A stretch of DNA of 64,000 nt from an uncultured Neglectibacter sp. (lineage in GTDB: Bacteria; Bacillota; Clostridia; Oscillospirales; Acutalibacteraceae): contig CAJFSY010000004.1 in assembly GCA_904419785.1 (NCBI GenBank), positions 1-64,000 of the forward strand, read 5' to 3'. Under the pieces are notes generated by a model. The model searched no databases. It had not been told where the DNA came from and saw nothing but the letters and a program-made list of their open reading frames with translations. Positions 1 to 64,000 of the stretch are shown piece by piece. How positions within the stretch are numbered: position 1 is the first letter of the stretch; every line of letters begins with the position of its first letter. The position numbers and the translations under genes were made by a program.

Positions 1-110
1 AGACTTTAAGCATGACTTCAATTTTGCCCGCTTTTAGGGGGCTGGGTTTTGTGCGCCTTTTTTCGGAATGGTGCCTAAATTACAATGTTTCAACCTTATA
101 CCCCTTCCAA
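1..110. other. Non-coding edge segment, nothing recognised
   Basis: This stretch lies downstream of the alpha-mannosidase stop. I see no convincing open frame, no U-tracted hairpin and no promoter. It is cut by the window edge, so the next gene to the left is not visible. Confidence 0.4.
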
Positions 111-2570
111 TTACAGTTCCGTAATGAGAACTTCCGTGAGTTCCCCAGTTTCCGGGATGACCTTCAATGTTTTGATTTCCTGGGACGCAAGGGAAATCTG
201 GGCATCTACCCCCAAAGAAGGTAAAGACACACGCCCGTGGGCGTTTTCTCCCCCCGTTTCATACAGCCGCAAGATGTAGCCATTGCCGTCTTCCGCTTCT
301 TTTACTGCCGAAATAATGATGTTGCCATTTTCTGTTTGAGCCCCCTCATAAACAGGTTCCAATGTTCCTTCATGATGGGTTTCCATCAGTAATTCAGGCC
401 CCATATTCAGCAAATTAGCCCGGCGAGTAGTAGAAGCTGGGTTTGTGTCCGGAGAAAGGGTATAACAGAAGAACTGTTCGCCCTGATCTTGATATTCCAC
501 CAAATCATCTCGCACACCATAGTGGTCAGCATAAATGCAGCCTCGCGCCACGGTCATGCGCAGCTCAGCACCTTGGGGATGAGGCACAGTGGAAAAACTA
601 TACTTGCTGTCATTGCACAGGCTGACGCCTTCTTTGTTGGGAACAGCTGCCATAACCCACTTGTGGGCGGGAAACTCCTCCCGGCTGAGAGGATGTTCTT
701 CAAAACCGTAAGGAATGGAATATAAAGCTTTCAGAGCGCTTGTCCGAACAGGGAAGGAAAGCTTTATCAATTTCAAGTGTTCTTCCATATCCAGCCGGCA
801 ATCCACTTCCAGCTCCCGGGAATTGGCAGACAACCGGAAATCCTGCCGCAAAACAGAACCTTGATACCGCACTGTCACCCGGATAGCCGCCCGCAATGGT
901 CCATTCTCAATCACCGAAAGCTGGGCCCGGCTCATTTCCCCTACTACTTGATCAAAGACCGTCAGCCCATGAGCCCAAGTATCCGGTTTTTCATCATCGA
1001 TGACCAACGCTTTGGCCATGGGACCCGCCGCCAATTCCCAGTTTCTTTCTTTGTCAAAAAAGCTTGTAATGCAGCCACTATATGGGTCAAAACGCACTTT
1101 CAAGTATCGGTTTTCCAAAACATAATCTTCAGCCCGGACCGGATGCTGCAAAGGCACCTCAAAAGACTGATCTTTGAACACGTAGAACAAGGCATATCCC
1201 AACGCAGGAACTTGAGCGTCAAACAAGGTGTTGAACCGGTCTTTTCCATTTGTTTGGGGACCCCGAACAAGTTGGCAGGATACAGGACGTCCCTGGGCAT
1301 CGCATACCCCGGCCACTGTGGTATTCAGCTGTATGGGCTGGCGGATAGGAAAAGAGTGAGGGTTAAAGACCATCACCGGGGCTCCTTCCCCTTCTTTCTC
1401 CCAAAGGATGAGAGCGTTTTTTTGACAAGGTGTGTTTGAAAGGCCCCTGGTAGTCTTTACATTCCAGGAGATACGGTGCAAAGCTTCCTGTGTAACCTCC
1501 CAGGCCGTATCACAGGCAGATGCCAAGGCGTTTAGCGCGTCCCCATAGGCGTCTTTAATGGAACATCCCGCCAGAATATCATGAAACTGGTTAAACAGCA
1601 CTTTTTCCCACGCCTGGCGAATACGCGCCATAGCGCTGCCGCTTCCCGTAAGGCGTTGGGCCAGCACGTCAAACTTTTCCGCTTTCAGCAACGCGTTTTC
1701 CGCCTGACGGTTTGCTCGTTTAATGGCGGAGTTCGCCGCGTAGCAGCCGCTGGCATGGTGAAGCAAGCTGCCCTGTATAACGGGCAGAGACTGTTCCAGA
1801 GAAGAAGCTTTAACATCCTGGAAATATTCCCCAGTAGAAGCAAACGTCACTTGGCTGTTCTTTCCCACCACCCCTTCTAACACTTTCAAACCACGGATTG
1901 TCGGCCCGCCGCCGTGGTTTCCAACGCCGTAGAAATCCATATAGGGAATATGATTCTCTTCCGCGAGGTTTTCAAGCAGTTGAATTTTCCCAGTTAAAGG
2001 TTCCTCACCTTCCGGAGCTCCCCAAAAATCAGTGTATTCATATTTGATTTTGTGAGTCAACACTCTGCTGCCATCGGGAGCTTCCCAATAGAAAAGGTCC
2101 GGAAGCTTAGCGTTTTCGTGATTGCCAGGACGCATAAACACATACGAATCCATACCAGATTTTTTTAAAAGCTGTGGGAGCATTCCGTTATGTCCGAAAG
2201 AGTCCACGTTGTACCCTACTTTGGCGGTAACTCCCAATTTTTCTTGGAACAGCCGTTGGGAATAAAGGGTATGGCGGCAAAAGGCTTCTCCCGAAGGCAA
2301 ATTGCAATCCGGTTGAATCCAAAAACCTCCGGTAACGGACCAACGCCCTTCTCTTACCCGCTGCTGAATCTCTTGAAACATAGCCGGATCGATGGTTTCC
2401 ACCCAATGGTAATAGTAGGCGCAAGCGCTGGTGAAGATATAATCGGGAAATTCTTTCATCCGGTCTAAAGCGGAACGATAAGTAGCAAGAATTTCCGAAA
2501 GTCCTTCGCTTTTTTTCCAAAGCCACACAGGATCAATGTGCGCATTGCCAATCAAATAGATAGTTTTCAT
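111..2570 (-). CDS. Alpha-mannosidase, glycoside hydrolase family 38
   Basis: An 819-aa protein expected to hydrolyse alpha-mannosides in the cytoplasm, since no signal peptide is seen. The GH38 hallmark NAHIDPVWLW sits at residues 9-18. The stretch GYNVDSFGHNGML near residue 119-131 carries the Asp (about D123) that acts as nucleophile in the family. The C-terminal half fits the beta-sandwich regions of bacterial GH38 enzymes. The chosen ATG follows an AAAGGAAC ribosome-binding site; an upstream in-frame ATG lacks one. It is divergent from a sugar-phosphate isomerase-like gene, so a glycan salvage role is plausible. Exact linkage specificity cannot be read from the sequence. Confidence 0.93.
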   Translation of the reverse strand: MKTIYLIGNAHIDPVWLWKKSEGLSEILATYRSALDRMKEFPDYIFTSACAYYYHWVETIDPAMFQEIQQRVREGRWSVTGGFWIQPDCNLPSGEAFCRHTLYSQRLFQEKLGVTAKVGYNVDSFGHNGMLPQLLKKSGMDSYVFMRPGNHENAKLPDLFYWEAPDGSRVLTHKIKYEYTDFWGAPEGEEPLTGKIQLLENLAEENHIPYMDFYGVGNHGGGPTIRGLKVLEGVVGKNSQVTFASTGEYFQDVKASSLEQSLPVIQGSLLHHASGCYAANSAIKRANRQAENALLKAEKFDVLAQRLTGSGSAMARIRQAWEKVLFNQFHDILAGCSIKDAYGDALNALASACDTAWEVTQEALHRISWNVKTTRGLSNTPCQKNALILWEKEGEGAPVMVFNPHSFPIRQPIQLNTTVAGVCDAQGRPVSCQLVRGPQTNGKDRFNTLFDAQVPALGYALFYVFKDQSFEVPLQHPVRAEDYVLENRYLKVRFDPYSGCITSFFDKERNWELAAGPMAKALVIDDEKPDTWAHGLTVFDQVVGEMSRAQLSVIENGPLRAAIRVTVRYQGSVLRQDFRLSANSRELEVDCRLDMEEHLKLIKLSFPVRTSALKALYSIPYGFEEHPLSREEFPAHKWVMAAVPNKEGVSLCNDSKYSFSTVPHPQGAELRMTVARGCIYADHYGVRDDLVEYQDQGEQFFCYTLSPDTNPASTTRRANLLNMGPELLMETHHEGTLEPVYEGAQTENGNIIISAVKEAEDGNGYILRLYETGGENAHGRVSLPSLGVDAQISLASQEIKTLKVIPETGELTEVLITEL

Positions 2571-2661
2571 AAAGCTTGTTCCTTTCTTTAGATGTATAAT
2601 AAAAGCCAAAAGCCACAGCATAAATATTTTTTGAATTAATTAATTTAAAAAGTACAGCTGC

Positions 2662-2690
2662 ATTATAGTCTAATTTTTTTAATCAATCAA
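2662..2690 (-). promoter_or_regulatory. Promoter for the alpha-mannosidase gene
   Basis: On the minus strand TTGATT (2690-2685) and TATAAT (2667-2662) are separated by exactly 17 bp in an AT-rich divergent region. The start codon is about 90 bp downstream. No clear operator palindrome was found. Confidence 0.7.
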
Positions 2691-2719
2691 GAATATTTTC
2701 TCAAAAATAGTAAATTTTC

Positions 2720-2748
2720 TTGACTTAAATAAATAAAAATGCTATTCT
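2720..2748 (+). promoter_or_regulatory. Promoter for the SIS isomerase gene
   Basis: TTGACT (2720-2725), a 17-bp spacer and TATTCT (2743-2748) preceded by TGC (extended -10). It diverges from the mannosidase promoter, and the two -35 boxes are about 30 bp apart. Confidence 0.7.
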
Positions 2749-2848
2749 ATAGCCAAAATTACTTAACTCAAAAAATATATTTAACAGATCAAAGCTTAGA
2801 GATATGGCAGAACACCCACTGAGAAAATGGAGCATAGGAGGTCTTTTT

Positions 2849-3481
2849 GTGGAGATTATCAATTCATTGCTGGAAAGATATCCACCATTGGTTTCTCAAG
2901 AAACCCAACTCCGGAAAGCAGGAGAAATTCTCTGTTCATCTGCGCGGGCCGGAGGAAAGGTTCTGACTTGCGGTAACGGAGGCAGCGCGTCAGACGCAGA
3001 GCATGTTGTAGGCGAATTAATGAAAGATTTCAAACAAAAACGCCCCATCTCTGAAGCATCTAAAAAGAAGCTTCTTGCTTCGGATAAGTTCCCAGAAGAC
3101 TTGATAAACAGTTTACAAGAAGCGGTTCCGGCCATTTGCTTAAATTCCCAGACATCTTTGCTTACTGCGCTGATTAACGACGGAGACCCTGATATGGCCT
3201 TCGCCCAGCAAGTTTATGGATATGGAAAACAAGGAGATGTGCTGTTGGCTTTCAGCACATCAGGAAATTCCAAAAATGTATTAAACGCGGTACGTGTAGC
3301 CCGTGCTCTGGGTATGCGTTCCATTCTAATTTCCGGGAAATCCGGGGGAAAAATCGGGGATATTGCAGATGTTTCTATTTGTGTTCCTGAGACAGAAACT
3401 TACAAAGTGCAAGAGTTGACTTTACCTGTCTATCACGCATTATGCATTTTGGTAGAACAAGAGCTTTTTGGAAGTCTCTGA
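2849..3481 (+). CDS. SIS-domain sugar-phosphate isomerase, GmhA/DiaA-like
   Basis: A 210-aa single SIS-domain protein. The phosphosugar-binding signatures CGNGGSASDAEH (about residues 41-52) and AFSTSGNSKNVLNA (about residue 130) are intact, matching phosphoheptose isomerase-like proteins. The start is a GTG placed seven bases after a perfect AGGAGG; an upstream in-frame ATG has no such site. Length is slightly above the usual 190-200 aa. GmhA makes heptose phosphates, but relatives such as DiaA have other roles and no heptose genes are nearby, so the substrate is uncertain. Divergence from a mannosidase suggests sugar metabolism. Confidence 0.82.
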   Translation: MEIINSLLERYPPLVSQETQLRKAGEILCSSARAGGKVLTCGNGGSASDAEHVVGELMKDFKQKRPISEASKKKLLASDKFPEDLINSLQEAVPAICLNSQTSLLTALINDGDPDMAFAQQVYGYGKQGDVLLAFSTSGNSKNVLNAVRVARALGMRSILISGKSGGKIGDIADVSICVPETETYKVQELTLPVYHALCILVEQELFGSL

Positions 3482-3510
3482 AAAGAGGTTTACCAACTTT
3501 ATTTTCACAT

Positions 3511-3545
3511 AAAAAGGTGGCAGGCGTGAAACCTGCCACCTTTTT
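3511..3545. terminator. Bidirectional intrinsic terminator
   Basis: AAAAAGGTGGCAGG and its complement CCTGCCACCTTTTT form a 14-bp stem around a 7-base loop. The A and U flanks allow use by the SIS gene (+) and by the convergent CBS-protein operon (-). Confidence 0.9.
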
Positions 3546-3628
3546 AACGCATTAAAAGAATCGTGCTTGAATCCAGCACTCCCTTTTCCCCGGACTTCCA
3601 GGACCACTCTTGCGTTTGGCCGTAACTA

Positions 3629-4357
3629 TTAAGGAACATCTGGCTCACCCAGCACATCCCAGGGAGTGAGCATACCCAGCAAAGGTTCCCCCGGATGGCC
3701 GTGTTCTGTGATAAAAATCACCGATATCCGCTTATTCTTGCCTCGCACCCTTTCAAACAGGCGGCGCACAGCAATGTATGTAGTATCCTTTGAGACGAAT
3801 TCGTAGTTTTCCATGTGGGCATCCACAGCCAAATGTTTGCCAAGTTCCGCTACTGTAGTCTCAGGGCTGATGCCCTTCCCACCACTGCGCAGCATATATT
3901 GGAACACCGTGCCCACACTGAACACACCGCAGAATTCCCCTTCCCGCATAACCGGAATATGAGAATATCCGTTTTTGTCCATCACTTCCATCAGCCTCAG
4001 CACTTTTTGATGCATATGGGCTTTCATAACCTTATCGCCTTTTGTGGCGTAATCTATTGCCAGGGGCGGGCGTTTGACAAACTCCAGCACATCCCGCATG
4101 GCTTCCACCACAGGCCCAGAAGGTTCAACAATCGGCTCCCCGTCCAGATTGGCGCTGTGGGTCAGCAGGTTGCGGATCTCCCTGCAGATCTCCAGCTTGT
4201 CCCGCACCGGGGCGCTGTCATAATCCTTGATGAACTCGAACACCACGCTGGAATAATGCCGCCGTGCATTGCGGTATTTTTCCTCCAACACATCCTCGAG
4301 CTGTTTATACAAATCCAAGAACTGGTCGATACGCCGCAATTTCTGTTCCATTTCCAT
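3629..4357 (-). CDS. CBS-domain protein with helical N-terminal region
   Basis: A 242-aa soluble protein. The first 110 residues are helical and charged. The rest fits a CBS pair: one unit around KVMKAHMHQKVLRLMEVM to SHIPVMREGEFCGVFS, the second around VSKDTTYIAVRRLF to LLGMLTPWDVLG. CBS pairs commonly bind adenine nucleotides; the ligand here is unknown. Translation probably starts at the ATG seven bases after AAAGGGGG. It is the last gene of the long minus-strand series and lies 42 bp after the DivIVA-like gene. Function is not recognised beyond the domain. Confidence 0.7.
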   Translation of the reverse strand: MEMEQKLRRIDQFLDLYKQLEDVLEEKYRNARRHYSSVVFEFIKDYDSAPVRDKLEICREIRNLLTHSANLDGEPIVEPSGPVVEAMRDVLEFVKRPPLAIDYATKGDKVMKAHMHQKVLRLMEVMDKNGYSHIPVMREGEFCGVFSVGTVFQYMLRSGGKGISPETTVAELGKHLAVDAHMENYEFVSKDTTYIAVRRLFERVRGKNKRISVIFITEHGHPGEPLLGMLTPWDVLGEPDVP

Positions 4358-4399
4358 AGCATTTCCCCCTTTGGCGCGTCTCATGGCCTGGCGTTGGAC

Positions 4400-4807
4400 T
4401 TATAGAAGTTTTTGAGAAGTCAATTCTCCCAACCGCTCCAAAATCTCTTCCGCGTCTTTCACCACCGCCTCGCGAAAGTTTTCCCGAAAACGCCGCAGCG
4501 CCTTGATATCCTCGATAAGCCCGTCACGCTCCTGTTCCAATTCCCGGCATACCCGGCGCTGACGCTCTTCCTCAGACTGTCCCTTCCGAAGCTCCAAATC
4601 ACTTTTCGCTTTTTGCAATTCTTCTTCCAGACGGCTTTTCTCAGTCCGCAAAGACCGAGCCTCTTCTTCCAGCCGCTCCATCTCCCGGTCATCCTCTTCT
4701 GAATACACAGAGAGTTCCTCTAAAAAAGAATCCACCTGCTGGGCCAGATACCATTTCCCCTTGGCCCGAAACTGAGCACCCTCTATGGCTTCCTTGGCGC
4801 GGTTCAT
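4400..4807 (-). CDS. DivIVA-like coiled-coil protein
   Basis: A 135-aa protein. The N-terminal segment GKWYLAQQVDSFLEEL resembles the DivIVA/GpsB membrane-curvature motif (GY...VDxFL). It is followed by about 85 residues of heptad-rich Glu/Arg/Leu coiled coil (residues 40-125). DivIVA family proteins recruit division or wall enzymes to the septum or poles. The short length is closer to GpsB than to full DivIVA. The ATG follows AAGGAGG and starts 2 bp after the rnmV stop, so it is translationally linked to rnmV. The assignment rests on one motif and the coiled coil. Confidence 0.6.
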   Translation of the reverse strand: MNRAKEAIEGAQFRAKGKWYLAQQVDSFLEELSVYSEEDDREMERLEEEARSLRTEKSRLEEELQKAKSDLELRKGQSEEERQRRVCRELEQERDGLIEDIKALRRFRENFREAVVKDAEEILERLGELTSQKLL

Positions 4808-4809
4808 GA

Positions 4810-5412
4810 TTACGGTTCCTCCTTTTTTAAAAGGGAGCAAAGTTCCTCCCGGGTATACAAGGCATTTAGCGCCTGTAAGAGACCATTGGCCGATAACCGT
4901 TCCGGCAGCCCCAAGCGCCGCTGCAATTCTTTCCGCCTGGCACCGCTGTCGGGCTGTCCTGTAAGGCCCCACTCAAACAGATCCGTTTTGGTGATCCCCC
5001 CATCCGCCGGCGAAGCTGTTCTGCCGCAGGATTCTTCCACTGTGGCGCCCGCGCGTTCCAAGGCCCTCTGCAGGACTGAAAGTTCCATTCCTTCCACTCC
5101 CAGCTTTCCCTCTTTCGAGGGCGCGGCCTTACGCCGCTCTTTGCCCAGGATATCCGGAATATAAGCGTGCTTCAACTGGTCCGGCGGGATGCAGGAAGAA
5201 AGCTTGTGGCGAATGAGGAACCCTGCCCCATCGCTGTCTGTAAGAACGATCAAGCCCCGTTCCCGGGCCAGGGTTCGGAGATATTGCAGCTTTTCCCGGT
5301 CTTTGAATATCCCAAAGCCTCCTACCTCTATGATAACACCTTCCACCAGCGAGGAAAGCTTGATTTTGTCGTATCTCCCTTCTACCACAATGGCTTCTTT
5401 CACCCGAATCAT
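4810..5412 (-). CDS. rnmV: Ribonuclease M5 (5S rRNA maturase)
   Basis: A 200-aa TOPRIM-type nuclease. IVVEGRYDKIKL carries the TOPRIM catalytic Glu near the N-terminus and VLTDSDGAGF gives the DxD metal site (about residues 57-66). In Bacillus this enzyme trims 5S rRNA precursors with ribosomal protein L18. The C-terminal part is the extra domain typical of RNase M5 (DUF4093-like). The start overlaps the holA stop by ATGA, indicating coupling. The usual neighbour ksgA is absent; here it sits between holA and a DivIVA-like gene. Confidence 0.88.
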   Translation of the reverse strand: MIRVKEAIVVEGRYDKIKLSSLVEGVIIEVGGFGIFKDREKLQYLRTLARERGLIVLTDSDGAGFLIRHKLSSCIPPDQLKHAYIPDILGKERRKAAPSKEGKLGVEGMELSVLQRALERAGATVEESCGRTASPADGGITKTDLFEWGLTGQPDSGARRKELQRRLGLPERLSANGLLQALNALYTREELCSLLKKEEP

Positions 5413-6464
5413 ACCCGTTCCCTCCGGGCGGCCAGCAGAAGCTTGGCCACCAACTCGTCCAAGATGATACGCTGGTCCAGCCGGGAACCTTTCAAAGCCA
5501 AGTCGGCGTCCAGCAGCAAATGCAGGCTTTCCCGCAGCACCTGCTGGGAAACTCCCCGGCCATTGCGCTGGGCGTTCCGCAAGCGAAAATCCTTCCCTTT
5601 ATAATCTCCATACTGGGCGGCTGCTTCATAGGTCTGGCCGCTTTCCAGGGCAGCCCTCACACGATACATATCCAGATATGAAGCGCCCAAGGCCCCCACG
5701 ATGGCGATGGGCTCTTCCCGCTGGTAAAACAGGGCGTCCAGCAAGCTGTAAGCTGTCTCATACTCTCCGCCCACCAGCGCTTTGGCCATCAAAAACACCG
5801 TGGTCTCCATGGATTTGGCCACAAGTTCCTCGATCATCTGCCCGGTGATCTCTGTCTCTCCCTGGCCCAGGGCGTAGGAACAAAGCTTTTCCAGTTCATT
5901 GCGCAAAGCCGTTAGGTCTTGCCCAGCGTATTCTAAAAGTTTCAGGCCGCTTGGACGTGACAGCACACACCCGGCTTTTTCCGCCTCACGTGCAAGGAAC
6001 CGCAAAAGTTCCTGCTGGCTCCTGTGTTCGCAGAACACCACGGTGCCCTGCTCCTGGGCCTGCTTGAGGAATTTCCTCCATTTGGCAGAGCGTTTGGCGT
6101 CAAAATCCAGGGTTGGATACCAGAACACCAGCGTAGTGCTCTCTGGGGAGAGCTCCCACAACTCATACAGCTTGTCCAGGTCTTGGGAATTTTTCGTCTC
6201 CACGTCGAAATCCGCCACACTGACGCATTTCCGGTCTGAGAAAAAGGGCAGCGCCTGGGCTGCATCCCCGATGCTGTCCAGAGCGGATTCATCCGTGAAT
6301 GCCTGATCGTTGAACTCTGGGAAAGCTTCTCCTGCGGCCCGTTTCATCAACTGCCGCGCCAGCCGCTTTACCATGTATTTTTCCTGGCCGGCCACCACAA
6401 AAAGGCCGCCCAATTCCCCAGAAGCGATCTGCTTTTTCAATCCATTCTCGTCTATCTCTGGCAT
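5409..6464 (-). CDS. holA: DNA polymerase III subunit delta
   Basis: A 351-aa AAA+-like clamp-loader subunit. GGLFVVAGQEKYMVKRL near residue 18 corresponds to the N-terminal ATPase-like fold that in delta subunits does not hydrolyse ATP. Later stretches LEYAGQDLTALRNELEKL and REEPIAIVGALGASY match the family. Delta opens the beta clamp during clamp loading in replication. The ATG overlaps the comEC stop by one base (TGATG), and the gene overlaps rnmV by 4 bp, so the three are translationally coupled. The comEC-holA adjacency is common in Firmicutes. Confidence 0.92.
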   Translation of the reverse strand: MPEIDENGLKKQIASGELGGLFVVAGQEKYMVKRLARQLMKRAAGEAFPEFNDQAFTDESALDSIGDAAQALPFFSDRKCVSVADFDVETKNSQDLDKLYELWELSPESTTLVFWYPTLDFDAKRSAKWRKFLKQAQEQGTVVFCEHRSQQELLRFLAREAEKAGCVLSRPSGLKLLEYAGQDLTALRNELEKLCSYALGQGETEITGQMIEELVAKSMETTVFLMAKALVGGEYETAYSLLDALFYQREEPIAIVGALGASYLDMYRVRAALESGQTYEAAAQYGDYKGKDFRLRNAQRNGRGVSQQVLRESLHLLLDADLALKGSRLDQRIILDELVAKLLLAARRERV

Positions 6465-8746
6465 CAGCTTTCCCTCCTCGCGGTGATTTTTCCTGTTGGC
6501 GCGATCTCCACAGCCAGACACCCGTCCTCTACGGGCAGCACTACGCTTTCCCCATTTTGAGAAAAGGTCCAGCCTTGACCGTTTTCTCCTATTATAGCAT
6601 CGGTCTGCCAAACAGACAACGAAGAATTTACCTGGGTCTGCTGTTGGTTCGTAAACAGCACTTGGCAGTTTTGCCCGGTTGTGCCAGCCCATTCCACCAG
6701 CGTGTCCACTCCGTTTACCGTCAGCCGCAACCCTTTCCACTTAGGCAATATCTGAGCCGTCATCCCTTCCATCACTGAAAAGCTTTCCCCAGCGGAAAGG
6801 AAAGTGACTGGCGTTTCTTTTGCGGCCAGTTCCAGGTCACGGCCTACATATGCTCCTTCCGGCAGCACCAGGGAACCGGCGCCGTATTCCTCCAGCACCT
6901 GGCAGGCGGCTTCCCGGGCATCGGAGTCCGTCAAGGGCATACAGACCGCCGTGACCTGCGTCACATTATGGCGCTGGAGAATTTCGTTCACCGCCCCGGT
7001 CTGAAACCCGCCCAAAGACAACACCGCCGCCTGATGGTTGCGCACCAAGACCACACAGGAAGCGTCCTCCTGATATGGCACCGCAAATACTGCCTTGTCA
7101 CGGTCCAGCCAGTTTTGAAACAGCCCGCCGAACAACACCAGAGCCACCATACATCCTGCGATGACTGCCCGCAAAGGCTTATCCCTCCCCACAAGGCCAG
7201 CCATCATCAGCAACAGCAGCAGCCCTACCGTTACCGCCAAAGCAGCCCCGCTGGTCAGCGGCAAGAACGTACCCTTCCACTGGGCGAGAAACGAAGCGAT
7301 TCCCAGCATCAGCCGGGCGGCCCACCCAGCTATCCACACAAAGGGCGCCGCCAAAGGAGCTGTGACCGGAAGCACCTCGAAAAACACACCGCAGAAGGAA
7401 AGATATAAAAGCACGGTGCTGGGGAACACCATCAGGAAATTGGCCAAAGGCAGCAGTAACGGGAACCCTCCAAACACTCCCAGCTGTGCGGGAAATGTTC
7501 CCAGCAGCGCGGAAGCAGTAGCTGCCAAAGAAGCAGCGGCAGGCTTCCACAATCTCCGAAAAAGCCCAGTGAGGCGTTCCCCCAGGAATGCCCGGTACAA
7601 AGGGCGGTACAGCAATATGATGCCTAACGTTGCTGTCACCGACAAGGCAAATCCTACGTCCCCGCCCGCAAAAGGATTTCCAGCGCACACCACCAAAACC
7701 GCCAGTCCCAGAGAATTCAGGCTGTCAGACCGTCGGCCGAAAGAATCCGCCAAAAGCAGCACGCCATACATCACCGCGCCTCGAGTTGCGGAAGGTTGGA
7801 ACCCGGAAAGCATCAAAAAGAGGAAAAGAAACATTCCTGTCAGCAAGTTTCCCACTGCTTTGCGTATGGGAAACCGTTTTAAAAAGAACTGCAAAAACCC
7901 AGCCAGTACCGTCATGTGCAGCCCGGATACCACCAGCACATGAGACACGCCCAGCTGTCGGAAGTGACTCATATCCTCTTGGGAAATGCCACTTCCGTCA
8001 CCCAGCACCATAGCCCGCACCAAACCGGCTTCTCGGCGTGGAAGAAGCCTGTCAAGTTCCCTGCCCACTTGGCGGCGGGCCTGTACGAGCAATGCTCCCG
8101 GCGAAACAGTTTCTGCCTCTTCCACCGTGATGCCTTCAAACTGGGAAAGATATCCTCCTGCTTGAAAACCATCCGCCAGCCGGGAATTTCGGGTGGAATA
8201 AAGTCCGCCTCCCGAGTCAAAAGCATAAAAGGTAACGGCACACTCCACCCAGTCATAGGGCTGGCACGCTATGGGCATAGAAGCGGAGAGCCGCAGCTGA
8301 AATGGCTCTACCCTTTGGGGTTCTCCCTCTTCCTCCCCCAAGCCTTCCACTCGAATCTTGTAATAATACCGGTGATACTGTTCATCAGGATACTCCAGAA
8401 CTTGGCCCCGTATTTGCAGCCGTTCCCCTTCCAAATCTTGAAGGGGCTCTACTGTTTGCCATTGCAGCGCACACATGCCGCAGGCGCCTCCGGCCACAGC
8501 CAGAGCCAATGCGGCCCAAAACATCCGCCGCAAAACAGAAAGAGCCTTTGGGCAATATCCCAAAAGCTCTTTGGACGCAAAACGACTTTTACGGCTCACA
8601 CCCAGCAACACACGGCACAAAGCCGTGGCGCAGGCCAGTCCCAGGCACAGCAACGCCAGGGCCCAAGCAGTATTGGGCCCCAACGCCGCACAGAGAACCA
8701 AAGCCCCGTAGGCGGAAAATCCCAGCAAAGCAAACGGCCGTATCAC
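6464..8746 (-). CDS. comEC: ComEC/Rec2 DNA-uptake channel with degenerate C-terminal domain
   Basis: A 760-aa polytopic membrane protein. Residues 1-230 hold N-terminal helices and an OB-like extracellular region. The competence core has the family motif VVSGLHMTVL around residue 270 followed by several hydrophobic segments to about residue 550. ComEC conducts single-stranded DNA inward during transformation. The C-terminal part (about 560-760) keeps the beta-lactamase-like position, but the metal motif HPHADH expected there reads PLTDSDA, so metal-dependent nuclease activity is probably lost. No comEA or comFA lies nearby. It starts 3 bp after the phosphoribosyltransferase stop. Confidence 0.9.
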   Translation of the reverse strand: MIRPFALLGFSAYGALVLCAALGPNTAWALALLCLGLACATALCRVLLGVSRKSRFASKELLGYCPKALSVLRRMFWAALALAVAGGACGMCALQWQTVEPLQDLEGERLQIRGQVLEYPDEQYHRYYYKIRVEGLGEEEGEPQRVEPFQLRLSASMPIACQPYDWVECAVTFYAFDSGGGLYSTRNSRLADGFQAGGYLSQFEGITVEEAETVSPGALLVQARRQVGRELDRLLPRREAGLVRAMVLGDGSGISQEDMSHFRQLGVSHVLVVSGLHMTVLAGFLQFFLKRFPIRKAVGNLLTGMFLFLFLMLSGFQPSATRGAVMYGVLLLADSFGRRSDSLNSLGLAVLVVCAGNPFAGGDVGFALSVTATLGIILLYRPLYRAFLGERLTGLFRRLWKPAAASLAATASALLGTFPAQLGVFGGFPLLLPLANFLMVFPSTVLLYLSFCGVFFEVLPVTAPLAAPFVWIAGWAARLMLGIASFLAQWKGTFLPLTSGAALAVTVGLLLLLMMAGLVGRDKPLRAVIAGCMVALVLFGGLFQNWLDRDKAVFAVPYQEDASCVVLVRNHQAAVLSLGGFQTGAVNEILQRHNVTQVTAVCMPLTDSDAREAACQVLEEYGAGSLVLPEGAYVGRDLELAAKETPVTFLSAGESFSVMEGMTAQILPKWKGLRLTVNGVDTLVEWAGTTGQNCQVLFTNQQQTQVNSSLSVWQTDAIIGENGQGWTFSQNGESVVLPVEDGCLAVEIAPTGKITARRES

Positions 8747-8749
8747 CGT

Positions 8750-9289
8750 TTATTTAAAAAACAAAGGCAACGGCTCTAAGTAAATGATGTCCGTGCGGTC
8801 TTTGGCGTCGCCTTCCGCCAGAACGCAGGCTTTGCCCACCACTGTGCCGCCGATGGCATGGAGCAATTCTTCCATAGCCGCTAAGGACTCGCCGGTAGAA
8901 ATCACATCATCTACGATCAAAATGCGTTTCCCTTTCAGGTTTTCGCAATCAGCCTTGGAAAGATACAGCTTCTGCACATGGTCTGTGGTGATAGATTTCA
9001 CCTCCACATGGATAGGGTCCTCCATGTAGGCTTTTACGCCTTTGCGGGCCACCACATAATTGCGGCAACCAATGCGGGCCATTTCATAGGCCAGGGGGAT
9101 TCCCTTAGACTCAGCGGTGACGATCACATCATGTTCCGGGCATTTTTCCATCAAAGCCTTGGCGGTTTTCTCGGTGATCTCCACATCGCTGAACATCACG
9201 AACCCCGCGATATCCATATGGTCGTTAATGGGGCAGATGGGAAGTTCCCGTTCGCACCCCGCTATGCTCATTTTATAAACTTCTCCCAT
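8750..9289 (-). CDS. Purine phosphoribosyltransferase-like protein (adenine/xanthine PRTase family)
   Basis: A 179-aa type I phosphoribosyltransferase. The PRPP-binding loop is ILIVDDVISTGES (about residues 124-136), and AESKGIPLAYEMA is the family pyrophosphate-loop region. The family condenses a purine base with PRPP to a nucleotide in salvage; clostridial relatives are annotated as adenine PRTases, but a regulatory role (PurR-like) cannot be excluded without the N-terminal HTH, which is absent here. The ATG at 9289 follows GGAGGAAAGGAAA; alternative upstream in-frame starts exist. It is co-transcribed with comEC. Confidence 0.75.
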   Translation of the reverse strand: MGEVYKMSIAGCERELPICPINDHMDIAGFVMFSDVEITEKTAKALMEKCPEHDVIVTAESKGIPLAYEMARIGCRNYVVARKGVKAYMEDPIHVEVKSITTDHVQKLYLSKADCENLKGKRILIVDDVISTGESLAAMEELLHAIGGTVVGKACVLAEGDAKDRTDIIYLEPLPLFFK

Positions 9290-9391
9290 TTTCCTTTCCT
9301 CCATTTCTTGCTGACCATTCAAAACAGTCAGCCTCAGTGTGGCGCCAAATGCGCCTTCCACTTTGGACGGTTTATTTCTCTGGCGCCGTTT

Positions 9392-9745
9392 TTATGATTC
9401 CACCGGGAAAGGAGGCCAGCCCATCTGACGCTTGCCCAGCAGATGGAAATGAATATGCTTCACGGTCTGCATACCGTCTTTTCCGCAGTTGTTTACCACA
9501 CGGAAGCCGTTTTCCAGGCCCAGGTCTTTGGCAATTTTGGGGATAGCTTCAAAGACTTTGGCCACCACAGCGCTGTTTTCCGGAGTGATATCCATAGCCG
9601 AGGAAATGTGCTCCTTGGGAATCACCAGCACATGAACGGGGGCCCGAGGGTCCTGGTCGTAAAAAGCGATAACATCCTCGTCCTCATAAGCGATCTTAGA
9701 TGGAATTTGTCCTTGGGCGATCTTACAAAAAATGCAGTCAGTCAT
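9392..9745 (-). CDS. HIT family nucleotide hydrolase (HinT-like)
   Basis: A 117-aa protein of normal HinT length. The histidine triad is HIHFHLL (about residues 97-103), and the N-terminal CIFCKIAQGQIPS carries the Cys pair seen in many bacterial HinT proteins. Family members hydrolyse adenosine phosphoramidates and related nucleotide conjugates such as aminoacyl-AMP, which fits its position 40 bp downstream of alaS. An AGAAAGGAG site precedes the ATG. Confidence 0.92.
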   Translation of the reverse strand: MTDCIFCKIAQGQIPSKIAYEDEDVIAFYDQDPRAPVHVLVIPKEHISSAMDITPENSAVVAKVFEAIPKIAKDLGLENGFRVVNNCGKDGMQTVKHIHFHLLGKRQMGWPPFPVES

Positions 9746-9785
9746 GAGAATGCTCCTTTCTAAAAATAATTGTATCCAGCGGTTT

Positions 9786-12416
9786 TTAGCCGATCTGTTT
9801 CTTTACCAGTTCCGGCACGGCAGCCAAAGCGTCATCCAGTTTCGACTGGTCTTTCGCGCCTGCCATGGCAAAATCGGGACGCCCGCCTCCATTGCCGCCG
9901 CAAATCTGGGCCACTTCTTTCACCAGCACGCCTGCTTTCAAGCCCTTTTCCTGAGCGGCTTTGGTGCACACTGCCGCCAAGGTAGCCTTTCCATCGGACA
10001 CACCGGCAAATACTCCCACGATAGCCGCCGGGCGCTCTTTGGCTTTATCACACAGAGCGCGGAGGGCATCACTGCTGGTACCGGAAAGAAGGGCATAAAC
10101 CACCTTCACGCCAGCTACTTCCTGCGCGTTCTGGAACACGCCTTCCAAACGGTTTTGAGCCAGCTTGGAATTCAGAAGATCGATCTGCTTATCTTTCTCC
10201 TTGGCTTCAGCCATCATCTGACGGGCATGAAGAGGCAGTTCCATGGGATTGGCCACTTTCAAAGCCTGGGCGGTTTCCCGCAAAGTGGTGCCCTGGGCCC
10301 CCAGCACTTCCAATACACCCATACCGGTAACGCCTTCAATACGCCGCACACCGGAAGCCACGGAGGATTCGGAAATGATTTTAAACAGTCCCAAACGGGC
10401 GGTATTGTCCATATGGGTGCCGCCGCAGAATTCTTTCGAGAAGCCATCCTCTACGGACACCACACGAACAACATCCCCATATTTCTCACCAAACAAAGCC
10501 ATAGCGCCGCTCTTGCGAGCCTCTTCGATTGGCATCTCCACCATGGAGACAGGCACGCCCTTTAAGATCTCTTGGTTTACAAGCATTTCTACCTGAACCA
10601 ATTCCTCGGCGGTCAAAGCGGAAAAATGGGTGAAGTCAAACCGCACATGGCGATCGTTGACCAGCTGGCCTGCCTGTTCCACATGGCTTCCCAACACTTC
10701 CCGCAAAGCCGCTTGCAGCAAATGGGCAGCGGTGTGGTTGCGCATGATGGCCCCCCGGCGGGAAGAATCCACTTTCGCTACGAGAGAATCCCCTACATTC
10801 AAAGTGCCTTCACCGACCACAGCCCGATGCAGATAAACGCCCTCGTGTTTGGTGGTATCGATCACGTCCACGGAAACGCCTTCCGCTTCCAGCACGCCGC
10901 TGTCGCCTACCTGGCCGCCGCCTTCCCCATAGAACGGAGTCTTATCCAAAACCACCGACACTTCGGCGCCTTCGGCAGCGGAATCCACACGTTTTCCGCC
11001 TTGGATGATGGCCAGCACCTTGCCCTGATCCTCCATCTTTTCATAGCCGGTAAACACAGTCTCCGGCAAACCAGATGCCGCGCTGCCCTCGCCTTTCCAG
11101 GCATCCGCCCCAGCGTCTTTACGGGCGTTGCGGGCGCGCTCCCGCTGTTCCTGCATCAGCTGGCGGAACCGCTGCTCGTCCACTTCCATGCCACGTTCGG
11201 CCAAGATCTCCTTGGTCAAATCCAAGGGGAAACCATAGGTATCGTTCAATGTGAAAGCGTGCTCGCCGGAAAACACCTTAGAATCCGCCTTATCGATCAA
11301 GGCATTGAGCAAAGTCAAGCCCTGGTCAATGGTCTTGGAGAAGCTCTCCTCCTCGAAGGCCACAACTTTCTTGATGGTCTCCCGCTTTTCCACCAGTTCA
11401 GGGTAAGCGGTGCTGTTTTCCTGGATGACCGTATCCACCACATCCTGAAGGAACGCACCCTGAATCCCTAAGAGCTTACCGTGACGTGAAGCCCGGCGGA
11501 GCAGCCGGCGGAGCACATAGCCCCGGCCTTCGTTGGAGGGCAGAACACCGTCGCCGATCATAAACACAGTGCTGCGGATATGGTCGGTGATCACCCGCAG
11601 GGACACGTCCTTCTTCTTATCCTCGCCATACTGTACCCCAGCGATCTCACAGATTTTCTTCATGATGTTCTGCACGGTATCCACTAAGAACAAGTTGTCC
11701 ACGTCCTGCATGACGCAGGCCAGACGCTCCAGACCCATGCCGGTATCGATGTTCTTCTGCACCAGGTCAGTATAGTTGCCCTGGCCGTCGTTGTTAAACT
11801 GGGAGAACACCAGGTTCCATACTTCCACAAACCGGTCGCAGTCGCATCCCACGCCGCAGGTGGGCTTGCCGCAGCCATGCTTCTCGCCCCGGTCGAAGTA
11901 GATTTCCGAGCAAGGGCCGCAGGGGCCGGAACCATGCTCCCAGAAGTTGTCCTCTTTGCCCAGACGCTTCATGTGGCTTTCTTCCACACCCACCTCTTTG
12001 GTCCAGATATCCCAGGCTTCGTCGTCATTCTCATACACGGAAATGTACAGCTTTTCCTTGGGCATTTCCAGCACCTTGGTGAAGAACTCCCAAGCAAAGG
12101 AGATGGCCTCCCGCTTGAAGTAATCCCCAAAGGAGAAGTTGCCCAGCATCTCAAAATAGGTGCCGTGACGGTCGGTGTAACCCACGTTTTCAATGTCGCC
12201 GGTGCGGATGCACTTCTGGCAGGTGGTCACACGCCGCCGGGGAGGAGTAACTTCCCCGGTAAAGTATTTCTTCATGGGCGCCATGCCGGAGTTGATCAGC
12301 AGCAAGCTGTTGTCCCCCTGGGGGATCAGCGAAAAGCTTTTCAGCCGCAAATGTTCTTTGGATTCAAAATACTCCAGAAATTTTTCTCTCAGTTCGTTTA
12401 ACCCTGTCCACTGCAT
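9786..12416 (-). CDS. alaS: Alanine--tRNA ligase
   Basis: An 876-aa class II synthetase of full length. Motif 2 region EMLGNFSFGDYFK, the editing-domain zinc ligands (NHTAAHLLQAAL and EFCGGTHMDNT), and the C-terminal oligomerisation/C-Ala domain (GNGGGRPDFAMAGA) are all present. It charges tRNA-Ala and clears mischarged Ser/Gly. It is the third gene behind a T-box leader, after a GNAT and an M42 peptidase, with 51 bp between it and the peptidase. There is no separate promoter that I could see in that gap, so T-box control of alaS through the operon is likely. Confidence 0.97.
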   Translation of the reverse strand: MQWTGLNELREKFLEYFESKEHLRLKSFSLIPQGDNSLLLINSGMAPMKKYFTGEVTPPRRRVTTCQKCIRTGDIENVGYTDRHGTYFEMLGNFSFGDYFKREAISFAWEFFTKVLEMPKEKLYISVYENDDEAWDIWTKEVGVEESHMKRLGKEDNFWEHGSGPCGPCSEIYFDRGEKHGCGKPTCGVGCDCDRFVEVWNLVFSQFNNDGQGNYTDLVQKNIDTGMGLERLACVMQDVDNLFLVDTVQNIMKKICEIAGVQYGEDKKKDVSLRVITDHIRSTVFMIGDGVLPSNEGRGYVLRRLLRRASRHGKLLGIQGAFLQDVVDTVIQENSTAYPELVEKRETIKKVVAFEEESFSKTIDQGLTLLNALIDKADSKVFSGEHAFTLNDTYGFPLDLTKEILAERGMEVDEQRFRQLMQEQRERARNARKDAGADAWKGEGSAASGLPETVFTGYEKMEDQGKVLAIIQGGKRVDSAAEGAEVSVVLDKTPFYGEGGGQVGDSGVLEAEGVSVDVIDTTKHEGVYLHRAVVGEGTLNVGDSLVAKVDSSRRGAIMRNHTAAHLLQAALREVLGSHVEQAGQLVNDRHVRFDFTHFSALTAEELVQVEMLVNQEILKGVPVSMVEMPIEEARKSGAMALFGEKYGDVVRVVSVEDGFSKEFCGGTHMDNTARLGLFKIISESSVASGVRRIEGVTGMGVLEVLGAQGTTLRETAQALKVANPMELPLHARQMMAEAKEKDKQIDLLNSKLAQNRLEGVFQNAQEVAGVKVVYALLSGTSSDALRALCDKAKERPAAIVGVFAGVSDGKATLAAVCTKAAQEKGLKAGVLVKEVAQICGGNGGGRPDFAMAGAKDQSKLDDALAAVPELVKKQIG

Positions 12417-12467
12417 GTTTGATGATCCTCTCTTTATTCACGGGTTTTCCCCGTTGACTTTTCTTTT

Positions 12468-13490
12468 TTAAACTGTGGTATACTGCCACAAAAGCTTCAA
12501 AGTATTTTCAGCGCCTTCCACATGGGAACGCTCATAACCGTGGGAAGCGTACACCCCCGCGCCGATCAAGCCGTGGCGCACGTCGTATCCTGCCCGCAAA
12601 GCTGCCTCGGCGTCGCTGCCATAGTGGGGATACACATCCACAGCGTAAGCAGCCCCGGCTGCCTTGGCGGCTTCTACCAGAGCCGTGGTCACGGTGTAAT
12701 CGTAAGGCCCGCCGGAATCCTTGGCACAAATGGAGACCTCCCGCTCGGTGCAGCGAAGGCCCTCGCCCACGCAGCCCATATCCACGCTGATCAGCTCTTC
12801 CACATCATCCGGCACAGAAGCCGCAGCGCCGTGGCCTACCTCTTCGTACACGGTAAAATGGAGATACACCTTCCGCTTGGGGGAAACACCCTGGTCTTTC
12901 AACTCTTTGGCATAAGCCAGCAATATGGCGGCGCTGAGTTTGTCATCCAGGAACCGGCTCTTGATATAGCCCGATTCCGTCACCACCGTGCGGGGGTCGA
13001 AGCAGACGAAATCTCCTTCGCAAATGCCCAGTGCCCTGGTCTCCTCGGCGTTTTTCACCGGCTGGTCGATGACCACTTCCATGCCTGGGAATTTACGGCC
13101 CTTGCTGCCGTATTCCCCGTTAACATGGACAGAGGCGTCGTTAAGCTGCAAGCAGCCGGTGTACACCCCATCGAAACGGGTATAAATGCGGCAGTTTTCC
13201 GCCTCGCAGTTCTCCGGCTGCAATCCGCCCACCGGAGAGATCACCAGCCGCCCGTTGCCCTTGATGGATTGGACCACTCCACCCAGAGTATCCACATGCG
13301 CCATCAGCAGCAGGCCCCGGCCTTCCCCGCCCAGGCAAACGGTGACGCCGCCTTTGCGAGTCTTTTGAGGTTCATACCCCAACCGAGCCAATTCTTCCAT
13401 CAAATAATCCGCCGCCCGCTCCGTGAAACCCGAAGGGCTGTCGATGGCGCAGAGGGCTTTCACTTGCTCCACACAATATGCTGTATTCAT
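12468..13490 (-). CDS. M42 family metallo-aminopeptidase
   Basis: A 340-aa cytoplasmic protein. Metal-binding and catalytic positions of the M42 family are recognisable: MAHVDTLGG (first His/Asp), KSRFLDDKLSAA (bridging Asp), TVYEEVGHGA (catalytic and metal Glu) and DMGCVG. The C-terminal SHGYERSH carries the last His ligand. M42 enzymes remove N-terminal residues from peptides and form large tetrahedral particles. Start ATG follows AAAGGTGG. Lying between a T-box and alaS, it may release amino acids when the sensed tRNA is uncharged; that link is inferred from position. Confidence 0.9.
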   Translation of the reverse strand: MNTAYCVEQVKALCAIDSPSGFTERAADYLMEELARLGYEPQKTRKGGVTVCLGGEGRGLLLMAHVDTLGGVVQSIKGNGRLVISPVGGLQPENCEAENCRIYTRFDGVYTGCLQLNDASVHVNGEYGSKGRKFPGMEVVIDQPVKNAEETRALGICEGDFVCFDPRTVVTESGYIKSRFLDDKLSAAILLAYAKELKDQGVSPKRKVYLHFTVYEEVGHGAAASVPDDVEELISVDMGCVGEGLRCTEREVSICAKDSGGPYDYTVTTALVEAAKAAGAAYAVDVYPHYGSDAEAALRAGYDVRHGLIGAGVYASHGYERSHVEGAENTLKLLWQYTTV

Positions 13491-13505
13491 AAATCCACCT
13501 TTCTT

Positions 13506-14048
13506 TCAAACCCGGTCCCCCGGCAGGAATTCTTCCTTTGAAACCATATACAGATAATGGGGCATATCCCCGTTGTAATACCGGGCGACAAATTCCTTTT
13601 CTCGATGCATCCCCAGGCTTTCTGCCACACGGATAGAGGCAGCGTTATCCGTCTTGATAACGGAATGCACCCGATGCGCTCCCAACACCTGGAAAGCGTA
13701 ATCCCGGCACCCGGCAGCGGCCTCCCGGGCGTAACCCTGATGCCAGAACTTACGTTTAAGCAGATAGCCTACTTCCAGCACCTGGGCCCCTTCGCACTTC
13801 TGATAGGTCAATCCCGCCTGGCCCACCATCCGGCCACTTCCTTTTAAAACAGCGGCCCACAATCCGAAACCATACTTTTCGTAGCGATCCAGCTGTCGGG
13901 AAAGCCATTGCTTTACATCCTCATCTGTAAACTCGTGCTCATACGCGTACATCACTAAGGGGTCTTGCAGCATTTGGGCCAAATCCGGCAAATCTTCCCA
14001 GGTCATTTCCCGCAGAAGCAATCGTTCTGTGCGCAAAATTTCATTCAT
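13506..14048 (-). CDS. GNAT acetyltransferase, RimJ/RimL type
   Basis: A 180-aa protein. The opening ILRTERLLLREMTWEDL is typical of RimJ/RimL-like acetyltransferases, and YLLKRKFWHQGYAREAAAG is the acetyl-CoA binding loop. ALGMHR-type ending (SLGMHREKEF) closes the fold. Members acetylate protein N-termini or small molecules; the substrate is unknown. It is the first gene after the T-box terminator. The chosen ATG is preceded by GGGGGGCTTGCC. It ends 15 bp before the M42 peptidase. Confidence 0.85.
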   Translation of the reverse strand: MNEILRTERLLLREMTWEDLPDLAQMLQDPLVMYAYEHEFTDEDVKQWLSRQLDRYEKYGFGLWAAVLKGSGRMVGQAGLTYQKCEGAQVLEVGYLLKRKFWHQGYAREAAAGCRDYAFQVLGAHRVHSVIKTDNAASIRVAESLGMHREKEFVARYYNGDMPHYLYMVSKEEFLPGDRV

Positions 14049-14065
14049 GGCAAGCCCCCCAGCTG

Positions 14066-14341
14066 GAAAAAGATAAGGCTTCTCCACCCCAAACAATGGG
14101 ACGGAGAAGCCCGTGGTACCACCCAAATTGCGAACGCAATACGCACGTCCGCCGCTTTCTTCCCTTTAACGGAGGAACACCGTGCCGCTCTTCGCGGCAA
14201 GCGCCAAAAATACGCTGTTTTTTTACAAAACAGTGGGAGCGGCCTGCCCTTTCTCCCCAACGGCCTCGCACCCACCGGCCGTCTCTCTGAAGAAGGAGGA
14301 CTAGGACATCTTCTCCGCGCAAAAACTCAGTATGCAACTGT
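14066..14341 (-). promoter_or_regulatory. T-box riboswitch heading the GNAT-M42-alaS operon
   Basis: Minus-strand leader of about 275 nt. It shows the stem I distal elements CAGAGAG and GGTGGGTGCGAG, and the T-box core TTTGGGTGGTACCACG (14127-14112). A terminator follows: GGCTTCTCC (14111-14103) pairs with GGAGAAGCC (14085-14077), then a U-rich tail. In this family uncharged tRNA stabilises the antiterminator and opens the downstream genes. The specifier region reads AAAGGGCAGG, allowing GCA (Ala) or GGC (Gly). Alanine fits alaS, but the sequence alone does not settle it. Confidence 0.9.
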
Positions 14342-14347
14342 GTTTTT

Positions 14348-14376
14348 ATTATATCCCGCCAAAGGCTTTCTGTCAA
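14348..14376 (-). promoter_or_regulatory. Consensus promoter of the T-box leader
   Basis: On the minus strand TTGACA (14376-14371), 17-bp spacer, TATAAT (14353-14348): a perfect sigma-A promoter. The -35 box overlaps the stop codon of the upstream penicillin-binding protein gene. Confidence 0.92.
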
Positions 14377-15983
14377 TTCCCTTCCTTTAAAGAAGCCAAT
14401 AGCGCTTCTGCAACTTTTTTAAATACCCTGGCAGTGCTTCCCCCATCGTCTGGTGTGGACTCCCGTAAGACCGTAACGCAGTACCGGGGGCCAAAATCAT
14501 CGCAGACGAAACCGCAATACCAAAAGTGGAGCAGTTCTTCTTCCCCCTCGAACACGCCGGTCTGAGCAGTACCTGTCTTGATGCCTGCCACTCCGTTTTC
14601 CGGGGTCCCCGGCCGGGCGGTGCCTTCCTGGGCAGTGGAAATGAGAGCTTTCTGCAACGTCTGCGCGGTGGAAGCTTTCATCACCCGTATGGTTTTGCTG
14701 GCGGAAGAACTCAGTTCTGTCAGTTCCATATCCCCATTGACCAACCCTTCGATCAATTCCGGGGAGGTATACACTCCTCCGCTGGCTATGGTATTCATCA
14801 TGGCGCAAAGCTGTAAAGGCGTGGTGGTAAGTTCCCCTTGTCCAAAAGAAAAGTTTGCCAAAGCCCGGGAATTGTTCAGGTCTTTCAGCGTGGGCAGGCC
14901 CCCGGCAGACGCCCATAGCCCCCGGCCAAATTCCTGGGCTTGGCCGAATCCAAGGTTATAAGCCATAGAAAGAACTTTTTGTCCACCCAGCACGCGAGCG
15001 GCGTTGATGAAATAGCAGTTGCAGGATTTCTGCAAAGCCCCTTCCAAATCCAATTCCCCGTGGGCGGTGTTGTCGATGCAGTGGAATTGCAATCCCCCGG
15101 CGTTTAAGGAACCTACACAAGTAAACGTGGTATCGCCCAATCCTTCTTCCAGCAAGGCAGCAGCCGTCACCAATTTGAACACCGACCCTGGAGCGTAAGC
15201 GGAAAAAGCCCGGTTCACCAGTGGGGAATTTTCGTCCCCAGACACGGAACTCAAATCCAAAGGGGTAAAATCCGGCACACTGGCCAACGCCCGTATCTCA
15301 CAGCCCGGCACCTCGGTGACGATCACCGCCCCTTTATCCAATTCCTGAGCAGCTTCTTGGACCACTTGCTGCAGCTGGCTGTCCAGCGTTAAGGCTACGC
15401 CGCCCACAGTTTCTTCCATCGTGTTCACGATCTGCCGCTTCTCCCCTGGGATGGCCCGGCCCAAAGCGTCCACCCGGTATGTGACGGAGATCTCTCCCTC
15501 ATACTGCCGCAGCACATCGTCCATGGCCAATTCTACACCGGCCGCCCCTCCGCCCAAGCTATCCAAATAGCCAATGACATGGGGCGCCAGCTGGTCCTCT
15601 GTATAGCGCTGGGGCACCTGGAACACATCCACCCTTGGATCTACCACAGGCTCTTCCAAGGTCAGCTGAAAGGGCCTGCCATCCTCTAAAGCCAATGCCA
15701 AACGGTCCCGATACTGGCCTTCGGTAGCCATTTCAAGGGCACCAATCGTCTCGATGGTGGGGGCTACCGCCGCCACGCATTTTGTATCCCCGCCTACCAG
15801 TGGCACAAGATTCCGGTCGTAGATGGTGCCCCTTGCTTTGGCAACGTCCAAACGGTATAAGCTTTGGGCTCCGGCAGCAGCCACATATTCTTCCCCGTGG
15901 GACACCCGCACAATCGAAACACAAGCCGCGCACAGCAGCAGCATTAATACAATAAACAAGGCATACGCTTTTTTCTTTATCAT
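14373..15983 (-). CDS. Class B penicillin-binding protein (transpeptidase)
   Basis: A 536-aa protein with one N-terminal membrane segment (about residues 7-27) and an extracytoplasmic transpeptidase. Active-site motifs are in order: SVFK within YAPGSVFKLV (catalytic Ser, about residue 265), SCN within QKSCNCYF, and KTG within IKTGTAQTG. It crosslinks peptidoglycan stem peptides. No PASTA domains are present and the protein is shorter than typical division PBP2b/SpoVD, so the exact cellular role (elongation, division or sporulation) is open. ATG follows AAGGAGGAG. It diverges from the TSUP genes. Confidence 0.92.
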   Translation of the reverse strand: MIKKKAYALFIVLMLLLCAACVSIVRVSHGEEYVAAAGAQSLYRLDVAKARGTIYDRNLVPLVGGDTKCVAAVAPTIETIGALEMATEGQYRDRLALALEDGRPFQLTLEEPVVDPRVDVFQVPQRYTEDQLAPHVIGYLDSLGGGAAGVELAMDDVLRQYEGEISVTYRVDALGRAIPGEKRQIVNTMEETVGGVALTLDSQLQQVVQEAAQELDKGAVIVTEVPGCEIRALASVPDFTPLDLSSVSGDENSPLVNRAFSAYAPGSVFKLVTAAALLEEGLGDTTFTCVGSLNAGGLQFHCIDNTAHGELDLEGALQKSCNCYFINAARVLGGQKVLSMAYNLGFGQAQEFGRGLWASAGGLPTLKDLNNSRALANFSFGQGELTTTPLQLCAMMNTIASGGVYTSPELIEGLVNGDMELTELSSSASKTIRVMKASTAQTLQKALISTAQEGTARPGTPENGVAGIKTGTAQTGVFEGEEELLHFWYCGFVCDDFGPRYCVTVLRESTPDDGGSTARVFKKVAEALLASLKEGN

Positions 15984-16104
15984 GCGAAAGCTCCTCCTTC
16001 TCTATAGGTTCAGTATGGAAAAAGAAGTGGCGTTTCATGCGAAAAACGCGCGTTTTTTTCAACATGGTTTCCCGCTGCCGTGGATAACCTTCCTGCGGCG
16101 GGGA

Positions 16105-16132
16105 ATAATGGTTCTATTCCATTATTTTTTAT
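16105..16132 (+). other. AT-rich hairpin before the TSUP pair
   Basis: AATAATGG and CCATTATT flank a 7-base loop and are followed by TTTT, 20 bp before the first TSUP start. It resembles a weak terminator/attenuator; no promoter is clear on either side. Confidence 0.35.
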
Positions 16133-16149
16133 GGAAAGGAGGGAACAGT

Positions 16150-16503
16150 TTGAAAGGAAAATACGCTCTTACAGGAGGTTTGGCGGGAATCGCCAACGGA
16201 TTGTTCGGTTCGGGCGGCGGGCTGTTTTTAGTCCCCCTGCTGACCCATTGGGCCAAATTGCCCCAACGCAAAGCATTCGCCACTTCTGTAGCGGTCATCC
16301 TGCCTTTGTCCCTGGTATCGGCGGTGGTTTACTGGTTCAAGGGCGGGCTGGACCTTACCGGAGCCTGGCCTTATCTGGTGGGCGGCGCTTTGGGCGGACT
16401 GCTTTCCGGCAGGCTGTTCCAACGGGTGCCTTTAACCTTTTTACGCCGGGCCTTTGGGGCGCTGATCATTTACGGCGGAATCCGGGCGGTGCTTGCCTTG
16501 TGA
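16150..16503 (+). CDS. Half-size TSUP (TauE/SafE-like) permease, first unit
   Basis: A 117-aa membrane protein with about four hydrophobic segments. The glycine-rich signature GIANGLFGSGGGLFLVPLL in the first helix is the TSUP/TauE repeat motif. Full-length family members of about 250 aa carry two such repeats in one chain; here only one is present. TSUP proteins are thought to move small sulfur or carbon anions such as sulfite. Translation starts at TTG, eight bases after AAAGGAGGG. The stop overlaps the GTG start of the next half-size protein. Confidence 0.82.
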   Translation: MKGKYALTGGLAGIANGLFGSGGGLFLVPLLTHWAKLPQRKAFATSVAVILPLSLVSAVVYWFKGGLDLTGAWPYLVGGALGGLLSGRLFQRVPLTFLRRAFGALIIYGGIRAVLAL

Positions 16504-16895
16504 ACTGGCTGTTTTCCATTTTGGCCGGAGCCGCTACCGGCGTCTTGTCCGGCTTTGGAGTAGGCGGCGGCACGTTGCTGCTTTTATGGCTGACTTTGGT
16601 GCAGGGGATGGGCCAGTTCCAAGCCGGGGGCGTCAATCTGGTTTATTTTATCAGCTGCGCCCTGCCCGCTTTATGGGGGCACTTCCGCCAAGGGCTGGTG
16701 GAGAAAAAGGCAGCTCTATGGTGTATCCTTGCCGGGGTCCCCGCCTGCGCCGCAGGAGCCTTCCTGGCCTCCCAGCTGGAAGTGGAACTACTGCGGAGAA
16801 TATTCGGAGTGTTTCTGCTGGTAGTAGGGATACGGGAGCTTTTTTCAAAATCGGAAAAAACTTCCAAGAAAGCCGAATCCAATCCGCATAAATGA
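16500..16895 (+). CDS. Half-size TSUP (TauE/SafE-like) permease, second unit
   Basis: A 131-aa membrane protein with four predicted helices. GVLSGFGVGGGTLLLL repeats the TSUP glycine motif of its partner. The GTG start overlaps the partner stop as GTGA, so the two are translationally coupled and probably made in equal amounts. Together they would equal one normal two-repeat TSUP transporter, suggesting a heterodimer. The C-terminal tail is Lys/Ser/Glu rich and cytoplasmic. Substrate is unknown. Confidence 0.82.
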   Translation: MNWLFSILAGAATGVLSGFGVGGGTLLLLWLTLVQGMGQFQAGGVNLVYFISCALPALWGHFRQGLVEKKAALWCILAGVPACAAGAFLASQLEVELLRRIFGVFLLVVGIRELFSKSEKTSKKAESNPHK

Positions 16896-16974
16896 GCAAA
16901 AAACGTCCACACTAGCCTTGAGACCCAACCCGGACAATCGTTCCGGGAAATCTACACAAAAGGGGTAGTATAAC

Positions 16975-17184
16975 ATGAGTATCTTAGATCGGATCGCTCT
17001 GGCCCTGGTCGTCATCGGCGGCATCAACTGGGGGCTGGTTGGTATTTTCCGTTTTGACCTGGTCGCCTGGATCTGCGGCGGTCAAGCGTCCATTGTGGCC
17101 CGGATCATCTACACCTTGGTGGGTATCGCCGCCTTGTGGTGCATCAGCCTCATCTTCCGGGACAGAGACAAGATCGCCGAATAG
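16975..17184 (+). CDS. Small membrane protein, DUF378 family
   Basis: A 69-aa protein with two hydrophobic helices (about residues 5-25 and 42-60). The motif VVIGGINWGLVGIF is characteristic of DUF378. The biochemical role of the family is unknown. A GGGGTAG ribosome-binding site precedes the ATG, and a strong terminator follows 30 bp after the stop. It may be the last gene of the TSUP transcript or have its own promoter in the 79-bp gap, which holds only a short CCCGGA/TCCGGG hairpin. Confidence 0.85.
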   Translation: MSILDRIALALVVIGGINWGLVGIFRFDLVAWICGGQASIVARIIYTLVGIAALWCISLIFRDRDKIAE

Positions 17185-17214
17185 CACTTTGACCAGGCAA
17201 GGGTCTAACAAACG

Positions 17215-17256
17215 AAAGGAACGCGCTCCCCTAAAACCGGGAACGCGTTCCTTTTT
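17215..17256. terminator. Bidirectional intrinsic terminator
   Basis: AAAGGAACGCG and CGCGTTCCTTTTT pair around a loop that also holds TCCC/GGGA. It lies between the convergent DUF378 and DUF4097 genes. Confidence 0.88.
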
Positions 17257-17274
17257 GCCTGTAATGCATGGTTG

Positions 17275-18288
17275 TTATTTTGTAAATTTCAGATCGATGT
17301 TCCCCATGCTGGTCTCGACTTCCAAAACGCAGGCGCCTCCAAGCTGGTCTTTCAAGTTGGAATTTCCCATGTCTGTTTCCTGCATGATCTGGTAATCTTT
17401 CTGATCACCCAAAATGGAACCGGTAATATTTCCGGAGTCGGCTTCCAGGTGGATGTCCGGGGAAGAAAGCTTTGTCAATTCCACATTCCCCATGCCGGTG
17501 GCGCAAGTCACCGTCTCACTAGCGGTGACATGGTCCAGCACACAATTACCCATATCGTTTTCCACATCCAGGGTGTTCCATGTGGAATCTTTGGATTGGA
17601 TCGACCCTGAACTTCCCGTCAATTTCCCATTCTCAAACTGGCAATCGTTGATATCCGTATTGCTCATGTCACTGTCGACAATCAAATCGCCGCCTGTGCA
17701 GGCTTGCAACTGGACATCCCCCATAGAGGAAATAATCTCCATTTTATCGGCGGCAGACACTTCTGTCACTTCCACATTTCCTGAATCCGTGGTTGCCGAA
17801 ACGCTTTCCCCTTGCAGCTGGGAAAGCTGGATACTCCCCATATAGGTGGTAATCGTCACGGTGTCCAGCTCTTTAGCAGGCAGTGTGATGGTCACATCGT
17901 AATCGCCCCCAGGACTGAGGTTCAATATCTGGTACCAGTTCATCTTTCCCGGACCGTCCGCTATAAAAGAATCCTTATCTTTCACCACCAGAGCGCCGTA
18001 TTCCATATAGATATCATACACATTGGAAGCGGCGTCCACTTGGAGTTCCTCTGCGTTTTCGTCTTTCCGGATCGTCACATTTCCCGAGTAGATGTTGACT
18101 TCTATCTCTTTGGGAGAATCTTTATAAAACACAGTCTCTTGGACCGCCTTCCCACCTTTGGGATGGGTAAAAGCGTTCAAAGAAAATCCCATAGCCGTAA
18201 ACCCGGCGCCGGATAACAGTATACCGATCCCCAGCAGGATACATCCCACAATCGTCATCAACCGAAGGATTTTTTTGCTTTGCTTCAT
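17275..18288 (-). CDS. DUF4097 family beta-helix membrane-anchored protein
   Basis: A 337-aa protein with one N-terminal membrane helix (about residues 10-33) and an outer region of short beta repeats. About ten turns repeat the pattern MGN/SGN plus a two-residue strand (for example YMGSIQL, DSGNVEV, SMGDVQL, DMGNCVL, GMGNVEL, SMGNIDL), which is the DUF4097 beta-helix signature. The family is linked to envelope stress modules. It overlaps the HAAS/DUF1700 gene by ATGA and forms the output end of a padR-HAAS-DUF4097 operon. Its molecular function is unknown. Confidence 0.88.
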   Translation of the reverse strand: MKQSKKILRLMTIVGCILLGIGILLSGAGFTAMGFSLNAFTHPKGGKAVQETVFYKDSPKEIEVNIYSGNVTIRKDENAEELQVDAASNVYDIYMEYGALVVKDKDSFIADGPGKMNWYQILNLSPGGDYDVTITLPAKELDTVTITTYMGSIQLSQLQGESVSATTDSGNVEVTEVSAADKMEIISSMGDVQLQACTGGDLIVDSDMSNTDINDCQFENGKLTGSSGSIQSKDSTWNTLDVENDMGNCVLDHVTASETVTCATGMGNVELTKLSSPDIHLEADSGNITGSILGDQKDYQIMQETDMGNSNLKDQLGGACVLEVETSMGNIDLKFTK

Positions 18289-18890
18289 ACCAATACCCTC
18301 CCTTTCTTGGTCAGGCTGCGCCACAGCCAGCGCCAGATCCATTTGCTCACCCGCACAATGCCCTTTGTGGTGTAATACAATCCCACAGCTGAGAGGACGC
18401 TAAGCCCCAGCAACGCCACAGCCATCCCCAGCTGAAACAGCCCCGCGGGCAAACCACCGCTGAGAATCCCAACGTCTAAAACCAGGAATGGCGTGCCCAC
18501 CATGCCCAGCAAGGCGGCGGCCAAAAATCCCAAGGCTAAGCCCACCAGCACAATCACCGGCACAAACAGCAGGATGTACAACGTCAGCAGCAGGCACAGG
18601 CCTGTGAGCAGCAGACTTCCCCACAAAGGGAACCCCAACACCAACAACACGATGACCCATACTCTCCGCCCAGTGCCGGTGGAAACAGGCGCTTCTTCCT
18701 CCTCCCCCAAGATTTCACGGGCCACGCTTTCGGGGTCTCCCAAGCCGCTCACCGCTTCTTCTTCGTTTTGCCCATCTTCCATCCGGTCGTCGATAAGCTC
18801 GTCATAATAGCTTAACGTGCGGTAACGCTCTTCCCGAGGCAGGTTGTGAAGGGCTGCTGCCAATTCGTTTAAAAATTCTTGCTTTTTCAT
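18285..18890 (-). CDS. HAAS/DUF1700 signalling membrane protein
   Basis: A 201-aa protein. Residues 1-65 form the HAAS domain (KQEFLNELAAALHNLP, then YYDELIDDRMEDGQNEEEAV and LGDPESVAREIL). Four hydrophobic segments follow between residues 75 and 180. HAAS proteins occur next to PadR repressors and are thought to act as sensory or adaptor partners at the membrane. It overlaps padR upstream and the DUF4097 gene downstream by 4 bp each (ATGA). Confidence 0.88.
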   Translation of the reverse strand: MKKQEFLNELAAALHNLPREERYRTLSYYDELIDDRMEDGQNEEEAVSGLGDPESVAREILGEEEEAPVSTGTGRRVWVIVLLVLGFPLWGSLLLTGLCLLLTLYILLFVPVIVLVGLALGFLAAALLGMVGTPFLVLDVGILSGGLPAGLFQLGMAVALLGLSVLSAVGLYYTTKGIVRVSKWIWRWLWRSLTKKGRVLV

Positions 18891-19240
18891 GTTATTCCAT
18901 CCTTTCTCCCCAAGCCGTCAGTCTCTTCTCCTTCTTGCGAGGCCGCAATGAACCGGTAAGCTTTCATAACGTCCTGCCATTCCACCAAAAAATCCCGGAT
19001 TCGCTGCCTGCCTTCCGCTGTAAGTCGATAGTATTTTCGCAGCCGGCTGTTGTGTTCCATAGAATAGGTGGTCACCATCCCTCCGGCCTCCAAACGTTTG
19101 AGGATGGGATACAACGTGGATTCAGAAATCTCCACAATGGGCGATACATCCTTGATGATTTGATACCCATAGGAATCCTTGGCTTGCAGCGCTGTGAGCA
19201 CGCACACTTCCAAAAGCCCTTTTTTCAGTTGGGCGTCCAT
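18887..19240 (-). CDS. PadR family transcriptional regulator
   Basis: A 117-aa winged-helix protein. LKKGLLEVCVLTALQAKDSYGYQI and ISESTLYPILKRLEAGGMV are the recognition core of PadR; the C-terminal helix (RIRDFLVEWQDVM) serves dimerisation in the short PadR-s2 type. It likely represses its own three-gene operon with HAAS and DUF4097. The ATG follows GAAAGGAG. An ATAC-N8-GTAT dyad overlaps its promoter. Confidence 0.9.
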   Translation of the reverse strand: MDAQLKKGLLEVCVLTALQAKDSYGYQIIKDVSPIVEISESTLYPILKRLEAGGMVTTYSMEHNSRLRKYYRLTAEGRQRIRDFLVEWQDVMKAYRFIAASQEGEETDGLGRKDGIT

Positions 19241-19271
19241 TTCCTCGCTCCTTTCCTCTGTTATCACTTAT

Positions 19272-19300
19272 ATTATACATCGCATAGTATTGTGCGTCAA
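19272..19300 (-). promoter_or_regulatory. padR operon promoter with overlapping dyad
   Basis: On the minus strand TTGACG (19300-19295), 17-bp spacer, TATAAT (19277-19272). The inverted repeat ATAC-N8-GTAT (19275-19290) covers the -10/spacer. PadR proteins are known to use ATGT-N8-ACAT-type dyads, so autorepression is plausible. Confidence 0.8.
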
Positions 19301-19371
19301 GAGGTATTCCTTTCATTTTTCTTACGGCTTCTTTGTAAAAATAATACGATTTCTTCCCCAGGCTTTGACAC

Positions 19372-19399
19372 AAAAAAAGACGGCCTTTCGGCCGTCCTC
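19372..19399 (-). terminator. Intrinsic terminator of the tandem GNAT gene
   Basis: Minus strand: GGACGGCC-GAAA-GGCCGTC followed by seven U residues, 13 bp after the GNAT stop. Confidence 0.9.
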
Positions 19400-19411
19400 T
19401 TTCTAAAGCGA

Positions 19412-20464
19412 TCATAAACAGTATTCCATCTGGCAGTCGCAAGGTTCCTTCTCCACATGGGAAAGAAGATATTCTCCTGCTTCCTGGCAGCCCATGGCAT
19501 GGTAAAACGCCTGGCTTTCCACGGAAGAATGGGCAGAGATATACAAGCTTTCTCCACCTAACCTCCGTGCAGATTCCGCCGCCAGCAAAAACAGCCTTCT
19601 GCCCAGACCATGGCCCCGCACATCGGCAGAAACATGGAGGCTGCTCAGGTCAGCGTACTGGTTTCGGGACCCTGCCAGCTTTCCCTCCACCGAGGCAAAA
19701 CCTTTCAGCTGCCCCGCCAAAAAGGCGCCCCACACCTGCCCTCCGGAACGCAATGTGTTCTTCAAACAACCACACAAGGTTTCATAATCTCTTTCCGTCC
19801 ACCGCTCGGTAAAGGCGATGTCTTTCACAACCCAGTTTCCATCTTCCTTGCGCCAGCAGCGCTCCACGATCTGGAAACGGTCAAAAAAGCGGAACAGGCA
19901 AGGGGTGAGTTCCCCTTCCCCTATGGGACGGAATTCCCGAGGCCGCAGCTTTTTGGAAAAATACAAAATCAGATCGTCGTCCGCGGCGCAAGGGGCATAT
20001 TGTTCCATCTGCGCGTCGTGATACCACACCCCGGAACCATCCGGTACATACCCCCGCTTGACGTAAAGCCGCTGGGCAGCTCCATACCCATTGTGGAGCC
20101 CTACTCCCAGGCAAATGGTGTCGCTGGTTTCTCCCGCCAAATCTTCCGCCACTTCCAAAATTTGATTGCCAATGCCCCGCCGCTGGAACTTTTCCAGCAC
20201 ATTGAAGTCGCACACTTCCGGCCAGCCTTTCCCAGCGAAAGCCCCGGCTGGGGCTTCTGGAAGCAGTGTGGTATACCCGGCCTGTTCCCCGTTCCAAAGG
20301 GCCACCAACACTTTCCGTAAGCCTTTTTGCTGCTCTTCCAAATACCGCTGGAACTGTTCCAACGGTTTGTTCCAACCCTGTGACGCGAACCCCTGGCAAA
20401 ACGCCTGGCAGTCCGGCTCTTCCATAGAGCGCACAATCAAGCTCTTGTCTCGATAATAAACCAT
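19412..20464 (-). CDS. Tandem-GNAT acetyltransferase
   Basis: A 350-aa protein with two GNAT folds. The first (about residues 8-160) has the acetyl-CoA loop QRRGIGNQILEVAEDL; the second (about 200-350) has VRGHGLGRRLFLLAAESA. Double-GNAT proteins often use only one domain for catalysis. The substrate is unknown. Three in-frame ATGs lie close together; the last (20464) is best placed, nine bases after GGAGG, while the earlier ones overlap or precede that site. It stands alone with its own terminator. Confidence 0.8.
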   Translation of the reverse strand: MVYYRDKSLIVRSMEEPDCQAFCQGFASQGWNKPLEQFQRYLEEQQKGLRKVLVALWNGEQAGYTTLLPEAPAGAFAGKGWPEVCDFNVLEKFQRRGIGNQILEVAEDLAGETSDTICLGVGLHNGYGAAQRLYVKRGYVPDGSGVWYHDAQMEQYAPCAADDDLILYFSKKLRPREFRPIGEGELTPCLFRFFDRFQIVERCWRKEDGNWVVKDIAFTERWTERDYETLCGCLKNTLRSGGQVWGAFLAGQLKGFASVEGKLAGSRNQYADLSSLHVSADVRGHGLGRRLFLLAAESARRLGGESLYISAHSSVESQAFYHAMGCQEAGEYLLSHVEKEPCDCQMEYCL

Positions 20465-20478
20465 CCTCATGCCCCTCC

Positions 20479-20513
20479 GAAAAAAGCGGGCGCGCCTTTC
20501 AGACACGCCCGCT
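20479..20513 (-). terminator. Intrinsic terminator of the car-dap-araD block
   Basis: Minus strand: AGCGGGCGTG and CGCGCCCGCT form a stem (one G-U) followed by six U residues. It lies just after the araD stop. Confidence 0.9.
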
Positions 20514-20522
20514 CAAACATGT

Positions 20523-21218
20523 TTATTTTCCTTGCCCGTAATAGGCATTGGCCCCGTGCTTTCGCAGATAATGCTTATCCAGCAGTTCCTGCTGCATAGC
20601 GGGCAGAGCAGGGTCCATCATCAAAGAATGCCAGGCCATAAAGGAGATTTCCTCCAGCACCACCGCGTTGTGCACAGCGTTATAAGCATCGGTGCCCCAA
20701 GTGAAGGGACCATGGCTTTGCACCAGCACCCCGGGGATGTCATCGGGATTCTTGCCTTGGAAGGTCTCCACAATCACTTTGCCTGTTTCCAGCTCATATT
20801 CCCCTGCTATCTCCTCGGGAGTCATCTTGCGGGTGCAGGGGATCTCCCCATAAAAATAGTCCCCGTGCGTGGTACCCAAAGGGGGAACGCCACGGCCCAT
20901 CTGGCTGAAAATAGTAGCCCAACGGCTGTGGGTATGCACCACGCCCCCAATGTTGGGGAAAGACCGGTACAGTTCACAATGTGTATCGGTATCGGATGAA
21001 GGGTTCCACTTGCCCTCAACCTTTTTGCCGGTACGCACGTCCACCAGCACCATATCCTCCGGAGAAAGCTTTTCATACTCCACACCGCTGGGCTTGATGG
21101 CCATAACGCCGCTTTCCCGGTCGATCCCGCTGACATTGCCCCAGGTGAAGGTCACCAGATGATGCTCCGGCAGCAGCATGTTGGCCCGGTACACTTGTTC
21201 TTTCAGTTGCTCCAACAT
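20523..21218 (-). CDS. araD: L-ribulose-5-phosphate 4-epimerase
   Basis: A 231-aa class II aldolase-fold enzyme. TWGNVSG and KPSG bind the phosphate, SSDTDTH holds the catalytic Asp region, and HTHS supplies the zinc histidines, with the third in SHGPF. It converts L-ribulose 5-phosphate to D-xylulose 5-phosphate in arabinose (or ascorbate-type) breakdown. No araA or araB lies beside it; it follows dapL by 48 bp on the same strand. An FGGY kinase is 32 kb away. Start ATG follows GAGGAGGAG. Confidence 0.93.
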
Positions 21219-21266
21219 ACGAAACTCCTCCTCTATAGAATGCCCCTCCGCGCAAGGGTCAAGTCT

Positions 21267-22451
21267 TTACTTTTGCAGCTTTTGGATACGCTCCATGGCT
21301 TCGATGGTCTTTGCCGCGTCGCCAAAAGCGGTAAGGCGGAAGTATCCTTCGCCGTTTTTGCCAAAGCCTTCGCCAGGAGTACCTACGATCTCCGCGTTGT
21401 GCAGCAGATAGTCGAAATATTCCCAAGAGCCCATACCGCCCGGGCACTTCAACCAGATATAGGGGGAATTGGTGCCGCCGGTGAACCACACGCCCATTTT
21501 GGTAAAGGCGTCCATCATCACCTGGGCGTTCTTCTGGTAATAGGCAATGGTATCCAAGATCTGCTTATGGCCTTCGGGAGTGAACACGGCTTCGGCGGCC
21601 CGCTGGGTGATATAGCTGGTGCCGTTGAACTTGCAGCCCTGGCGGCGCTGCCACAGCTTTGAAACCTGTACGCCGTCCATTACCAGCTCTTTGCGGATGA
21701 CAGTATAACCGCAGCGCATACCGGTAAAGCCGGCAGTCTTGGAGAAGGAGCAGAACTCGATGGCGCACTTCTCCGCACCGGGAATCTCGAAAATGCTGTG
21801 GGGCAGTCCGGGCTGGGTGATAAAGGCCTCATACGCCGCGTCAAACAGGATGACCGCCTTCTGGTCCAGGGCGTAATCCACCCAGGCTTTCAGCTGTTCT
21901 TTGTTGTACGTGGCGCCAGTGGGGTTGTTGGGAGAGCAGAGATAGATAATATCCGCTTTCCGGCTGGGATCGGGCAAAGGCAAAAAGCCGTTTTCCTCGT
22001 TGGCATCGATATACTCGATCTTCCGGCCGGAGATGATATTGGTATCCACATACACGGGATACACCGGGTCGGGCACCAGCACGGTGTTGTCCACATCGAA
22101 CAAATCCACAATATTGCCTACGTCGCTCTTGGCGCCATCGCCCACGAACACTTCCGAAGGGTCCATATCCACCCCGAAATTTTTATAATATCCGGCGATG
22201 GCTTCCCGCAAAAAGGGATAACCGTCGCTGTCGGGGGAGTAGCCGTGGAATGTCTCTTTATGGGCCTGTTCCTCAGTGGCTTTGTGCATGGCTTCGATCA
22301 CCGCAGGCGCCAAAGGCATGGTCACGTCGCCGATACCCATTTTGATGATGCTGTTCTCCGGATGTTCCTGCGTATAAGCCGCGACCTTCTTGGCGATGGT
22401 CACAAACAGGTAGCTTTGTTGTAAATTCTGAAAATTGCCGTTCAGTTTCAT
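21267..22451 (-). CDS. dapL: LL-diaminopimelate aminotransferase
   Basis: A 394-aa class I PLP aminotransferase. The PLP Lys is in SFSKTAGFTGMR, and the substrate-side features GIGDVTMPL, YSPDSDGYPFLREAI and CSPNNPTGA match DapL rather than other aminotransferases. DapL converts tetrahydrodipicolinate directly to LL-DAP, bypassing the succinylase or acetylase route. Its product is the substrate of DapF, which is encoded two genes upstream. An AAGGGGC site precedes the ATG. Confidence 0.93.
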   Translation of the reverse strand: MKLNGNFQNLQQSYLFVTIAKKVAAYTQEHPENSIIKMGIGDVTMPLAPAVIEAMHKATEEQAHKETFHGYSPDSDGYPFLREAIAGYYKNFGVDMDPSEVFVGDGAKSDVGNIVDLFDVDNTVLVPDPVYPVYVDTNIISGRKIEYIDANEENGFLPLPDPSRKADIIYLCSPNNPTGATYNKEQLKAWVDYALDQKAVILFDAAYEAFITQPGLPHSIFEIPGAEKCAIEFCSFSKTAGFTGMRCGYTVIRKELVMDGVQVSKLWQRRQGCKFNGTSYITQRAAEAVFTPEGHKQILDTIAYYQKNAQVMMDAFTKMGVWFTGGTNSPYIWLKCPGGMGSWEYFDYLLHNAEIVGTPGEGFGKNGEGYFRLTAFGDAAKTIEAMERIQKLQK

Positions 22452-22510
22452 GCCCCTTCGATCCTTTCTAAAAATCGTATTGTTTTACTCTGGTATTTTC
22501 AAAGTGCCCA

Positions 22511-24127
22511 TCACTTTTCCCGGGCCGCGCGGTATTCCACCGCGGCGCTGATAAACCCTTTGAACAAGGGATGAGCCCGGTTGGGCCGGGATTTGAACTC
22601 CGGATGGAACTGCCCTGCCACAAAGAAATCGTTCTGGGGGATCTCCACCGTTTCCACGATGCGCCCATCGGGGGAAGTGCCGCTGATCACCATACCGGCC
22701 TTCTCCACCGTTTCCCGATAGTCATTATTGAACTCATACCGGTGGCGATGGCGCTCTTGGACAAGCTCTTTACCATAGCACTCCATCATTTTGGTACCAG
22801 GTTTGATTTGGCAGGGATAACTTCCCAGCCGCAAGGTTCCGCCTTTATTGATGTTCTTATTCTGGTCAGGCATAAAATCGATAACCTTGTTCAGGCCGTA
22901 CTCGTCAAATTCTCCGGAGTTGGCGTCTTTAATGCCGCACACGTTCCGGCAGAACTCGATAACAGCGATCTGCATACCCAAACAGATTCCCAGGTAAGGC
23001 ACGTTGTTTTCCCGCGCGTACTTTGCCGCCAGCACCATACCTTCGATGCCACGGCTGCCAAACCCACCGGGCAGGATGATACCATCAATGCTTCCCAGCC
23101 GGGCGGAGATGTTCTCTTCGGTAAGGGTTTCGGAATCCACCCAATCGATCTCCACGCGGGCGCTGTAATCATACCCAGCATGGCGCAGAGCCTCCATAAC
23201 GGAAAGGTACGCGTCGTGAAGCTTCACATACTTGCCCACCAGGGCGATGCGCACCAGTTTTTTCCGATTGCGGATCTTTTCCACCATTTCCAGCCATTCC
23301 GACATATCCGGCTCCGGGGTCTCAAGGCACAGTTCCCGGCAGACAATATCTGAAAAGTGGTTCTTCTCCAACATGATCGGCGCTTCATACAGCACAGGGA
23401 TCGTCAGGTTTTCGATGACGCAGTCCGGCTGCACATTGCAGAACAGGGCGATCTTGTGGAAAATGCTCTGGTCGGTAATGGGTTCGTCGGTGCGCAGCAC
23501 AATGATGTCTGGCTTAATGCCCATAGACTGCAATTCTTTTACAGAGTGCTGGGTGGGTTTTGATTTGTGTTCCCCGGAACTTTTCAAGTAAGGTACCAAT
23601 GTCACGTGGATAAACAGGGAATTTTCCTTTCCCACTTCTTGAGACACCTGGCGGATAGCCTCCAGGAAAGGCTGGCTCTCGATATCGCCGGCGGTGCCGC
23701 CTATCTCGGTGATGACGATATCCGCGTTGGACTTCTGACCAACGCTGTAGATAAAGTTCTTGATTTCGGAAGTAATGTGGGGAATCACCTGGATGGTCTC
23801 TCCCAGATATTCGCCCCGGCGCTCCTTATTGAGCACATTCCAATACACCTTGCCGGTAGTCAAGTTGGAAAACTTGTTCAAATTCTCGTCGATGAACCGC
23901 TCATAATGGCCCAGGTCCAGGTCAGTTTCCAAACCGTCCTCCGTGACATACACTTCTCCATGCTGGTAAGGACTCATTGTGCCTGGGTCCACGTTAATAT
24001 AAGGGTCCAGCTTCTGAGCGGCCACTTTCAGCCCACGGGCTTTCAGCAGGCGTCCCAAGGACGCCGCGGTAATTCCTTTTCCCAAACCGGAGACCACTCC
24101 TCCGGTGACAAATATATATTTCGCCAA
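22511..24127 (-). CDS. pyrG: CTP synthase
   Basis: A 538-aa enzyme of normal length. The N-terminal synthase part has [19 protein letters not shown] (ATP-binding). The C-terminal class I glutamine amidotransferase has LPGGFGSRG, the Cys nucleophile in LGICLGMQ, and the His/Glu in QFHPEF. It aminates UTP to CTP using glutamine. Translation starts at TTG, nine bases after AGGAGG. It lies 16 bp after dapF in the same direction. Confidence 0.97.
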
Positions 24128-24143
24128 ATCCTTCCACCTCCTG

Positions 24144-24992
24144 TCAGATCTTCACAGTTCCTTCAAACACAGTAACGGCCTCACCGGTCATCCACACGCG
24201 GCTGCCCTCCACTCGGATGGTCAGATCACCGCCCCGCAAACGCACCAGGATATCTTCCCCGGCCGGGCAATGGCCGCAAAGGATCGCCGCCACCGCGCTG
24301 GCACAGGCCCCGGTACCGCAGGCCATGGTCTCGCCGCTGCCACGTTCCCATACACGCATTTTCAGCGTGTGGGAATCCAGCACCTGGATAAACTCCGTAT
24401 TCACCTGCTGGGGGAAAATGGGGTCGTGCTCAAACAGAGGGCCTATCTCGCACAAGTTTAGGTCGTCCGGGTCCCCGCCGAAAATTACGCAATGGGGATT
24501 GCCCATGGACACACAGGTGATCTCATAAATGCCTCCCGCCACTTCTACGTTCTGTCCCACCACACGTTCTCCGGGCAGGTTCACCGGTATATCTGCCGGG
24601 GTGAGGATGGCGTCGCCCATATCCACGGTAACAGACCCAGCTTCCCCGTTCTGCTCATGGATCAGGCAAGTCTTAATGCCGCTGAGGGTCTCGATCTTCA
24701 GTTCCTGTTTCCGGGCGATGCCGTGGTCATACACATATTTCGCCACGCAGCGAATGCCGTTGCCGCACATCTTTCCCTCGCTGCCATCCAGATTGAACAT
24801 GCGCATTTTTGCGTCCGCCACTTCCGAAGGGCAAATCAGGATGACCCCGTCGCCGCCAATGCCTTTGTGCCGGTCGGATAACCGCACCGCCAAGGCGCTG
24901 GGGTCCTCCACCTGTTCCTCAAAACAGTTGATATAAACATAGTCGTTGCCGCAGCCGTGCATCTTTGTAAACCGCAGTATCTTATCAGCCAT
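24144..24992 (-). CDS. dapF: Diaminopimelate epimerase, stand-alone copy
   Basis: A 282-aa DapF of standard length. The N-terminal motif [11 protein letters not shown] is canonical. The two catalytic cysteines lie in MCGNGIRC and [10 protein letters not shown]. It converts LL-DAP to meso-DAP for peptidoglycan and lysine. The ATG follows GAAAGGGGAAGG. It sits 107 bp downstream of carB, whose C-terminus carries a second DapF domain very similar in sequence around the active site. Both copies appear functional by motif. Confidence 0.96.
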
Positions 24993-25099
24993 TGCCTTCC
25001 CCTTTCTCGCTGTGTTCTTTTCATTTCTTCGGGAAATCCACAAAGGACTTTCCAAGGGGAAAGTCCTTTAGGATTTTTTCATATAGAACCGTCCGGCGT

Positions 25100-28000
25100 T
25101 TACACTTCTACTACGCCGTCATAGACCTTTTCGGCCTTGCCGGTCATCAAGACACGCTCGTCGGTATAGTTGATTTTCAACTCGCCGCCCTTCAAAATCA
25201 CCCGGATATCCTTTCCTTTCTCACAATATCCGTTGAGGGTGGCCGCTACCACGGCGGCGCAGGTACCAGTGCCGCAGGCCATGGTCTCGCCGCTGCCACG
25301 CTCCCAAATGCGGGCTTTCAAGGTGTGCTTGTCGATGACCTCTACAAAACCTACGTTCACCCGCTCGGGGAACATGGGATCGTATTCGAACTTGGGACCC
25401 AGGTCCTCCAAATCCAGCTTGTCCACAGAGGGCACAAACACGGTACAATGAGGGTTGCCCATAGAGCAGCAGGTGATCCGGTATACGTTGCCGCCGATGG
25501 AGATGGGCTTGTCCACCACTTTATCCCCTTCCAGACGTACGGGGATCTTCTCCGGGGACAGTTCCGCTTTGCCCATGTCTACCGTCACCTTGGATACCAG
25601 GCCGTTCTTGGTCACCACAGTGCATTCCTTTACACCGCTCTTGGTGTCGATGTGCAGCACATAGCGGCCCTCGCCCACCTTCTCGCCCCGGGCGATGTTG
25701 TTGTCGAACAGGTACTTGGCCACGCAGCGGATACCGTTACCGCACATCATGCCTTCGCTGCCGTCCAGGTTGAACATGCGCATCTGAGCGTCGGCAACAT
25801 CCGAGGGGCAGATCAAGATCACACCGTCGCCGCCCACGCCGTTGTGCCGGTCGGACAGGAAGATGGACAAGAACTCGGGAGAAGCCACTATATTGTTCTT
25901 CTGGTCAAAACAGTTGATATAGATATAGTCGTTGGAACAGGCGGACATTTTGGTGAACCGCAGTTCCTGCTTGTGCTCTTTCAGGTTGTTGATATCGATG
26001 ATCTCCGTATTCTCAGGAGTATAACGGCTCATGAGAGAATCGGCCAGGGCGTTGGCAGTATCCAGCGCTGTCAGACAGGGGATTCCCAAAAGGCTGGCTT
26101 TCCGGCGGATCTTCACGCTGTCCCGGGCGGGATTGCGGCCCTTGGCGGAAGTGGAAATGACATAGTTGACCTTGCCGCTTTCCAGCAGGGTGATGGTGTT
26201 CACCGAGCTTTCGTGAATCTTGTCCACGATCTTCACAGAGAGGCCGACCTTGGCCAGCACCATGGCGGTGCCGGTGGTAGCGTAAAGCTGGAAGCCCATC
26301 TTGGCGAACTTCTTGGCGATCTCACCGATTTCGGGCTTATCCTGGTCACGCACGGTGATGAACACGCCGCCGCCTTTGGTCATCTTGTGGCCGGAAGCGA
26401 TCAGGCCCTTATAGAGGGCTTCTTCCAGGTTGTTGCCGATGCCCAGCACTTCGCCGGTGGATTTCATTTCCGGCCCCAGGTGGGTATCCACGTCGGTAAG
26501 CTTCTCAAAGGAGAATACAGGCACTTTCACCGCCACATAAGGGGAGGGCTTGAACAAGCCGGTGCCAAAGCCCAAATCTGTAAGCTTGTAACCCAGGCTG
26601 ACCTTGGTGGCCAGGTCGCACATGGGCACGCCGGTCACCTTGCTGATATAAGGCACAGTACGGGAGGCCCGGGGATTCACCTCAATGACATAGATTTCCC
26701 CGTCCATGATGATATACTGCAAGTTGATCAAGCCCAAAGCGTTCAGTTCCCGGCAGAGGGTCTCGGTGGTAGAGACGATCTTGGCGCTCATGTCGTCGTC
26801 GATGTCGGAAGCGGGATACACGGCAATACTGTCACCGGAGTGGATGCCGGTACGTTCCACGTGCTCCATGATGCCGGGGATCAAGATGTTCTCCCCGTCG
26901 CAGATAGCGTCCACCTCGATCTCCATGCCCGACAGGTACTTGTCGATCAGCACGGGGTTGTCCTGCTTGTGGGAGAGGATAATGGCCATATATTCCTGGA
27001 TGTCCTCGTCACAGTAGGCGATGATCATATTCTGGCCGCCCAACACATAGGAAGGCCGCATCAGCACAGGATACCCCAGCTGCTGGGCAGCGTTCAGGGC
27101 CTCTTCGGTAGTCATGATGGTATGGCCCTTGGGCCGCTTGATGCCGGAACGCTCCAGCAAAGCGTCGAACCGCTCCCGGTCCTCGGCCATATCGATGGTA
27201 TCCGCGGAAGAGCCCAGGATGGGGATATTATTCTGCGCCAGGGTCTTGGTCAGCTTGATAGCTGTCTGGCCGCCGAAGGCCACCACAACCCCCACAGGTT
27301 TTTCAATTTTGATGATGTCCAGCACGTCCTCGGGGGACAGGGGCTCAAAGTACAGCCGGTCGCCGGTGTCAAAGTCGGTGGAAACGGTTTCCGGGTTGTT
27401 GTTGATGATGACCACTTCATATCCCAGCTGCTGCAGGGACATGACGCAGTGGACGCTGGCATAGTCGAACTCAATGCCCTGGCCGATACGGATGGGACCG
27501 GAGCCCAGTACCACTACCGTCTGTTTCTGCCGGTCGCCGCCGATAAATTCCAGCGCCTCGTCCTCACCACCGGATTCCTCGGTGTCATAAGTGGCGTAGA
27601 AATAAGGCGTGTGAGCGGCAAACTCGCCGGCGCAGGTATCCACCATTTTAAAAGTAGGTTTCCGCTGGAACTTCACTTCACAGCCGGACAGCCGTGCAAT
27701 GGTGCTGTCAGGATACCCCAGCTGTTTGCCCTGAGTGTACAGTTCTTCCGTCAGCTGGCCCTTTGCCAGTTCCCGCTCATAGTTCAAAAGGTTCATCAGC
27801 TTAGAGAGGAACCAGCAATCGATCATGGTCTCTTCGTGCATTTTCTCGATGGTCACGCCACGCTTGAGCAATTCATACACAGCAAAAATCCGCTCGTCGG
27901 TGGCGTGCACCGCGATGTGCCACAAGTTTTCGTCGCTCTCCGCGGCAAACTTGGGCAGGTTCAGAGTATCCAGAGAGATCTCAGCGCCACGGACAGCTTT

Positions 28001-29182
28001 CATCAGGGCCATCTCAAAGGTATCGGCAATGGACATGACCTCGCCGGTAGCCTTCATCTGGGTGCCCAGGTCGCGCTTGGCGTATACAAATTTATCAAAG
28101 GGCCACTTGGGGAACTTGACCGCAACATAGTCCAAAGCAGGCTCAAAGGCGGCGTAGGTCTTGCCGGTAACCGCGTTTTTGATCTCATCCAGAGTGTAGC
28201 CGATGGCGATCTTGGTAGCCACCTTGGCGATGGGATATCCGGTAGCCTTGGAAGCCAGGGCGGAAGAACGGGACACACGGGGGTTTACCTCGATGACAGC
28301 ATACTCGAAAGAAGTGGGATGCAACGCGAACTGGCAATTGCATCCGCCTTCCACGCCCAGCTCGTTGATGATCTTCAACGCGGCGGAACGGAGCATCTGA
28401 TATTCTTTATCAGAAAGAGTGACCGTGGGGGCGATAACGATGGAGTCGCCGGTGTGCACACCCACCGGGTCCAGGTTCTCCATGGAGCAAACGGTGATGG
28501 TATTGCCCTTGCTGTCACGCATCACCTCGAACTCGATCTCTTTCCAACCGGCAATGCTCTTTTCCACCAGGATCTGCGTAATGGGGGACAATGCCAAACC
28601 ATTGGCGGCAGTCTCCCGCAGCTCTTCCTGGTTGTTGACGATGCCGCCGCCGCTTCCTCCCAAGGTAAAGGCGGGACGAATGATGACGGGGTAGCCGATC
28701 TCCAAAGCGAAAGCTTCGGCGTCCTCCACGGTGGTCACCACTTTAGAGGGGATGCAGGGCTGGCCGATCTTCTCCATGGTGTCCTTGAACATCTGCCGGT
28801 CCTCAGCCTTGTCGATGGTCTCAGGGGATGCGCCCAGCAGCCGCACGTTGTGTTTTTCCAAAAATCCCTCTTTTGCCAGCTGCATGGAAAGGGTCAGGCC
28901 GGTCTGACCGCCAAAACCGGACAAAATGCTGTCGGGCTTTTCTTTTTCAATGATGCGCTTGACTGTGGTCAAAGTCAAAGGCTCGATGTATATCTTGTCC
29001 GCCATAGCCTTGTCGGTCATGATGGTGGCGGGGTTGGAGTTTACCAGCACGATCTCGATGCCGTCATCCCGCAGGGCGCGGCAGGCCTGGGTGCCGGCGT
29101 AGTCGAATTCCGCGGCCTGGCCGATCACGATGGGGCCGGAGCCGATCACTAATACCTTTTTAATATCTCTATTCAGTGGCAT
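25100..29182 (-). CDS. carB: Carbamoyl-phosphate synthase large subunit fused to diaminopimelate epimerase
   Basis: A 1360-aa protein, about 290 residues longer than CarB. Residues 1-1065 are a complete CarB: first ATP-grasp half (GGSGGGIVNN, NPRVSRSSALAS), second half (SYVLGGQNM, NPRASRTVPYIS) and the MGS allosteric domain (LYATTGTAMVL). From about residue 1073 (position 25965) a full DapF follows, with both catalytic cysteines in MCGNGIRC and MACGTGTC. Its first motif is altered to KMSACSNDYIY. CarB makes carbamoyl phosphate for arginine and pyrimidines. The frame runs through without interruption. The start is 1 bp after the carA stop. Confidence 0.95.
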   Translation of the reverse strand: MPLNRDIKKVLVIGSGPIVIGQAAEFDYAGTQACRALRDDGIEIVLVNSNPATIMTDKAMADKIYIEPLTLTTVKRIIEKEKPDSILSGFGGQTGLTLSMQLAKEGFLEKHNVRLLGASPETIDKAEDRQMFKDTMEKIGQPCIPSKVVTTVEDAEAFALEIGYPVIIRPAFTLGGSGGGIVNNQEELRETAANGLALSPITQILVEKSIAGWKEIEFEVMRDSKGNTITVCSMENLDPVGVHTGDSIVIAPTVTLSDKEYQMLRSAALKIINELGVEGGCNCQFALHPTSFEYAVIEVNPRVSRSSALASKATGYPIAKVATKIAIGYTLDEIKNAVTGKTYAAFEPALDYVAVKFPKWPFDKFVYAKRDLGTQMKATGEVMSIADTFEMALMKAVRGAEISLDTLNLPKFAAESDENLWHIAVHATDERIFAVYELLKRGVTIEKMHEETMIDCWFLSKLMNLLNYERELAKGQLTEELYTQGKQLGYPDSTIARLSGCEVKFQRKPTFKMVDTCAGEFAAHTPYFYATYDTEESGGEDEALEFIGGDRQKQTVVVLGSGPIRIGQGIEFDYASVHCVMSLQQLGYEVVIINNNPETVSTDFDTGDRLYFEPLSPEDVLDIIKIEKPVGVVVAFGGQTAIKLTKTLAQNNIPILGSSADTIDMAEDRERFDALLERSGIKRPKGHTIMTTEEALNAAQQLGYPVLMRPSYVLGGQNMIIAYCDEDIQEYMAIILSHKQDNPVLIDKYLSGMEIEVDAICDGENILIPGIMEHVERTGIHSGDSIAVYPASDIDDDMSAKIVSTTETLCRELNALGLINLQYIIMDGEIYVIEVNPRASRTVPYISKVTGVPMCDLATKVSLGYKLTDLGFGTGLFKPSPYVAVKVPVFSFEKLTDVDTHLGPEMKSTGEVLGIGNNLEEALYKGLIASGHKMTKGGGVFITVRDQDKPEIGEIAKKFAKMGFQLYATTGTAMVLAKVGLSVKIVDKIHESSVNTITLLESGKVNYVISTSAKGRNPARDSVKIRRKASLLGIPCLTALDTANALADSLMSRYTPENTEIIDINNLKEHKQELRFTKMSACSNDYIYINCFDQKNNIVASPEFLSIFLSDRHNGVGGDGVILICPSDVADAQMRMFNLDGSEGMMCGNGIRCVAKYLFDNNIARGEKVGEGRYVLHIDTKSGVKECTVVTKNGLVSKVTVDMGKAELSPEKIPVRLEGDKVVDKPISIGGNVYRITCCSMGNPHCTVFVPSVDKLDLEDLGPKFEYDPMFPERVNVGFVEVIDKHTLKARIWERGSGETMACGTGTCAAVVAATLNGYCEKGKDIRVILKGGELKINYTDERVLMTGKAEKVYDGVVEV

Positions 29183-29183
29183 A

Positions 29184-30263
29184 TTAGTCCCCCTCCTTCA
29201 TCATGGCGAAAAACTGGTCGAACAATTCCTGGGTATCCAGAGGACCGCCGCAGGCTTCCGGGTGGAACTGCACAGAGAACGCAGGGCAGTCCGTGTAACG
29301 GATACCCTCGCAGGTGCCGTCGTTCACGTTGATGAACAATTCTTTTGCCACGCTGCTGTCGATGCTGCTGGAAACTACCGCGTAGCCGTGGTTCTGGCTG
29401 GAAATGTACACCCGGCCGGTCTCCACGTTCTTTACAGGCTGGTTGGCGCCCCGATGACCGTATTTCAGCTTTTCGGTTTTAAAACCGTGAGCCAGGGCCA
29501 GAAGCTGATGTCCCAAGCAAATGCCGAACAGGGGAATCCCCAGCTTGCAGATCTCTTTCAGATTGCCGATGATCTCAGTGTTCTCAGCAGGATCGCCGGG
29601 ACCGTTGCTGAGCATGATGCCGTCTACTCCCATGGCCTGTATGTCCTGGGCGGTAGTGGTGCAGGGACACACCGTAACTTCTGCCCCGCGCTTTACCAGC
29701 TCCCGGTAGATGTTCTTTTTCAGGCCGAAATCCAACAGGGCGATCTTCTTTTTCACCTCTCCCTCAGGACGCACCACATAGCGCTCTTTGGTAGAGGAAG
29801 CTTTCACAGCCCCTGTAACACGATAGGCTTTCAGCGCCTCGAAATCCACCGTGGAGGGGTCGTCGGTGATGATGCCGTTCATTACGCCGGCCTCGCGGAT
29901 GATCTTCGTCAAGGTGCGGGTATCTACGCCGGAAAGGCCGATGACGCCCTTTTCTTGAAAAAAGGTGTCAAGGCTGCCCTCAGAACGGAAGTTGGAGGGA
30001 GCTTGGCACCAATGTTTTACGATATACGCGCAGGGACCAATGACGTCGCTTTCAAAGTCGGCGGGGATAACGCCATAATTGCCAATAAGGGGGAAGGTCT
30101 GCACTACCATCTGCCCCCAATAGCTTCGGTCGGTCAACGTTTCCAAATAGCCGGTCATACCTGTGGTAAATACCACTTCCGCGGTCATTTCGCCTTCGGC
30201 GCCAAAACGCTCGCCACGAAAAACCTTCCCGTTTTCCAGCACAAGATATCCAGTTTTCCCCAT
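29184..30263 (-). CDS. carA: Carbamoyl-phosphate synthase small subunit
   Basis: A 359-aa glutaminase subunit. The C-terminal class I amidotransferase has LSNGPGDP, the Cys nucleophile in FGICLGHQ and the His/Glu pair in QFHPEA. The N-terminal CarA domain begins GYLVLENGKVFRGE. It supplies ammonia to CarB. Stop TAA and the carB ATG are one base apart; the carB ribosome-binding site AAGGAGGGGG is inside carA. First gene of the pyrimidine/DAP block. Confidence 0.97.
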   Translation of the reverse strand: MGKTGYLVLENGKVFRGERFGAEGEMTAEVVFTTGMTGYLETLTDRSYWGQMVVQTFPLIGNYGVIPADFESDVIGPCAYIVKHWCQAPSNFRSEGSLDTFFQEKGVIGLSGVDTRTLTKIIREAGVMNGIITDDPSTVDFEALKAYRVTGAVKASSTKERYVVRPEGEVKKKIALLDFGLKKNIYRELVKRGAEVTVCPCTTTAQDIQAMGVDGIMLSNGPGDPAENTEIIGNLKEICKLGIPLFGICLGHQLLALAHGFKTEKLKYGHRGANQPVKNVETGRVYISSQNHGYAVVSSSIDSSVAKELFINVNDGTCEGIRYTDCPAFSVQFHPEACGGPLDTQELFDQFFAMMKEGD

Positions 30264-30377
30264 ACGCTCAACCCTTTCTCTCTCGTTTTAGACGCTCTGC
30301 CGCCTAAAGCCGTCCTCTTTCCCCGCAGGACAAAACCAAGGCGCGTTTGCTTCGTCTCTCACAGTTATCAATAGTAT

Positions 30378-30406
30378 ATCATACCCGATAGGGAGAAAAC
30401 AAGCAA
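30378..30406 (-). promoter_or_regulatory. Promoter of the carA operon
   Basis: Minus strand TTGCTT (30406-30401), 17-bp spacer, TATGAT (30383-30378). The predicted leader is about 110 nt and shows a GTCCT/AGGAC hairpin but no clear PyrR loop or terminator. Confidence 0.65.
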
Positions 30407-30807
30407 GAAGATTTTTCGATTCTACACTTTACACAAAGCTGTTCGGCTAAAGAAGAAAGATTTCCACCTCTTTTTCCATCGTTATAATTTCTTTTCTCGC
30501 AATGCTTTTGTTTTACCGGGGTCAATATGCATATTTGATTTTTACAACTTGCAAAATTACGGCAAATAAAATATTTTTCAAAAAACACATATCTTACAAA
30601 AAATCAAGCTTTAACAAGCCTAGAAACTTTTTATCAACAGGAAATATTATAGAGCTTTCTTTTTAGGTTTTCAAGCCATTTTGCATATTAGAATACATTT
30701 CCCGTCATTTAATAATTATTTCCCCGGAATTTTCCATAAAAAGTTTTCCCAACTCCCACCCCACTTCTGTTCACCCTAGAGAAACCCTTCTTACCTTTAA
30801 AAAACTG
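30407..30807. other. AT-rich intergenic stretch without a recognised gene
   Basis: About 400 bp between the divergent carA and glutamine synthetase promoters. It is much richer in A/T than the flanking genes, with several poly-A/T runs. I see no coding frame with a ribosome-binding site and no strong hairpin. It may hold binding sites for nitrogen or pyrimidine regulators, but none is recognisable. Confidence 0.45.
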
Positions 30808-30837
30808 TTGACAAAGGCGCTTTTCCAGGTATAGAAT
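30808..30837 (+). promoter_or_regulatory. Promoter of glutamine synthetase III
   Basis: TTGACA (30808-30813), 18-bp spacer and TAGAAT (30832-30837). Transcription would start near 30844, giving a leader of about 120 nt. Confidence 0.75.
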
Positions 30838-30849
30838 ACGATATAGAAC

Positions 30850-30903
30850 AGCAAAGGCGCTGAAGGGGTCCCCCTCAGCGCCTTTCGTGTTAAAGGCGCT
30901 TCT
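30850..30903 (+). promoter_or_regulatory. Hairpin and direct repeats in the glutamine synthetase leader
   Basis: A strong stem AAAGGCGCTGA / TCAGCGCCTTT with GGGG/CCCC inside its loop lies just after the predicted start of transcription. The 9-mer AAAGGCGCT recurs near 30813 and 30895. The inverted copy at 30876-30885 could pair with either neighbour, so alternative folds are possible. No U-tract follows, so it is not a normal terminator. Confidence 0.5.
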
Positions 30904-30962
30904 CCTTTCATAAGCATTATTAGCAAAAAAGCGCCCAATCCTTTAGGAAAGAGTGGTAGGCT

Positions 30963-33074
30963 ATGACTTGTTCGGAAAACCGCAAAAGCATCCCTGAGCT
31001 CTTCGGCAGCTCGGTCTTTAACGACGACGTCATGCAGGAACGGCTGCCAAAGGACGTGTACAAATCCCTGCGCAAAACCATTGACGAAGGCAAAGATCTG
31101 GATTTGAACGTGGCCAACGCTGTGGCCAACGCCATGAAAGATTGGGCCGTGGAAAAGGGCGCCACCCATTACACCCACTGGTTCCAACCCTTAAACGGCA
31201 TCACCGCAGAAAAGCACGACAGCTTTATTTCCCCCACCACCGACGGCCGGGTCATCATGCAGTTTTCCGGCAAAGAGCTGATCAAAGGCGAGCCCGACGC
31301 TTCCTCTTTTCCTTCCGGCGGTTTGCGGGCTACTTTCGAAGCCCGGGGCTACACTGCCTGGGACCCCACCTCTTACGCTTTTGTAAAAGGAGATTCCCTC
31401 TACATTCCCACGGCATTCTGCTCTTACAGCGGTGAAGTGCTGGATAAAAAAACCCCCCTGCTGCGCTCTATGGAAGACTTGAGCAGTCAGGCTGTCCGGA
31501 TTTTGCGCCTTTTTGGTGACAACAAAACAAATCGGGTTATCACCACGGTTGGGCCCGAACAGGAATATTTCCTGGTGGACAAAAAACTGTACGACCAGCG
31601 TCCCGACCTGCAGTTCTGCGGCCGCACGCTATTCGGCGCCAAAGCTCCCAAAGGCCAAGAGCTGGAAGATCACTATTTTGGAGCCATTAAGCCCCGAGTG
31701 GCGGCGTTCATGAAGGAACTGGACGAAGAATTGTGGAAGCTTGGCATCCTTTCCAAAACAAAGCATAACGAAGTTGCCCCCTCCCAGCACGAGCTGGCTC
31801 CTATCTTCACTACCACCAACATCGCCACCGATCACAACCAGCTGATCATGGAAACCATGAAGAACGTGGCGGCCCGCCATGGATTGGTGTGCCTGCTAAA
31901 CGAAAAGCCCTTTGAAGGGGTCAACGGCAGCGGCAAACACAACAACTGGTCTGTTTCCACAGACACAGGCAAAAACTTGCTGGACCCCGGCAAAGAGCCG
32001 GAAAAAAACACCCAGTTCCTGCTGTTCCTGGCCGCTGTCATCAAAGGCGTGGACGAATATCAGGATCTGCTGCGTATTTCCGTGGCATCTGCCGGCAACG
32101 ACCACCGTTTGGGCGCCAACGAAGCGCCTCCGGCTATTGTGTCCATGTTCCTGGGCGATGAGCTCTCTGCCATTTTGCAATCCATCGAGGATGACGTGCC
32201 CTATACCGGCATTGAGGAAAAGAAGCTGCAAACCGGCGTTCATGTGCTGCCTGACCTGAACATGGACACAACCGACCGGAACCGCACTTCTCCTTTCGCG
32301 TTTACCGGCAACAAGTTCGAGTTCCGTATGTTGGGTTCCGCCATTTCCATTTCCTGTCCCAACATTATGCTGAACACCCTGGCCGCTGAGGAACTCCGCC
32401 AGTTCGCCGACGAACTGGAAAACTCCACGGATCTGGAAGGCGATGTTCGCAAGCTGGTGCGCCGCGTTATGAAAGAGCATAAGCGGATCATCTTCAACGG
32501 AGACGGCTATTCCGAAGCTTGGACGGAAGAAGCTAAACGCCGGGGCCTGCTGAACCTGGCTACTACGGTAGACGCTCTGCCCCGGTATCTGGACCAGAAA
32601 AATGTACAGCTGTTTATCCGGCACAAAATTTATACCGAAGCTGAGATGGAAGCCCGCTATGAGACGATCCTGGAAGAATATTCCAAAACGCTAAATATCG
32701 AGTCTTTAACGATGAGCAGCATGGTGCGCCACGACATTTTACCGGCAGTCAGCGCCTATGTAGCCAGCTTGGCGGAAGCAGTAAACGCCAAACGGAACGT
32801 CTGCCCCAATTTGGCCTGTACTGCGGAAGTCACGTTAATTGAAAAGCTTTCCTCCTTGATGGATGAGGCATTCCAGAAAGTAGAAGCCTTAGGCACCGCC
32901 ACTGCTGACAGCAAGGCCGAAAGCTATAACGCTTTGACCGCCGCTACCTACTACAAAGATGTGATCATCCCTGCCATGGAAGGCTTGCGGGCAGTCGTTG
33001 ACCAAATGGAAGTGGACACCGCCTCCGATTTCTGGCCCTATCCCAGCTACGGCGATTTGATGTTCAAAGTGTAA
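30963..33074 (+). CDS. glnN: Glutamine synthetase type III
   Basis: A 703-aa protein, the length of GSIII rather than the 440-470 aa GSI. The N-terminal [12 protein letters not shown] and [13 protein letters not shown], the metal-binding EKHDSF and GPEQEYF, and the NKHNEV-like [15 protein letters not shown] segments are GSIII signatures. It makes glutamine from glutamate and ammonia; GSIII forms a dodecamer with opposed rings. A GGTAGG site precedes the ATG. It is monocistronic, with a promoter and leader hairpin upstream and a terminator downstream. Confidence 0.96.
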
Positions 33075-33130
33075 TTTTCCGGGCGTATGGGAATTTTCCC
33101 GTATCAATAATTTTGCAAAATCAACTATAG

Positions 33131-33170
33131 ACAAGGCGTGTAGGAGAGTTTCTCCCACACGCCTTTTTTA
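33131..33170. terminator. Bidirectional intrinsic terminator
   Basis: AAGGCGTGTAGGAGA and TCTCCCACACGCCTTTTTT form a long stem with a 3-base loop between the convergent glutamine synthetase and CmpB-like genes. Confidence 0.9.
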
Positions 33171-33175
33171 CGCGA

Positions 33176-34759
33176 TCAATCCTGTTGTGTCATGTCTGTT
33201 ATGTAAGGGCTGCTGACTTTTGCCGGCAACGGAGGCAGTTCCGGTTTTCCTACATATTCCATGCCGGGGAAAATCCAATCCAAATAAGAATCCGGGAAGT
33301 AGGTGTCGAAAAAGACTTGTATCTGATTTGTTGCGGGAATATCATTGTGCCGCTCGCTGCGGCGATACACCGCCCCAATGGACAACAAGATGTCCACGGC
33401 CATCAGAACACTGACCACCACTGTTGCAATACGCCCTGCTTTCTTGGGAATCTTCTGTATCTCACGAGACATCATGGGATAAAGGTCTTTCACCCATACC
33501 AAGCCCAAAATCCCCCAGAAAAAGGAATACATCAAATTGGTGCGCCCGCCAATATTGAAAGCGGAATCACTGTATTCCCAAGAAACCGTACCAAATACCG
33601 CTTGCTGCAAAAAGCTGCACAAATATTCGAACGCGCCGCCGATAAACATGCTGGCTAAGAAAATCATGCTGTCCTTCTGCTTATACAGCCGGGAAAGAAT
33701 TAGTGTGATCACCACAGCGCCCATGCCGTACACCGGGATAAAGGGGCCAAACACCAACCCTACCCGCACCTCAAAGTGGGAAGTGGTCACCAAAGCGTAG
33801 AGCGTCTCCAAAACAAAGCCTACAACGTTTCCCGTCATAAATATCCAAAACAGCTTTGAATAGCACAGCCCAAAAGCAAATGGACGTTCCTCGCCCGGCG
33901 CCAGACGCAGCTCATAAGCCGCCCGGGCATCCTCGTTGCGCTTGCGCATGGCTTCCCAGGAACGGCGGCGCAGCTCGTTCATATTCTGCCGCAGTTCTTC
34001 CAGCTGCTCGTTATATTTCAAAAGCTGCAAATCAGGGAAAGCTTTCAGCAAGCGGCGGCGCAGCCGGTTATTCTGCAGGTTCTTCTCATATTTTTCCTTC
34101 AGACGAGCCGCTTCACGCTGCCAATCTTTCTCCAAAACCTGCTTCTCTTCCAGACGCTTCTCATGCAAAGCGATCGCGCTTCTGGAAAGATCCTGACCCA
34201 GCCGGTCGGAACCCTGCCGAAGTTTCCGGGTCACATATTCCAAATTCCGCAGCTTCCGGTTCAAGCCGATCAAACCAATAGCTGTCACCAGGAAATCCAG
34301 CACCAAAACGCTGCCCAAAATAATCAGCAGTATCCAGCCCAGCGTCTGTGGGATCAAAGAGAACAGGTCATGAGCCGCCGGCATGATATACCGCACGATC
34401 AAAGCCCCGGCAATACCCCACAGCACGCTGAATTTCAAGCAGATATACCCGTTAAGGTTGTGGGGATTGTCAGAATAATCCCACCACTTTTGGTGGAACA
34501 GTTTTTCCAGCAAAAATCCGGCCAGCCATTCCAACGCCGAACCCAGCAGCATAGAGCCCACCAACAACACTGCCAGGCTTTTTCCAAAGGGCCGCAGCAA
34601 AAAATCCATTGCCACAACGCCGATGCCGTAGATGGGGCAGAGAGGGCCGTTCAAAAAGCCCCGGTTCACAAAGCGTTTCTGCCGAATAGCGGCGAACACA
34701 ACCTCACTACACCAACCCAAAAAAGCAAATAAAAAGAAGCACCACAAATAAGTATACAT
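33176..34759 (-). CDS. Duplicated CmpB-type (PF06541-like) membrane protein with central coiled coil
   Basis: A 527-aa protein containing two related membrane units. Unit 1 (about residues 5-160) has NGPLCPIYGIGVV, EWLAGFLLEKLF and WWDYSD; unit 2 (about 295-450) has FGPFIPVYGMGAV, EYLCSFLQQAVFG and WEYSD. Between them about 110 charged residues (Arg/Lys/Glu/Leu, 175-290) look like a cytoplasmic coiled coil. The units resemble the putative ABC-transporter type IV family, whose function is unknown. The ATG at 34759 lies seven bases after AGGGG. No ATPase gene is adjacent. Confidence 0.78.
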   Translation of the reverse strand: MYTYLWCFFLFAFLGWCSEVVFAAIRQKRFVNRGFLNGPLCPIYGIGVVAMDFLLRPFGKSLAVLLVGSMLLGSALEWLAGFLLEKLFHQKWWDYSDNPHNLNGYICLKFSVLWGIAGALIVRYIMPAAHDLFSLIPQTLGWILLIILGSVLVLDFLVTAIGLIGLNRKLRNLEYVTRKLRQGSDRLGQDLSRSAIALHEKRLEEKQVLEKDWQREAARLKEKYEKNLQNNRLRRRLLKAFPDLQLLKYNEQLEELRQNMNELRRRSWEAMRKRNEDARAAYELRLAPGEERPFAFGLCYSKLFWIFMTGNVVGFVLETLYALVTTSHFEVRVGLVFGPFIPVYGMGAVVITLILSRLYKQKDSMIFLASMFIGGAFEYLCSFLQQAVFGTVSWEYSDSAFNIGGRTNLMYSFFWGILGLVWVKDLYPMMSREIQKIPKKAGRIATVVVSVLMAVDILLSIGAVYRRSERHNDIPATNQIQVFFDTYFPDSYLDWIFPGMEYVGKPELPPLPAKVSSPYITDMTQQD

Positions 34760-34811
34760 CCGCATTCCCCTGTTCAAGAATTTCCCAATTATCCAAAAAT
34801 ATAATTTAACA

Positions 34812-34840
34812 AGTTTACCAGACTTTCACACATTTGTAAA
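34812..34840 (-). promoter_or_regulatory. Promoter of the CmpB-like gene
   Basis: Minus strand TTTACA (34840-34835), 17-bp spacer, TAAACT (34817-34812), about 50 bp before the start codon. Confidence 0.6.
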
Positions 34841-34919
34841 GCTCACTATCACTTTCTTCCATGGATATGCACAACCGGGCGTGAAAAGACATGTTTTGAA
34901 AGCCGCAATCCAAGGGGCT

Positions 34920-36449
34920 TTATGGTCTCTCCGGCGGGAACTCCCGGAAAACCTCTGGCAATACATCTACCAGATCGGTGGGAAGCATGGCGCGCTGTGT
35001 GTATTTTTCCGCGCAAAGGTCCCCCGCTCTGCCATGAAGATAGGCAGCCAGCACCGCTGTTTCAAAAGGCGCCACCCCCTGGGACAAAAATGCCCCCGCC
35101 ATCCCAGCCAGCACGTCTCCGCTTCCCCCTTTGGCCATGCCCGGGTTGCCGGTGGGGTTCACGGCGCACCGTCCATCGGGGGAGGCAATGACAGTAGCCG
35201 CCCCCTTCAAAGCCACCACGGTCCCAGTTTCTCTTGCCTTCTGTTGGGCAGCCCCCAGCCGGTCCGACTGAATTTCGGGAATGCTGTCATCGCAGAGCCG
35301 GGCCATCTCCCCAGGATGAGGCGTCAGAACCAAGGGGATAGAAACATTCTCCAGAAAACCGGGATGTCTCGACAAAAAGTTGATGGCGTCCGCGTCCGCT
35401 ACCATAGGGCGTCTGCAATGGGAAAATACCAGCGGGCACAACAATTCAGACCGTTCTCCCAGACCGCAGCCCATCACGCAGGCCGTGCATTTCTCCAAAG
35501 CGTCCAGCAAGGCTTGCTCGCTCTCTTCCCTGCGGTTTTCCCAATCCAGCACCAAAAACACCGCCTGGGGTACAGCTTGGGCCAAAATGGGATACAACCG
35601 TTCTTCCACAGCGATTTGCAGCAGACCTACGCCGCAACGCAAAGCCGCTTTCGCCGCCATCACGCAGGCGCCGGCCATCCCCCAGCTCCCACATACCAGC
35701 AAAAGCTTGCCCATATCCCCTTTGTTGCTCTGAGGGTCTGGGAGGGCGAGACATGCGGCAGGAAAAGAATCGTCCGTCTCAAACAAGCGCGTTTCCGCTC
35801 CCTCCACCAAGGCTGGGGGGACCCCCACTTGACGCACCACTGTCTCCCCGCAAAATTCTTTCCCTGGATACGACACATTAGCGGGCTTTTTCCCTGTAAA
35901 GGTCACCGTCACATCTGCCCGGAACGCCCCGGCGCTGACACGGCCCGTATCGCATTCCACACCGCTGGGCAGGTCGGCGGAGACCTTCAAACAAGCTAGG
36001 TTTCCGGCGTATCCCAAAAAATGGGCCGGCACCCCGGAAAGCTCCCCGCGGAAACTGAACCCAAACACACAGTCCACGATCACGTCCGCTGTGTCCATGG
36101 CTGCCTCTGCGGCTTCTTTTTCCTCCCCGCCGGAAAGCACCCGCACTTGTTGCGGCAGGTGCGCAAAGGCTTCCCGGGAAAGGTCTGTGGCAGGCTCCCC
36201 CTGGGTGAGTATCACCACGCAGGCTATCCCCTTCTGGGACAAATGCCGGGCGCAGACAAAACCGTCTCCACCGTTGTTCCCTTTCCCGCACAACACAGCC
36301 ACCCGTTTTCCAAAGGCCGGGCGGCAGCGGCTCTCCACCTCTTGGGCCAAGGCGGTTCCGGCGTTCTCCATTAACTGGGCCAAAGTGACCCCCGCGGTCA
36401 CCGCCGCCATCTCCAAACGCTGCATTTCATCGCGGCAAAACAGCTTCAT
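34920..36449 (-). CDS. nnrD: Bifunctional NAD(P)HX epimerase/dehydratase
   Basis: A 509-aa fusion of the two NAD(P)HX repair activities. The N-terminal NnrE/YjeF_N part (1-210) has VLCGKGNNGGDGFVCARHL. The C-terminal NnrD/ribokinase-like part (about 230-509) has KGDMGKLLLVCGS, LTPHPGEMARL and the ATP-site motif GNPGMAKGGSGDVLAG. Together they return hydrated NADH/NADPH to active cofactor, using ADP or ATP. Start ATG follows AAGGAGGAG. It is divergent from the ribU riboswitch promoter; the two start regions are about 15 bp apart. Confidence 0.94.
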   Translation of the reverse strand: MKLFCRDEMQRLEMAAVTAGVTLAQLMENAGTALAQEVESRCRPAFGKRVAVLCGKGNNGGDGFVCARHLSQKGIACVVILTQGEPATDLSREAFAHLPQQVRVLSGGEEKEAAEAAMDTADVIVDCVFGFSFRGELSGVPAHFLGYAGNLACLKVSADLPSGVECDTGRVSAGAFRADVTVTFTGKKPANVSYPGKEFCGETVVRQVGVPPALVEGAETRLFETDDSFPAACLALPDPQSNKGDMGKLLLVCGSWGMAGACVMAAKAALRCGVGLLQIAVEERLYPILAQAVPQAVFLVLDWENRREESEQALLDALEKCTACVMGCGLGERSELLCPLVFSHCRRPMVADADAINFLSRHPGFLENVSIPLVLTPHPGEMARLCDDSIPEIQSDRLGAAQQKARETGTVVALKGAATVIASPDGRCAVNPTGNPGMAKGGSGDVLAGMAGAFLSQGVAPFETAVLAAYLHGRAGDLCAEKYTQRAMLPTDLVDVLPEVFREFPPERP

Positions 36450-36461
36450 AGCTTCTCCTCC

Positions 36462-36490
36462 TTGACAGGCGCAAAACTCTGTATTAGAAT
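36462..36490 (+). promoter_or_regulatory. Promoter of the FMN riboswitch/ribU unit
   Basis: TTGACA (36462-36467), 17-bp spacer, TAGAAT (36485-36490). The riboswitch begins about 14 bp after the -10. Confidence 0.88.
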
Positions 36491-36503
36491 GATACCAGCA
36501 AAT

Positions 36504-36639
36504 GATCTTCGGGGCAAGGTGCAATTCCTGACCGGCAGTAAAGTCTGCGAACGGAGAGGTCTCCTCTCCGCCGAACCGGTGTGATTCCGGTACCGACGGT
36601 AATCCGCGTTTCGCGGGAAAGTCCGGATGAAAGAAGATT
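36504..36639 (+). promoter_or_regulatory. FMN riboswitch (RFN element)
   Basis: The conserved RFN blocks are present in order: CTTCGGGGCAAGGTG, TTCCTGACCGGCAGTAAAG, GTCTGCGA, CCGGTGTGATTCCGGTACC and GGATGAAAGAAG, with the closing helix ATCTTC/GAAGAT. FMN binding normally favours termination. A matching terminator lies at 36682-36717, before ribU. Confidence 0.96.
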
Positions 36640-36681
36640 GGAAACGGCTGTTTTTTACCCATTCCGGTTTCATCGTAAAGG

Positions 36682-36717
36682 CCCCGGACCGTCTTTTTTG
36701 GCGGCTCCGGGTTTTTT
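36682..36717 (+). terminator. Terminator of the FMN riboswitch
   Basis: CCCGGACCG and CGGCTCCGGG form a stem with one bulged base, followed by six U residues and a further U run after GCC. It sits between the aptamer and ribU. Confidence 0.85.
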
Positions 36718-36776
36718 GCCTTTTTTCCACCCCTTCGGTCTTTTGCGAACCAAATTTTTTCGAAAGGGATGGTTCC

Positions 36777-37367
36777 ATGCAAAAGAAAGTCAACGTAAGA
36801 ACCCTGGCCATGACCGCTATTTTAGGCGCTGTGGCCACCGTGCTGATGTTTATCAGCTTCAGCCTTCCCATCATCCCCAGTTTTGTAAAACTGGATTTCT
36901 CCGAGCTGCCCGCTTTGATCGCCGCTTTCACTATGGGGCCGGTCAGCGGGGCGGTAGTATGTCTCATCAAGAACCTTGTAAACCTGCCCTTTACCTCCAC
37001 CGGCGGTGTGGGTGAGCTGTGCAACTTTCTCATGGGCGTCACCTTCGTGGTGCCGGCAGGACTGATCTACAAGTACCGGAAAGACCGGATAGGCGCTGTG
37101 GCCGGTTCTTTCGTCGGGGCGGTAGTGATGGCAGCCTTGAGCTTCCCCATCAACTACTTTATCACCTATCCCTTCTACGCCGCCACCATGTTCCCCATGG
37201 AAGCCATCATGGCTGCCTACCAGGCTATAAACCCCAATGTAGAAACCCTGGCCCAGGCTCTTCTGTGGTTCAATGTGCCTTTTACATTCTTCAAGGCTCT
37301 GTGCAGCGTGGTCATCACCTTCCTGATCTACAAGCGCATCTCCCCGCTGATCAAGGGGAAAGTCTAA
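36777..37367 (+). CDS. ribU: Riboflavin ECF transporter S-component
   Basis: A 196-aa membrane protein with about six helices. The N-terminal LAMTAILGAVATVLMF and the loop FVKLDFSELPALI are typical of RibU, as is KNLVNLPFTSTGGVGEL. It binds riboflavin and works with the shared EcfA/EcfT module, which is not in this window. The ATG at 36777 follows GAAAGGGATGG. Expression is controlled by the FMN riboswitch. Confidence 0.94.
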   Translation: MQKKVNVRTLAMTAILGAVATVLMFISFSLPIIPSFVKLDFSELPALIAAFTMGPVSGAVVCLIKNLVNLPFTSTGGVGELCNFLMGVTFVVPAGLIYKYRKDRIGAVAGSFVGAVVMAALSFPINYFITYPFYAATMFPMEAIMAAYQAINPNVETLAQALLWFNVPFTFFKALCSVVITFLIYKRISPLIKGKV

Positions 37368-37391
37368 AACATCTCAACATACAGCCCGCAT

Positions 37392-37432
37392 AAAAAACCG
37401 GCCAAGCCGCACAAAGGCTTGACCGGTTTTTC
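37392..37432. terminator. Bidirectional intrinsic terminator
   Basis: AAAACCGG-C-CAAGCC and GGCTTG-A-CCGGTTTT pair with one mismatch around a 7-base loop, between convergent ribU and the next gene. Confidence 0.88.
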
Positions 37433-37436
37433 TTCG

Positions 37437-37976
37437 TCAATTTCTGCCGAACTTTTCGAACTTCAAAGGCCGGGGAATAAATTTCTTGATGGCTTCCAGC
37501 ATTTCCTCATCAGGATTGAACACCACCAGCGTTTTTCCCGTTTTGGGGCTGCGCACGATCATGTACCAGGCATCCCGGTGGTCGCTGTATTCCGTAGCGA
37601 AAATACGGGCGTCGAAGCTTTGGTTTTTCAACCGGGCCTCGTTCTGAGGATATTCCCCAATGTCCTCCGCTGTGTTGCACTCAAAAGCGGTCATCCGCTT
37701 GCGGCTGGAACGGTTCATGATCTTATCCACCGCCACATAGCCGTTGGTCAAGCTGTATTCATATTCCAAAAGCCGCATGGTCATCAGCTTATAGCCGCCA
37801 AAACCAGCGCCCAAAGCCACCAGCATAGTGAGCATGGGGAAAGGAACGATCAAAAAGCCCACCACAAACCCGATGAGAACAGCCACGATTATACCCAGAA
37901 TAATGCCCACCAAAATCAGCATATCCGTAGACTCGAATTTCTTTTTTATCATGCGCTCAATAAATACGTCACCCAT
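37437..37976 (-). CDS. Conserved hypothetical membrane protein
   Basis: A 179-aa protein with two hydrophobic helices (about residues 18-42 and 44-66). A soluble part follows, with YEYSLTNGYVAVDKIMNRSSRKR and a strand-rich C-terminus containing VVFNPDEEMLEAIKKFIPRPL. I do not recognise a function; similar architecture occurs in clostridial proteins of unknown function. The frame has the codon use of its neighbours and is followed by a terminator. The ribosome-binding site is poor: AAAGGATGG lies about 11 bases upstream of the ATG. Confidence 0.7.
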   Translation of the reverse strand: MGDVFIERMIKKKFESTDMLILVGIILGIIVAVLIGFVVGFLIVPFPMLTMLVALGAGFGGYKLMTMRLLEYEYSLTNGYVAVDKIMNRSSRKRMTAFECNTAEDIGEYPQNEARLKNQSFDARIFATEYSDHRDAWYMIVRSPKTGKTLVVFNPDEEMLEAIKKFIPRPLKFEKFGRN

Positions 37977-38159
37977 TTTTCAGATTCCATCCTTTCGTCG
38001 CTGCGCCGCCCTTTGCAAGGCCGCGGCGCTCCATGGGATGTATCATACCACAATTTTTTAGAGGATTCAATAAAACTTTTGTGAACGAAGAGAAAACATC
38101 ACTTCTTTTTTCTGGCGGCTTACCGGGTGTGTTTTCCCTTATAAAATTGGGGCTTACAC

Positions 38160-38188
38160 TTGAATCGTATGAGGATTTGTGGTATGAT
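38160..38188 (+). promoter_or_regulatory. Promoter of the pheST T-box leader
   Basis: TTGAAT (38160-38165), 17-bp spacer, TATGAT (38183-38188). Confidence 0.75.
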
Positions 38189-38194
38189 GAAAAA

Positions 38195-38446
38195 AACGCG
38201 TGGAAAAAAGAAAGTACCCCTGCCCCGTCCGGCCAGAGAGACCGCGTCACCGGCTGCAAGCGTGGTTCCGTGGCAAGCGGGGGGAAGTTCCTTTTGGAGC
38301 GGCGGCGCTGAACCTTCATAGTAGGCGCCGACGGGAAACGGTCCCGTTACAGGCCGGGAAAGGGCAGGCGCTTTTGCGGCCTGCTGAATTTGGGTGGTAC
38401 CGCGAAGAAGTCACTTCGCCCCTTATGCTGGGGGCGGAGTTTTTTT
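38195..38446 (+). promoter_or_regulatory. T-box riboswitch of pheST
   Basis: Leader of about 250 nt. Stem I shows CAGAGAG, an AAAGTA segment on the 5' side of the specifier loop and GGAAGTTCC on the 3' side, so TTC (Phe) is a likely specifier codon. The T-box core TTTGGGTGGTACCGCG ends at 38404. The terminator pairs ACTTCGCCCC (38413-38422) with GGGGCGGAGT (38431-38440), then U7. Uncharged tRNA-Phe would allow read-through into pheS. Confidence 0.93.
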
Positions 38447-38486
38447 GTCCCCAAAATCTCCTACGATCAGGAAGGAAGGTCAGCAC

Positions 38487-39515
38487 ATGAAAGAAACAAT
38501 CGAAGCCCTGCGGCAAAGCTTTCAAAAAGAACTGCACGCCGCCGGGAACAGCGACGCCGTGGAAAAACTGCGGGTAGCATATCTCGGCAAAAAAGGTTCT
38601 GTCACCGAACTTTTAAAAGGCTTGAAATCGGTGGCGGGCGACCAAAAAAAGGAAATGGGCCAGCTTATCAACCAGTTGAAAAAGCAGGTGGAAGAAGGCA
38701 TCGCCCAGCAGGTGGAAGCTATCCGCGCCGCGGAAGAGGAACGCTTGATCTCTTCTGCGGAGCAGTATGACGTGACCCTGCCCATGGACCAGTCTGAGGG
38801 TTCTTATCATCCCATCACTTTGGTACAGCGGCAGCTGGAGGAGATCTTCTCCTCCATGGGCTTTACCATTGAGGATTATAAAGAGATCGTCACCGACTAT
38901 GAATGCTTTGAGGCGGTGAACATCCCCAAGCATCACCCTGCCCGGGATATGCAGGACACCTACTATTTGGAAAACGGCCAGCTTTTAAAGACCCACACCT
39001 CCGCCGCACAGAACGCCATTATGAGAAAATACGGCGCTCCCCTGCGGGCGGTGTTCCCGGGCCGGTGCTTCCGAAACGAAGCCACCGACGCCTGCCATGA
39101 GAACACCTTCTTCCAGATGGAGGGCCTGATGATCGACAAGAACATCTCCATCTCCAACTTGATCTATTTTATGAAAACCATGCTTTCGGAAGTGTTCGAG
39201 CGGGATATCACCGTGCGGCTGCGGCCCGGCTTCTTCCCCTTTGTGGAACCCGGTTTCGAGCTGGACATCTCCTGCCTGATCTGCGGCGGCGAGGGCTGCC
39301 CTTCCTGCAAGAATTCCGGCTGGCTGGAGCTTTGCCCCTGCGGGATGATCCATCCCAATGTGCTGAAAATGGGCGGCATCGACCCTGAGGAATACACCGG
39401 CTTCGCTTTTGGCCTGGGCCTTACCCGCCTGGCCATGATGAAGTATGGCATCAAGGATATCCGGGACCTGAACAGCGGCAATCTGAAAGCCCTGTCCCAG
39501 TTCCGCCACGAATAA
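38487..39515 (+). CDS. pheS: Phenylalanine--tRNA ligase alpha subunit
   Basis: A 342-aa class II synthetase subunit. The N-terminal coiled coil (1-85) binds tRNA. Motif 2 region FPGRCFRNEATDACHENTFFQMEG and motif 3 GFAFGLGLTRLAMM are present, as is FVEPGFELD for substrate binding. It forms an alpha2-beta2 enzyme with PheT. The ATG follows AAGGAAGG. A short gap of 19 bp separates it from pheT. Confidence 0.97.
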   Translation: MKETIEALRQSFQKELHAAGNSDAVEKLRVAYLGKKGSVTELLKGLKSVAGDQKKEMGQLINQLKKQVEEGIAQQVEAIRAAEEERLISSAEQYDVTLPMDQSEGSYHPITLVQRQLEEIFSSMGFTIEDYKEIVTDYECFEAVNIPKHHPARDMQDTYYLENGQLLKTHTSAAQNAIMRKYGAPLRAVFPGRCFRNEATDACHENTFFQMEGLMIDKNISISNLIYFMKTMLSEVFERDITVRLRPGFFPFVEPGFELDISCLICGGEGCPSCKNSGWLELCPCGMIHPNVLKMGGIDPEEYTGFAFGLGLTRLAMMKYGIKDIRDLNSGNLKALSQFRHE

Positions 39516-39534
39516 GAAAGGGGGAAAGAACACC

Positions 39535-41901
39535 ATGTTGATCTCTATGAACTGGATCGGGGATTTCGTCGATCTGTCCGGCCTGGACCTGGAAGCCCTG
39601 ATCCACCGCTTTACCCTTTCCACCGCCGAGGTGGAGGACGTTTACCACATGGGCCAGGACCTGCAGGACGTTGTGGCCGGCAAAATCCTGTCTGTAGAAA
39701 ACCATCCCGATTCCAAAAAGCTGCACCTGCTGAAAGTTGACGGCGGGGATAAAATTTACGATGTCGTCTGCGGCGCCCCTAATGTGCGGGAAGGCATGAT
39801 CGTCCCCTTTGTAAAAGAAGGCGGCATGGTCAGCGGCCAGGAGATCGCCTGCGCCAAGATCGCCGGGCAGGAATCTCACGGCATGTGCTGCTCGGAAAAA
39901 GAACTGGGCATTTCCGATGACCACTCCGGCCTGATGGAACTGCCTGCCGATACCCCTGTGGGCAAGGATATCTGTGAGCTTTATCCCATTCACGACACTG
40001 TGTTCGAAGTGGATAACAAATCCCTTACCAACCGTCCCGACCTGTGGGGCCATTATGGCATCGCCCGGGAGTTCGCCGCCCTTTCCGGCCGGGAACTGCG
40101 CCCCTTGGAAACAGTTTCCCTGGAAGCTTATGACAATCTTGAGCCTATCCAGATCGACGTGCAGGACAAAGAGCTGTGCTTCCGCTACACTGGCCTGAAC
40201 GTACGGAATATTCAGAAAAAAGTCAGCCCCATGGAAATGCGCATCAGGCTGTTCTACTGCGGCAGCCGCGCTATCAACCTGCTGGCGGATTTGACCAACT
40301 ACCTCATGTTGGAAATAGGCCAGCCCATGCACGCTTTCGACTGTGCCAAGGTGGACCAGATCGAGGTGAAGCGCTTCGATAAGCCCTTCCAGTTCACCAC
40401 ACTGGACAGCCAGGAGCGCATTGTGGACGAAAACACCCTGATGATCTGCTGCAACGGTGAACCCGTGGCTATTGCCGGCATTATGGGCGGCCTCGATTCC
40501 GAGATCGAGGACGGCACCGACAGCCTGCTGCTGGAATCCGCCAACTTCGACGCGGTAAGCGTGCGGAAGTCCTCCACCCGGCTGGGCCTGCGCACCGACG
40601 CCTCCATGCGCTATGAAAAGACCCTGGACCCGGAAATGACCGTCACCGCCATCGGCCGTTTCTTAAAGCTTCTGCTGGATATCGACCCTGACGCTCAGGT
40701 AATCTCCCGGCTGACCGACGTATACTGCAAACGGTATCCCACGGTGTCCCTGAGCTTCGACAAGGCTTATGTGGACCGCTACACCGGCATCGAGATCGGC
40801 AACGATCGAATCCTGGAAACTTTGCGCGCTTTGGGCTTTGAAGCTTCTTTCGACGGCAGCCAGTTCCAGGTGGAAGTGCCCTCCTGGCGCGCTACGAAAG
40901 ACGTGACCATCAAGGCGGATATCATTGAGGAAATCACCCGCATCTACGGTTATGACAATTTCCAAATCACCACCACCCACAGCGCTTTGTATCCCGAAAA
41001 GCGCAGCGCCGGAAATAAAGCCGATAATTTTGCCAAAGATATTCTTGTGCAGCGTTTCCACCTGCACGAAGTCCATTCTTATATTTGGTTCGACGCCAAA
41101 AAATGCAAGGATCTGGGACTGCCTTTGGAAGAGAATGTAAAATTGCTGAACGCCCAAACGCCCGACCATGAGGTGCTCCGCAACAATATGGGTCCCACGC
41201 TGCTTTCCTTCGTCAACGAGAACAAGTCTTTCGCGCCGGATTTCGGTATTTTTGAAATTGGCCGGGTCTGCCAGGGCTTGAAAGAGGACGGTTTGTGCAA
41301 CGAGCGGAAAAAGCTGGGCATTGCCCTTTACAGCCGGACCCGCAGCGAAAAAGAGCTTTACCTGGAACTGCTGGAGATCCTCACCACGCTGGGCCGGGAC
41401 ATCAAGCGGGCGGAATTCACCTTCCAAAACGTAGAGCCCCGCCACGCATGGCAGCATCCCCGGAACACCGCCGGCGTTTCCTTTGGCGGCAAAGAGCTGG
41501 GCTGGCTGTGCGCTCTGCATCCCTCTGTGGTTTCCAAGCTGGATAAAAAAGCCGCCGTGGTCTGCGCCCAGCTGGATATGGATGACTTCGCCGCTATCCC
41601 TGGCGCCGACATCGCCTATCGGGAGCCTTCCCGTTTCCCCGGCATCGACATCGACCTGTCGCTGGTCATGCCCCAAGGCTTGACTTACGCCCAACTGGTA
41701 CCCGCCTGGGAGGACATCGATCCCGAGACCCTCACCGGCGTAACGCTCATCGACTCTTTCCAGCAAAACGGCCAAAAGAGCATTACCCTGCGGTTCGCTT
41801 TCGCTTCCAAAGAGCGCACGCTCTCCAAGGAGGAAGTGCAGCCCATGGTGGACGCCATTGTGGAAAAAGTGGGCAAAACCGGCGCCGCTCTGCGCTCTTA
41901 A
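39535..41901 (+). CDS. pheT: Phenylalanine--tRNA ligase beta subunit
   Basis: A 788-aa protein of normal length. Domains in order: N-terminal and tRNA-binding OB fold (VVAGKILSVENHPDSKKLHLLKV, about 43-150), B3/B4 editing domain (NLLADLTNYLMLEIGQPMHAFD), B5 domain, a degenerate class II core, and a C-terminal ferredoxin-fold anticodon-binding domain (SRFPGIDIDLSLVMP). The editing domain hydrolyses Tyr-tRNA-Phe. Ribosome-binding site GAAAGGGGG precedes the ATG. Confidence 0.97.
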   Translation: MLISMNWIGDFVDLSGLDLEALIHRFTLSTAEVEDVYHMGQDLQDVVAGKILSVENHPDSKKLHLLKVDGGDKIYDVVCGAPNVREGMIVPFVKEGGMVSGQEIACAKIAGQESHGMCCSEKELGISDDHSGLMELPADTPVGKDICELYPIHDTVFEVDNKSLTNRPDLWGHYGIAREFAALSGRELRPLETVSLEAYDNLEPIQIDVQDKELCFRYTGLNVRNIQKKVSPMEMRIRLFYCGSRAINLLADLTNYLMLEIGQPMHAFDCAKVDQIEVKRFDKPFQFTTLDSQERIVDENTLMICCNGEPVAIAGIMGGLDSEIEDGTDSLLLESANFDAVSVRKSSTRLGLRTDASMRYEKTLDPEMTVTAIGRFLKLLLDIDPDAQVISRLTDVYCKRYPTVSLSFDKAYVDRYTGIEIGNDRILETLRALGFEASFDGSQFQVEVPSWRATKDVTIKADIIEEITRIYGYDNFQITTTHSALYPEKRSAGNKADNFAKDILVQRFHLHEVHSYIWFDAKKCKDLGLPLEENVKLLNAQTPDHEVLRNNMGPTLLSFVNENKSFAPDFGIFEIGRVCQGLKEDGLCNERKKLGIALYSRTRSEKELYLELLEILTTLGRDIKRAEFTFQNVEPRHAWQHPRNTAGVSFGGKELGWLCALHPSVVSKLDKKAAVVCAQLDMDDFAAIPGADIAYREPSRFPGIDIDLSLVMPQGLTYAQLVPAWEDIDPETLTGVTLIDSFQQNGQKSITLRFAFASKERTLSKEEVQPMVDAIVEKVGKTGAALRS

Positions 41902-41934
41902 CCGCGGCTTAAAAGAGCTTCCCGCAAAAAGGGC

Positions 41935-41963
41935 TTGCAATCGCCGGGCAATTCCTGTATGAT
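41935..41963 (+). promoter_or_regulatory. Promoter of the ireB-like gene
   Basis: TTGCAA (41935-41940), 17-bp spacer, TATGAT (41958-41963). It lies 34 bp after the pheT stop, and no terminator was seen between. Confidence 0.7.
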
Positions 41964-42003
41964 ATAAGGTAGGAAATTTTGGGACGATACGGAGGTGTTC
42001 CCC

Positions 42004-42261
42004 ATGCCGGAAGATTATTCCAACAACACCATAACCTTTTCCATGGATGAGGTGCGCGAAGCGGACATGAAGCGTATTCTGCTGACGGTTTACGACGCGT
42101 TGAAGGAAAAGGGGTATAATCCCATTAGCCAGATCGTGGGATACATCCTCTCGGAAGACCCCACCTATATCACGACCCACAACAACGCCCGCAGTCTCAT
42201 TCGCCGGATCGACCGCGACGAGCTTTTAAAAGCCATGGTGCGTTCTTACCTGGGCGAGTGA
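42004..42261 (+). CDS. ireB: IreB family regulatory phosphoprotein (UPF0297)
   Basis: An 85-aa protein matching UPF0297: [19 protein letters not shown] at the N-terminus, [21 protein letters not shown] in the middle and [14 protein letters not shown] near the end. The N-terminal Thr residues correspond to the region phosphorylated by the PASTA kinase IreK in enterococci, where IreB modulates cephalosporin resistance. The ATG follows GGAGG by eight bases. In most Firmicutes ruvX follows; here a different small gene does. Confidence 0.92.
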
Positions 42262-42295
42262 TCTTTACAGCAAACTTAGAAAGCGCGGTGATTCT

Positions 42296-42589
42296 TTGAG
42301 CGAACAGAAAAAGCAGAGCTTCCCCACTTATAAGGGAAAGCCCCTGGTGCGCAGCGGGGATACCATCTACTATGGCAGCATGAAGGATAAATACGTCATC
42401 AAGATGGATATCAAGTCCAAGAAAAAAGTGGGCGATCTGGAAGTGGCCGACAAGGTCACCGTACAGCTGATGTACACCGACCCGGAGATCCGCACCCGGA
42501 AGCAGATTGTAAAAACCAGCGAAAAAAACGGCCTGTACCTGGCCCTGGATATTGCCGAGGCCTGGCTCAGCCGGGCGCTGGCTGAATAA
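42296..42589 (+). CDS. Small conserved hypothetical protein
   Basis: A 97-aa soluble basic protein starting at TTG, with a weak GGTG site. It has YKGKPLVRSGDTIYYGSMKD and alternating Lys/Asp/Val strands that suggest a small beta-rich fold. LALDIAEAWLSRALAE forms a C-terminal helix. I do not recognise a family. It lies 34 bp after ireB and before a terminator, so it is likely co-expressed with ireB. Confidence 0.68.
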   Translation: MSEQKKQSFPTYKGKPLVRSGDTIYYGSMKDKYVIKMDIKSKKKVGDLEVADKVTVQLMYTDPEIRTRKQIVKTSEKNGLYLALDIAEAWLSRALAE

Positions 42590-42595
42590 ACGCTC

Positions 42596-42631
42596 AAAAA
42601 GGGCTGTTGCGAAATGCAACAGCCCTTTTTT
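42596..42631 (+). terminator. Intrinsic terminator of the ireB unit
   Basis: AAAAAGGGCTGTTGC-GAAAT-GCAACAGCCCTTTTTT: a perfect stem with a U tail. Confidence 0.93.
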
Positions 42632-42827
42632 CTTGCCCTTTTAGCTAAGAAGTTCCTTCCTTTCCCTTTGAAAATCTCTGCCCACTTACTGGCTGTTCTC
42701 TTGCCATTTTGACGAAAATGTGATACTCTTATTGTTAGTTGCGCGAGGCAATTCTCATCTTTGCCAATCTTCATGTATTTGCGCAGGTTTATGATAATTT
42801 TTTGTCAATGTTTTTCTTTTTTTGGCA

Positions 42828-42855
42828 TTGACCCAGTTGTTTCCTGGAATACTCT
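42828..42855 (+). promoter_or_regulatory. Possible promoter of the flavodiiron gene
   Basis: TTGACC (42828-42833), 16-bp spacer, TACTCT (42850-42855). A second TTGACG lies further upstream near 42709. Neither is a strong match. Confidence 0.4.
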
Positions 42856-42899
42856 TCCATCAAGCTGAAAATCCTATGATATGCGAAAGGAGCAAAGAT

Positions 42900-44111
42900 A
42901 TGGTTTATACAAGAAATATCAGTGACGCAGTTGTGTGGGTAGGCGGCAGCGACCGCCGTTTGGCTCTGTTTGAGAATCTGTTTCCCATCCCCCGCGGAGT
43001 ATCTTACAACTCTTATGTGATCTTGGACGAGAAAACCGCTCTTCTGGACACGGTGGATTCTTCCATCGCTTTGCAGTTCATTCAGAACGTGCGGGCCACT
43101 TTGGGCGACCGTCCTCTGGATTACCTCATTGTCAACCACATGGAGCCTGACCACTGCGCTACCATCGAGATGCTGCTTCCTTACTACCCCAACTTGAAGA
43201 TCGTGGGCAACCAAAAGACCTTCACTATGATCCGCCAGTTCTACGATTTTGACGTGGACAAGCATGCGGTGGTAGTGAATGAAGGGGACTCTTTGGAACT
43301 GGGCAAACACACCCTGCAGTTCTACACTGCTCCCATGGTTCATTGGCCGGAAGTAATGGTGGCCTATGAGGTAAAGGAAAAGATCCTGTTCTCTGCCGAC
43401 GCGTTCGGAACTTTCGGCGCTGTGGACGGCGCTTTGTTCAACGATGAGGTGGATTTCAACCGCGATTGGCTTCACGATGCCCGCCGGTATTACAGCAACA
43501 TCGTGGGCAAGTTTGGTCCCCAGGTGCAAACCGCTTTGAAAAAGCTTTCCGGTCTGGATATCGCTACCATCTGCCCCCTGCACGGGCCTGTGTGGCGTGA
43601 TGACCTGGGATATTTCCTGAACAAATACGACTTGTGGAGCCGCTATGAGCCGGAAGAAGAAGCTGTGGCTATCTTCTACGCCTCTATGTATGGCAACACA
43701 GAAAACGCAGCCAATCTGCTGGCCAACTCCCTGGCCGAAGCTGGCGTGAAAAATATTTCTTTGTACGACGTGTCCAGCACCCATGTGTCCGACCTGATCG
43801 CCGAAGTATTCCGGTGCAGCCATTTGGTCTTTGCTTCCCCCACTTACAATAACGGTTTGTATCCCGCTATGTACAACTTCATCCACGATATGGAAGCTTT
43901 GCAGCTGCGCAACCGTACCGTGGGCATCATCGAGAATGGCACCTGGGCGCCTGTCAGCGGCAAGCTGATGCGTGCTCAGCTGGAAAATTTGAAGGATATG
44001 ACTATCCTGGAGCCTGTGGTCACTTTGAAGTCCTCTCTGAAAGCCGAAAGCAAGGCTCAGCTGGAAGCTTTGAAAGATGCTATTGTGAATTCTCTGAACA
44101 ACGCTAACTGA
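42900..44111 (+). CDS. fprA: Flavodiiron protein (A-type flavoprotein, FprA family)
   Basis: A 403-aa protein. The N-terminal beta-lactamase-like diiron domain has the ligands H80-x-E82-x-D84-H85 (NHMEPDH), with further ligands in MVHWPEV, SADAFGT and PLHGPVW. The C-terminal flavodoxin domain (about 255-400) begins IFYASMYGNTENAA. Such enzymes reduce oxygen to water or NO to nitrous oxide and protect anaerobes. No fused rubredoxin is present, so a separate electron donor is needed. GAAAGGAG precedes the ATG. It is monocistronic, with a terminator after it. Confidence 0.95.
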   Translation: MVYTRNISDAVVWVGGSDRRLALFENLFPIPRGVSYNSYVILDEKTALLDTVDSSIALQFIQNVRATLGDRPLDYLIVNHMEPDHCATIEMLLPYYPNLKIVGNQKTFTMIRQFYDFDVDKHAVVVNEGDSLELGKHTLQFYTAPMVHWPEVMVAYEVKEKILFSADAFGTFGAVDGALFNDEVDFNRDWLHDARRYYSNIVGKFGPQVQTALKKLSGLDIATICPLHGPVWRDDLGYFLNKYDLWSRYEPEEEAVAIFYASMYGNTENAANLLANSLAEAGVKNISLYDVSSTHVSDLIAEVFRCSHLVFASPTYNNGLYPAMYNFIHDMEALQLRNRTVGIIENGTWAPVSGKLMRAQLENLKDMTILEPVVTLKSSLKAESKAQLEALKDAIVNSLNNAN

Positions 44112-44130
44112 TTCAGGCTTATCGAAAAAC

Positions 44131-44167
44131 AAAAACTCTTGGGAATCCATTTTCCCAAGAGTTTTTT
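44131..44167. terminator. Bidirectional intrinsic terminator
   Basis: AAAACTCTTGGGAA and TTCCCAAGAGTTTTTT pair between the convergent fprA gene and the end of the polyamine operon. Confidence 0.92.
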
Positions 44168-44189
44168 CATTTCTTTGTAAGCGCTTTAT

Positions 44190-45314
44190 TCAAGATAGCC
44201 TGGTTTTAAAATCCTCGTACCCAAAAGAGCGGATGACTTCTACTTCTCCATCCTCCCGCCGAAGAGCGATGGTGGGCAGATTCATGCCGTTAAAGGTGTT
44301 GGTTTTCACCATGGTGTACAGGGCCATATCTTCCAGCACGATCTGGCTGCCTTCCGTCAAGGGCTGGTCAAAGGAATAATCCCCGATGACATCCCCCGCC
44401 AGACAAGTGGGGCCAGCCAGCCGGTAAGTGTAGGCTTTTTCTCCCGGCTTGCCGGAATCCCGAACCGGAGGCCAGTAGGGCATTTCCAGCACGTCGGGCA
44501 TATGGCAGGCCGCGGAAGTATCCAGGATGGCGATCTCCATCCCATTGCGCACCACTTCCAGCACAGTGGACACCAGGAATCCAGCGTTCAAGACCACGGC
44601 TTCCCCCGGTTCCAGGTACACTTGTACACCGTACTTCTCCCGGAAATGCTTTACCACCCGCACCAGTCGGGGGATGTCATATCCCTCCCGAGTGATATGG
44701 TGCCCTCCCCCCATATTGAGCCATTTCATAGCAGGAAGGAACTTGCCGAACTTCTCTTCAAAGGCGGCGGCGGTAGTTTCCAGGGCGTCGGAATCCTGTT
44801 CGCAAAGGGTGTGGAAATGCAGCCCATCCAATAAAGGCAACAGGTCTTCCGTAAAATTCTCACGGGTGGTCCCCAAGCGGGAACCGGGAGCGCAAGGGTC
44901 ATAGATGGCGTGGCCCTCCTGGGTAGAGCACTCCGGGTTAATGCGCAGCCCCACCTGTTTGCCTGCTTCCTTGGCCCTTGGCCCAAACCGGCGAAGCTGC
45001 CGGGGGGAATTGAATACAAAGTGGTCGGCGCAGGCCAAAAGCTCTTCCCATTCCCGCTCCTGGTAAGCCGGGGAAAACACGTGCACTTCCCCCGGGAATT
45101 CCTCTTTGCCCAGACGGGCTTCAAACAAACCGCTGGCGGTGGTACCGGAAAGATACCGGCTGATCAAGGGGTAACAGGCAAACATGGAAAACGCCTTTTG
45201 CGCCAACAGGATCTTACAGCCGGCTTCTTCGCTCACCTGGCGGAGAAGTTCCAGATTTTTCTTTAACAGCCCCTCGTCCACCAGGAAGTAAGGGGTATGC
45301 AGTTCCTTCCCCAT
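44190..45314 (-). CDS. nspC: Carboxynorspermidine/carboxyspermidine decarboxylase
   Basis: A 374-aa fold III PLP decarboxylase. The PLP Lys is in LLAQKAFSMF near residue 40; LNMGGGHHIT binds phosphate, EPGEAVV and the active-site Cys-containing GPTCLAGDVIGDY are typical of NspC. It decarboxylates carboxy(nor)spermidine to (nor)spermidine. The ATG abuts the stop of the preceding synthase gene with no gap. Last gene of the polyamine operon. Confidence 0.94.
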   Translation of the reverse strand: MGKELHTPYFLVDEGLLKKNLELLRQVSEEAGCKILLAQKAFSMFACYPLISRYLSGTTASGLFEARLGKEEFPGEVHVFSPAYQEREWEELLACADHFVFNSPRQLRRFGPRAKEAGKQVGLRINPECSTQEGHAIYDPCAPGSRLGTTRENFTEDLLPLLDGLHFHTLCEQDSDALETTAAAFEEKFGKFLPAMKWLNMGGGHHITREGYDIPRLVRVVKHFREKYGVQVYLEPGEAVVLNAGFLVSTVLEVVRNGMEIAILDTSAACHMPDVLEMPYWPPVRDSGKPGEKAYTYRLAGPTCLAGDVIGDYSFDQPLTEGSQIVLEDMALYTMVKTNTFNGMNLPTIALRREDGEVEVIRSFGYEDFKTRLS

Positions 45315-46574
45315 TTAGTCCACCAGCGCTGGAGAATCGTCGATCTGCCAGGGCAGGCCCCATTTATTCAGCGCGTCCATATAGGGATCGGGATCGAACT
45401 CTTCCACGGTATAGACGCCGGGTTTTGTCCACTTTCCGGTAAGGAGCATCATGGCGCCCACCATAGCGGGAACGCCGGTGGTATAGGAGATGGCCTGGGA
45501 ACCCACTTCCTTATAGCACTCCTGATGGTCGCACACATTGTAGATATAGGCGGTCTTTTCCTTGCCGTCCTTCTTGCCGGTGAAAATGCAGCCGATATTG
45601 GTCTTGCCCACAGTGCGGGGGCCCAGGGTAGCCGGGTCGGGCAGCAACGCTTTCAAGAACTGGATAGGCACGATTTGATGGCCTTCAAATTCCACAGGCT
45701 CGGTGGAGAGCATACCCACATTCTCTAAACACTTCATATGGGTAAGATAGCTCTGGCCGAAGGTCATAAAGAACCGGATGCGCTTCACGCCAGGGATATT
45801 CTTGGCCAGGGACTCGATCTCCTCGTGGTGCAGCAGGTACATATCTTTCTGGCCCACCTGGTCGAAATCATACTCCCGCTTGATGCTCATAGCGGGGATC
45901 TCCACCCAATGGCCGTTTTCCCAATAGGAGCCGGGAGCGGACACTTCCCGCAGATTGATCTCCGGGTTGAAGTTTGTAGCAAAAGGATAGCCGTGATCGC
46001 CGCCGTTGCAGTCCAGAATATCGATGGTGTCGATCTGGTCGAACAGGTGCTTCTGGGCATAAGCGCAATAGGCCTGGGTAACACCGGGGTCAAAACCAGT
46101 GCCCAGCAAAGCAGTCAAGCCGGCTTTTTCAAATTTATCCTTATAGGCCCACTGCCAGGAATAATCAAAGTAAGCGGAGAAGCCTTCTTCCTTGCAGCGC
46201 TTGTCGTAGGCCTCCCGCCAGGCGGGATCGGTGATATCCTCAGGCTCGTAGTTGGCGGTATCCAGATAATTGACGCCGCATTCCAAACAAGCATCCATAA
46301 TGGCCAAGTCCTGGTAAGGCAGGGCAATGTTCATCACCAGGTCGGGCTTATATTCCCGGATGAGGGCGGACACCTGATCGGCGTGGTCAGCGTCTACCTG
46401 GGCGGTGGTGATCTTGGTGGCGGTTTTCCCTTCCAAATCAGCTTTCAAAGCGTCGCACTTAGACTTGGTACGGGAAGCGATGCAAATTTCGGTAAAGACA
46501 TCGCTGCATTGGCAGCATTTACGAATCGCCACGTTGGCTACGCCTCCGCAGCCAATGATTAAAACTCTGCTCAT
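45315..46574 (-). CDS. Carboxynorspermidine synthase (saccharopine dehydrogenase-like)
   Basis: A 419-aa protein. The Rossmann motif VLIIGCGGVANVA opens the chain, and the family segments YLDTANYEPED, LLGTGFDPGVTQAYCAYA and DCNGGDHG match carboxynorspermidine dehydrogenases. These couple putrescine or diaminopropane with aspartate semialdehyde and reduce the imine with NADPH. Its product feeds nspC, which starts directly after its stop. The ATG at 46574 lies nine bases after AAAGGAG. A 143-bp gap with a 10-bp stem hairpin separates it from speB. Confidence 0.92.
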   Translation of the reverse strand: MSRVLIIGCGGVANVAIRKCCQCSDVFTEICIASRTKSKCDALKADLEGKTATKITTAQVDADHADQVSALIREYKPDLVMNIALPYQDLAIMDACLECGVNYLDTANYEPEDITDPAWREAYDKRCKEEGFSAYFDYSWQWAYKDKFEKAGLTALLGTGFDPGVTQAYCAYAQKHLFDQIDTIDILDCNGGDHGYPFATNFNPEINLREVSAPGSYWENGHWVEIPAMSIKREYDFDQVGQKDMYLLHHEEIESLAKNIPGVKRIRFFMTFGQSYLTHMKCLENVGMLSTEPVEFEGHQIVPIQFLKALLPDPATLGPRTVGKTNIGCIFTGKKDGKEKTAYIYNVCDHQECYKEVGSQAISYTTGVPAMVGAMMLLTGKWTKPGVYTVEEFDPDPYMDALNKWGLPWQIDDSPALVD

Positions 46575-46609
46575 AGAAAACAACTCCTTTATGATGTAAT
46601 AAATAGGGG

Positions 46610-46647
46610 CACGCCAAGCGCATAAAAGTTTTTCAGGGCTTGGCGTG
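46610..46647 (-). other. Intercistronic hairpin between speB and the carboxynorspermidine synthase gene
   Basis: CACGCCAAGC and GCTTGGCGTG form a 10-bp stem around an 18-base loop. No U-tract follows on the minus strand. It could stabilise or process the mRNA within the operon. Confidence 0.5.
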
Positions 46648-46717
46648 AAACCTCAAGGTCTTACAAGCGTAAAGAAACAAGCTGGGCAAAGAACTTCCTG
46701 CCGCTTCGCGGTTTCTT

Positions 46718-47569
46718 TTAGTTCAAAGCCAACAGCATTTCTCTTACGATCTTACACGCAACCATGGTGCTCACGCCGCTTTGGTCACAGGGAGGGCTCA
46801 GCTCATTCACGTCGCAGGCAATGACGTTGGCTTTTCCACACACCAAAGTCACGGCTTTCCGCAATTCGTCAAAGCTGATCCCACCCGGTTCCGGCGTGCC
46901 TGTACCTGGGAACACGCTGGGGTCCAGCACGTCCAGGTCAAGGGTGAAATACAGGGGCGTATCTCCCAGCCGGTCCAAGGTCTCTTCCAGGCCCACCAGG
47001 TCGAACTTGTGGGTGGTTACATGGTCCTTCCCCCAGCGGAACTCCTCCCGGTCACCGGAACGGATGCCAAATTGAAAGATTTTCCCATCACCTGTCAATT
47101 CCCAGCAGCGGCGCAGTACGCAGGCATGGGACAGCTTCACGCCCAGGTAATCGTCCCGCAAATCAGCGTGGGCGTCAAAATGGAGGATGTTCACCTCTGG
47201 GAAGCGCTGATGTACCGCCCGGAATGCGCCCAGGGTCACCAGATGCTCACCGCCCAACAGGAAAGGTCGCTTGCCCGCATCTAAAATGGCGCCTGCCCGT
47301 TCTTCGATCTGTTGGAGGGAAAGGGAGGCATCCCCCAAGGGCAGTTCGATGTCGCCGCTGTCAAAGACGGCCATATCCTCCAGATCTTTGTCCTGGTAAG
47401 GGCTGTAACTCTCAATACCATAGGATTCCCGCCGGATAGCCGCGCTGCCGAACCGGGAACCGGGACGGTAAGAGGTGGTAGAATCAAAGGGCGCGCCGAA
47501 CAGCACGGTTTTGGCTTCTTGAAATTCGTTATCGCAGCAGAGAAAAGTTTCTATATTTTTATTCCACAT
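46718..47569 (-). CDS. speB: Agmatinase (ureohydrolase family)
   Basis: A 283-aa dimanganese enzyme. Metal ligands are in LLGGEHLVTLGA, HFDAHADLRDD and LDLDVLDPSVFPGTGTPEPGG. It hydrolyses agmatine to putrescine and urea, following SpeA in the arginine route. Its first 11 bp overlap the end of speE. Position within a complete polyamine operon supports agmatinase over arginase. Confidence 0.94.
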   Translation of the reverse strand: MWNKNIETFLCCDNEFQEAKTVLFGAPFDSTTSYRPGSRFGSAAIRRESYGIESYSPYQDKDLEDMAVFDSGDIELPLGDASLSLQQIEERAGAILDAGKRPFLLGGEHLVTLGAFRAVHQRFPEVNILHFDAHADLRDDYLGVKLSHACVLRRCWELTGDGKIFQFGIRSGDREEFRWGKDHVTTHKFDLVGLEETLDRLGDTPLYFTLDLDVLDPSVFPGTGTPEPGGISFDELRKAVTLVCGKANVIACDVNELSPPCDQSGVSTMVACKIVREMLLALN

Positions 47570-48410
47570 GTTTTAAAAGCTCCTCCACATAAGCAGGGAT
47601 ATAAAAAGCGCCTTTGTGCAAAGTGGTGGTGTAATAACGGCAGGGGATCTCCCGCATGTTCCACTTTGTCTCGTTCAAATCTTTCAAAGGGTGATATTTT
47701 TTAGAAGCGAACCCAAACAGCCAATGGCCTGAAGGATACGTGGGGATATGGGCCTGATACACCTTGCTGATGGGGAAGCTCTCCACAATGTTTTTGTGGG
47801 CCCGCTGGCAAGCCGCGGCGTCTTCAGGATAGAAGGGGCTTTCGTGCTGGTTGATAAGGATACCGTCCGCTTTCAAAGCTTTGTAACAGTTGCCGTAAAA
47901 CTCTCTGGTAAACAGGCCTTCCCCAGGGCCGAAGGGGTCGGTGGAATCCACGATGATCAAGTCATACTCATCCTCCCGGGAACGGATAAACTTCAGCCCG
48001 TCCTCATAGTGGATGGTAAGCCGGGGATCATCCAGCCGGCAAGCGGTTTGAGGCAGGTACTTTTTGCACACTTCCACCACCAGGGGATCGATTTCCACCA
48101 TGTCGATATGTTCCAAATCCCCATACTGGGTCAGTTCCCGAATAGCTCCCCCGTCCCCCGCGCCGATGACCAATACGTTCCGCACATGGGGATGCACCGC
48201 CATAGGCACATGGGTAATCATCTCGTGGTAGATAAACTCGTCCTTTTCCGTCAGCATCATATAGCCGTCCAGGGCGAGGAACCGGCCGAACTCCGGAGAA
48301 TCAAACACATCGATGCGCTGAAACTCGCTTTTCCCGCTGTAAAGCTGCCGGTCCACCCGGATGGAAAACTTCACATGGGGCGTATGGTGTTCCGAAAACC
48401 AAAATTCCAC
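47559..48410 (-). CDS. speE: Polyamine aminopropyltransferase (spermidine synthase)
   Basis: A 283-aa enzyme. The SAM-like binding core is VLVIGAGDGGAIRE with acidic MVEIDP, and the catalytic DSTDPFGPGEGLFT loop is intact. YMMLTEKDEFIYHEM is typical of bacterial SpeE. It transfers an aminopropyl group from decarboxylated SAM (made by SpeD) to putrescine. It starts 4 bp after the speA stop and overlaps speB. Confidence 0.95.
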   Translation of the reverse strand: MEFWFSEHHTPHVKFSIRVDRQLYSGKSEFQRIDVFDSPEFGRFLALDGYMMLTEKDEFIYHEMITHVPMAVHPHVRNVLVIGAGDGGAIRELTQYGDLEHIDMVEIDPLVVEVCKKYLPQTACRLDDPRLTIHYEDGLKFIRSREDEYDLIIVDSTDPFGPGEGLFTREFYGNCYKALKADGILINQHESPFYPEDAAACQRAHKNIVESFPISKVYQAHIPTYPSGHWLFGFASKKYHPLKDLNETKWNMREIPCRYYTTTLHKGAFYIPAYVEELLKHVE

Positions 48411-48414
48411 TGTT

Positions 48415-49869
48415 TTAATACACTCCCTTCAACACGTTCAGCCGCCGGATATCCGGGTCCTCCGGTCCGGTCATGCTGCATCCCTTCTCCTTGGCGTATT
48501 GGATATATTCCACGATCTTTTCCGTAATCCGTTCCCCTGGGGCAAGGATGGGAATCCCAGGCGGATAACACATGACAAATTCACTGCACACGTGCCCGGC
48601 GGACTCCTCCAAGGGAAGGGAATCTTTTTCCGCGTAGAAGGCGTCTTGAGGAGAAAGTACCACTTCCGGCTCGATGTATTCCTGGCGCATAAGCCCGGCG
48701 GCATCTGGCCGGCCGAACCTTCTGCGCACCTCAGACAAAGCGCTGACAAGCCGCTCGATCTCCCGGGGCCTGTCCCCGATGGAAAGGTAAGCCAGAAAGT
48801 TGCCCAAATCTCCGAACTCGATCTGGATATCATATTCATCCCGCAGCAGGTCATAGACCTCAATGCCCGCCAAGCCAACATTCAGTGTGTTCACCGAAAG
48901 CTTTGTGCGGTCGAAATCGAACACGCTGTCCCCGTTGACGATCTCCTTGGAGAACGCGTAATACCCGCCGATCCGGTTGATCTCGTCCCGGGCATAATCC
49001 GCCAGGCGCACCACCTGGCCGAACGCCTCCCGGCCCCGCAAAGCCAGGTTCCGCCGGGAGATATCCAGGCTGGAAAGCAAAAGATAAGACCCACTGGTAG
49101 TCTGGGTCAGGTTGATGATCTGCCGCACGTGTCCCTCCTGCATGGCAGGGCCGGTGAGAAGCAGAGAGCTTTGCGTCAGGCTTCCCCCGGACTTGTGCAT
49201 GGAAACAGCGGCCATATCCGCCCCAGCCTCCATCGCCGACATGGGAAGCTGGTCGCTGAAATAAAAATGGGTGCCGTGGGCTTCGTCCGCCAGGCACAGC
49301 ATGCCATGGTCGTGGGCCATTTGGGCAATGGCTTTCAAGTCGGAACAAATACCGTAATAAGTGGGGTTGTTCACCAGCACCGCTTTGGCGTTAGGGTGCT
49401 TTTTAATGGCCATCTCCACATCCTCACGGCGCATACCCAGAGGAATGCCCAGCCGGTCGTCGCAGGCCGGGTCCACATAGACCGGCACAGCGCCGCAGAG
49501 CACCATGGCCCCCATAACGCTGCGGTGGACGTTCCGGGGAAGGATGATCTTCTCCCCCCGCTTGGCTACAGAAAGGATCATGGCCTGTACTGCGGAGGTG
49601 GTGCCCCCTACCATCAAAAAAGCGTGGGCCGCGCCGAAAGCTTCCGCCGCCAGCTCCTCCGCTTCCCGAATGACCGACACGGGATGGCACAAATTGTCCA
49701 AAGGCTTCATGGAATTCACATCCATGCGCACGCATTGCTCGCCCAACAGAGCCGCCAGTTCCGGATTGCCTCTTCCGCGCTTATGCCCCGGCACGTCGAA
49801 AGGCACTACCCGGCGACGCTCAAATTCTCGCAGCGCCTCGTAAATGGGCGCCCGTTCCTGTGAAAGCAT
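48415..49869 (-). CDS. speA: Arginine/lysine/ornithine decarboxylase, fold I (arginine decarboxylase likely)
   Basis: A 484-aa protein. The opening FDVPGHKRG is the family signature. PLP-binding features follow: GGTTSAVQAMIL, DEAHGTHF and the Lys in SMHKSGGSLTQ (about residue 225). The C-terminal domain is the Orn/Lys/Arg decarboxylase type. With agmatinase in the same operon, arginine to agmatine is the most likely reaction. The chosen ATG follows AAGGGGGAG. It begins 14 bp after the speD stop. Confidence 0.9.
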   Translation of the reverse strand: MLSQERAPIYEALREFERRRVVPFDVPGHKRGRGNPELAALLGEQCVRMDVNSMKPLDNLCHPVSVIREAEELAAEAFGAAHAFLMVGGTTSAVQAMILSVAKRGEKIILPRNVHRSVMGAMVLCGAVPVYVDPACDDRLGIPLGMRREDVEMAIKKHPNAKAVLVNNPTYYGICSDLKAIAQMAHDHGMLCLADEAHGTHFYFSDQLPMSAMEAGADMAAVSMHKSGGSLTQSSLLLTGPAMQEGHVRQIINLTQTTSGSYLLLSSLDISRRNLALRGREAFGQVVRLADYARDEINRIGGYYAFSKEIVNGDSVFDFDRTKLSVNTLNVGLAGIEVYDLLRDEYDIQIEFGDLGNFLAYLSIGDRPREIERLVSALSEVRRRFGRPDAAGLMRQEYIEPEVVLSPQDAFYAEKDSLPLEESAGHVCSEFVMCYPPGIPILAPGERITEKIVEYIQYAKEKGCSMTGPEDPDIRRLNVLKGVY

Positions 49870-49883
49870 ATCTCTCCCCCTTT

Positions 49884-50642
49884 TCAATAGATGTTCCTGC
49901 CGCTGAAAATCTCGATCATTTCCCGGCGCAGGTTCTGCATGATCTCCAGCCGCACACGGGGAGGCAGCTCATATACGTCGGTATTGAACAGGTAATTCTG
50001 CAAATCGATATCCTTCACCATCATCTTGGTGTGGAACAAGTTAGCTTCATACACGTTGATGTCCACTGCGTCGTAACGGCGCAGTGTATCCGGGTCGATA
50101 TAGTTCTGAATGGACGCTACCTCGTGGTCTAAAAACAGCTTTTTACCATCCAGATCCCGAGTAAAGCCCCGCACCCGGTAATCCATCACGATAATATCAG
50201 AGTCAAAGGAACCGATCAGGTAATCCAATGTAGACAGCGGCGTGATCTCCCCGCAGGTGGCCACGTCAATGTCCACCCGGAAGGTGGCAAGGCAGGTCTC
50301 CGGATGGTATTCGGGATAGGTATGCACCGTTACATGGCTCTTATCCAAATGGGCCAGCTGAGTCTCCCCCACCGGCACCATAGAACCTTCCGCTATGAGA
50401 ATGGTCACAGAAGCCCCTTGGGGGTCATAATCCTGCCGGGCAATATTCAGCACCTTCGCCCCGATCTTTTCCGTCAAGGTAGTCAGGATATTGGTCAGCC
50501 GCTCGGAATTGTACTGCTCGTCGATATAAGCGATATAGTCCCGCTGTTCCCGGGGCGTTTTCGCGTAACATACATCATAAATATTAAAGCTGAGCGCTTT
50601 TGTCAGGTTGTTGAATCCATAAAGCCTCAATTTTTCACCCAT
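49884..50642 (-). CDS. speD: S-adenosylmethionine decarboxylase proenzyme
   Basis: A 252-aa class 1 proenzyme similar in plan to the E. coli type. The self-cleavage site is [14 protein letters not shown], where Ser102 would become the pyruvoyl group. [22 protein letters not shown] follows the site in the alpha chain. It supplies decarboxylated SAM to SpeE. First gene of the operon; AAAAGGGG lies ten bases before the ATG. A terminator-like hairpin ends about 35 bp upstream of the start. Confidence 0.95.
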
Positions 50643-50677
50643 TACCCCAAACCCCTTTTGATGAAGTAGTTGAATAT

Positions 50678-50706
50678 AAAAAAACGGTACGCTCGAGGCG
50701 CACCGC
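50678..50706 (-). terminator. Attenuator-like terminator upstream of speD
   Basis: Minus strand: CGGTGCGC-CTCGA-GCGTACCG followed by U7. It lies inside the leader of the polyamine operon, with no gene directly before it. It therefore looks like a conditional terminator; the ligand or trigger is not identifiable from the sequence. Confidence 0.72.
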
Positions 50707-50884
50707 TTGTAAAATCCATGGTGTTTTCAGAAAGCGTCCGGGAACAGCCCGCACCCTGTTTTCCCACAGCAGGGCCGCAAAAAGGCATTCCATCTGGTCT
50801 CCAGTGCAAATACTCACTTTTTCCCACGCTTATTGACCTTTTACAAGTTGATGCGCAAAATGCGCCGGTTATAAAGTAACCAAC

Positions 50885-51075
50885 TTATAAAATTGAGCTT
50901 TTAACTCAATCAATAACGACGAAGCAGTGGAAAAGATCGTTTTCAATAAAGATTTGTTCCTACCCTTCGTCCATCGGCAATCGACCCGGCTGTCCGTATG
51001 GCCTTAACCCAAAAAACTAGGTGGTCTTATAGGAAATATTTGCATGGATTTTCAGAAAGCTGTTATCCCATGACA
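50885..51075 (-). ncRNA. Structured non-coding RNA upstream of the polyamine operon
   Basis: A stretch of about 190 nt with a consensus promoter, no ribosome-binding site or frame, and strong pairing. A 5' hairpin CATGGGAT/ATCCATG is followed by a purine-rich core containing ATACGGACAGCCGGGTC. A long-range helix GACGAAG (50971-50965) / CTTCGTC (50924-50918) is extended inward by GGAA/TTCC. A final hairpin ATTGAGTT/AGCTCAAT precedes a short U-rich tail. It looks like a conserved independent RNA; the raiA motif of Firmicutes is one candidate identity, but I cannot confirm it. Alternatively it is the distal part of the spe leader. Confidence 0.6.
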
Positions 51076-51080
51076 AGTTA

Positions 51081-51109
51081 AGTATATCGGGAAACACCGC
51101 TGTTGTCAA
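51081..51109 (-). promoter_or_regulatory. Promoter of the structured RNA
   Basis: Minus strand TTGACA (51109-51104), 17-bp spacer, TATACT (51086-51081). It is close to consensus. Confidence 0.85.
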
Positions 51110-51131
51110 GCTGAAGATTTTGGTGTATTCT
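51103..51131 (+). promoter_or_regulatory. Divergent promoter of the GNAT gene
   Basis: TTGTCA (51103-51108), 17-bp spacer, TATTCT (51126-51131). Its -35 box overlaps that of the opposite-strand RNA promoter through the shared TTGTCAA. Confidence 0.65.
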
Positions 51132-51167
51132 TGAAAAAAAACATTTGCGGCAAAAGGAGGAAAATTC

Positions 51168-51632
51168 ATGGAAATCCGTTACCGCAAAGCTGAATCTCAA
51201 GATGAGGCAGCTATCCGCCAACTTTTTGTGGAAATGCTGCAAACGATCTATCGCCGTAAAACAGTGGAAGGTTACCCTCCAGGATATTTGAACCGCTTTT
51301 TTAGCGGAGGTACAGACTGCATCTATGTAGCAGAAACTTCGGATGGCATAGTGGGGTTCCTCTCTCTCGAATGCCACCGGCAAGACGGGGCTCCTTTCGT
51401 CTACGTAGATGACTTCTCAGTAGGCGCTCCATTTCGTGGCAAAGGAATTGGCTCCCACTTGCTGGATCTGGCGGAACGTTACGCCACAGAGCAAGGTATT
51501 GGGGAGCTCCACCTTCATGTAGAGCGTGAAAACCAACAGGCCCGCCATCTTTATGCACGCCGCGGCTTTATGATTTTGGAAGAGACCGCAACCAGGCTTT
51601 TACTGGGAAAAACGTTAGAAACCAATTTATAA
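51168..51632 (+). CDS. GNAT family N-acetyltransferase
   Basis: A 154-aa single GNAT domain. IRYRKAESQDEAAI is a typical first strand/helix, and VGAPFRGKGIGSHLLDLAE is the acetyl-CoA loop; HLYARRGFMI closes the fold. The substrate is not recognisable; its position divergent to a polyamine operon makes a polyamine acetyltransferase possible, but no SpeG-specific feature was seen. AAAGGAGGA precedes the ATG; a terminator follows. Confidence 0.85.
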   Translation: MEIRYRKAESQDEAAIRQLFVEMLQTIYRRKTVEGYPPGYLNRFFSGGTDCIYVAETSDGIVGFLSLECHRQDGAPFVYVDDFSVGAPFRGKGIGSHLLDLAERYATEQGIGELHLHVERENQQARHLYARRGFMILEETATRLLLGKTLETNL

Positions 51633-51668
51633 AGAGATGGGCCGGGAATTTCCCACCCGTCTCTTTTT
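51631..51668 (+). terminator. Terminator after the GNAT gene
   Basis: AAAGAGA-TGGG and CCCG-TCTCTTTTT pair around a 14-base loop, just after the stop. It may also serve the convergent DUF4317 gene. Confidence 0.75.
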
Positions 51669-52833
51669 ATTCCTCTTGCCGGTTTTCCTCTGCCTCTTCA
51701 GGAGGCGCGATGCAAATAGGCACACCGTTCACTTCCACGCCGCCTTCCGCCCGGATCAGGATATATCCGGCGCCGTCGATGATCCTGGTTTCCACCAGAT
51801 CGCTGCGTTCCGTGTTGACGCGGATGGTCACATCCGGTGTGCAAACCTGGAACTGCTTTTTATCCACCAGGTTCTGAGGGCACAGCCGGGCATCCGTGCC
51901 GAATTCTTCTTCAAACCGCTGGGCAAAGGCTTCCCGGTGCTCTTCTTCCACGCCGCTGGCCGATAACACCATTTCCAGCGCTCCTTTTGAAAGCACCAAG
52001 GGTTCCGGGTCCTTATTTTCTTTGTGTTCCTCGATCATGTTCACGATCTGCCCCTGCACGGACTGCATCACTTCCATGTTGCAATCCCCTTCCAGGGTAT
52101 CTGCCAGCAAGGTTTGGAACGTCTCCTTTTGTGTATCCGCAGGCGGGGGGAGCTCCCGGCGGAACAGCGTGTCTACCAGCTCCTGATGGCTCTCTGCGGT
52201 GTTCTTCGTATAATACAAGGTCTCGTATAGGTTGGCGCACCGGTCGTCAAACGCGGGGAACAGGAACCCTGCCTCCGGGGGAGACACCAGCCATTCCACA
52301 TCCCGGTTGCGGAACAGGTTTTCCGGCACATGATAGCTCAGCACAGGCTTCGTCTGCTTGACCGGGCACAAGCTGCACAGAATGTAAGAATATACCGTTT
52401 CAGAAGCGTCCTCCAGACTGACGCCGTCTTTCGCGCGGTAAGGCACATCGTAGGAATCATAAGCCAGCAGAATCAAATAGCCGGTTTCCAGCCGGAAGCT
52501 TTCCGCCACCTGCTGAAAAAACGTTCCTACCGCTTCCTCGTCGCGCAGTTCCGAATCCCGCAGCGCCATCAGCAATTTATGCTCCGGGCTATCCACCACT
52601 TGGGCGGTGGTAAAAGAAAGATTGATCAAATTCCTCCCCAGCCCGCCGGACAAGGTACGCCGCAGCAGGGAAAGCAGGTTTTCCCCCTCTTCCTGGGGCA
52701 TCAAGGCCAGTGATTGGTCAAATTGGGAGACGATCTCTCCCTGGTCGCTGACGTAACAGCCCCGCACATGGGTGACGCTGCTCTTTTCCGGCCGAAACCG
52801 TCGCCGCAGCTCCGCCACTTCCTTTTCGTTCAT
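51667..52833 (-). CDS. DUF4317 family protein
   Basis: A 388-aa soluble acidic protein. Recognisable family features are the N-terminal LRRRFRPEKSSVTHVRGCYV, RNLINLSFTTAQV, ILLAYDSYDVPYRAKDG and FRNRDVEWLVSPPEAGFLFPAFDDR. DUF4317 is widespread in clostridia and of unknown function. The ATG at 52833 follows AAAAGGAGG. It has its own promoter and is not in an operon with the kinase upstream, which ends at a terminator. Confidence 0.85.
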   Translation of the reverse strand: MNEKEVAELRRRFRPEKSSVTHVRGCYVSDQGEIVSQFDQSLALMPQEEGENLLSLLRRTLSGGLGRNLINLSFTTAQVVDSPEHKLLMALRDSELRDEEAVGTFFQQVAESFRLETGYLILLAYDSYDVPYRAKDGVSLEDASETVYSYILCSLCPVKQTKPVLSYHVPENLFRNRDVEWLVSPPEAGFLFPAFDDRCANLYETLYYTKNTAESHQELVDTLFRRELPPPADTQKETFQTLLADTLEGDCNMEVMQSVQGQIVNMIEEHKENKDPEPLVLSKGALEMVLSASGVEEEHREAFAQRFEEEFGTDARLCPQNLVDKKQFQVCTPDVTIRVNTERSDLVETRIIDGAGYILIRAEGGVEVNGVPICIAPPEEAEENRQEE

Positions 52834-52869
52834 AGGAAAATCCTCCTTTTTTGCAAGCGATGTTTTTTC

Positions 52870-52898
52870 ATTATAGCGCAAACCGCCGGGGTCCGCAA
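52870..52898 (-). promoter_or_regulatory. Promoter of the DUF4317 gene
   Basis: Minus strand TTGCGG (52898-52893), 17-bp spacer, TATAAT (52875-52870). Confidence 0.75.
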
Positions 52899-52900
52899 GG

Positions 52901-52930
52901 AAAAAGGCTCCCCCTGAGGAGAGCCTTTTC
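52901..52930 (-). terminator. Terminator of the FGGY kinase gene
   Basis: Minus strand AAAAGGCTC-TCCTCAGGGG-GAGCCTTTTT, ending about 20-45 bp after the kinase stop. Confidence 0.85.
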
Positions 52931-52948
52931 ATGAAAACGGATTCCGCT

Positions 52949-54547
52949 TTATTTTAACGCCTCGCCGGCGGCTTTTTCCACAGCCAAGCCGCTGCGGTAG
53001 CGCTGGATGTACTTTTCAAACCCTTCCTGGTCCTCCGCCAAAGGCTCCACGCAGTCTCCAGAAGTCCCAGCAAATACTCTCCCCTCTAGGTAATCCGCCA
53101 GGCTCTCGCCCTCCTGGCGGTTCTTACGATAAGCCGCCAGCAGCGCCATGCCCCAGGGGCCTCCCTCGCCGGCGGTTTCCATCACGGCTACCGGCACGCC
53201 CAAGGCCCCTGCCAGCAAGCGCTGGCCTACGCCCTTTGTTTTAAACAGCCCGCCGTGGCCGTAAAGCTTCTCTACCTGGACGTTCTCTTTCCACAGGATG
53301 TCCATGCCGATCTGCAAGGTAGCCATAGCGGCGTAAAGCTGGGCCCGCATAAAATTGCCAAGGGTCAGCTTGTTCTCCGGTTGGCGCATCAGCAAAGGAC
53401 GTCCTTCCTCCAAGCCCACTACAGGCTCGCCGGAATAGCAGTTGTAGCTTACCAGCCCGCCGCAGTCAGGGTCGCCCAGCAGTGCCTGGTGATACAGCAA
53501 ATCATACAGATCAGATTTTTTCACCTGCGCGCCGGCCGCTTCCAGCAGCTGGCTGAACAGCTTTACCCAAGCGTCTAAGTCGGAAGTGCATGTGTTGCAA
53601 TGGACCATGGCTACCGGAGAACCGTCCGGCGTAGTCACCATATCGATTTCAGGATACACCTTGGAAAGAGGTTTCTCCAACACCACCATGGCGAACACCG
53701 AGGTTCCCGCAGACACGTTGCCGGTGCGGATGCGCACACTGTTGGTAGCCGCCATGCCTGTACCGGCGTCCCCTTCCGGGGGGCAAAGAGGCGCACCTGG
53801 TCCCAGAGTGCCGGTGGGGTCCAACAGCTTCGCGCCTTCGGCGGTAAGGCATCCGACATCTTCGCCTGCAGGTATCACTTGGGGCAGGATTTCCAACAGC
53901 TTCCAGGGCAGGTGCTTTTCCGCCACCAGCTTGTCGAATTTCTCCACCATAGCCATATCATAGCCCATGGCGCTGCTGTCGATAGGGAATACGCCGGAAG
54001 CCTCCCCTACGCCCAGCACTTTTTTCCCGGTGAGTTTCCAATGGATATACCCCGCCAAAGTGGTGAGATAGCCGATCTTTTCCACATGGTCTTCTCCCAG
54101 GCGGATGGCCCGGTATAAATGGGCCACGCTCCACCGCTGAGGGATGTTAAAACCAAAAAGCTCCGTCAGCTCGGCGGCTTCCTTTTCGGTGATGGTGTTC
54201 CGCCAAGTGCGGAACTCGCAAATCTGCGCCCCTTCTTTATCAAAAGGGAGATACCCGTGCATCATGCCGGAAAATCCCAGGGCGCCCAGCCGCCGCAGAG
54301 GTTCTCCGTATTTTTCCAGCACCTCTTGGGCCATTTGGGCGTAAGCGTTTTGAATCCCTTTCCAGGCTTCTTCCATAGAATACGTCCACACACCGTCTTT
54401 CAGGCTGTTTTCCCAATCCCAAGCGCCGGAAGCGATGGGAGCGTGGTCCGGGCCGATCAGCACCGCTTTGATACGGGTGGAGCCCAGCTCGATCCCCAGT
54501 ACTCCCTGGCCCTGGCGCACCGCCGCTTTGATCTCTTCTACTTTCAT
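52949..54547 (-). CDS. FGGY family carbohydrate kinase
   Basis: A 532-aa sugar kinase. The N-terminal phosphate loop is LGIELGSTRIKAVLIGPD, and the ATP-side motifs include GNVSAGTSVFAM and KLYGHGGLFKTKGVGQRLL. The domain order matches xylulokinase/ribulokinase relatives; the sugar cannot be told, but a pentulose is likely for this subgroup. AraD elsewhere in the window would use a product of such a kinase. The ATG at 54547 follows GGGAGG by eleven bases. It is monocistronic. Confidence 0.86.
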   Translation of the reverse strand: MKVEEIKAAVRQGQGVLGIELGSTRIKAVLIGPDHAPIASGAWDWENSLKDGVWTYSMEEAWKGIQNAYAQMAQEVLEKYGEPLRRLGALGFSGMMHGYLPFDKEGAQICEFRTWRNTITEKEAAELTELFGFNIPQRWSVAHLYRAIRLGEDHVEKIGYLTTLAGYIHWKLTGKKVLGVGEASGVFPIDSSAMGYDMAMVEKFDKLVAEKHLPWKLLEILPQVIPAGEDVGCLTAEGAKLLDPTGTLGPGAPLCPPEGDAGTGMAATNSVRIRTGNVSAGTSVFAMVVLEKPLSKVYPEIDMVTTPDGSPVAMVHCNTCTSDLDAWVKLFSQLLEAAGAQVKKSDLYDLLYHQALLGDPDCGGLVSYNCYSGEPVVGLEEGRPLLMRQPENKLTLGNFMRAQLYAAMATLQIGMDILWKENVQVEKLYGHGGLFKTKGVGQRLLAGALGVPVAVMETAGEGGPWGMALLAAYRKNRQEGESLADYLEGRVFAGTSGDCVEPLAEDQEGFEKYIQRYRSGLAVEKAAGEALK

Positions 54548-54700
54548 AATCGGAATGACCTCCCGTGAAGCAAATAAAAATGGTACGTACATTTTAGCAT
54601 ATCCTGTTTTGTTTTGCACCTGTTTTCCAAGGTTTTTCAAAAAAATTTCCCAAATGCAAACGGGGCGCTCCCACTTTTCGATTTTCTCTTCTTCCCCGCC

Positions 54701-54729
54701 TTGTAGTGCCGAAAAGAATCTGCTATAAT
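54701..54729 (+). promoter_or_regulatory. Promoter of the DUF1846 gene
   Basis: TTGTAG (54701-54706), 17-bp spacer, TATAAT (54724-54729). Confidence 0.75.
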
Positions 54730-54792
54730 AAAACAAAGGCGCGGGCAACGCGTCTGTTTTTCTGAAGATCACACGATAGCGGGGGTATGGTA

Positions 54793-56283
54793 ATGGGGAA
54801 CAACATCGGTTTTGACAACGAAAAATACCTGCAGATGCAGTCGGAGAAAATCCGGGAACGCATCCGTCTCTTCGGCGGCAAGCTCTATTTGGAATTCGGC
54901 GGCAAACTGTTCGACGATTTCCACGCTTCCCGGGTATTGCCCGGCTTTCAGCCCGACAGCAAAGTGACCATGCTGTCTCAGATGAAGGACCAGGCGGAGA
55001 TCGTCATCGTGATCAACGCCTCGGACATCGAGAAGAACAAGGTCCGTGGAGATCTGGGCATCACTTATGATGTGGACGTGCTGCGGCTCATCGACGCGTT
55101 CCGGGGCATCGGCCTGTATGTGGGCAGCGTTGTGCTCACCCAGTTTTCCGCCCAGCCCGCAGCCGAAGCCTTTCAGGCCCGTTTGGAAAGCCTGGGTGTA
55201 AAAGTGTTCCGCCACTACACCATTTCCGGCTATCCTTCCAATATCCCCTTCATCGTCAGCGATGAGGGCTTTGGCAAAAACGAGTATGTGGAAACCAGCC
55301 GTTCCCTGGTGGTAGTTACCGCCCCCGGCCCGGGCAGCGGCAAGATGGCCACCTGCCTCTCTCAGCTTTATCACGAATACAAACGGGGCATCAAGGCGGG
55401 ATACGCCAAGTTCGAGACGTTCCCCATCTGGAACCTGCCCCTGAACCATCCGGTAAACTTGGCCTACGAAGCCGCCACCGCCGACCTGAACGACGTGAAC
55501 ATGATCGACCCCTTCCATTTGGAAGCTTATGGGGAAACCGCTGTCAACTACAACCGGGACGTGGAAGTGTTCCCCGTGCTCAACGCCATGCTGGAAAAAA
55601 TCGCCGGGAAATCCCCCTACAAATCCCCCACCGATATGGGCGTGAACATGGCGGGCAACTGCATCGTGGACGACGGCGTCTGCCGGCAGGCATCCTGCCA
55701 GGAGATCATCCGCCGTTACTATAACGCTTTGTGCGACCAGCGTCAGGAAGGCGCTTTGGGCGAGGAAGAAGTTTACAAAGTCGAGCTGCTTATGAACAAA
55801 GCTGGCATTTCCCCCGAGGACCGTCCTGTGATCGCCCCGGCATTGCGGCAGGCGGAAGAGACAGGCCTTCCCGCGGCGGCTATCCAGCTCCCCGATGGGC
55901 AGATCGTTACCGGAAAAACTTCCGCTTTGCTGGGCGCTTCATCCGCGGCGCTGCTCAACGCTTTGAAAGCTTTAGGCGGCATCCAAAAGGATATCCATTT
56001 GATCTCCCCCATCGTCATCGAGCCCATCCAAAAGCTGAAAACTACCCATCTGGGCAGTGTGAACCCACGGCTGCACACCGATGAGATTTTGGTAGCCCTT
56101 TCTATTTGCGCCGCTACCAATCCCACCGCCGAACTGGCCATGGCTCAGCTGAAAAAGCTTCGCGGCTGCGAAGCCCATTCCACGGTGATCCTCTCTCATG
56201 TGGACGAAGATACCTTCCGGCGGTTGGGGGTCAACCTGACCTGCGAACCCCAATATCAGTCTAAAAAGCTATATCATAAATAA
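54793..56283 (+). CDS. DUF1846 family protein
   Basis: A 496-aa protein of the usual family length. Strong signatures are [61 protein letters not shown] (nucleotide-binding-like) and [12 protein letters not shown]. The family is common in Firmicutes; a biochemical role is not established as far as I know. The second of two close ATGs (54793) is spaced better from GCGGGGG. Monocistronic with its own promoter and terminator. Confidence 0.92.
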
Positions 56284-56304
56284 TAAACAGCGAAAAAACT
56301 TGTA

Positions 56305-56333
56305 AAAGGCGGCCTATGGGCCGCCTTTTTTTG
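56305..56333 (+). terminator. Terminator of the DUF1846 gene
   Basis: AAAGGCGGCC-TATG-GGCCGCCTTTTTTT, about 25 bp after the stop. Confidence 0.93.
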
Positions 56334-56391
56334 CAACCAAACCCATCTTCTTTGGATTCATATAGGCGGAGAGAGCAAGGAGGGGATGATT

Positions 56392-56940
56392 TTGAAAAAG
56401 GAGATCGACCGAAAACTTTTAGCCACGCTGCGGGCCCAAGATTCCCGCGGATTGGAAACCGCCATCAACCGGTACAGCCCTTACGTAGCCGGGGTCATCC
56501 GAAAAGTTTTAGGAAAATTTGGAACGCAGGAAGATTTGGAAGAATTGGCTTCTGATGTTTTTGTGTCCTTGTGGCGGTCCGCCGCCGATCTGCGGGAGGA
56601 CAGCGACTTAAAGCTCTGGCTGGGAGTGGTAGCGCGAAACCGGGCCTTAAAGTATTTGCGGGCTTTGCGGCTAAACCTTCCGCTGGAGGAAGAGGTTTTG
56701 GCTGGCGGGGACGAAATTCCTGTCCGGTTCTGGGAGCGTCAAGAGGAAACGCAGCTGGTACGAAAAGCCGTGATGTCCCTGGAGTCCACCGACCGGGATA
56801 TTTTCCTGCGCCATTATTTTTGGAAACAAGGGGTGCGGCAGATTGCCAGCGAACTATCCATGAACGAATCCACCGTGAAGAGCCGGCTGAAACGGGGCCG
56901 GGAAAAGCTGCGGGCCATCTTGAGAAAGGAGGACTTTTGA
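56392..56940 (+). CDS. ECF-type RNA polymerase sigma factor
   Basis: A 182-aa sigma-70 family protein lacking regions 1 and 3. Region 2 runs from INRYSPYVAGVIRKVL to LEELASDVFVSLWRSA (about 25-65); region 4 is DIFLRHYFWKQGVRQIASELSMNESTVKSRLKR-like, read in two parts (residues 125-175). It would direct RNA polymerase to an envelope or stress regulon. TTG at 56392 lies eight bases after GGAGG, while the ATG at 56386 is only two bases away; the TTG start is preferred. It overlaps the next gene by TGATG. Confidence 0.9.
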   Translation: MKKEIDRKLLATLRAQDSRGLETAINRYSPYVAGVIRKVLGKFGTQEDLEELASDVFVSLWRSAADLREDSDLKLWLGVVARNRALKYLRALRLNLPLEEEVLAGGDEIPVRFWERQEETQLVRKAVMSLESTDRDIFLRHYFWKQGVRQIASELSMNESTVKSRLKRGREKLRAILRKEDF

Positions 56941-58892
56941 TGAAACACTTAGATCGTCTGCTGACAGACGCCTTTTCCCAGGAGCTGGAAAACGTATTGC
57001 CTGCACCTGTGGATAAACAAGCCGTGACCTCCAAAACATTTCAAAAACTGGGTTTGGAGCAGCCTGTGGAACCTGCTCCTCCTCAGGGGGAATGGGCGGC
57101 CCCTGTGACCCGGCGTTACCGCCCTTGGGCTGTATTGACAGCTTGTCTGGCACTGGCCCTCATCGCAGGAGTGGGAATCTCTTTACGTCCCATGTCGGTA
57201 AACCCGGGAACACAATCACAGACCTCGTCCCTTTCCGCAGAGGTTCCCCCGGTTACCGGCACCTACTTTGAACTCTCTGTGACAGACGCCACCTTCGACG
57301 AGGATGCCTGGGCGGTGACCCTCGACCTGGAAGCCACCACCGACATGGACCTGGACAACGCAAATGCCAGCGAACTGTACGGCTGGGATTACAGACTGGC
57401 GTTCCACACGAAGGACGGTGACGTGGAGCCCTCTGTGTATTATGGAGAAAGCCGGGACATCTTCAGCCAATGGACAGAAACCGGGGAAAACACCTACCGC
57501 TGCTCCCCCTTGGTAGTGCGTCTGGACCCAGAATATCAAAAACAAACCGGACTGATCGGCCAGTTTGACACCACTTTGTCCCTGACTGTAACCGACCTTA
57601 CCCAGGGGATGGATCTCCCTATCCAGTTCTTCCCAAAAGCGGACTTCACCGTAGACCTGCCCGAACAGCAGTTGCCGAAGTCTATATCGGGGATCGTCCC
57701 CGACTCTGTGAAAATTGCAGACGCAGAAAACGCTCCCACTCTTGGGCTGACAGCTCAGATCATCTGCGACTTGCCCCTGGACCAGAATCCGGAGGAAGCA
57801 TCTCTCTGGTCGGCACGGCTGAGTTTTACCGATGCCGCTGGAAAAAGCTTCGAGCTCTTCCCAGTAGAAGGGACCACTCTTTCCTGGGAACCTCAAGAAT
57901 ACGAAGGGAAAGATTCACTCTACCAGTGCGCGCCTGTTTACTTCACCTTCCCCCAGGAGTTGTCTGGGCAGGAGATCACCGGACATTTCATTCTCTCCAT
58001 GCCGGAAGAAGAAGGCCAAACAGAATCTATCCCGGAAATGGCATTGGCTTTCACACTAGAACTGCCAAGCCTGGAAGGCGGCTCTAGTGTTAACCGCAGT
58101 AACGCTCCCACCTCTTTTGACAACACCCAGGAAGAAGTCTATTATAAAATGCTCAACAGCGTGGACTATTTCTCTACGGCCCGGGTGAATTTCACAGTCA
58201 TGTACCCAGGGGACGACCAGACCTGGAAATACCAGATCGAGACCAACCTGGATACGGGCATCGCCCATGGGACTTGTACCACCTCCATCGACCCCAATTT
58301 CTCTCAGGAGACCTACGCCGACGGTTCCAATGTGTGTGAATACGATAATCAGGCAAAGACTGTTTTTGCCGCAGGCAGCATAGAAAAACGCCACTCCCTG
58401 GAAGAGGAATGGCCCGGACTGGCAGAGCGTTATTACGTGGATGAAAACGGTGACCCCAACTACTGCTACCGCAGCGACCCCACCAACGCCAGCGGTTCCA
58501 GGGAATGCCTGTTCCCCCAGGAGTATGCCTTTGGTTATCTGTCGGCCAAAGACTTGTGGGCAGTGGAAGGCTCGGTGGAATACTGCGGCCGCCAGTGCTT
58601 CAATGTGGTTGGCAAAGTCTCCAGCAGCTATGCGGCTCAGACCGGGGCCGACCAGTTCCAGATGTATGTGGACCAGGAGACCGGCATCCTCCTTATGCTG
58701 GACGCCCGGTATGGGAAGGAAACCGTTGGTTCCGTAACGGTTTCTGAAATCACCATCGACGACCCGGATATCTGCCGCACCTTCAACTATGACATGAGCC
58801 GGTACGAAAATTACACCCCTCTGAAAAGCAGTCCCTCCGCGGTCATCATCGGCGGCGCCGACGGCCCCACCAATATTTACACCACTCCATAA
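56940..58892 (+). CDS. Putative membrane-anchored anti-sigma factor with large extracellular region
   Basis: A 650-aa protein. Residues 1-60 are cytoplasmic and could bind the sigma factor encoded just upstream; a membrane helix is at 63-81 (PWAVLTACLALALIAGVGI). Residues 85-640 are extracellular, acidic and strand-rich, with two similar DUF-like beta units (around TYFELSVTDATFDE and LTAQIICDLPLD). The very C-terminus is AVIIGGADGPTNIY, a motif typical of Na+-translocating decarboxylase beta subunits. The start overlaps the sigma stop by one base. The anti-sigma role is inferred from context and topology. Confidence 0.72.
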   Translation: MKHLDRLLTDAFSQELENVLPAPVDKQAVTSKTFQKLGLEQPVEPAPPQGEWAAPVTRRYRPWAVLTACLALALIAGVGISLRPMSVNPGTQSQTSSLSAEVPPVTGTYFELSVTDATFDEDAWAVTLDLEATTDMDLDNANASELYGWDYRLAFHTKDGDVEPSVYYGESRDIFSQWTETGENTYRCSPLVVRLDPEYQKQTGLIGQFDTTLSLTVTDLTQGMDLPIQFFPKADFTVDLPEQQLPKSISGIVPDSVKIADAENAPTLGLTAQIICDLPLDQNPEEASLWSARLSFTDAAGKSFELFPVEGTTLSWEPQEYEGKDSLYQCAPVYFTFPQELSGQEITGHFILSMPEEEGQTESIPEMALAFTLELPSLEGGSSVNRSNAPTSFDNTQEEVYYKMLNSVDYFSTARVNFTVMYPGDDQTWKYQIETNLDTGIAHGTCTTSIDPNFSQETYADGSNVCEYDNQAKTVFAAGSIEKRHSLEEEWPGLAERYYVDENGDPNYCYRSDPTNASGSRECLFPQEYAFGYLSAKDLWAVEGSVEYCGRQCFNVVGKVSSSYAAQTGADQFQMYVDQETGILLMLDARYGKETVGSVTVSEITIDDPDICRTFNYDMSRYENYTPLKSSPSAVIIGGADGPTNIYTTP

Positions 58893-58904
58893 AACAGAAC
58901 CAAA

Positions 58905-58942
58905 CGAAAAAGAGCCGTCCTAATTGGACGGCTCTTCTTTTG
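58905..58942. terminator. Bidirectional intrinsic terminator
   Basis: AAAAGAGCCGTCC-TAATT-GGACGGCTCTTCTTTT between the convergent anti-sigma and ridA genes. Confidence 0.92.
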
Positions 58943-58948
58943 CTGGTT

Positions 58949-59413
58949 TTATTCCTCCACCTCAAAGAGGGCTTCGGTTTCTACAGGCATATTCAAGGGC
59001 AGTGCGCTGACTCCCACCGCGGAACGGCTGGGCATTCCCACTTCTTCCCCGAAAAGCTGCATGAGCAGTTCCGTGCCACCGTTGGCCACCTGGGGCTGGG
59101 CATAAAAATCAGGAGTAGAAGCCACAAAGCAAGTGACTTTCACTACGTTTTTCACCTTGTCCAAGTCGCCGATCTCCCGTTTTAAAACCGCCAGCACGTT
59201 TAACATGCTGTTTTTCGCATAGTCATAGCCTTGCTCGGCAGTGACGTCTTTTCCCAAGGTGCCGGTAATGGGCGAACCAATGGAGGGGCCGCAGCCGGAA
59301 ATAAAGTACAGGTTGCCGGCAAATTTTTTCGCCGGGGCGTAAGAACCAGCCTTTGCGGGAGGCGTGGGCAGGGAAAGGCCCAGCTCCTGCAGCTTTTCTT
59401 CGATCTTGCTCAT
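58949..59413 (-). CDS. RidA family protein (YjgF/YER057c-like)
   Basis: A 154-aa protein with the YjgF fold. LYFISGCGPSIG, YDYAKNSMLNVLAVLK and GMPSRSAVGVSALPLNMPVETEAL are family segments. The Arg that binds the carboxylate in true RidA is matched by the R in PSRSAVG. RidA hydrolyses reactive enamines/imines from PLP enzymes; this longer subgroup (about 150 aa) may have another substrate. AGAAAGGAAGG precedes the ATG. A 24-bp palindrome lies upstream. Confidence 0.88.
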   Translation of the reverse strand: MSKIEEKLQELGLSLPTPPAKAGSYAPAKKFAGNLYFISGCGPSIGSPITGTLGKDVTAEQGYDYAKNSMLNVLAVLKREIGDLDKVKNVVKVTCFVASTPDFYAQPQVANGGTELLMQLFGEEVGMPSRSAVGVSALPLNMPVETEALFEVEE

Positions 59414-59463
59414 GGGAATCCTTCCTTTCTATAAGTAAAGGTGATTGTTACTGGCATAGTTTT

Positions 59464-59472
59464 AGTATAGCA
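59464..59472 (-). promoter_or_regulatory. Possible extended -10 promoter of ridA
   Basis: Minus strand TGC-TATACT (TATACT at 59469-59464), about 50 bp before the start codon. No good -35 box is visible. Confidence 0.4.
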
Positions 59473-59564
59473 CGTTCCTTGGCAAAGCGCCATGGCGATT
59501 TTCGGCTGACCTCCACCAGACGAAGTAAGCAACGCGCACGAACACGCGGCTTTAAATTCTTTGC

Positions 59565-59588
59565 CCAGCTTTCTTATAAGAAAGCTGG
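59565..59588. repeat. Perfect 24-bp palindrome
   Basis: The palindrome has the core TTCTTATAAGAA with outer arms CCAGCT/AGCTGG. It begins one base after the stop of the acyl-CoA synthetase gene. No U-tract follows on either strand, so it may be a DNA-binding site rather than a terminator. Confidence 0.7.
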
Positions 59589-59589
59589 A

Positions 59590-61878
59590 TCAGCCTTTCA
59601 GTTCCACACGGCGGATCTTGCCGCTGATGGTCTTAGGCAGATCATCCCGGAATTCCACGATCCGGGGATACTTATAGGGAGCGGTATGCTTTTTCACATA
59701 AGTTTGGATCTCTTTTTTCAGTTCCTCGCTCTTTTCCGTGCCCCTGGTCAACACGATGGTGGCTTTTACCACCTGACCACGCACTGGGTCCGGAGCGCTG
59801 GTGACCGCGCATTCCAACACATAGGGCAGTTCCATGATGACACTTTCGATCTCGAAGGGCCCAATGCGGTAACCGGAGGATTTGATCACGTCATCCGTAC
59901 GGCCCACATACCAGAAATAGCCGTCCTCATCCCGCCAGGCGGTGTCACCGGTGTGATAAACGCCGTCGCTCCATGCTTCTCGGGTCTTTTCCTCATCCAA
60001 ATAATAACCCATGAACAGGCCGCAGGGAGCGCCCTTATCCGTGCGCACCACGATCTCGCCCGTCTCGCCCACAGGAGCGCTGGTGCCGTCCGGCAGGATG
60101 ATATCCACATCATACAGGGGGCTGGGGACACCCATGGAACCTGACTTGGGCACGGTGCCCACAGGGTTATATACCGTCAAAGTGGTCTCAGTCTGGCCAA
60201 AGCCTTCCATCAAGGACATGCCTGTGGCCCGCTTCCACTGCTCATATACTTCCGGGTTCAAAGCCTCGCCGGCGGTAGTGGAATACTCAATGGAGGACAA
60301 ATCATATTTGGAAAGGTCCTCTTTGATGAAGAACCGGTACATGGTAGGCGGAGCGCAGAAAGTGGTGATATGGTATTTCGCAAACATGGGCAGGATGTCA
60401 TGGGCATCGAACTTGTCAAAGTCATAGGTGAAGATCGCCGCCTCGTTCATCCACTGGCCGTAATACTTGCCCCACAACGCCTTGCCCCATCCAGTATCGG
60501 AGATGGTGAAATGGAGGCCCTCCGGATTTACATTGTGCCAATACTTGGCGGTGATATAGTGGCCCAGGGCATACTTGTAGTTGTGCTCGGCAATCTTGGG
60601 ATAACCGGTGGTGCCGGAAGTGAAGAACATGAGCATGGGGTCGCTGCCGCAGGGAGCATCGGGCTTGCGCTCATAGGTGTCGGGGAAAGCTTCCACTTCC
60701 TTGTCAAAATCGTGCCAGCCCAGGCGGTTTTCGCCCACCATGATTTTCACTTGGACGGTATCGCTGTTGCGGGCCGCTTTCTCTGCCTCATCTGCGACCT
60801 GGCCGTCAGAAGTGCAAAGGATGGCTTTTACCCCAGCGGCTTTATAACGGTAATCGAAATCGTGCTCCATCAGCAGATTGGTGGCGGGGATGATGACCGC
60901 CCCCATTTTGTGCAGCGCAGTGATGACAAACCAGAACTGATAATGGCGTTTCAGAACCACCATCACCCGGTCGCCCCGCTGGATGCCCAAGCTTTCTAAA
61001 TAATTGGCAGTTTTAGAGGACCAGCGGCTTATATCGGAGAAGGTGAAACGCCGCTCGGTCTTATCCTTGGCCACATGGAGCATGGCCAGCTTATCGGGAC
61101 ACTTTTCCGCCAGTTTATCTACAATGTCAAAGGCAAAGTTGAACTTTTCTTCGTTTTGGAACTGGATGCCATTCAAGATGCCGTTTTCATCCACAGTGGT
61201 CTTTACAAAGGGAGAAGAAACCGTCTCCCGGTCCTGACGGGCCAGCTTGGCGTCGATCAGCTTCTGGAAGCGGTCCTGCTCCGGAGCAAACTCTTCAGCG
61301 CCTTTCAGCACGATGGCATAGATCTGGCACTCAGCGCCCTCAGTGGCGATCATACCATGAGGTGTGCTGGAATTATAATAGATTGTGTCGCCTTCGTGAA
61401 GCACCTCCACATGGTTGCCCACCTGCATCTTCATAGCGCCTTTTACCACGATGTCAAACTCCTGGCCCACATGGGTGGAGAGCTTGATGGCCACGTTCTG
61501 TTCTGCCTCAGAATAGGGCATGGTGACAAAGAAGGGCTCGGCGGTCTTATTCTTGAACAGGGGAGCCATATTCAGATATTTAAAGCCCTGCCGCCGGGTG
61601 ATGGGCAAGCCATCGCCCTTTCGGGAAATGGTATAGCTGGAAAGAGTAGGGCTGACGCCTTTGATCAAGTCGGTGGGGTCGATGCCAAAACGCTGGGCGC
61701 ACTTGTAAATAAACGTAAAACTGAAATCCTTTTCCCCGGCCTCGCACTGCTCATATTCCTCCCGGCTCACACCGGTACACTTGGCCATTTCCTCTTCCGA
61801 AAGGCCGGTGATCTCCCGCATGGTGCGGATACGTTCCGCCACCTCCGCAAGTTGTGTTTTCAAATCGGTTTTTTCCAT
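59590..61878 (-). CDS. XRE HTH - cupin - AMP-forming acyl-CoA synthetase fusion
   Basis: A 762-aa three-part protein. Residues 5-75 form an XRE helix-turn-helix (MREITGLSEEEMAKCTGVSR). Residues about 95-200 are a cupin (VGQEFDIVVKGAMKM, then GDTIYYNSSTPHGM). Residues about 240-762 are an acyl-adenylate enzyme: FFTSGTTGYPK (P-loop), EGFGQTETT (A5), YHTGDTAWRDEDGYFWYVGR (A7/A8) and the catalytic Lys in PKTISGKIRR. It resembles medium-chain/branched-chain acyl-CoA synthetases. It lies behind a T-box leader. AAAGGAG precedes the ATG. Confidence 0.92.
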   Translation of the reverse strand: MEKTDLKTQLAEVAERIRTMREITGLSEEEMAKCTGVSREEYEQCEAGEKDFSFTFIYKCAQRFGIDPTDLIKGVSPTLSSYTISRKGDGLPITRRQGFKYLNMAPLFKNKTAEPFFVTMPYSEAEQNVAIKLSTHVGQEFDIVVKGAMKMQVGNHVEVLHEGDTIYYNSSTPHGMIATEGAECQIYAIVLKGAEEFAPEQDRFQKLIDAKLARQDRETVSSPFVKTTVDENGILNGIQFQNEEKFNFAFDIVDKLAEKCPDKLAMLHVAKDKTERRFTFSDISRWSSKTANYLESLGIQRGDRVMVVLKRHYQFWFVITALHKMGAVIIPATNLLMEHDFDYRYKAAGVKAILCTSDGQVADEAEKAARNSDTVQVKIMVGENRLGWHDFDKEVEAFPDTYERKPDAPCGSDPMLMFFTSGTTGYPKIAEHNYKYALGHYITAKYWHNVNPEGLHFTISDTGWGKALWGKYYGQWMNEAAIFTYDFDKFDAHDILPMFAKYHITTFCAPPTMYRFFIKEDLSKYDLSSIEYSTTAGEALNPEVYEQWKRATGMSLMEGFGQTETTLTVYNPVGTVPKSGSMGVPSPLYDVDIILPDGTSAPVGETGEIVVRTDKGAPCGLFMGYYLDEEKTREAWSDGVYHTGDTAWRDEDGYFWYVGRTDDVIKSSGYRIGPFEIESVIMELPYVLECAVTSAPDPVRGQVVKATIVLTRGTEKSEELKKEIQTYVKKHTAPYKYPRIVEFRDDLPKTISGKIRRVELKG

Positions 61879-61991
61879 GAGTCTGCTCCTTTCTGGTAAC
61901 TATTCCGGCGCTGGCCAGGGGCTGCCGCATGTTACAGCAGCTCCTGCGAGTTTGGCTTTAGAAGCCGCCAAACATCGTACCGGGGCAAAAA

Positions 61992-62296
61992 TAAAAAAGT
62001 CCGTCTCAAAGAACTCTCCTTGAGACGGACTAAAAATCCGCGGTACCACTCAAATTGCGCTTTCACGCCACCTCGTCGGGCTCCAGCAAGCCCTATGCAC
62101 TAACGCAGCATACACGGGAGACGCCTACTCTCTGGTTTTTCAGATTTGGGGCCTCCGGCTCAGAAGGGATTGGTCCCTCAGCGCCTTCCACCGGCTCGCA
62201 GCAACCGCCGGCTCTCTGCAGGAAGGTCAGCCAGACCGTCTTCGTCGTAGCCTTTCCTTTCGCTTTTCTAAAACAAAGCTTATTAATTTGTGGTGT
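61992..62296 (-). promoter_or_regulatory. T-box riboswitch of the acyl-CoA synthetase gene
   Basis: Leader of about 300 nt. Stem I has CAGAGAG, GGTTGCTGCGAGCC and the kink-turn TGAGC. The T-box core TTTGAGTGGTACCGCGG lies at 62054-62038. The terminator pairs AGTCCGTCTCAA (62031-62020) with TTGAGACGGACT (62010-61999), then U6. The specifier is not certain: the 3' side reads GAGGGACCAATCC, where ATC (Ile) aligns best with the pheS leader but GAC or ACC are possible. Finding this in front of an acyl-CoA synthetase, not a tRNA synthetase or transporter, is unusual. Confidence 0.93.
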
Positions 62297-62302
62297 ACAA
62301 TT

Positions 62303-62331
62303 AGGTTACACCAATTTTGAAAGAATGTCAA
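62303..62331 (-). promoter_or_regulatory. Promoter of the acyl-CoA synthetase T-box
   Basis: Minus strand TTGACA (62331-62326), 17-bp spacer, TAACCT (62308-62303). It starts about 20 bp after the dehydrogenase stop. Confidence 0.65.
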
Positions 62332-62352
62332 GTGCCACTTGCAAAATTATTT

Positions 62353-63429
62353 TTATCCTGCAAAGCTCTGGCTATATTCTTCCAGCTCCTTCATGCCTTC
62401 CACCAGCATCTCTACCGTCACCGGATAAGGCCACTTGCGCACATCGATACCCTTTAAGGCCTTTTCCGCTACGGCAGTCAAGTCCTGGGGCGTGGCGTGG
62501 ATATCCGCAAGCTTTGTGGGCAAGCCGATGGACCTGTTGAATCTCATTACCTTGTCCCGTTCCTCATACTGTTTATCTACGGTGAGCATGGCCAAGATAC
62601 CATAAGAGACCACCTCTCCATGCAGGTGATGATGTTCCTCGGTGCTGGGCAGAATGGTAAAGCCGTTGTAAATGGCGTGGGCCATGCCAGTGGTGTAGTC
62701 CACCTGCACAAAGTTGGAAACCAGCCCAGTGGAAACGATGATGCCCAGAATCACCTCGGTCAGCTCATTGGTGACACGGTGGGCTTTGCAATCCTCCATG
62801 GCCTGATGGCCCCACCGCAGGATGGGCTCGGCGCACATAGTGCTCAAAGCGATGCCCATTGCGTCGGAGTGGGCAGGCACATCCCCCCGGGAAGAAGTAG
62901 TGCACTCAAAGTGTTTTGCCATGGTGTCCCCCATGCCGGCCCATAGGTATTTCACCGGGGCGTCGGCAATGATTTGGGGATCGATGAAAATATGATTGGG
63001 GGGGATTTTTGAAAAGGAATATTCCCGCAAGCTGCCGTCCGGATGGTATAGAATTCCTAGGCTGGTGCAGGAAGCGCATGTAGAAGCAATGGTGGGAAAG
63101 GTGAAGAAAGGCCGGTGGGTCATATGGGAAAGCACCTTGCAAGTATCAATGGCCTTGCCGCCTCCCACAGCGAAGATCATATCCGCGTCTTTTACCTTGG
63201 GAATGAGCATCTGGATGTTTTCCACCGAAGATTCTCCGCCATACCAGAAGGTGCCGGTAATCTCTATATCCGAGCCTTCCACAGCTTTACGGATTTTCTC
63301 CTCCGCGGCGGCTAGAGCGTGTTTTCCGCCGATAACCGCGGCTTTCTTCCCAAAAGGGGCGCACACCGCGGGGATATTAGTATAGGCGTCATCGCCAATG
63401 GTATAGCCGGGGAACAATGTTTCTTGCAT
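62353..63429 (-). CDS. Iron-containing alcohol dehydrogenase family, glycerol dehydrogenase-like
   Basis: A 358-aa enzyme. The NAD-binding segment VGGGKAIDTCKVL and FPTIASTCASCTSLG are as in GldA-type proteins. Metal ligands fit: the Asp in GMGDTMAKHFE and histidines in YTTGMAHAIYNG and HHHLHGEVVSYG. It would interconvert an alcohol and a carbonyl with NAD(H); the substrate is open. The stop of the upstream transporter gene is 2 bp before its ATG, so the two are co-transcribed and sit just upstream of the T-box unit. Confidence 0.86.
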   Translation of the reverse strand: MQETLFPGYTIGDDAYTNIPAVCAPFGKKAAVIGGKHALAAAEEKIRKAVEGSDIEITGTFWYGGESSVENIQMLIPKVKDADMIFAVGGGKAIDTCKVLSHMTHRPFFTFPTIASTCASCTSLGILYHPDGSLREYSFSKIPPNHIFIDPQIIADAPVKYLWAGMGDTMAKHFECTTSSRGDVPAHSDAMGIALSTMCAEPILRWGHQAMEDCKAHRVTNELTEVILGIIVSTGLVSNFVQVDYTTGMAHAIYNGFTILPSTEEHHHLHGEVVSYGILAMLTVDKQYEERDKVMRFNRSIGLPTKLADIHATPQDLTAVAEKALKGIDVRKWPYPVTVEMLVEGMKELEEYSQSFAG

Positions 63430-63431
63430 AA

Positions 63432-64000
63432 TCAGCAGCCTTCTTTCTCAAAATTGCCAGCGGGGATCGCCTGGCCCTGGGTTTCCTCTTCCATCTTCAC
63501 AACAACCGGACGCTGCCGGTTTTCCGCTTCGGGATGGGCTTTCAGATATTTGCGGTTCTTATACACACCTACTGTCAGGAAGGGAACGATCACCACGGCG
63601 ATGGCGAAGTAACCGCAATATCCATAGCCGTATTTGATGATGTTGGAAAGCCCTGCCAAAGAGATGGTCATAGACAAGATGATGATGAACGCCGCCACCA
63701 CTGCGCTGCGGGCCGGAGCGGAAGAGATCTTCCGGAACATAGGATGTTTTTCAAACCGGGCCACAAATCCGAAGGTGGTGGTCACGCCGGTGGAGATCAA
63801 GCAGAGGAGCAAGCACACGCCGTACACTACAGTGAGCCAGCCCATGCCCATTTCTTTGCACACCGTCAAGGTGGGGATAACCGTGCCGCCTTCCACAGAG
63901 GTGTACATCCCCTGCCAGGAGATGAGCATGAAGATGGAAAGCACCAAAGCCACAGAATTCATACCAAAGGAAATCCACATGGAACGGGAACAAGCTTTCT
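63432..64000 (-). CDS. YkvI-like membrane transporter, C-terminal part (cut by window edge)
   Basis: About 189 residues are visible; the frame stays open to the edge, so the N-terminus lies outside. Five hydrophobic helices are seen, with SWQGMYTSVEGGTVIPTL and SAPARSAVVAAFIIILSMT. It resembles YkvI-type members of the LeuT-fold amino-acid/choline transporter group. It may import the substrate of the neighbouring dehydrogenase or acyl-CoA synthetase. The C-terminal tail is soluble and charged. Confidence 0.65.
   Translation of the reverse strand, partial: KACSRSMWISFGMNSVALVLSIFMLISWQGMYTSVEGGTVIPTLTVCKEMGMGWLTVVYGVCLLLCLISTGVTTTFGFVARFEKHPMFRKISSAPARSAVVAAFIIILSMTISLAGLSNIIKYGYGYCGYFAIAVVIVPFLTVGVYKNRKYLKAHPEAENRQRPVVVKMEEETQGQAIPAGNFEKEGC

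Follow-up and report, generated by a model that had tools for sequence, protein, structure and literature searches.

The sequence data presented here suggested that isoleucine starvation very probably induces synthesis of 2-methylbutyryl-CoA for reductive carboxylation to isoleucine, and that a tandem ligase copy with a GUA specifier does the same with isobutyrate for valine. In the proposed mechanism, a transcriptional T-box would sense tRNA-Ile via an AUC codon; uncharged tRNA-Ile would let an antiterminator form, and the downstream ligase gene would be transcribed. The encoded AMP-forming acyl-CoA ligase, which is fused to helix-turn-helix (HTH) and cupin domains, would activate 2-methylbutyrate from the gut. 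Reductive carboxylation of 2-methylbutyryl-CoA by a VorB-type 2-oxoacid:ferredoxin oxidoreductase would then give 3-methyl-2-oxopentanoate, which a branched-chain aminotransferase would convert to isoleucine. Where relatives carry two ligase genes in tandem, the second one, with its GUA (Val) T-box, would take isobutyrate to valine. What the sequences show directly is the leader and its conserved specifier, the pairing of Ile and Val copies in tandem, the genes linked to the ligase in relatives, the gene content of the genomes, and a residue that tracks the specifier. From these, we infer the substrate, the direction of the oxidoreductase reaction, and the induction.

The leader upstream of the ligase gene

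The initial annotation of the 64,000-nt stretch of DNA analyzed here (the window) placed a T-box leader with promoter, stem I, core, and terminator directly upstream of an acyl-adenylate enzyme gene. Apart from the promoter, this description was confirmed by a 15-pair terminator and covariation among relatives, together with a covariance model match below the Rfam cut-off. Specifically, cmscan of a 561-base stretch placed a T-box riboswitch matching the full length of RF00230 (model positions 1-219) on the minus strand at 62257-62018, with a score of 76 bits (E 1e-16). Because this score was below the Rfam gathering score of 93, the T-box was not listed in a search of the whole window; it was recovered again in a search of its own genome. 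Among the 12 ligase loci searched, the leaders in L114, L101, and L088 passed the gathering score and the others did not. The following elements were located:

62326-62331, minus strand: -35-like hexamer TTGACA, exact (read directly)
62018-62257, minus strand: T-box riboswitch RF00230, full length (cmscan)
62252-62250 with 62159-62157, minus strand: stem I base, GGC paired with GCC (read directly; compensatory changes in relatives)
62243-62240 with 62166-62163, minus strand: 4-bp helix below the specifier, GAAG paired with CUUC (read directly and from relatives)
62213-62217, minus strand: AGAGA element of distal stem I (read directly; aligned to the Rfam AGAGA)
62168-62170, minus strand: specifier codon AUC, isoleucine (parsed; conserved in relatives)
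62042-62048, minus strand: T-box bulge UGGUACC (Rfam alignment)
62020-62053, minus strand: antiterminator, 62053-62049 with 62024-62020 and 62041-62037 with 62029-62025 (by eye and consensus structure)
61998-62031, minus strand: intrinsic terminator, 15 pairs, loop of 4, T tail (terminator scan and folding)

The leader contained two features expected of a T-box, namely, a stem I with a specifier codon and a UGGN bulge with an antiterminator that competes with a terminator. The antiterminator overlapped the 5' arm of the terminator, and the terminator between the T-box and the ligase gene was strong. By analogy with the known mechanism, the UGGU of the bulge would pair with the tRNA 3' end ACCA. 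The promoter was only half convincing: the -35 hexamer was exact and stands, but TAACCT (62308-62303, minus strand), found at a spacing of 17 nt, was a poor match to a -10 element, and the TTGACA/TAACCT pair was not listed by a consensus scan.

The fold of the leader beat 100 of 100 shuffles (z -3.27). In 45 leaders chosen from 91, 96.4% of the stem I cells were paired and 11 of the 13 pairs had changed on both sides, a level of pairing that was matched by 0 of 500 shuffles. This conservation argues against a chance origin of the leader. The 4-bp helix took the forms GAAG/CUUC, GAGG/CCUC, GGAG/CUCC, and AAGG/CCUU among relatives; since the specifier parser demands a T-box motif and this helix, only the outer and distal helices test the pairing independently.

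S-turn (loop E) letters are common in T-boxes but not universal, and they are absent in ultrashort forms. In the alignment to RF00230, the consensus AGUA/GAA letters (S-turn, loop E side) were absent beside the specifier of the ligase leader, which may explain its low Rfam score. The letters were also absent, as read by eye, in the genome's own ileS leader; thus, we treated their absence as a local variant. As in RF00230 leaders such as those of ileS, the ligase leader had an AGAGA stem I, a UGGN-bulge antiterminator, a terminator, and a specifier one base above a 4-bp helix, and the AUC of the own-genome ileS leader was read in the same way. Unlike such leaders, it would control an acyl-CoA ligase, its specifier loop was without the consensus letters, and the tandem ligase loci carried two T-boxes with different codons for two paralogues.

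Specifier codons in the genome and in relatives

The initial annotation had tentatively read the specifier as ATC, and the codon parsed from the leader was AUC. The codons of other leaders in the genome were first read by eye, with the genes already known to the reader, and fitted those genes; the scoring used for the ligase leader was then run by script on 13 own-genome leaders with a slightly wider T-box motif. Gene names came from a reading of the translations. In six of the eight leaders with a recognizable product, the codon of that product ranked first (pheS UUC, leuA CUC, cysE UGC, trpB-like UGG, ileS AUC, and thrS ACC). The script misread the other two, tyrS as ACT (by eye UAC) and an asnB-like gene as CGA (by eye AAC). 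The ligase leader gave AUC, leaders L001 and L002 gave CUG and UGG, and L011 and L012 had no assigned codon.

The specifier was then read in relatives of the ligase, with seven duplicate rows collapsed and L085 excluded for its short length. Of 142 distinct copies, 84 read AUC and 17 read GUA (Val), and these 101 made up the accepted readings (score of at least 15). The 126 long copies accounted for 82 AUC and all 17 GUA readings, and the 16 short copies accounted for 2 AUC readings. A first, stricter parser had returned 81 ATC and 14 GTA readings, 12 other readings spread over 10 triplets, and no reading for 36 copies; with a looser 5' motif, most of the odd readings became ATC or GTA. After this change, seven copies read otherwise (L027, L031, L057, L080, L123, L139, and L143), four of them with scores below 15. 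The AUC label was set by eye from the printed leaders for L057, L027, L156, and L072. Leaders set aside were L031, which was broken by an insertion after the leader; L123, which was unreadable because the 3' strand of stem I was missing; and L139, in which a suspected Leu specifier was left ambiguous between AUC (helix AGGG/CCCU) and CUA (helix GUUG/CAGC). Contig ends truncated L080 and five more leaders, as well as L043, which was counted as short/none; L143 was assigned no codon. A Phe specifier suspected by eye in L017 and L044 was rejected; an insertion had misled the reading, and the parsed codon was AUC.

Two sequence-level outcomes that would have spoken against the initial annotation thus did not occur: the leader did not lack a specifier loop, and the specifier did not vary randomly among orthologues. 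AUC and the stem I pairing were kept, with compensatory changes, across many genera. No T-box was found in 18 of the 126 long copies, 12 of which fell in a 13-row clade with Ruminococcus flavefaciens.

An AUC copy adjoined the GUA copy in 15 of the 17 GUA loci. A ligase tree (FastTree with local supports) indicated that the GUA class arose once, with one AUC/GUA change among the labelled rows and two changes when set against all other rows. Of the 17 fetched GUA loci, 15 contained the alpha gene of a 2-oxoacid oxidoreductase (VOR) and 16 an ATPase gene; the VOR alpha gene was also present in the single-AUC loci L089, L138, and L141. In Neglectibacter loci, a VOR operon was not seen beside the ligase within 1.5 kb on either side (5 kb for four named loci).

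The ligase and residue 465

The gene downstream of the leader had been called an acyl-CoA synthetase. The protein was not a plain synthetase, since HTH and cupin domains preceded its AMP-binding domains:

59590-61878, minus strand: HTH-cupin-acyl-CoA ligase gene, 762 aa (open reading frame and domain search)
61651-61836, minus strand: HTH domain PF12844, aa 15-76 (domain search)
61312-61485, minus strand: cupin domain PF07883, aa 132-189 (domain search)
59617-61113, minus strand: AMP-binding and AMP-binding_C domains, aa 256-754 (domain search)
60484-60486, minus strand: codon of Gly465 (ligase alignment)
60472-60474, minus strand: codon of Trp469, aligned with the pocket Trp259 of MacsMa (alignment to 3etc)

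The AMP-binding domain (PF00501) covered aa 256-626 and the C-terminal domain (PF13193) aa 676-754. By sequence, the closest solved structure was 3etc (622 bits, aligned over aa 240-761), which is MacsMa, the medium-chain acyl-CoA synthetase of Methanosarcina acetivorans (PMC10455477). Like MacsMa, the ligase had the AMP-binding fold and the Trp259 pocket motif, the match extended across the whole ligase part, and Gly occupied position 465 in both. The offset of 23 between the MacsMa chain and the paper's numbering was set from Gly459/Tyr460/Lys461 and Tyr525/Tyr527, which are named in PMC10455477. The two proteins differ in that MacsMa is archaeal and its 580-residue chain is matched by the ligase part only, hence without HTH-cupin; the preference for 2-methylbutyrate is reported for MacsMa (PMC10455477) and predicted for the ligase. 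The best NCBIfam match was the MbcS equivalog NF047394, at 425.8 bits against a cut-off of 850, which suggested a relative and not a member.

The HTH-cupin part possibly serves autoregulation or acid sensing. This fusion, the Val paralogue, and the missing ilv genes were beyond the initial annotation. Two neighboring genes were considered as partners and rejected: a RidA gene (58949-59413), with relatives in 3 of the searched loci, and a glycerol-dehydrogenase-like gene (62353-63429), with relatives in 4, the own locus included in both counts.

Residue 465, four residues before Trp469, was Gly in 84 of 84 AUC-class ligases and Ala in 17 of 17 GUA-class ligases, and its column was the one ligase column that separated the two classes fully. 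There were only three independent changes at this residue, and an independent-pairs test was not significant (p 0.25-0.5). Residue 465 is a candidate for a single-residue switch in preference between C5 and C4 branched acids.

Isoleucine pathway genes

The genome seemed to be without the usual isoleucine-making enzymes. No IlvC match was found in it, or in 20 of 28 same-genus genomes, and its IlvD-like match (519 bits) was below the cut-off of 618; an acetolactate synthase family member was present. On another contig than the ligase, the genome carried a VOR operon with VorB (NF005507, 557 bits against a cut-off of 399) and a ferredoxin-like 68-aa ORF, and it contained a branched-chain aminotransferase (TIGR01123, 328 bits against 250). 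Across 297 genomes, IlvC was missing in 69 of 96 with a close ligase versus 53 of 201 others (Fisher p 1.4e-13, with related genomes counted as independent). The remaining 27 of the 96 also have IlvC, so the branched-acid route would not always be the only route.

Discussion

The initial annotation had proposed isoleucine synthesis from 2-methylbutyrate via CoA activation and reductive carboxylation. At the level of sequence, this proposal gained support from the closest characterized enzymes, the linkage to VorB-type operons in many relatives, the lack of IlvC and IlvD above cut-off, and the Val tandem paralogue with its pocket change. Points against it were the score below the MbcS cut-off, the two known own-genome leaders that the script misread, the lack of a VOR operon beside the ligase in the searched Neglectibacter loci, the long copies in which no T-box was found, the carriers that also have IlvC, and the small number of independent changes at residue 465. 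As precursors of Ile and Val, 2-methylbutyrate and isobutyrate fit the substrates of its relatives: MacsMa prefers 2-methylbutyrate (PMC10455477), and MbcS acts selectively on 2-methylbutyrate and isobutyrate, with isovalerate a poor substrate (PMC10026030).

The same likeness to MbcS of Staphylococcus aureus, which activates Ile- and Val-type branched acids, raises a different use for the ligase. MbcS, the nearest NCBIfam family, is known for its role in branched-chain fatty-acid priming (PMC10026030), and the ligase might likewise supply 2-methylbutyryl-CoA (and isobutyryl-CoA) primers when Ile (Val), their normal source, is short, with amino acid synthesis not the purpose. An Ile or Val T-box would suit this need too. 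We consider this explanation unlikely, given the VorB-type operon linked in 15 of 17 GUA loci, the absence of IlvC from 69 of 96 carriers, and the other T-boxes of the genome, which lay mostly upstream of aminoacyl-tRNA synthetase and amino acid synthesis genes. The two uses could coexist.

Activation of propionate (or acetate), followed by reductive carboxylation to 2-oxobutyrate and the ordinary isoleucine pathway, would also fit the Ile specifier, and MacsMa is able to adenylate propionate, although as a less favorable substrate (PMC10455477). Such a route would still need IlvC, which had no match in the genome, and IlvD, whose match was below cut-off, and it leaves the Val-specified paralogue unexplained; we consider it very improbable. 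The least probable explanation, if by a small step, is that of a relic T-box, or one that signals starvation in general, on a gene that serves, for example, acid detoxification or catabolism. Some relatives do retain the gene without a T-box, but the codon and stem I pairing have been kept through compensatory changes over many genera, and the specifier change to GUA coincides with the pocket change at residue 465.

The preferred reading, synthesis of isoleucine and valine from branched acids, resembles known routes. According to work of 1966 to 1971 cited in PMC7356843, branched volatile acids serve rumen bacteria as the starting material for Leu, Ile, and Val. In the route of Robinson and Allison (1969) and Allison and Peel (1971), 2-methylbutyrate is likewise converted to Ile and isobutyrate to Val, but neither a ligase gene nor a regulator is named in the citing passages of PMC7356843. 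A table in PMC2700814 lists Geobacter iorAB-paaK, a 2-oxoacid oxidoreductase with a CoA ligase, under regulation by an amino acid, its predicted conserved 5' element being labelled tryptophan; it differs in its aryl acid and ligase family, and only the leuA element is called a T-box in the table footnotes of PMC2700814. In the open-access literature on T-boxes with CoA ligases, AMP-binding proteins, and reductive carboxylation, including passages of PMC7583486, PMC5171806, and PMC9045289, we found no paper linking a T-box to an acyl-CoA ligase, and the terms acyl-CoA, CoA ligase, and AMP-binding were absent from the main text of PMC2494555.

It is likely that these loci form a widespread Clostridia regulon of tandem branched-acid ligases with their own T-boxes, in which the codon (AUC or GUA) would report the substrate (2-methylbutyrate or isobutyrate) and the Gly-to-Ala change at residue 465 would be a specificity determinant. 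Such a regulon would be a tRNA-controlled form of the branched-acid route of rumen and gut anaerobes, and it would offer, for the activating step of that route, a family of genes that carry labels of their own substrates. Because a named strain, Neglectibacter timonensis SN17 (locus L044), has a member of the family, the question is directly testable. More generally, the codon of a riboswitch can suggest the substrate of an enzyme that sequence would otherwise leave as an acyl-CoA ligase. The finding may also bear on cross-feeding, in that some gut bacteria may depend on branched acids released by others.

A T-box leader precedes the ligase gene

The initial annotation placed a T-box riboswitch with a tentative ATC specifier before an acyl-CoA synthetase gene that could serve isoleucine synthesis from 2-methylbutyrate. 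The leader and the ligase gene comprised the following features.

Features of the ligase leader and gene (minus strand)
62331-62326, TTGACA hexamer upstream of the T-box leader
62257-62018, T-box match to the whole model (76 bits, E 1e-16)
62170-62168, specifier AUC, as read by the script
62031-61998, terminator of 15 pairs
61878-59590, ligase gene (762 aa) downstream of the leader
aa 15-76 of the protein, HTH domain match
aa 132-189, cupin domain match
aa 256-754, match to AMP-binding and its C-terminal domain

The leader folded with a z of -3.27 against 100 shuffles. At the Rfam gathering score, it was unlisted in the window, where the sole T-box shown was at 38192-38426 (plus strand; 109.6 bits, specifier UUC), upstream of a pheS-like gene. 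The window also contained an FMN riboswitch at 36501-36642 (plus strand; 96.7 bits). At 50974-51027 (minus strand), it matched SpF59_sRNA with 68 bits against a cut-off of 37.2; this family takes its name from Streptococcus, and the genome here is clostridial.

Thirteen T-box matches were found in the organism's own genome (E 1). Their codons were read by eye with the gene identities already known, and the scoring used for the ligase copies was afterwards applied to all 13 as a script. It ranked the product's codon first in six of the eight leaders with a recognizable product: pheS (UUC), leuA (CUC), cysE (UGC), trpB-like (UGG), ileS (AUC), and thrS (ACC). The script missed the other two, tyrS and an asparagine-synthase-like gene, both with an imperfect helix below the codon. 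Neither the ligase leader nor the ileS leader carried the AGUA/GAA letters seen in the specifier loop of the consensus. The bulge letter U of the ligase leader would pair with the discriminator A of tRNA-Ile.

Other T-boxes lay upstream of a MazG-like gene (L012) and an acetyltransferase-like gene (L011), both named from their translations. Just past the window end, a 115-bit T-box with specifier CUG (Leu; L124, G000:C4:64745-65006, minus strand) preceded a membrane-protein-like gene with no Pfam or NCBIfam match, whose 3' part was window 63998-63432, and then a glycerol-dehydrogenase-like gene.

The leader and its specifier among relatives

A search at E 1e-100, which counted shorter forms and paralogues as well, found the ligase in 51 of 60 relatives. 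From the species collection, 80 of at least 595 loci were kept, and 150 ligase copies, 142 of them distinct, were parsed. Among these 142, the long forms read AUC in 82 and GUA in 17; no T-box was found in 18, and the remainder were cut (6), broken (1), ambiguous (1), or unreadable (1). The short forms read AUC in 2 and none in 14.

Stem I pairing, counted on 45 leaders chosen from 91 with distinct ends, held in 96.4% of cells, with both-side changes at 11 of 13 pairs, and was not approached by any of 500 shuffles or any slid register. An Rfam gathering-score search of 12 loci listed T-boxes in four; those of L114, L101, and L088 immediately preceded ligase copies, and the remaining ligase leaders in the 12 loci scored below the cut-off, like that of the window. 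The fourth, at 460-693 of L122, was not the ligase leader.

A T-box was undetected in 12 of 13 rows of the R. flavefaciens-like clade, and therefore the ligase must be under other control there. In L039, a same-genus locus (G017), the start of the leader and a terminator-like hairpin remained, and it looked like a T-box with its middle lost.

A Val-specified paralogue, an oxidoreductase operon, and residue 465

A second ligase copy adjoined the GUA copy in 16 of 17 GUA loci, and this neighbor read AUC in 15 (its leader was cut in L082); in L117, the GUA copy was shown alone. On the tree, GUA required one change among AUC and GUA rows and two against all rows. A P-loop ATPase gene lay near 16 of the 17 GUA copies and the alpha subunit of a VorB-type 2-oxoacid:ferredoxin oxidoreductase (VOR) near 15; L122 ended inside the ATPase gene, and L117 lacked both genes. 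The operon also occurred in three single-AUC loci (L089, L138, and L141) and was not seen in the fetched flanks of the others (1.5 kb for genome-search loci and at most 5 kb for the majority of the rest). In the organism's own genome, the ATPase, a 68-aa ferredoxin-like ORF, and alpha, beta, and gamma were grouped on another contig (L149), and this alpha subunit was VorB by NCBIfam (557 bits; cut-off, 399).

Residue 465 was the only ligase column that separated the classes fully, being Gly in 84/84 AUC and Ala in 17/17 GUA copies. It sits in DTGW[G/A]KALW, four residues ahead of Trp469, and is Gly in the Methanosarcina acetivorans acyl-CoA synthetase MacsMa (3etc). The larger side chain would suit the smaller C4 acid. 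Ala465 also occurred in two T-box-less same-genus copies (L038 and L039), and Gly was kept in a third (L035). Only three changes at this position were independent, and the link to the specifier is therefore statistically unproven. The second ligase of the own genome (L127), with a separate HTH-cupin gene just upstream and no T-box found, carried Ala465 and thus may serve isobutyrate.

Gene content for isoleucine synthesis

IlvC was matched neither in the organism's own genome, which is 98% complete, nor in 20 of the 28 genomes from its genus, some of them less than 90% complete. The eight same-genus genomes with IlvC were the same eight with IlvD above cut-off. Ligase copies occurred in these as well, with AUC read in five (G010, G018, G019, G022, and G026), a broken leader in G020, no T-box found in G005, and no fetched locus from G024. 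Across 297 genomes of the order, IlvC was absent from 69 of the 96 that carried a close ligase (at least 850 bits) versus 53 of the 201 that did not, relatedness uncorrected. The own genome had an IlvD-like protein below cut-off (519 bits; cut-off, 618), an acetolactate-synthase family protein, and a single Aminotran_4 match, a branched-chain aminotransferase (BCAT; 328 bits versus 250, 242-aa stretch tested).

Proposed function of the ligase

Published work names 2-methylbutyrate as the preferred substrate of MacsMa (PMC10455477) and describes activation of 2-methylbutyrate and isobutyrate, with isovalerate a poor substrate, by MbcS of S. aureus (PMC10026030). A third paper, citing work from 1969 and 1971, gives these two acids as the precursors of Ile and Val during rumen fermentation (PMC7356843). 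The Ile and Val codons found correspond to the two acids that this enzyme family prefers. The closest parallel met in open papers was a table entry for Geobacter, a tryptophan-labelled 5' element before iorAB-paaK (PMC2700814).

At L150 (G000:C15:17000-36000), two PaaK-like ligases, both below the equivalog cut-off, lay on either side of IorA and a small gene resembling IorB. Some 10 kb from them, a T-box with specifier UGG (Trp) preceded aminotransferase-like and TrpS-like genes. Together, these may form an aryl-acetate counterpart.

The chief rival explanation is that the ligase supplies primers for branched fatty acids, a role compatible with one in amino acid synthesis. The sequence itself establishes the RNA, its codon, the linkage in relatives, the gene content, and the residue. 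In the proposed route to isoleucine, uncharged tRNA-Ile would hold the antiterminator, the ligase would make 2-methylbutyryl-CoA, the oxidoreductase would work in the carboxylating direction, and BCAT would perform the final step. The HTH-cupin part may provide a second control, by the acid or the acyl-CoA.
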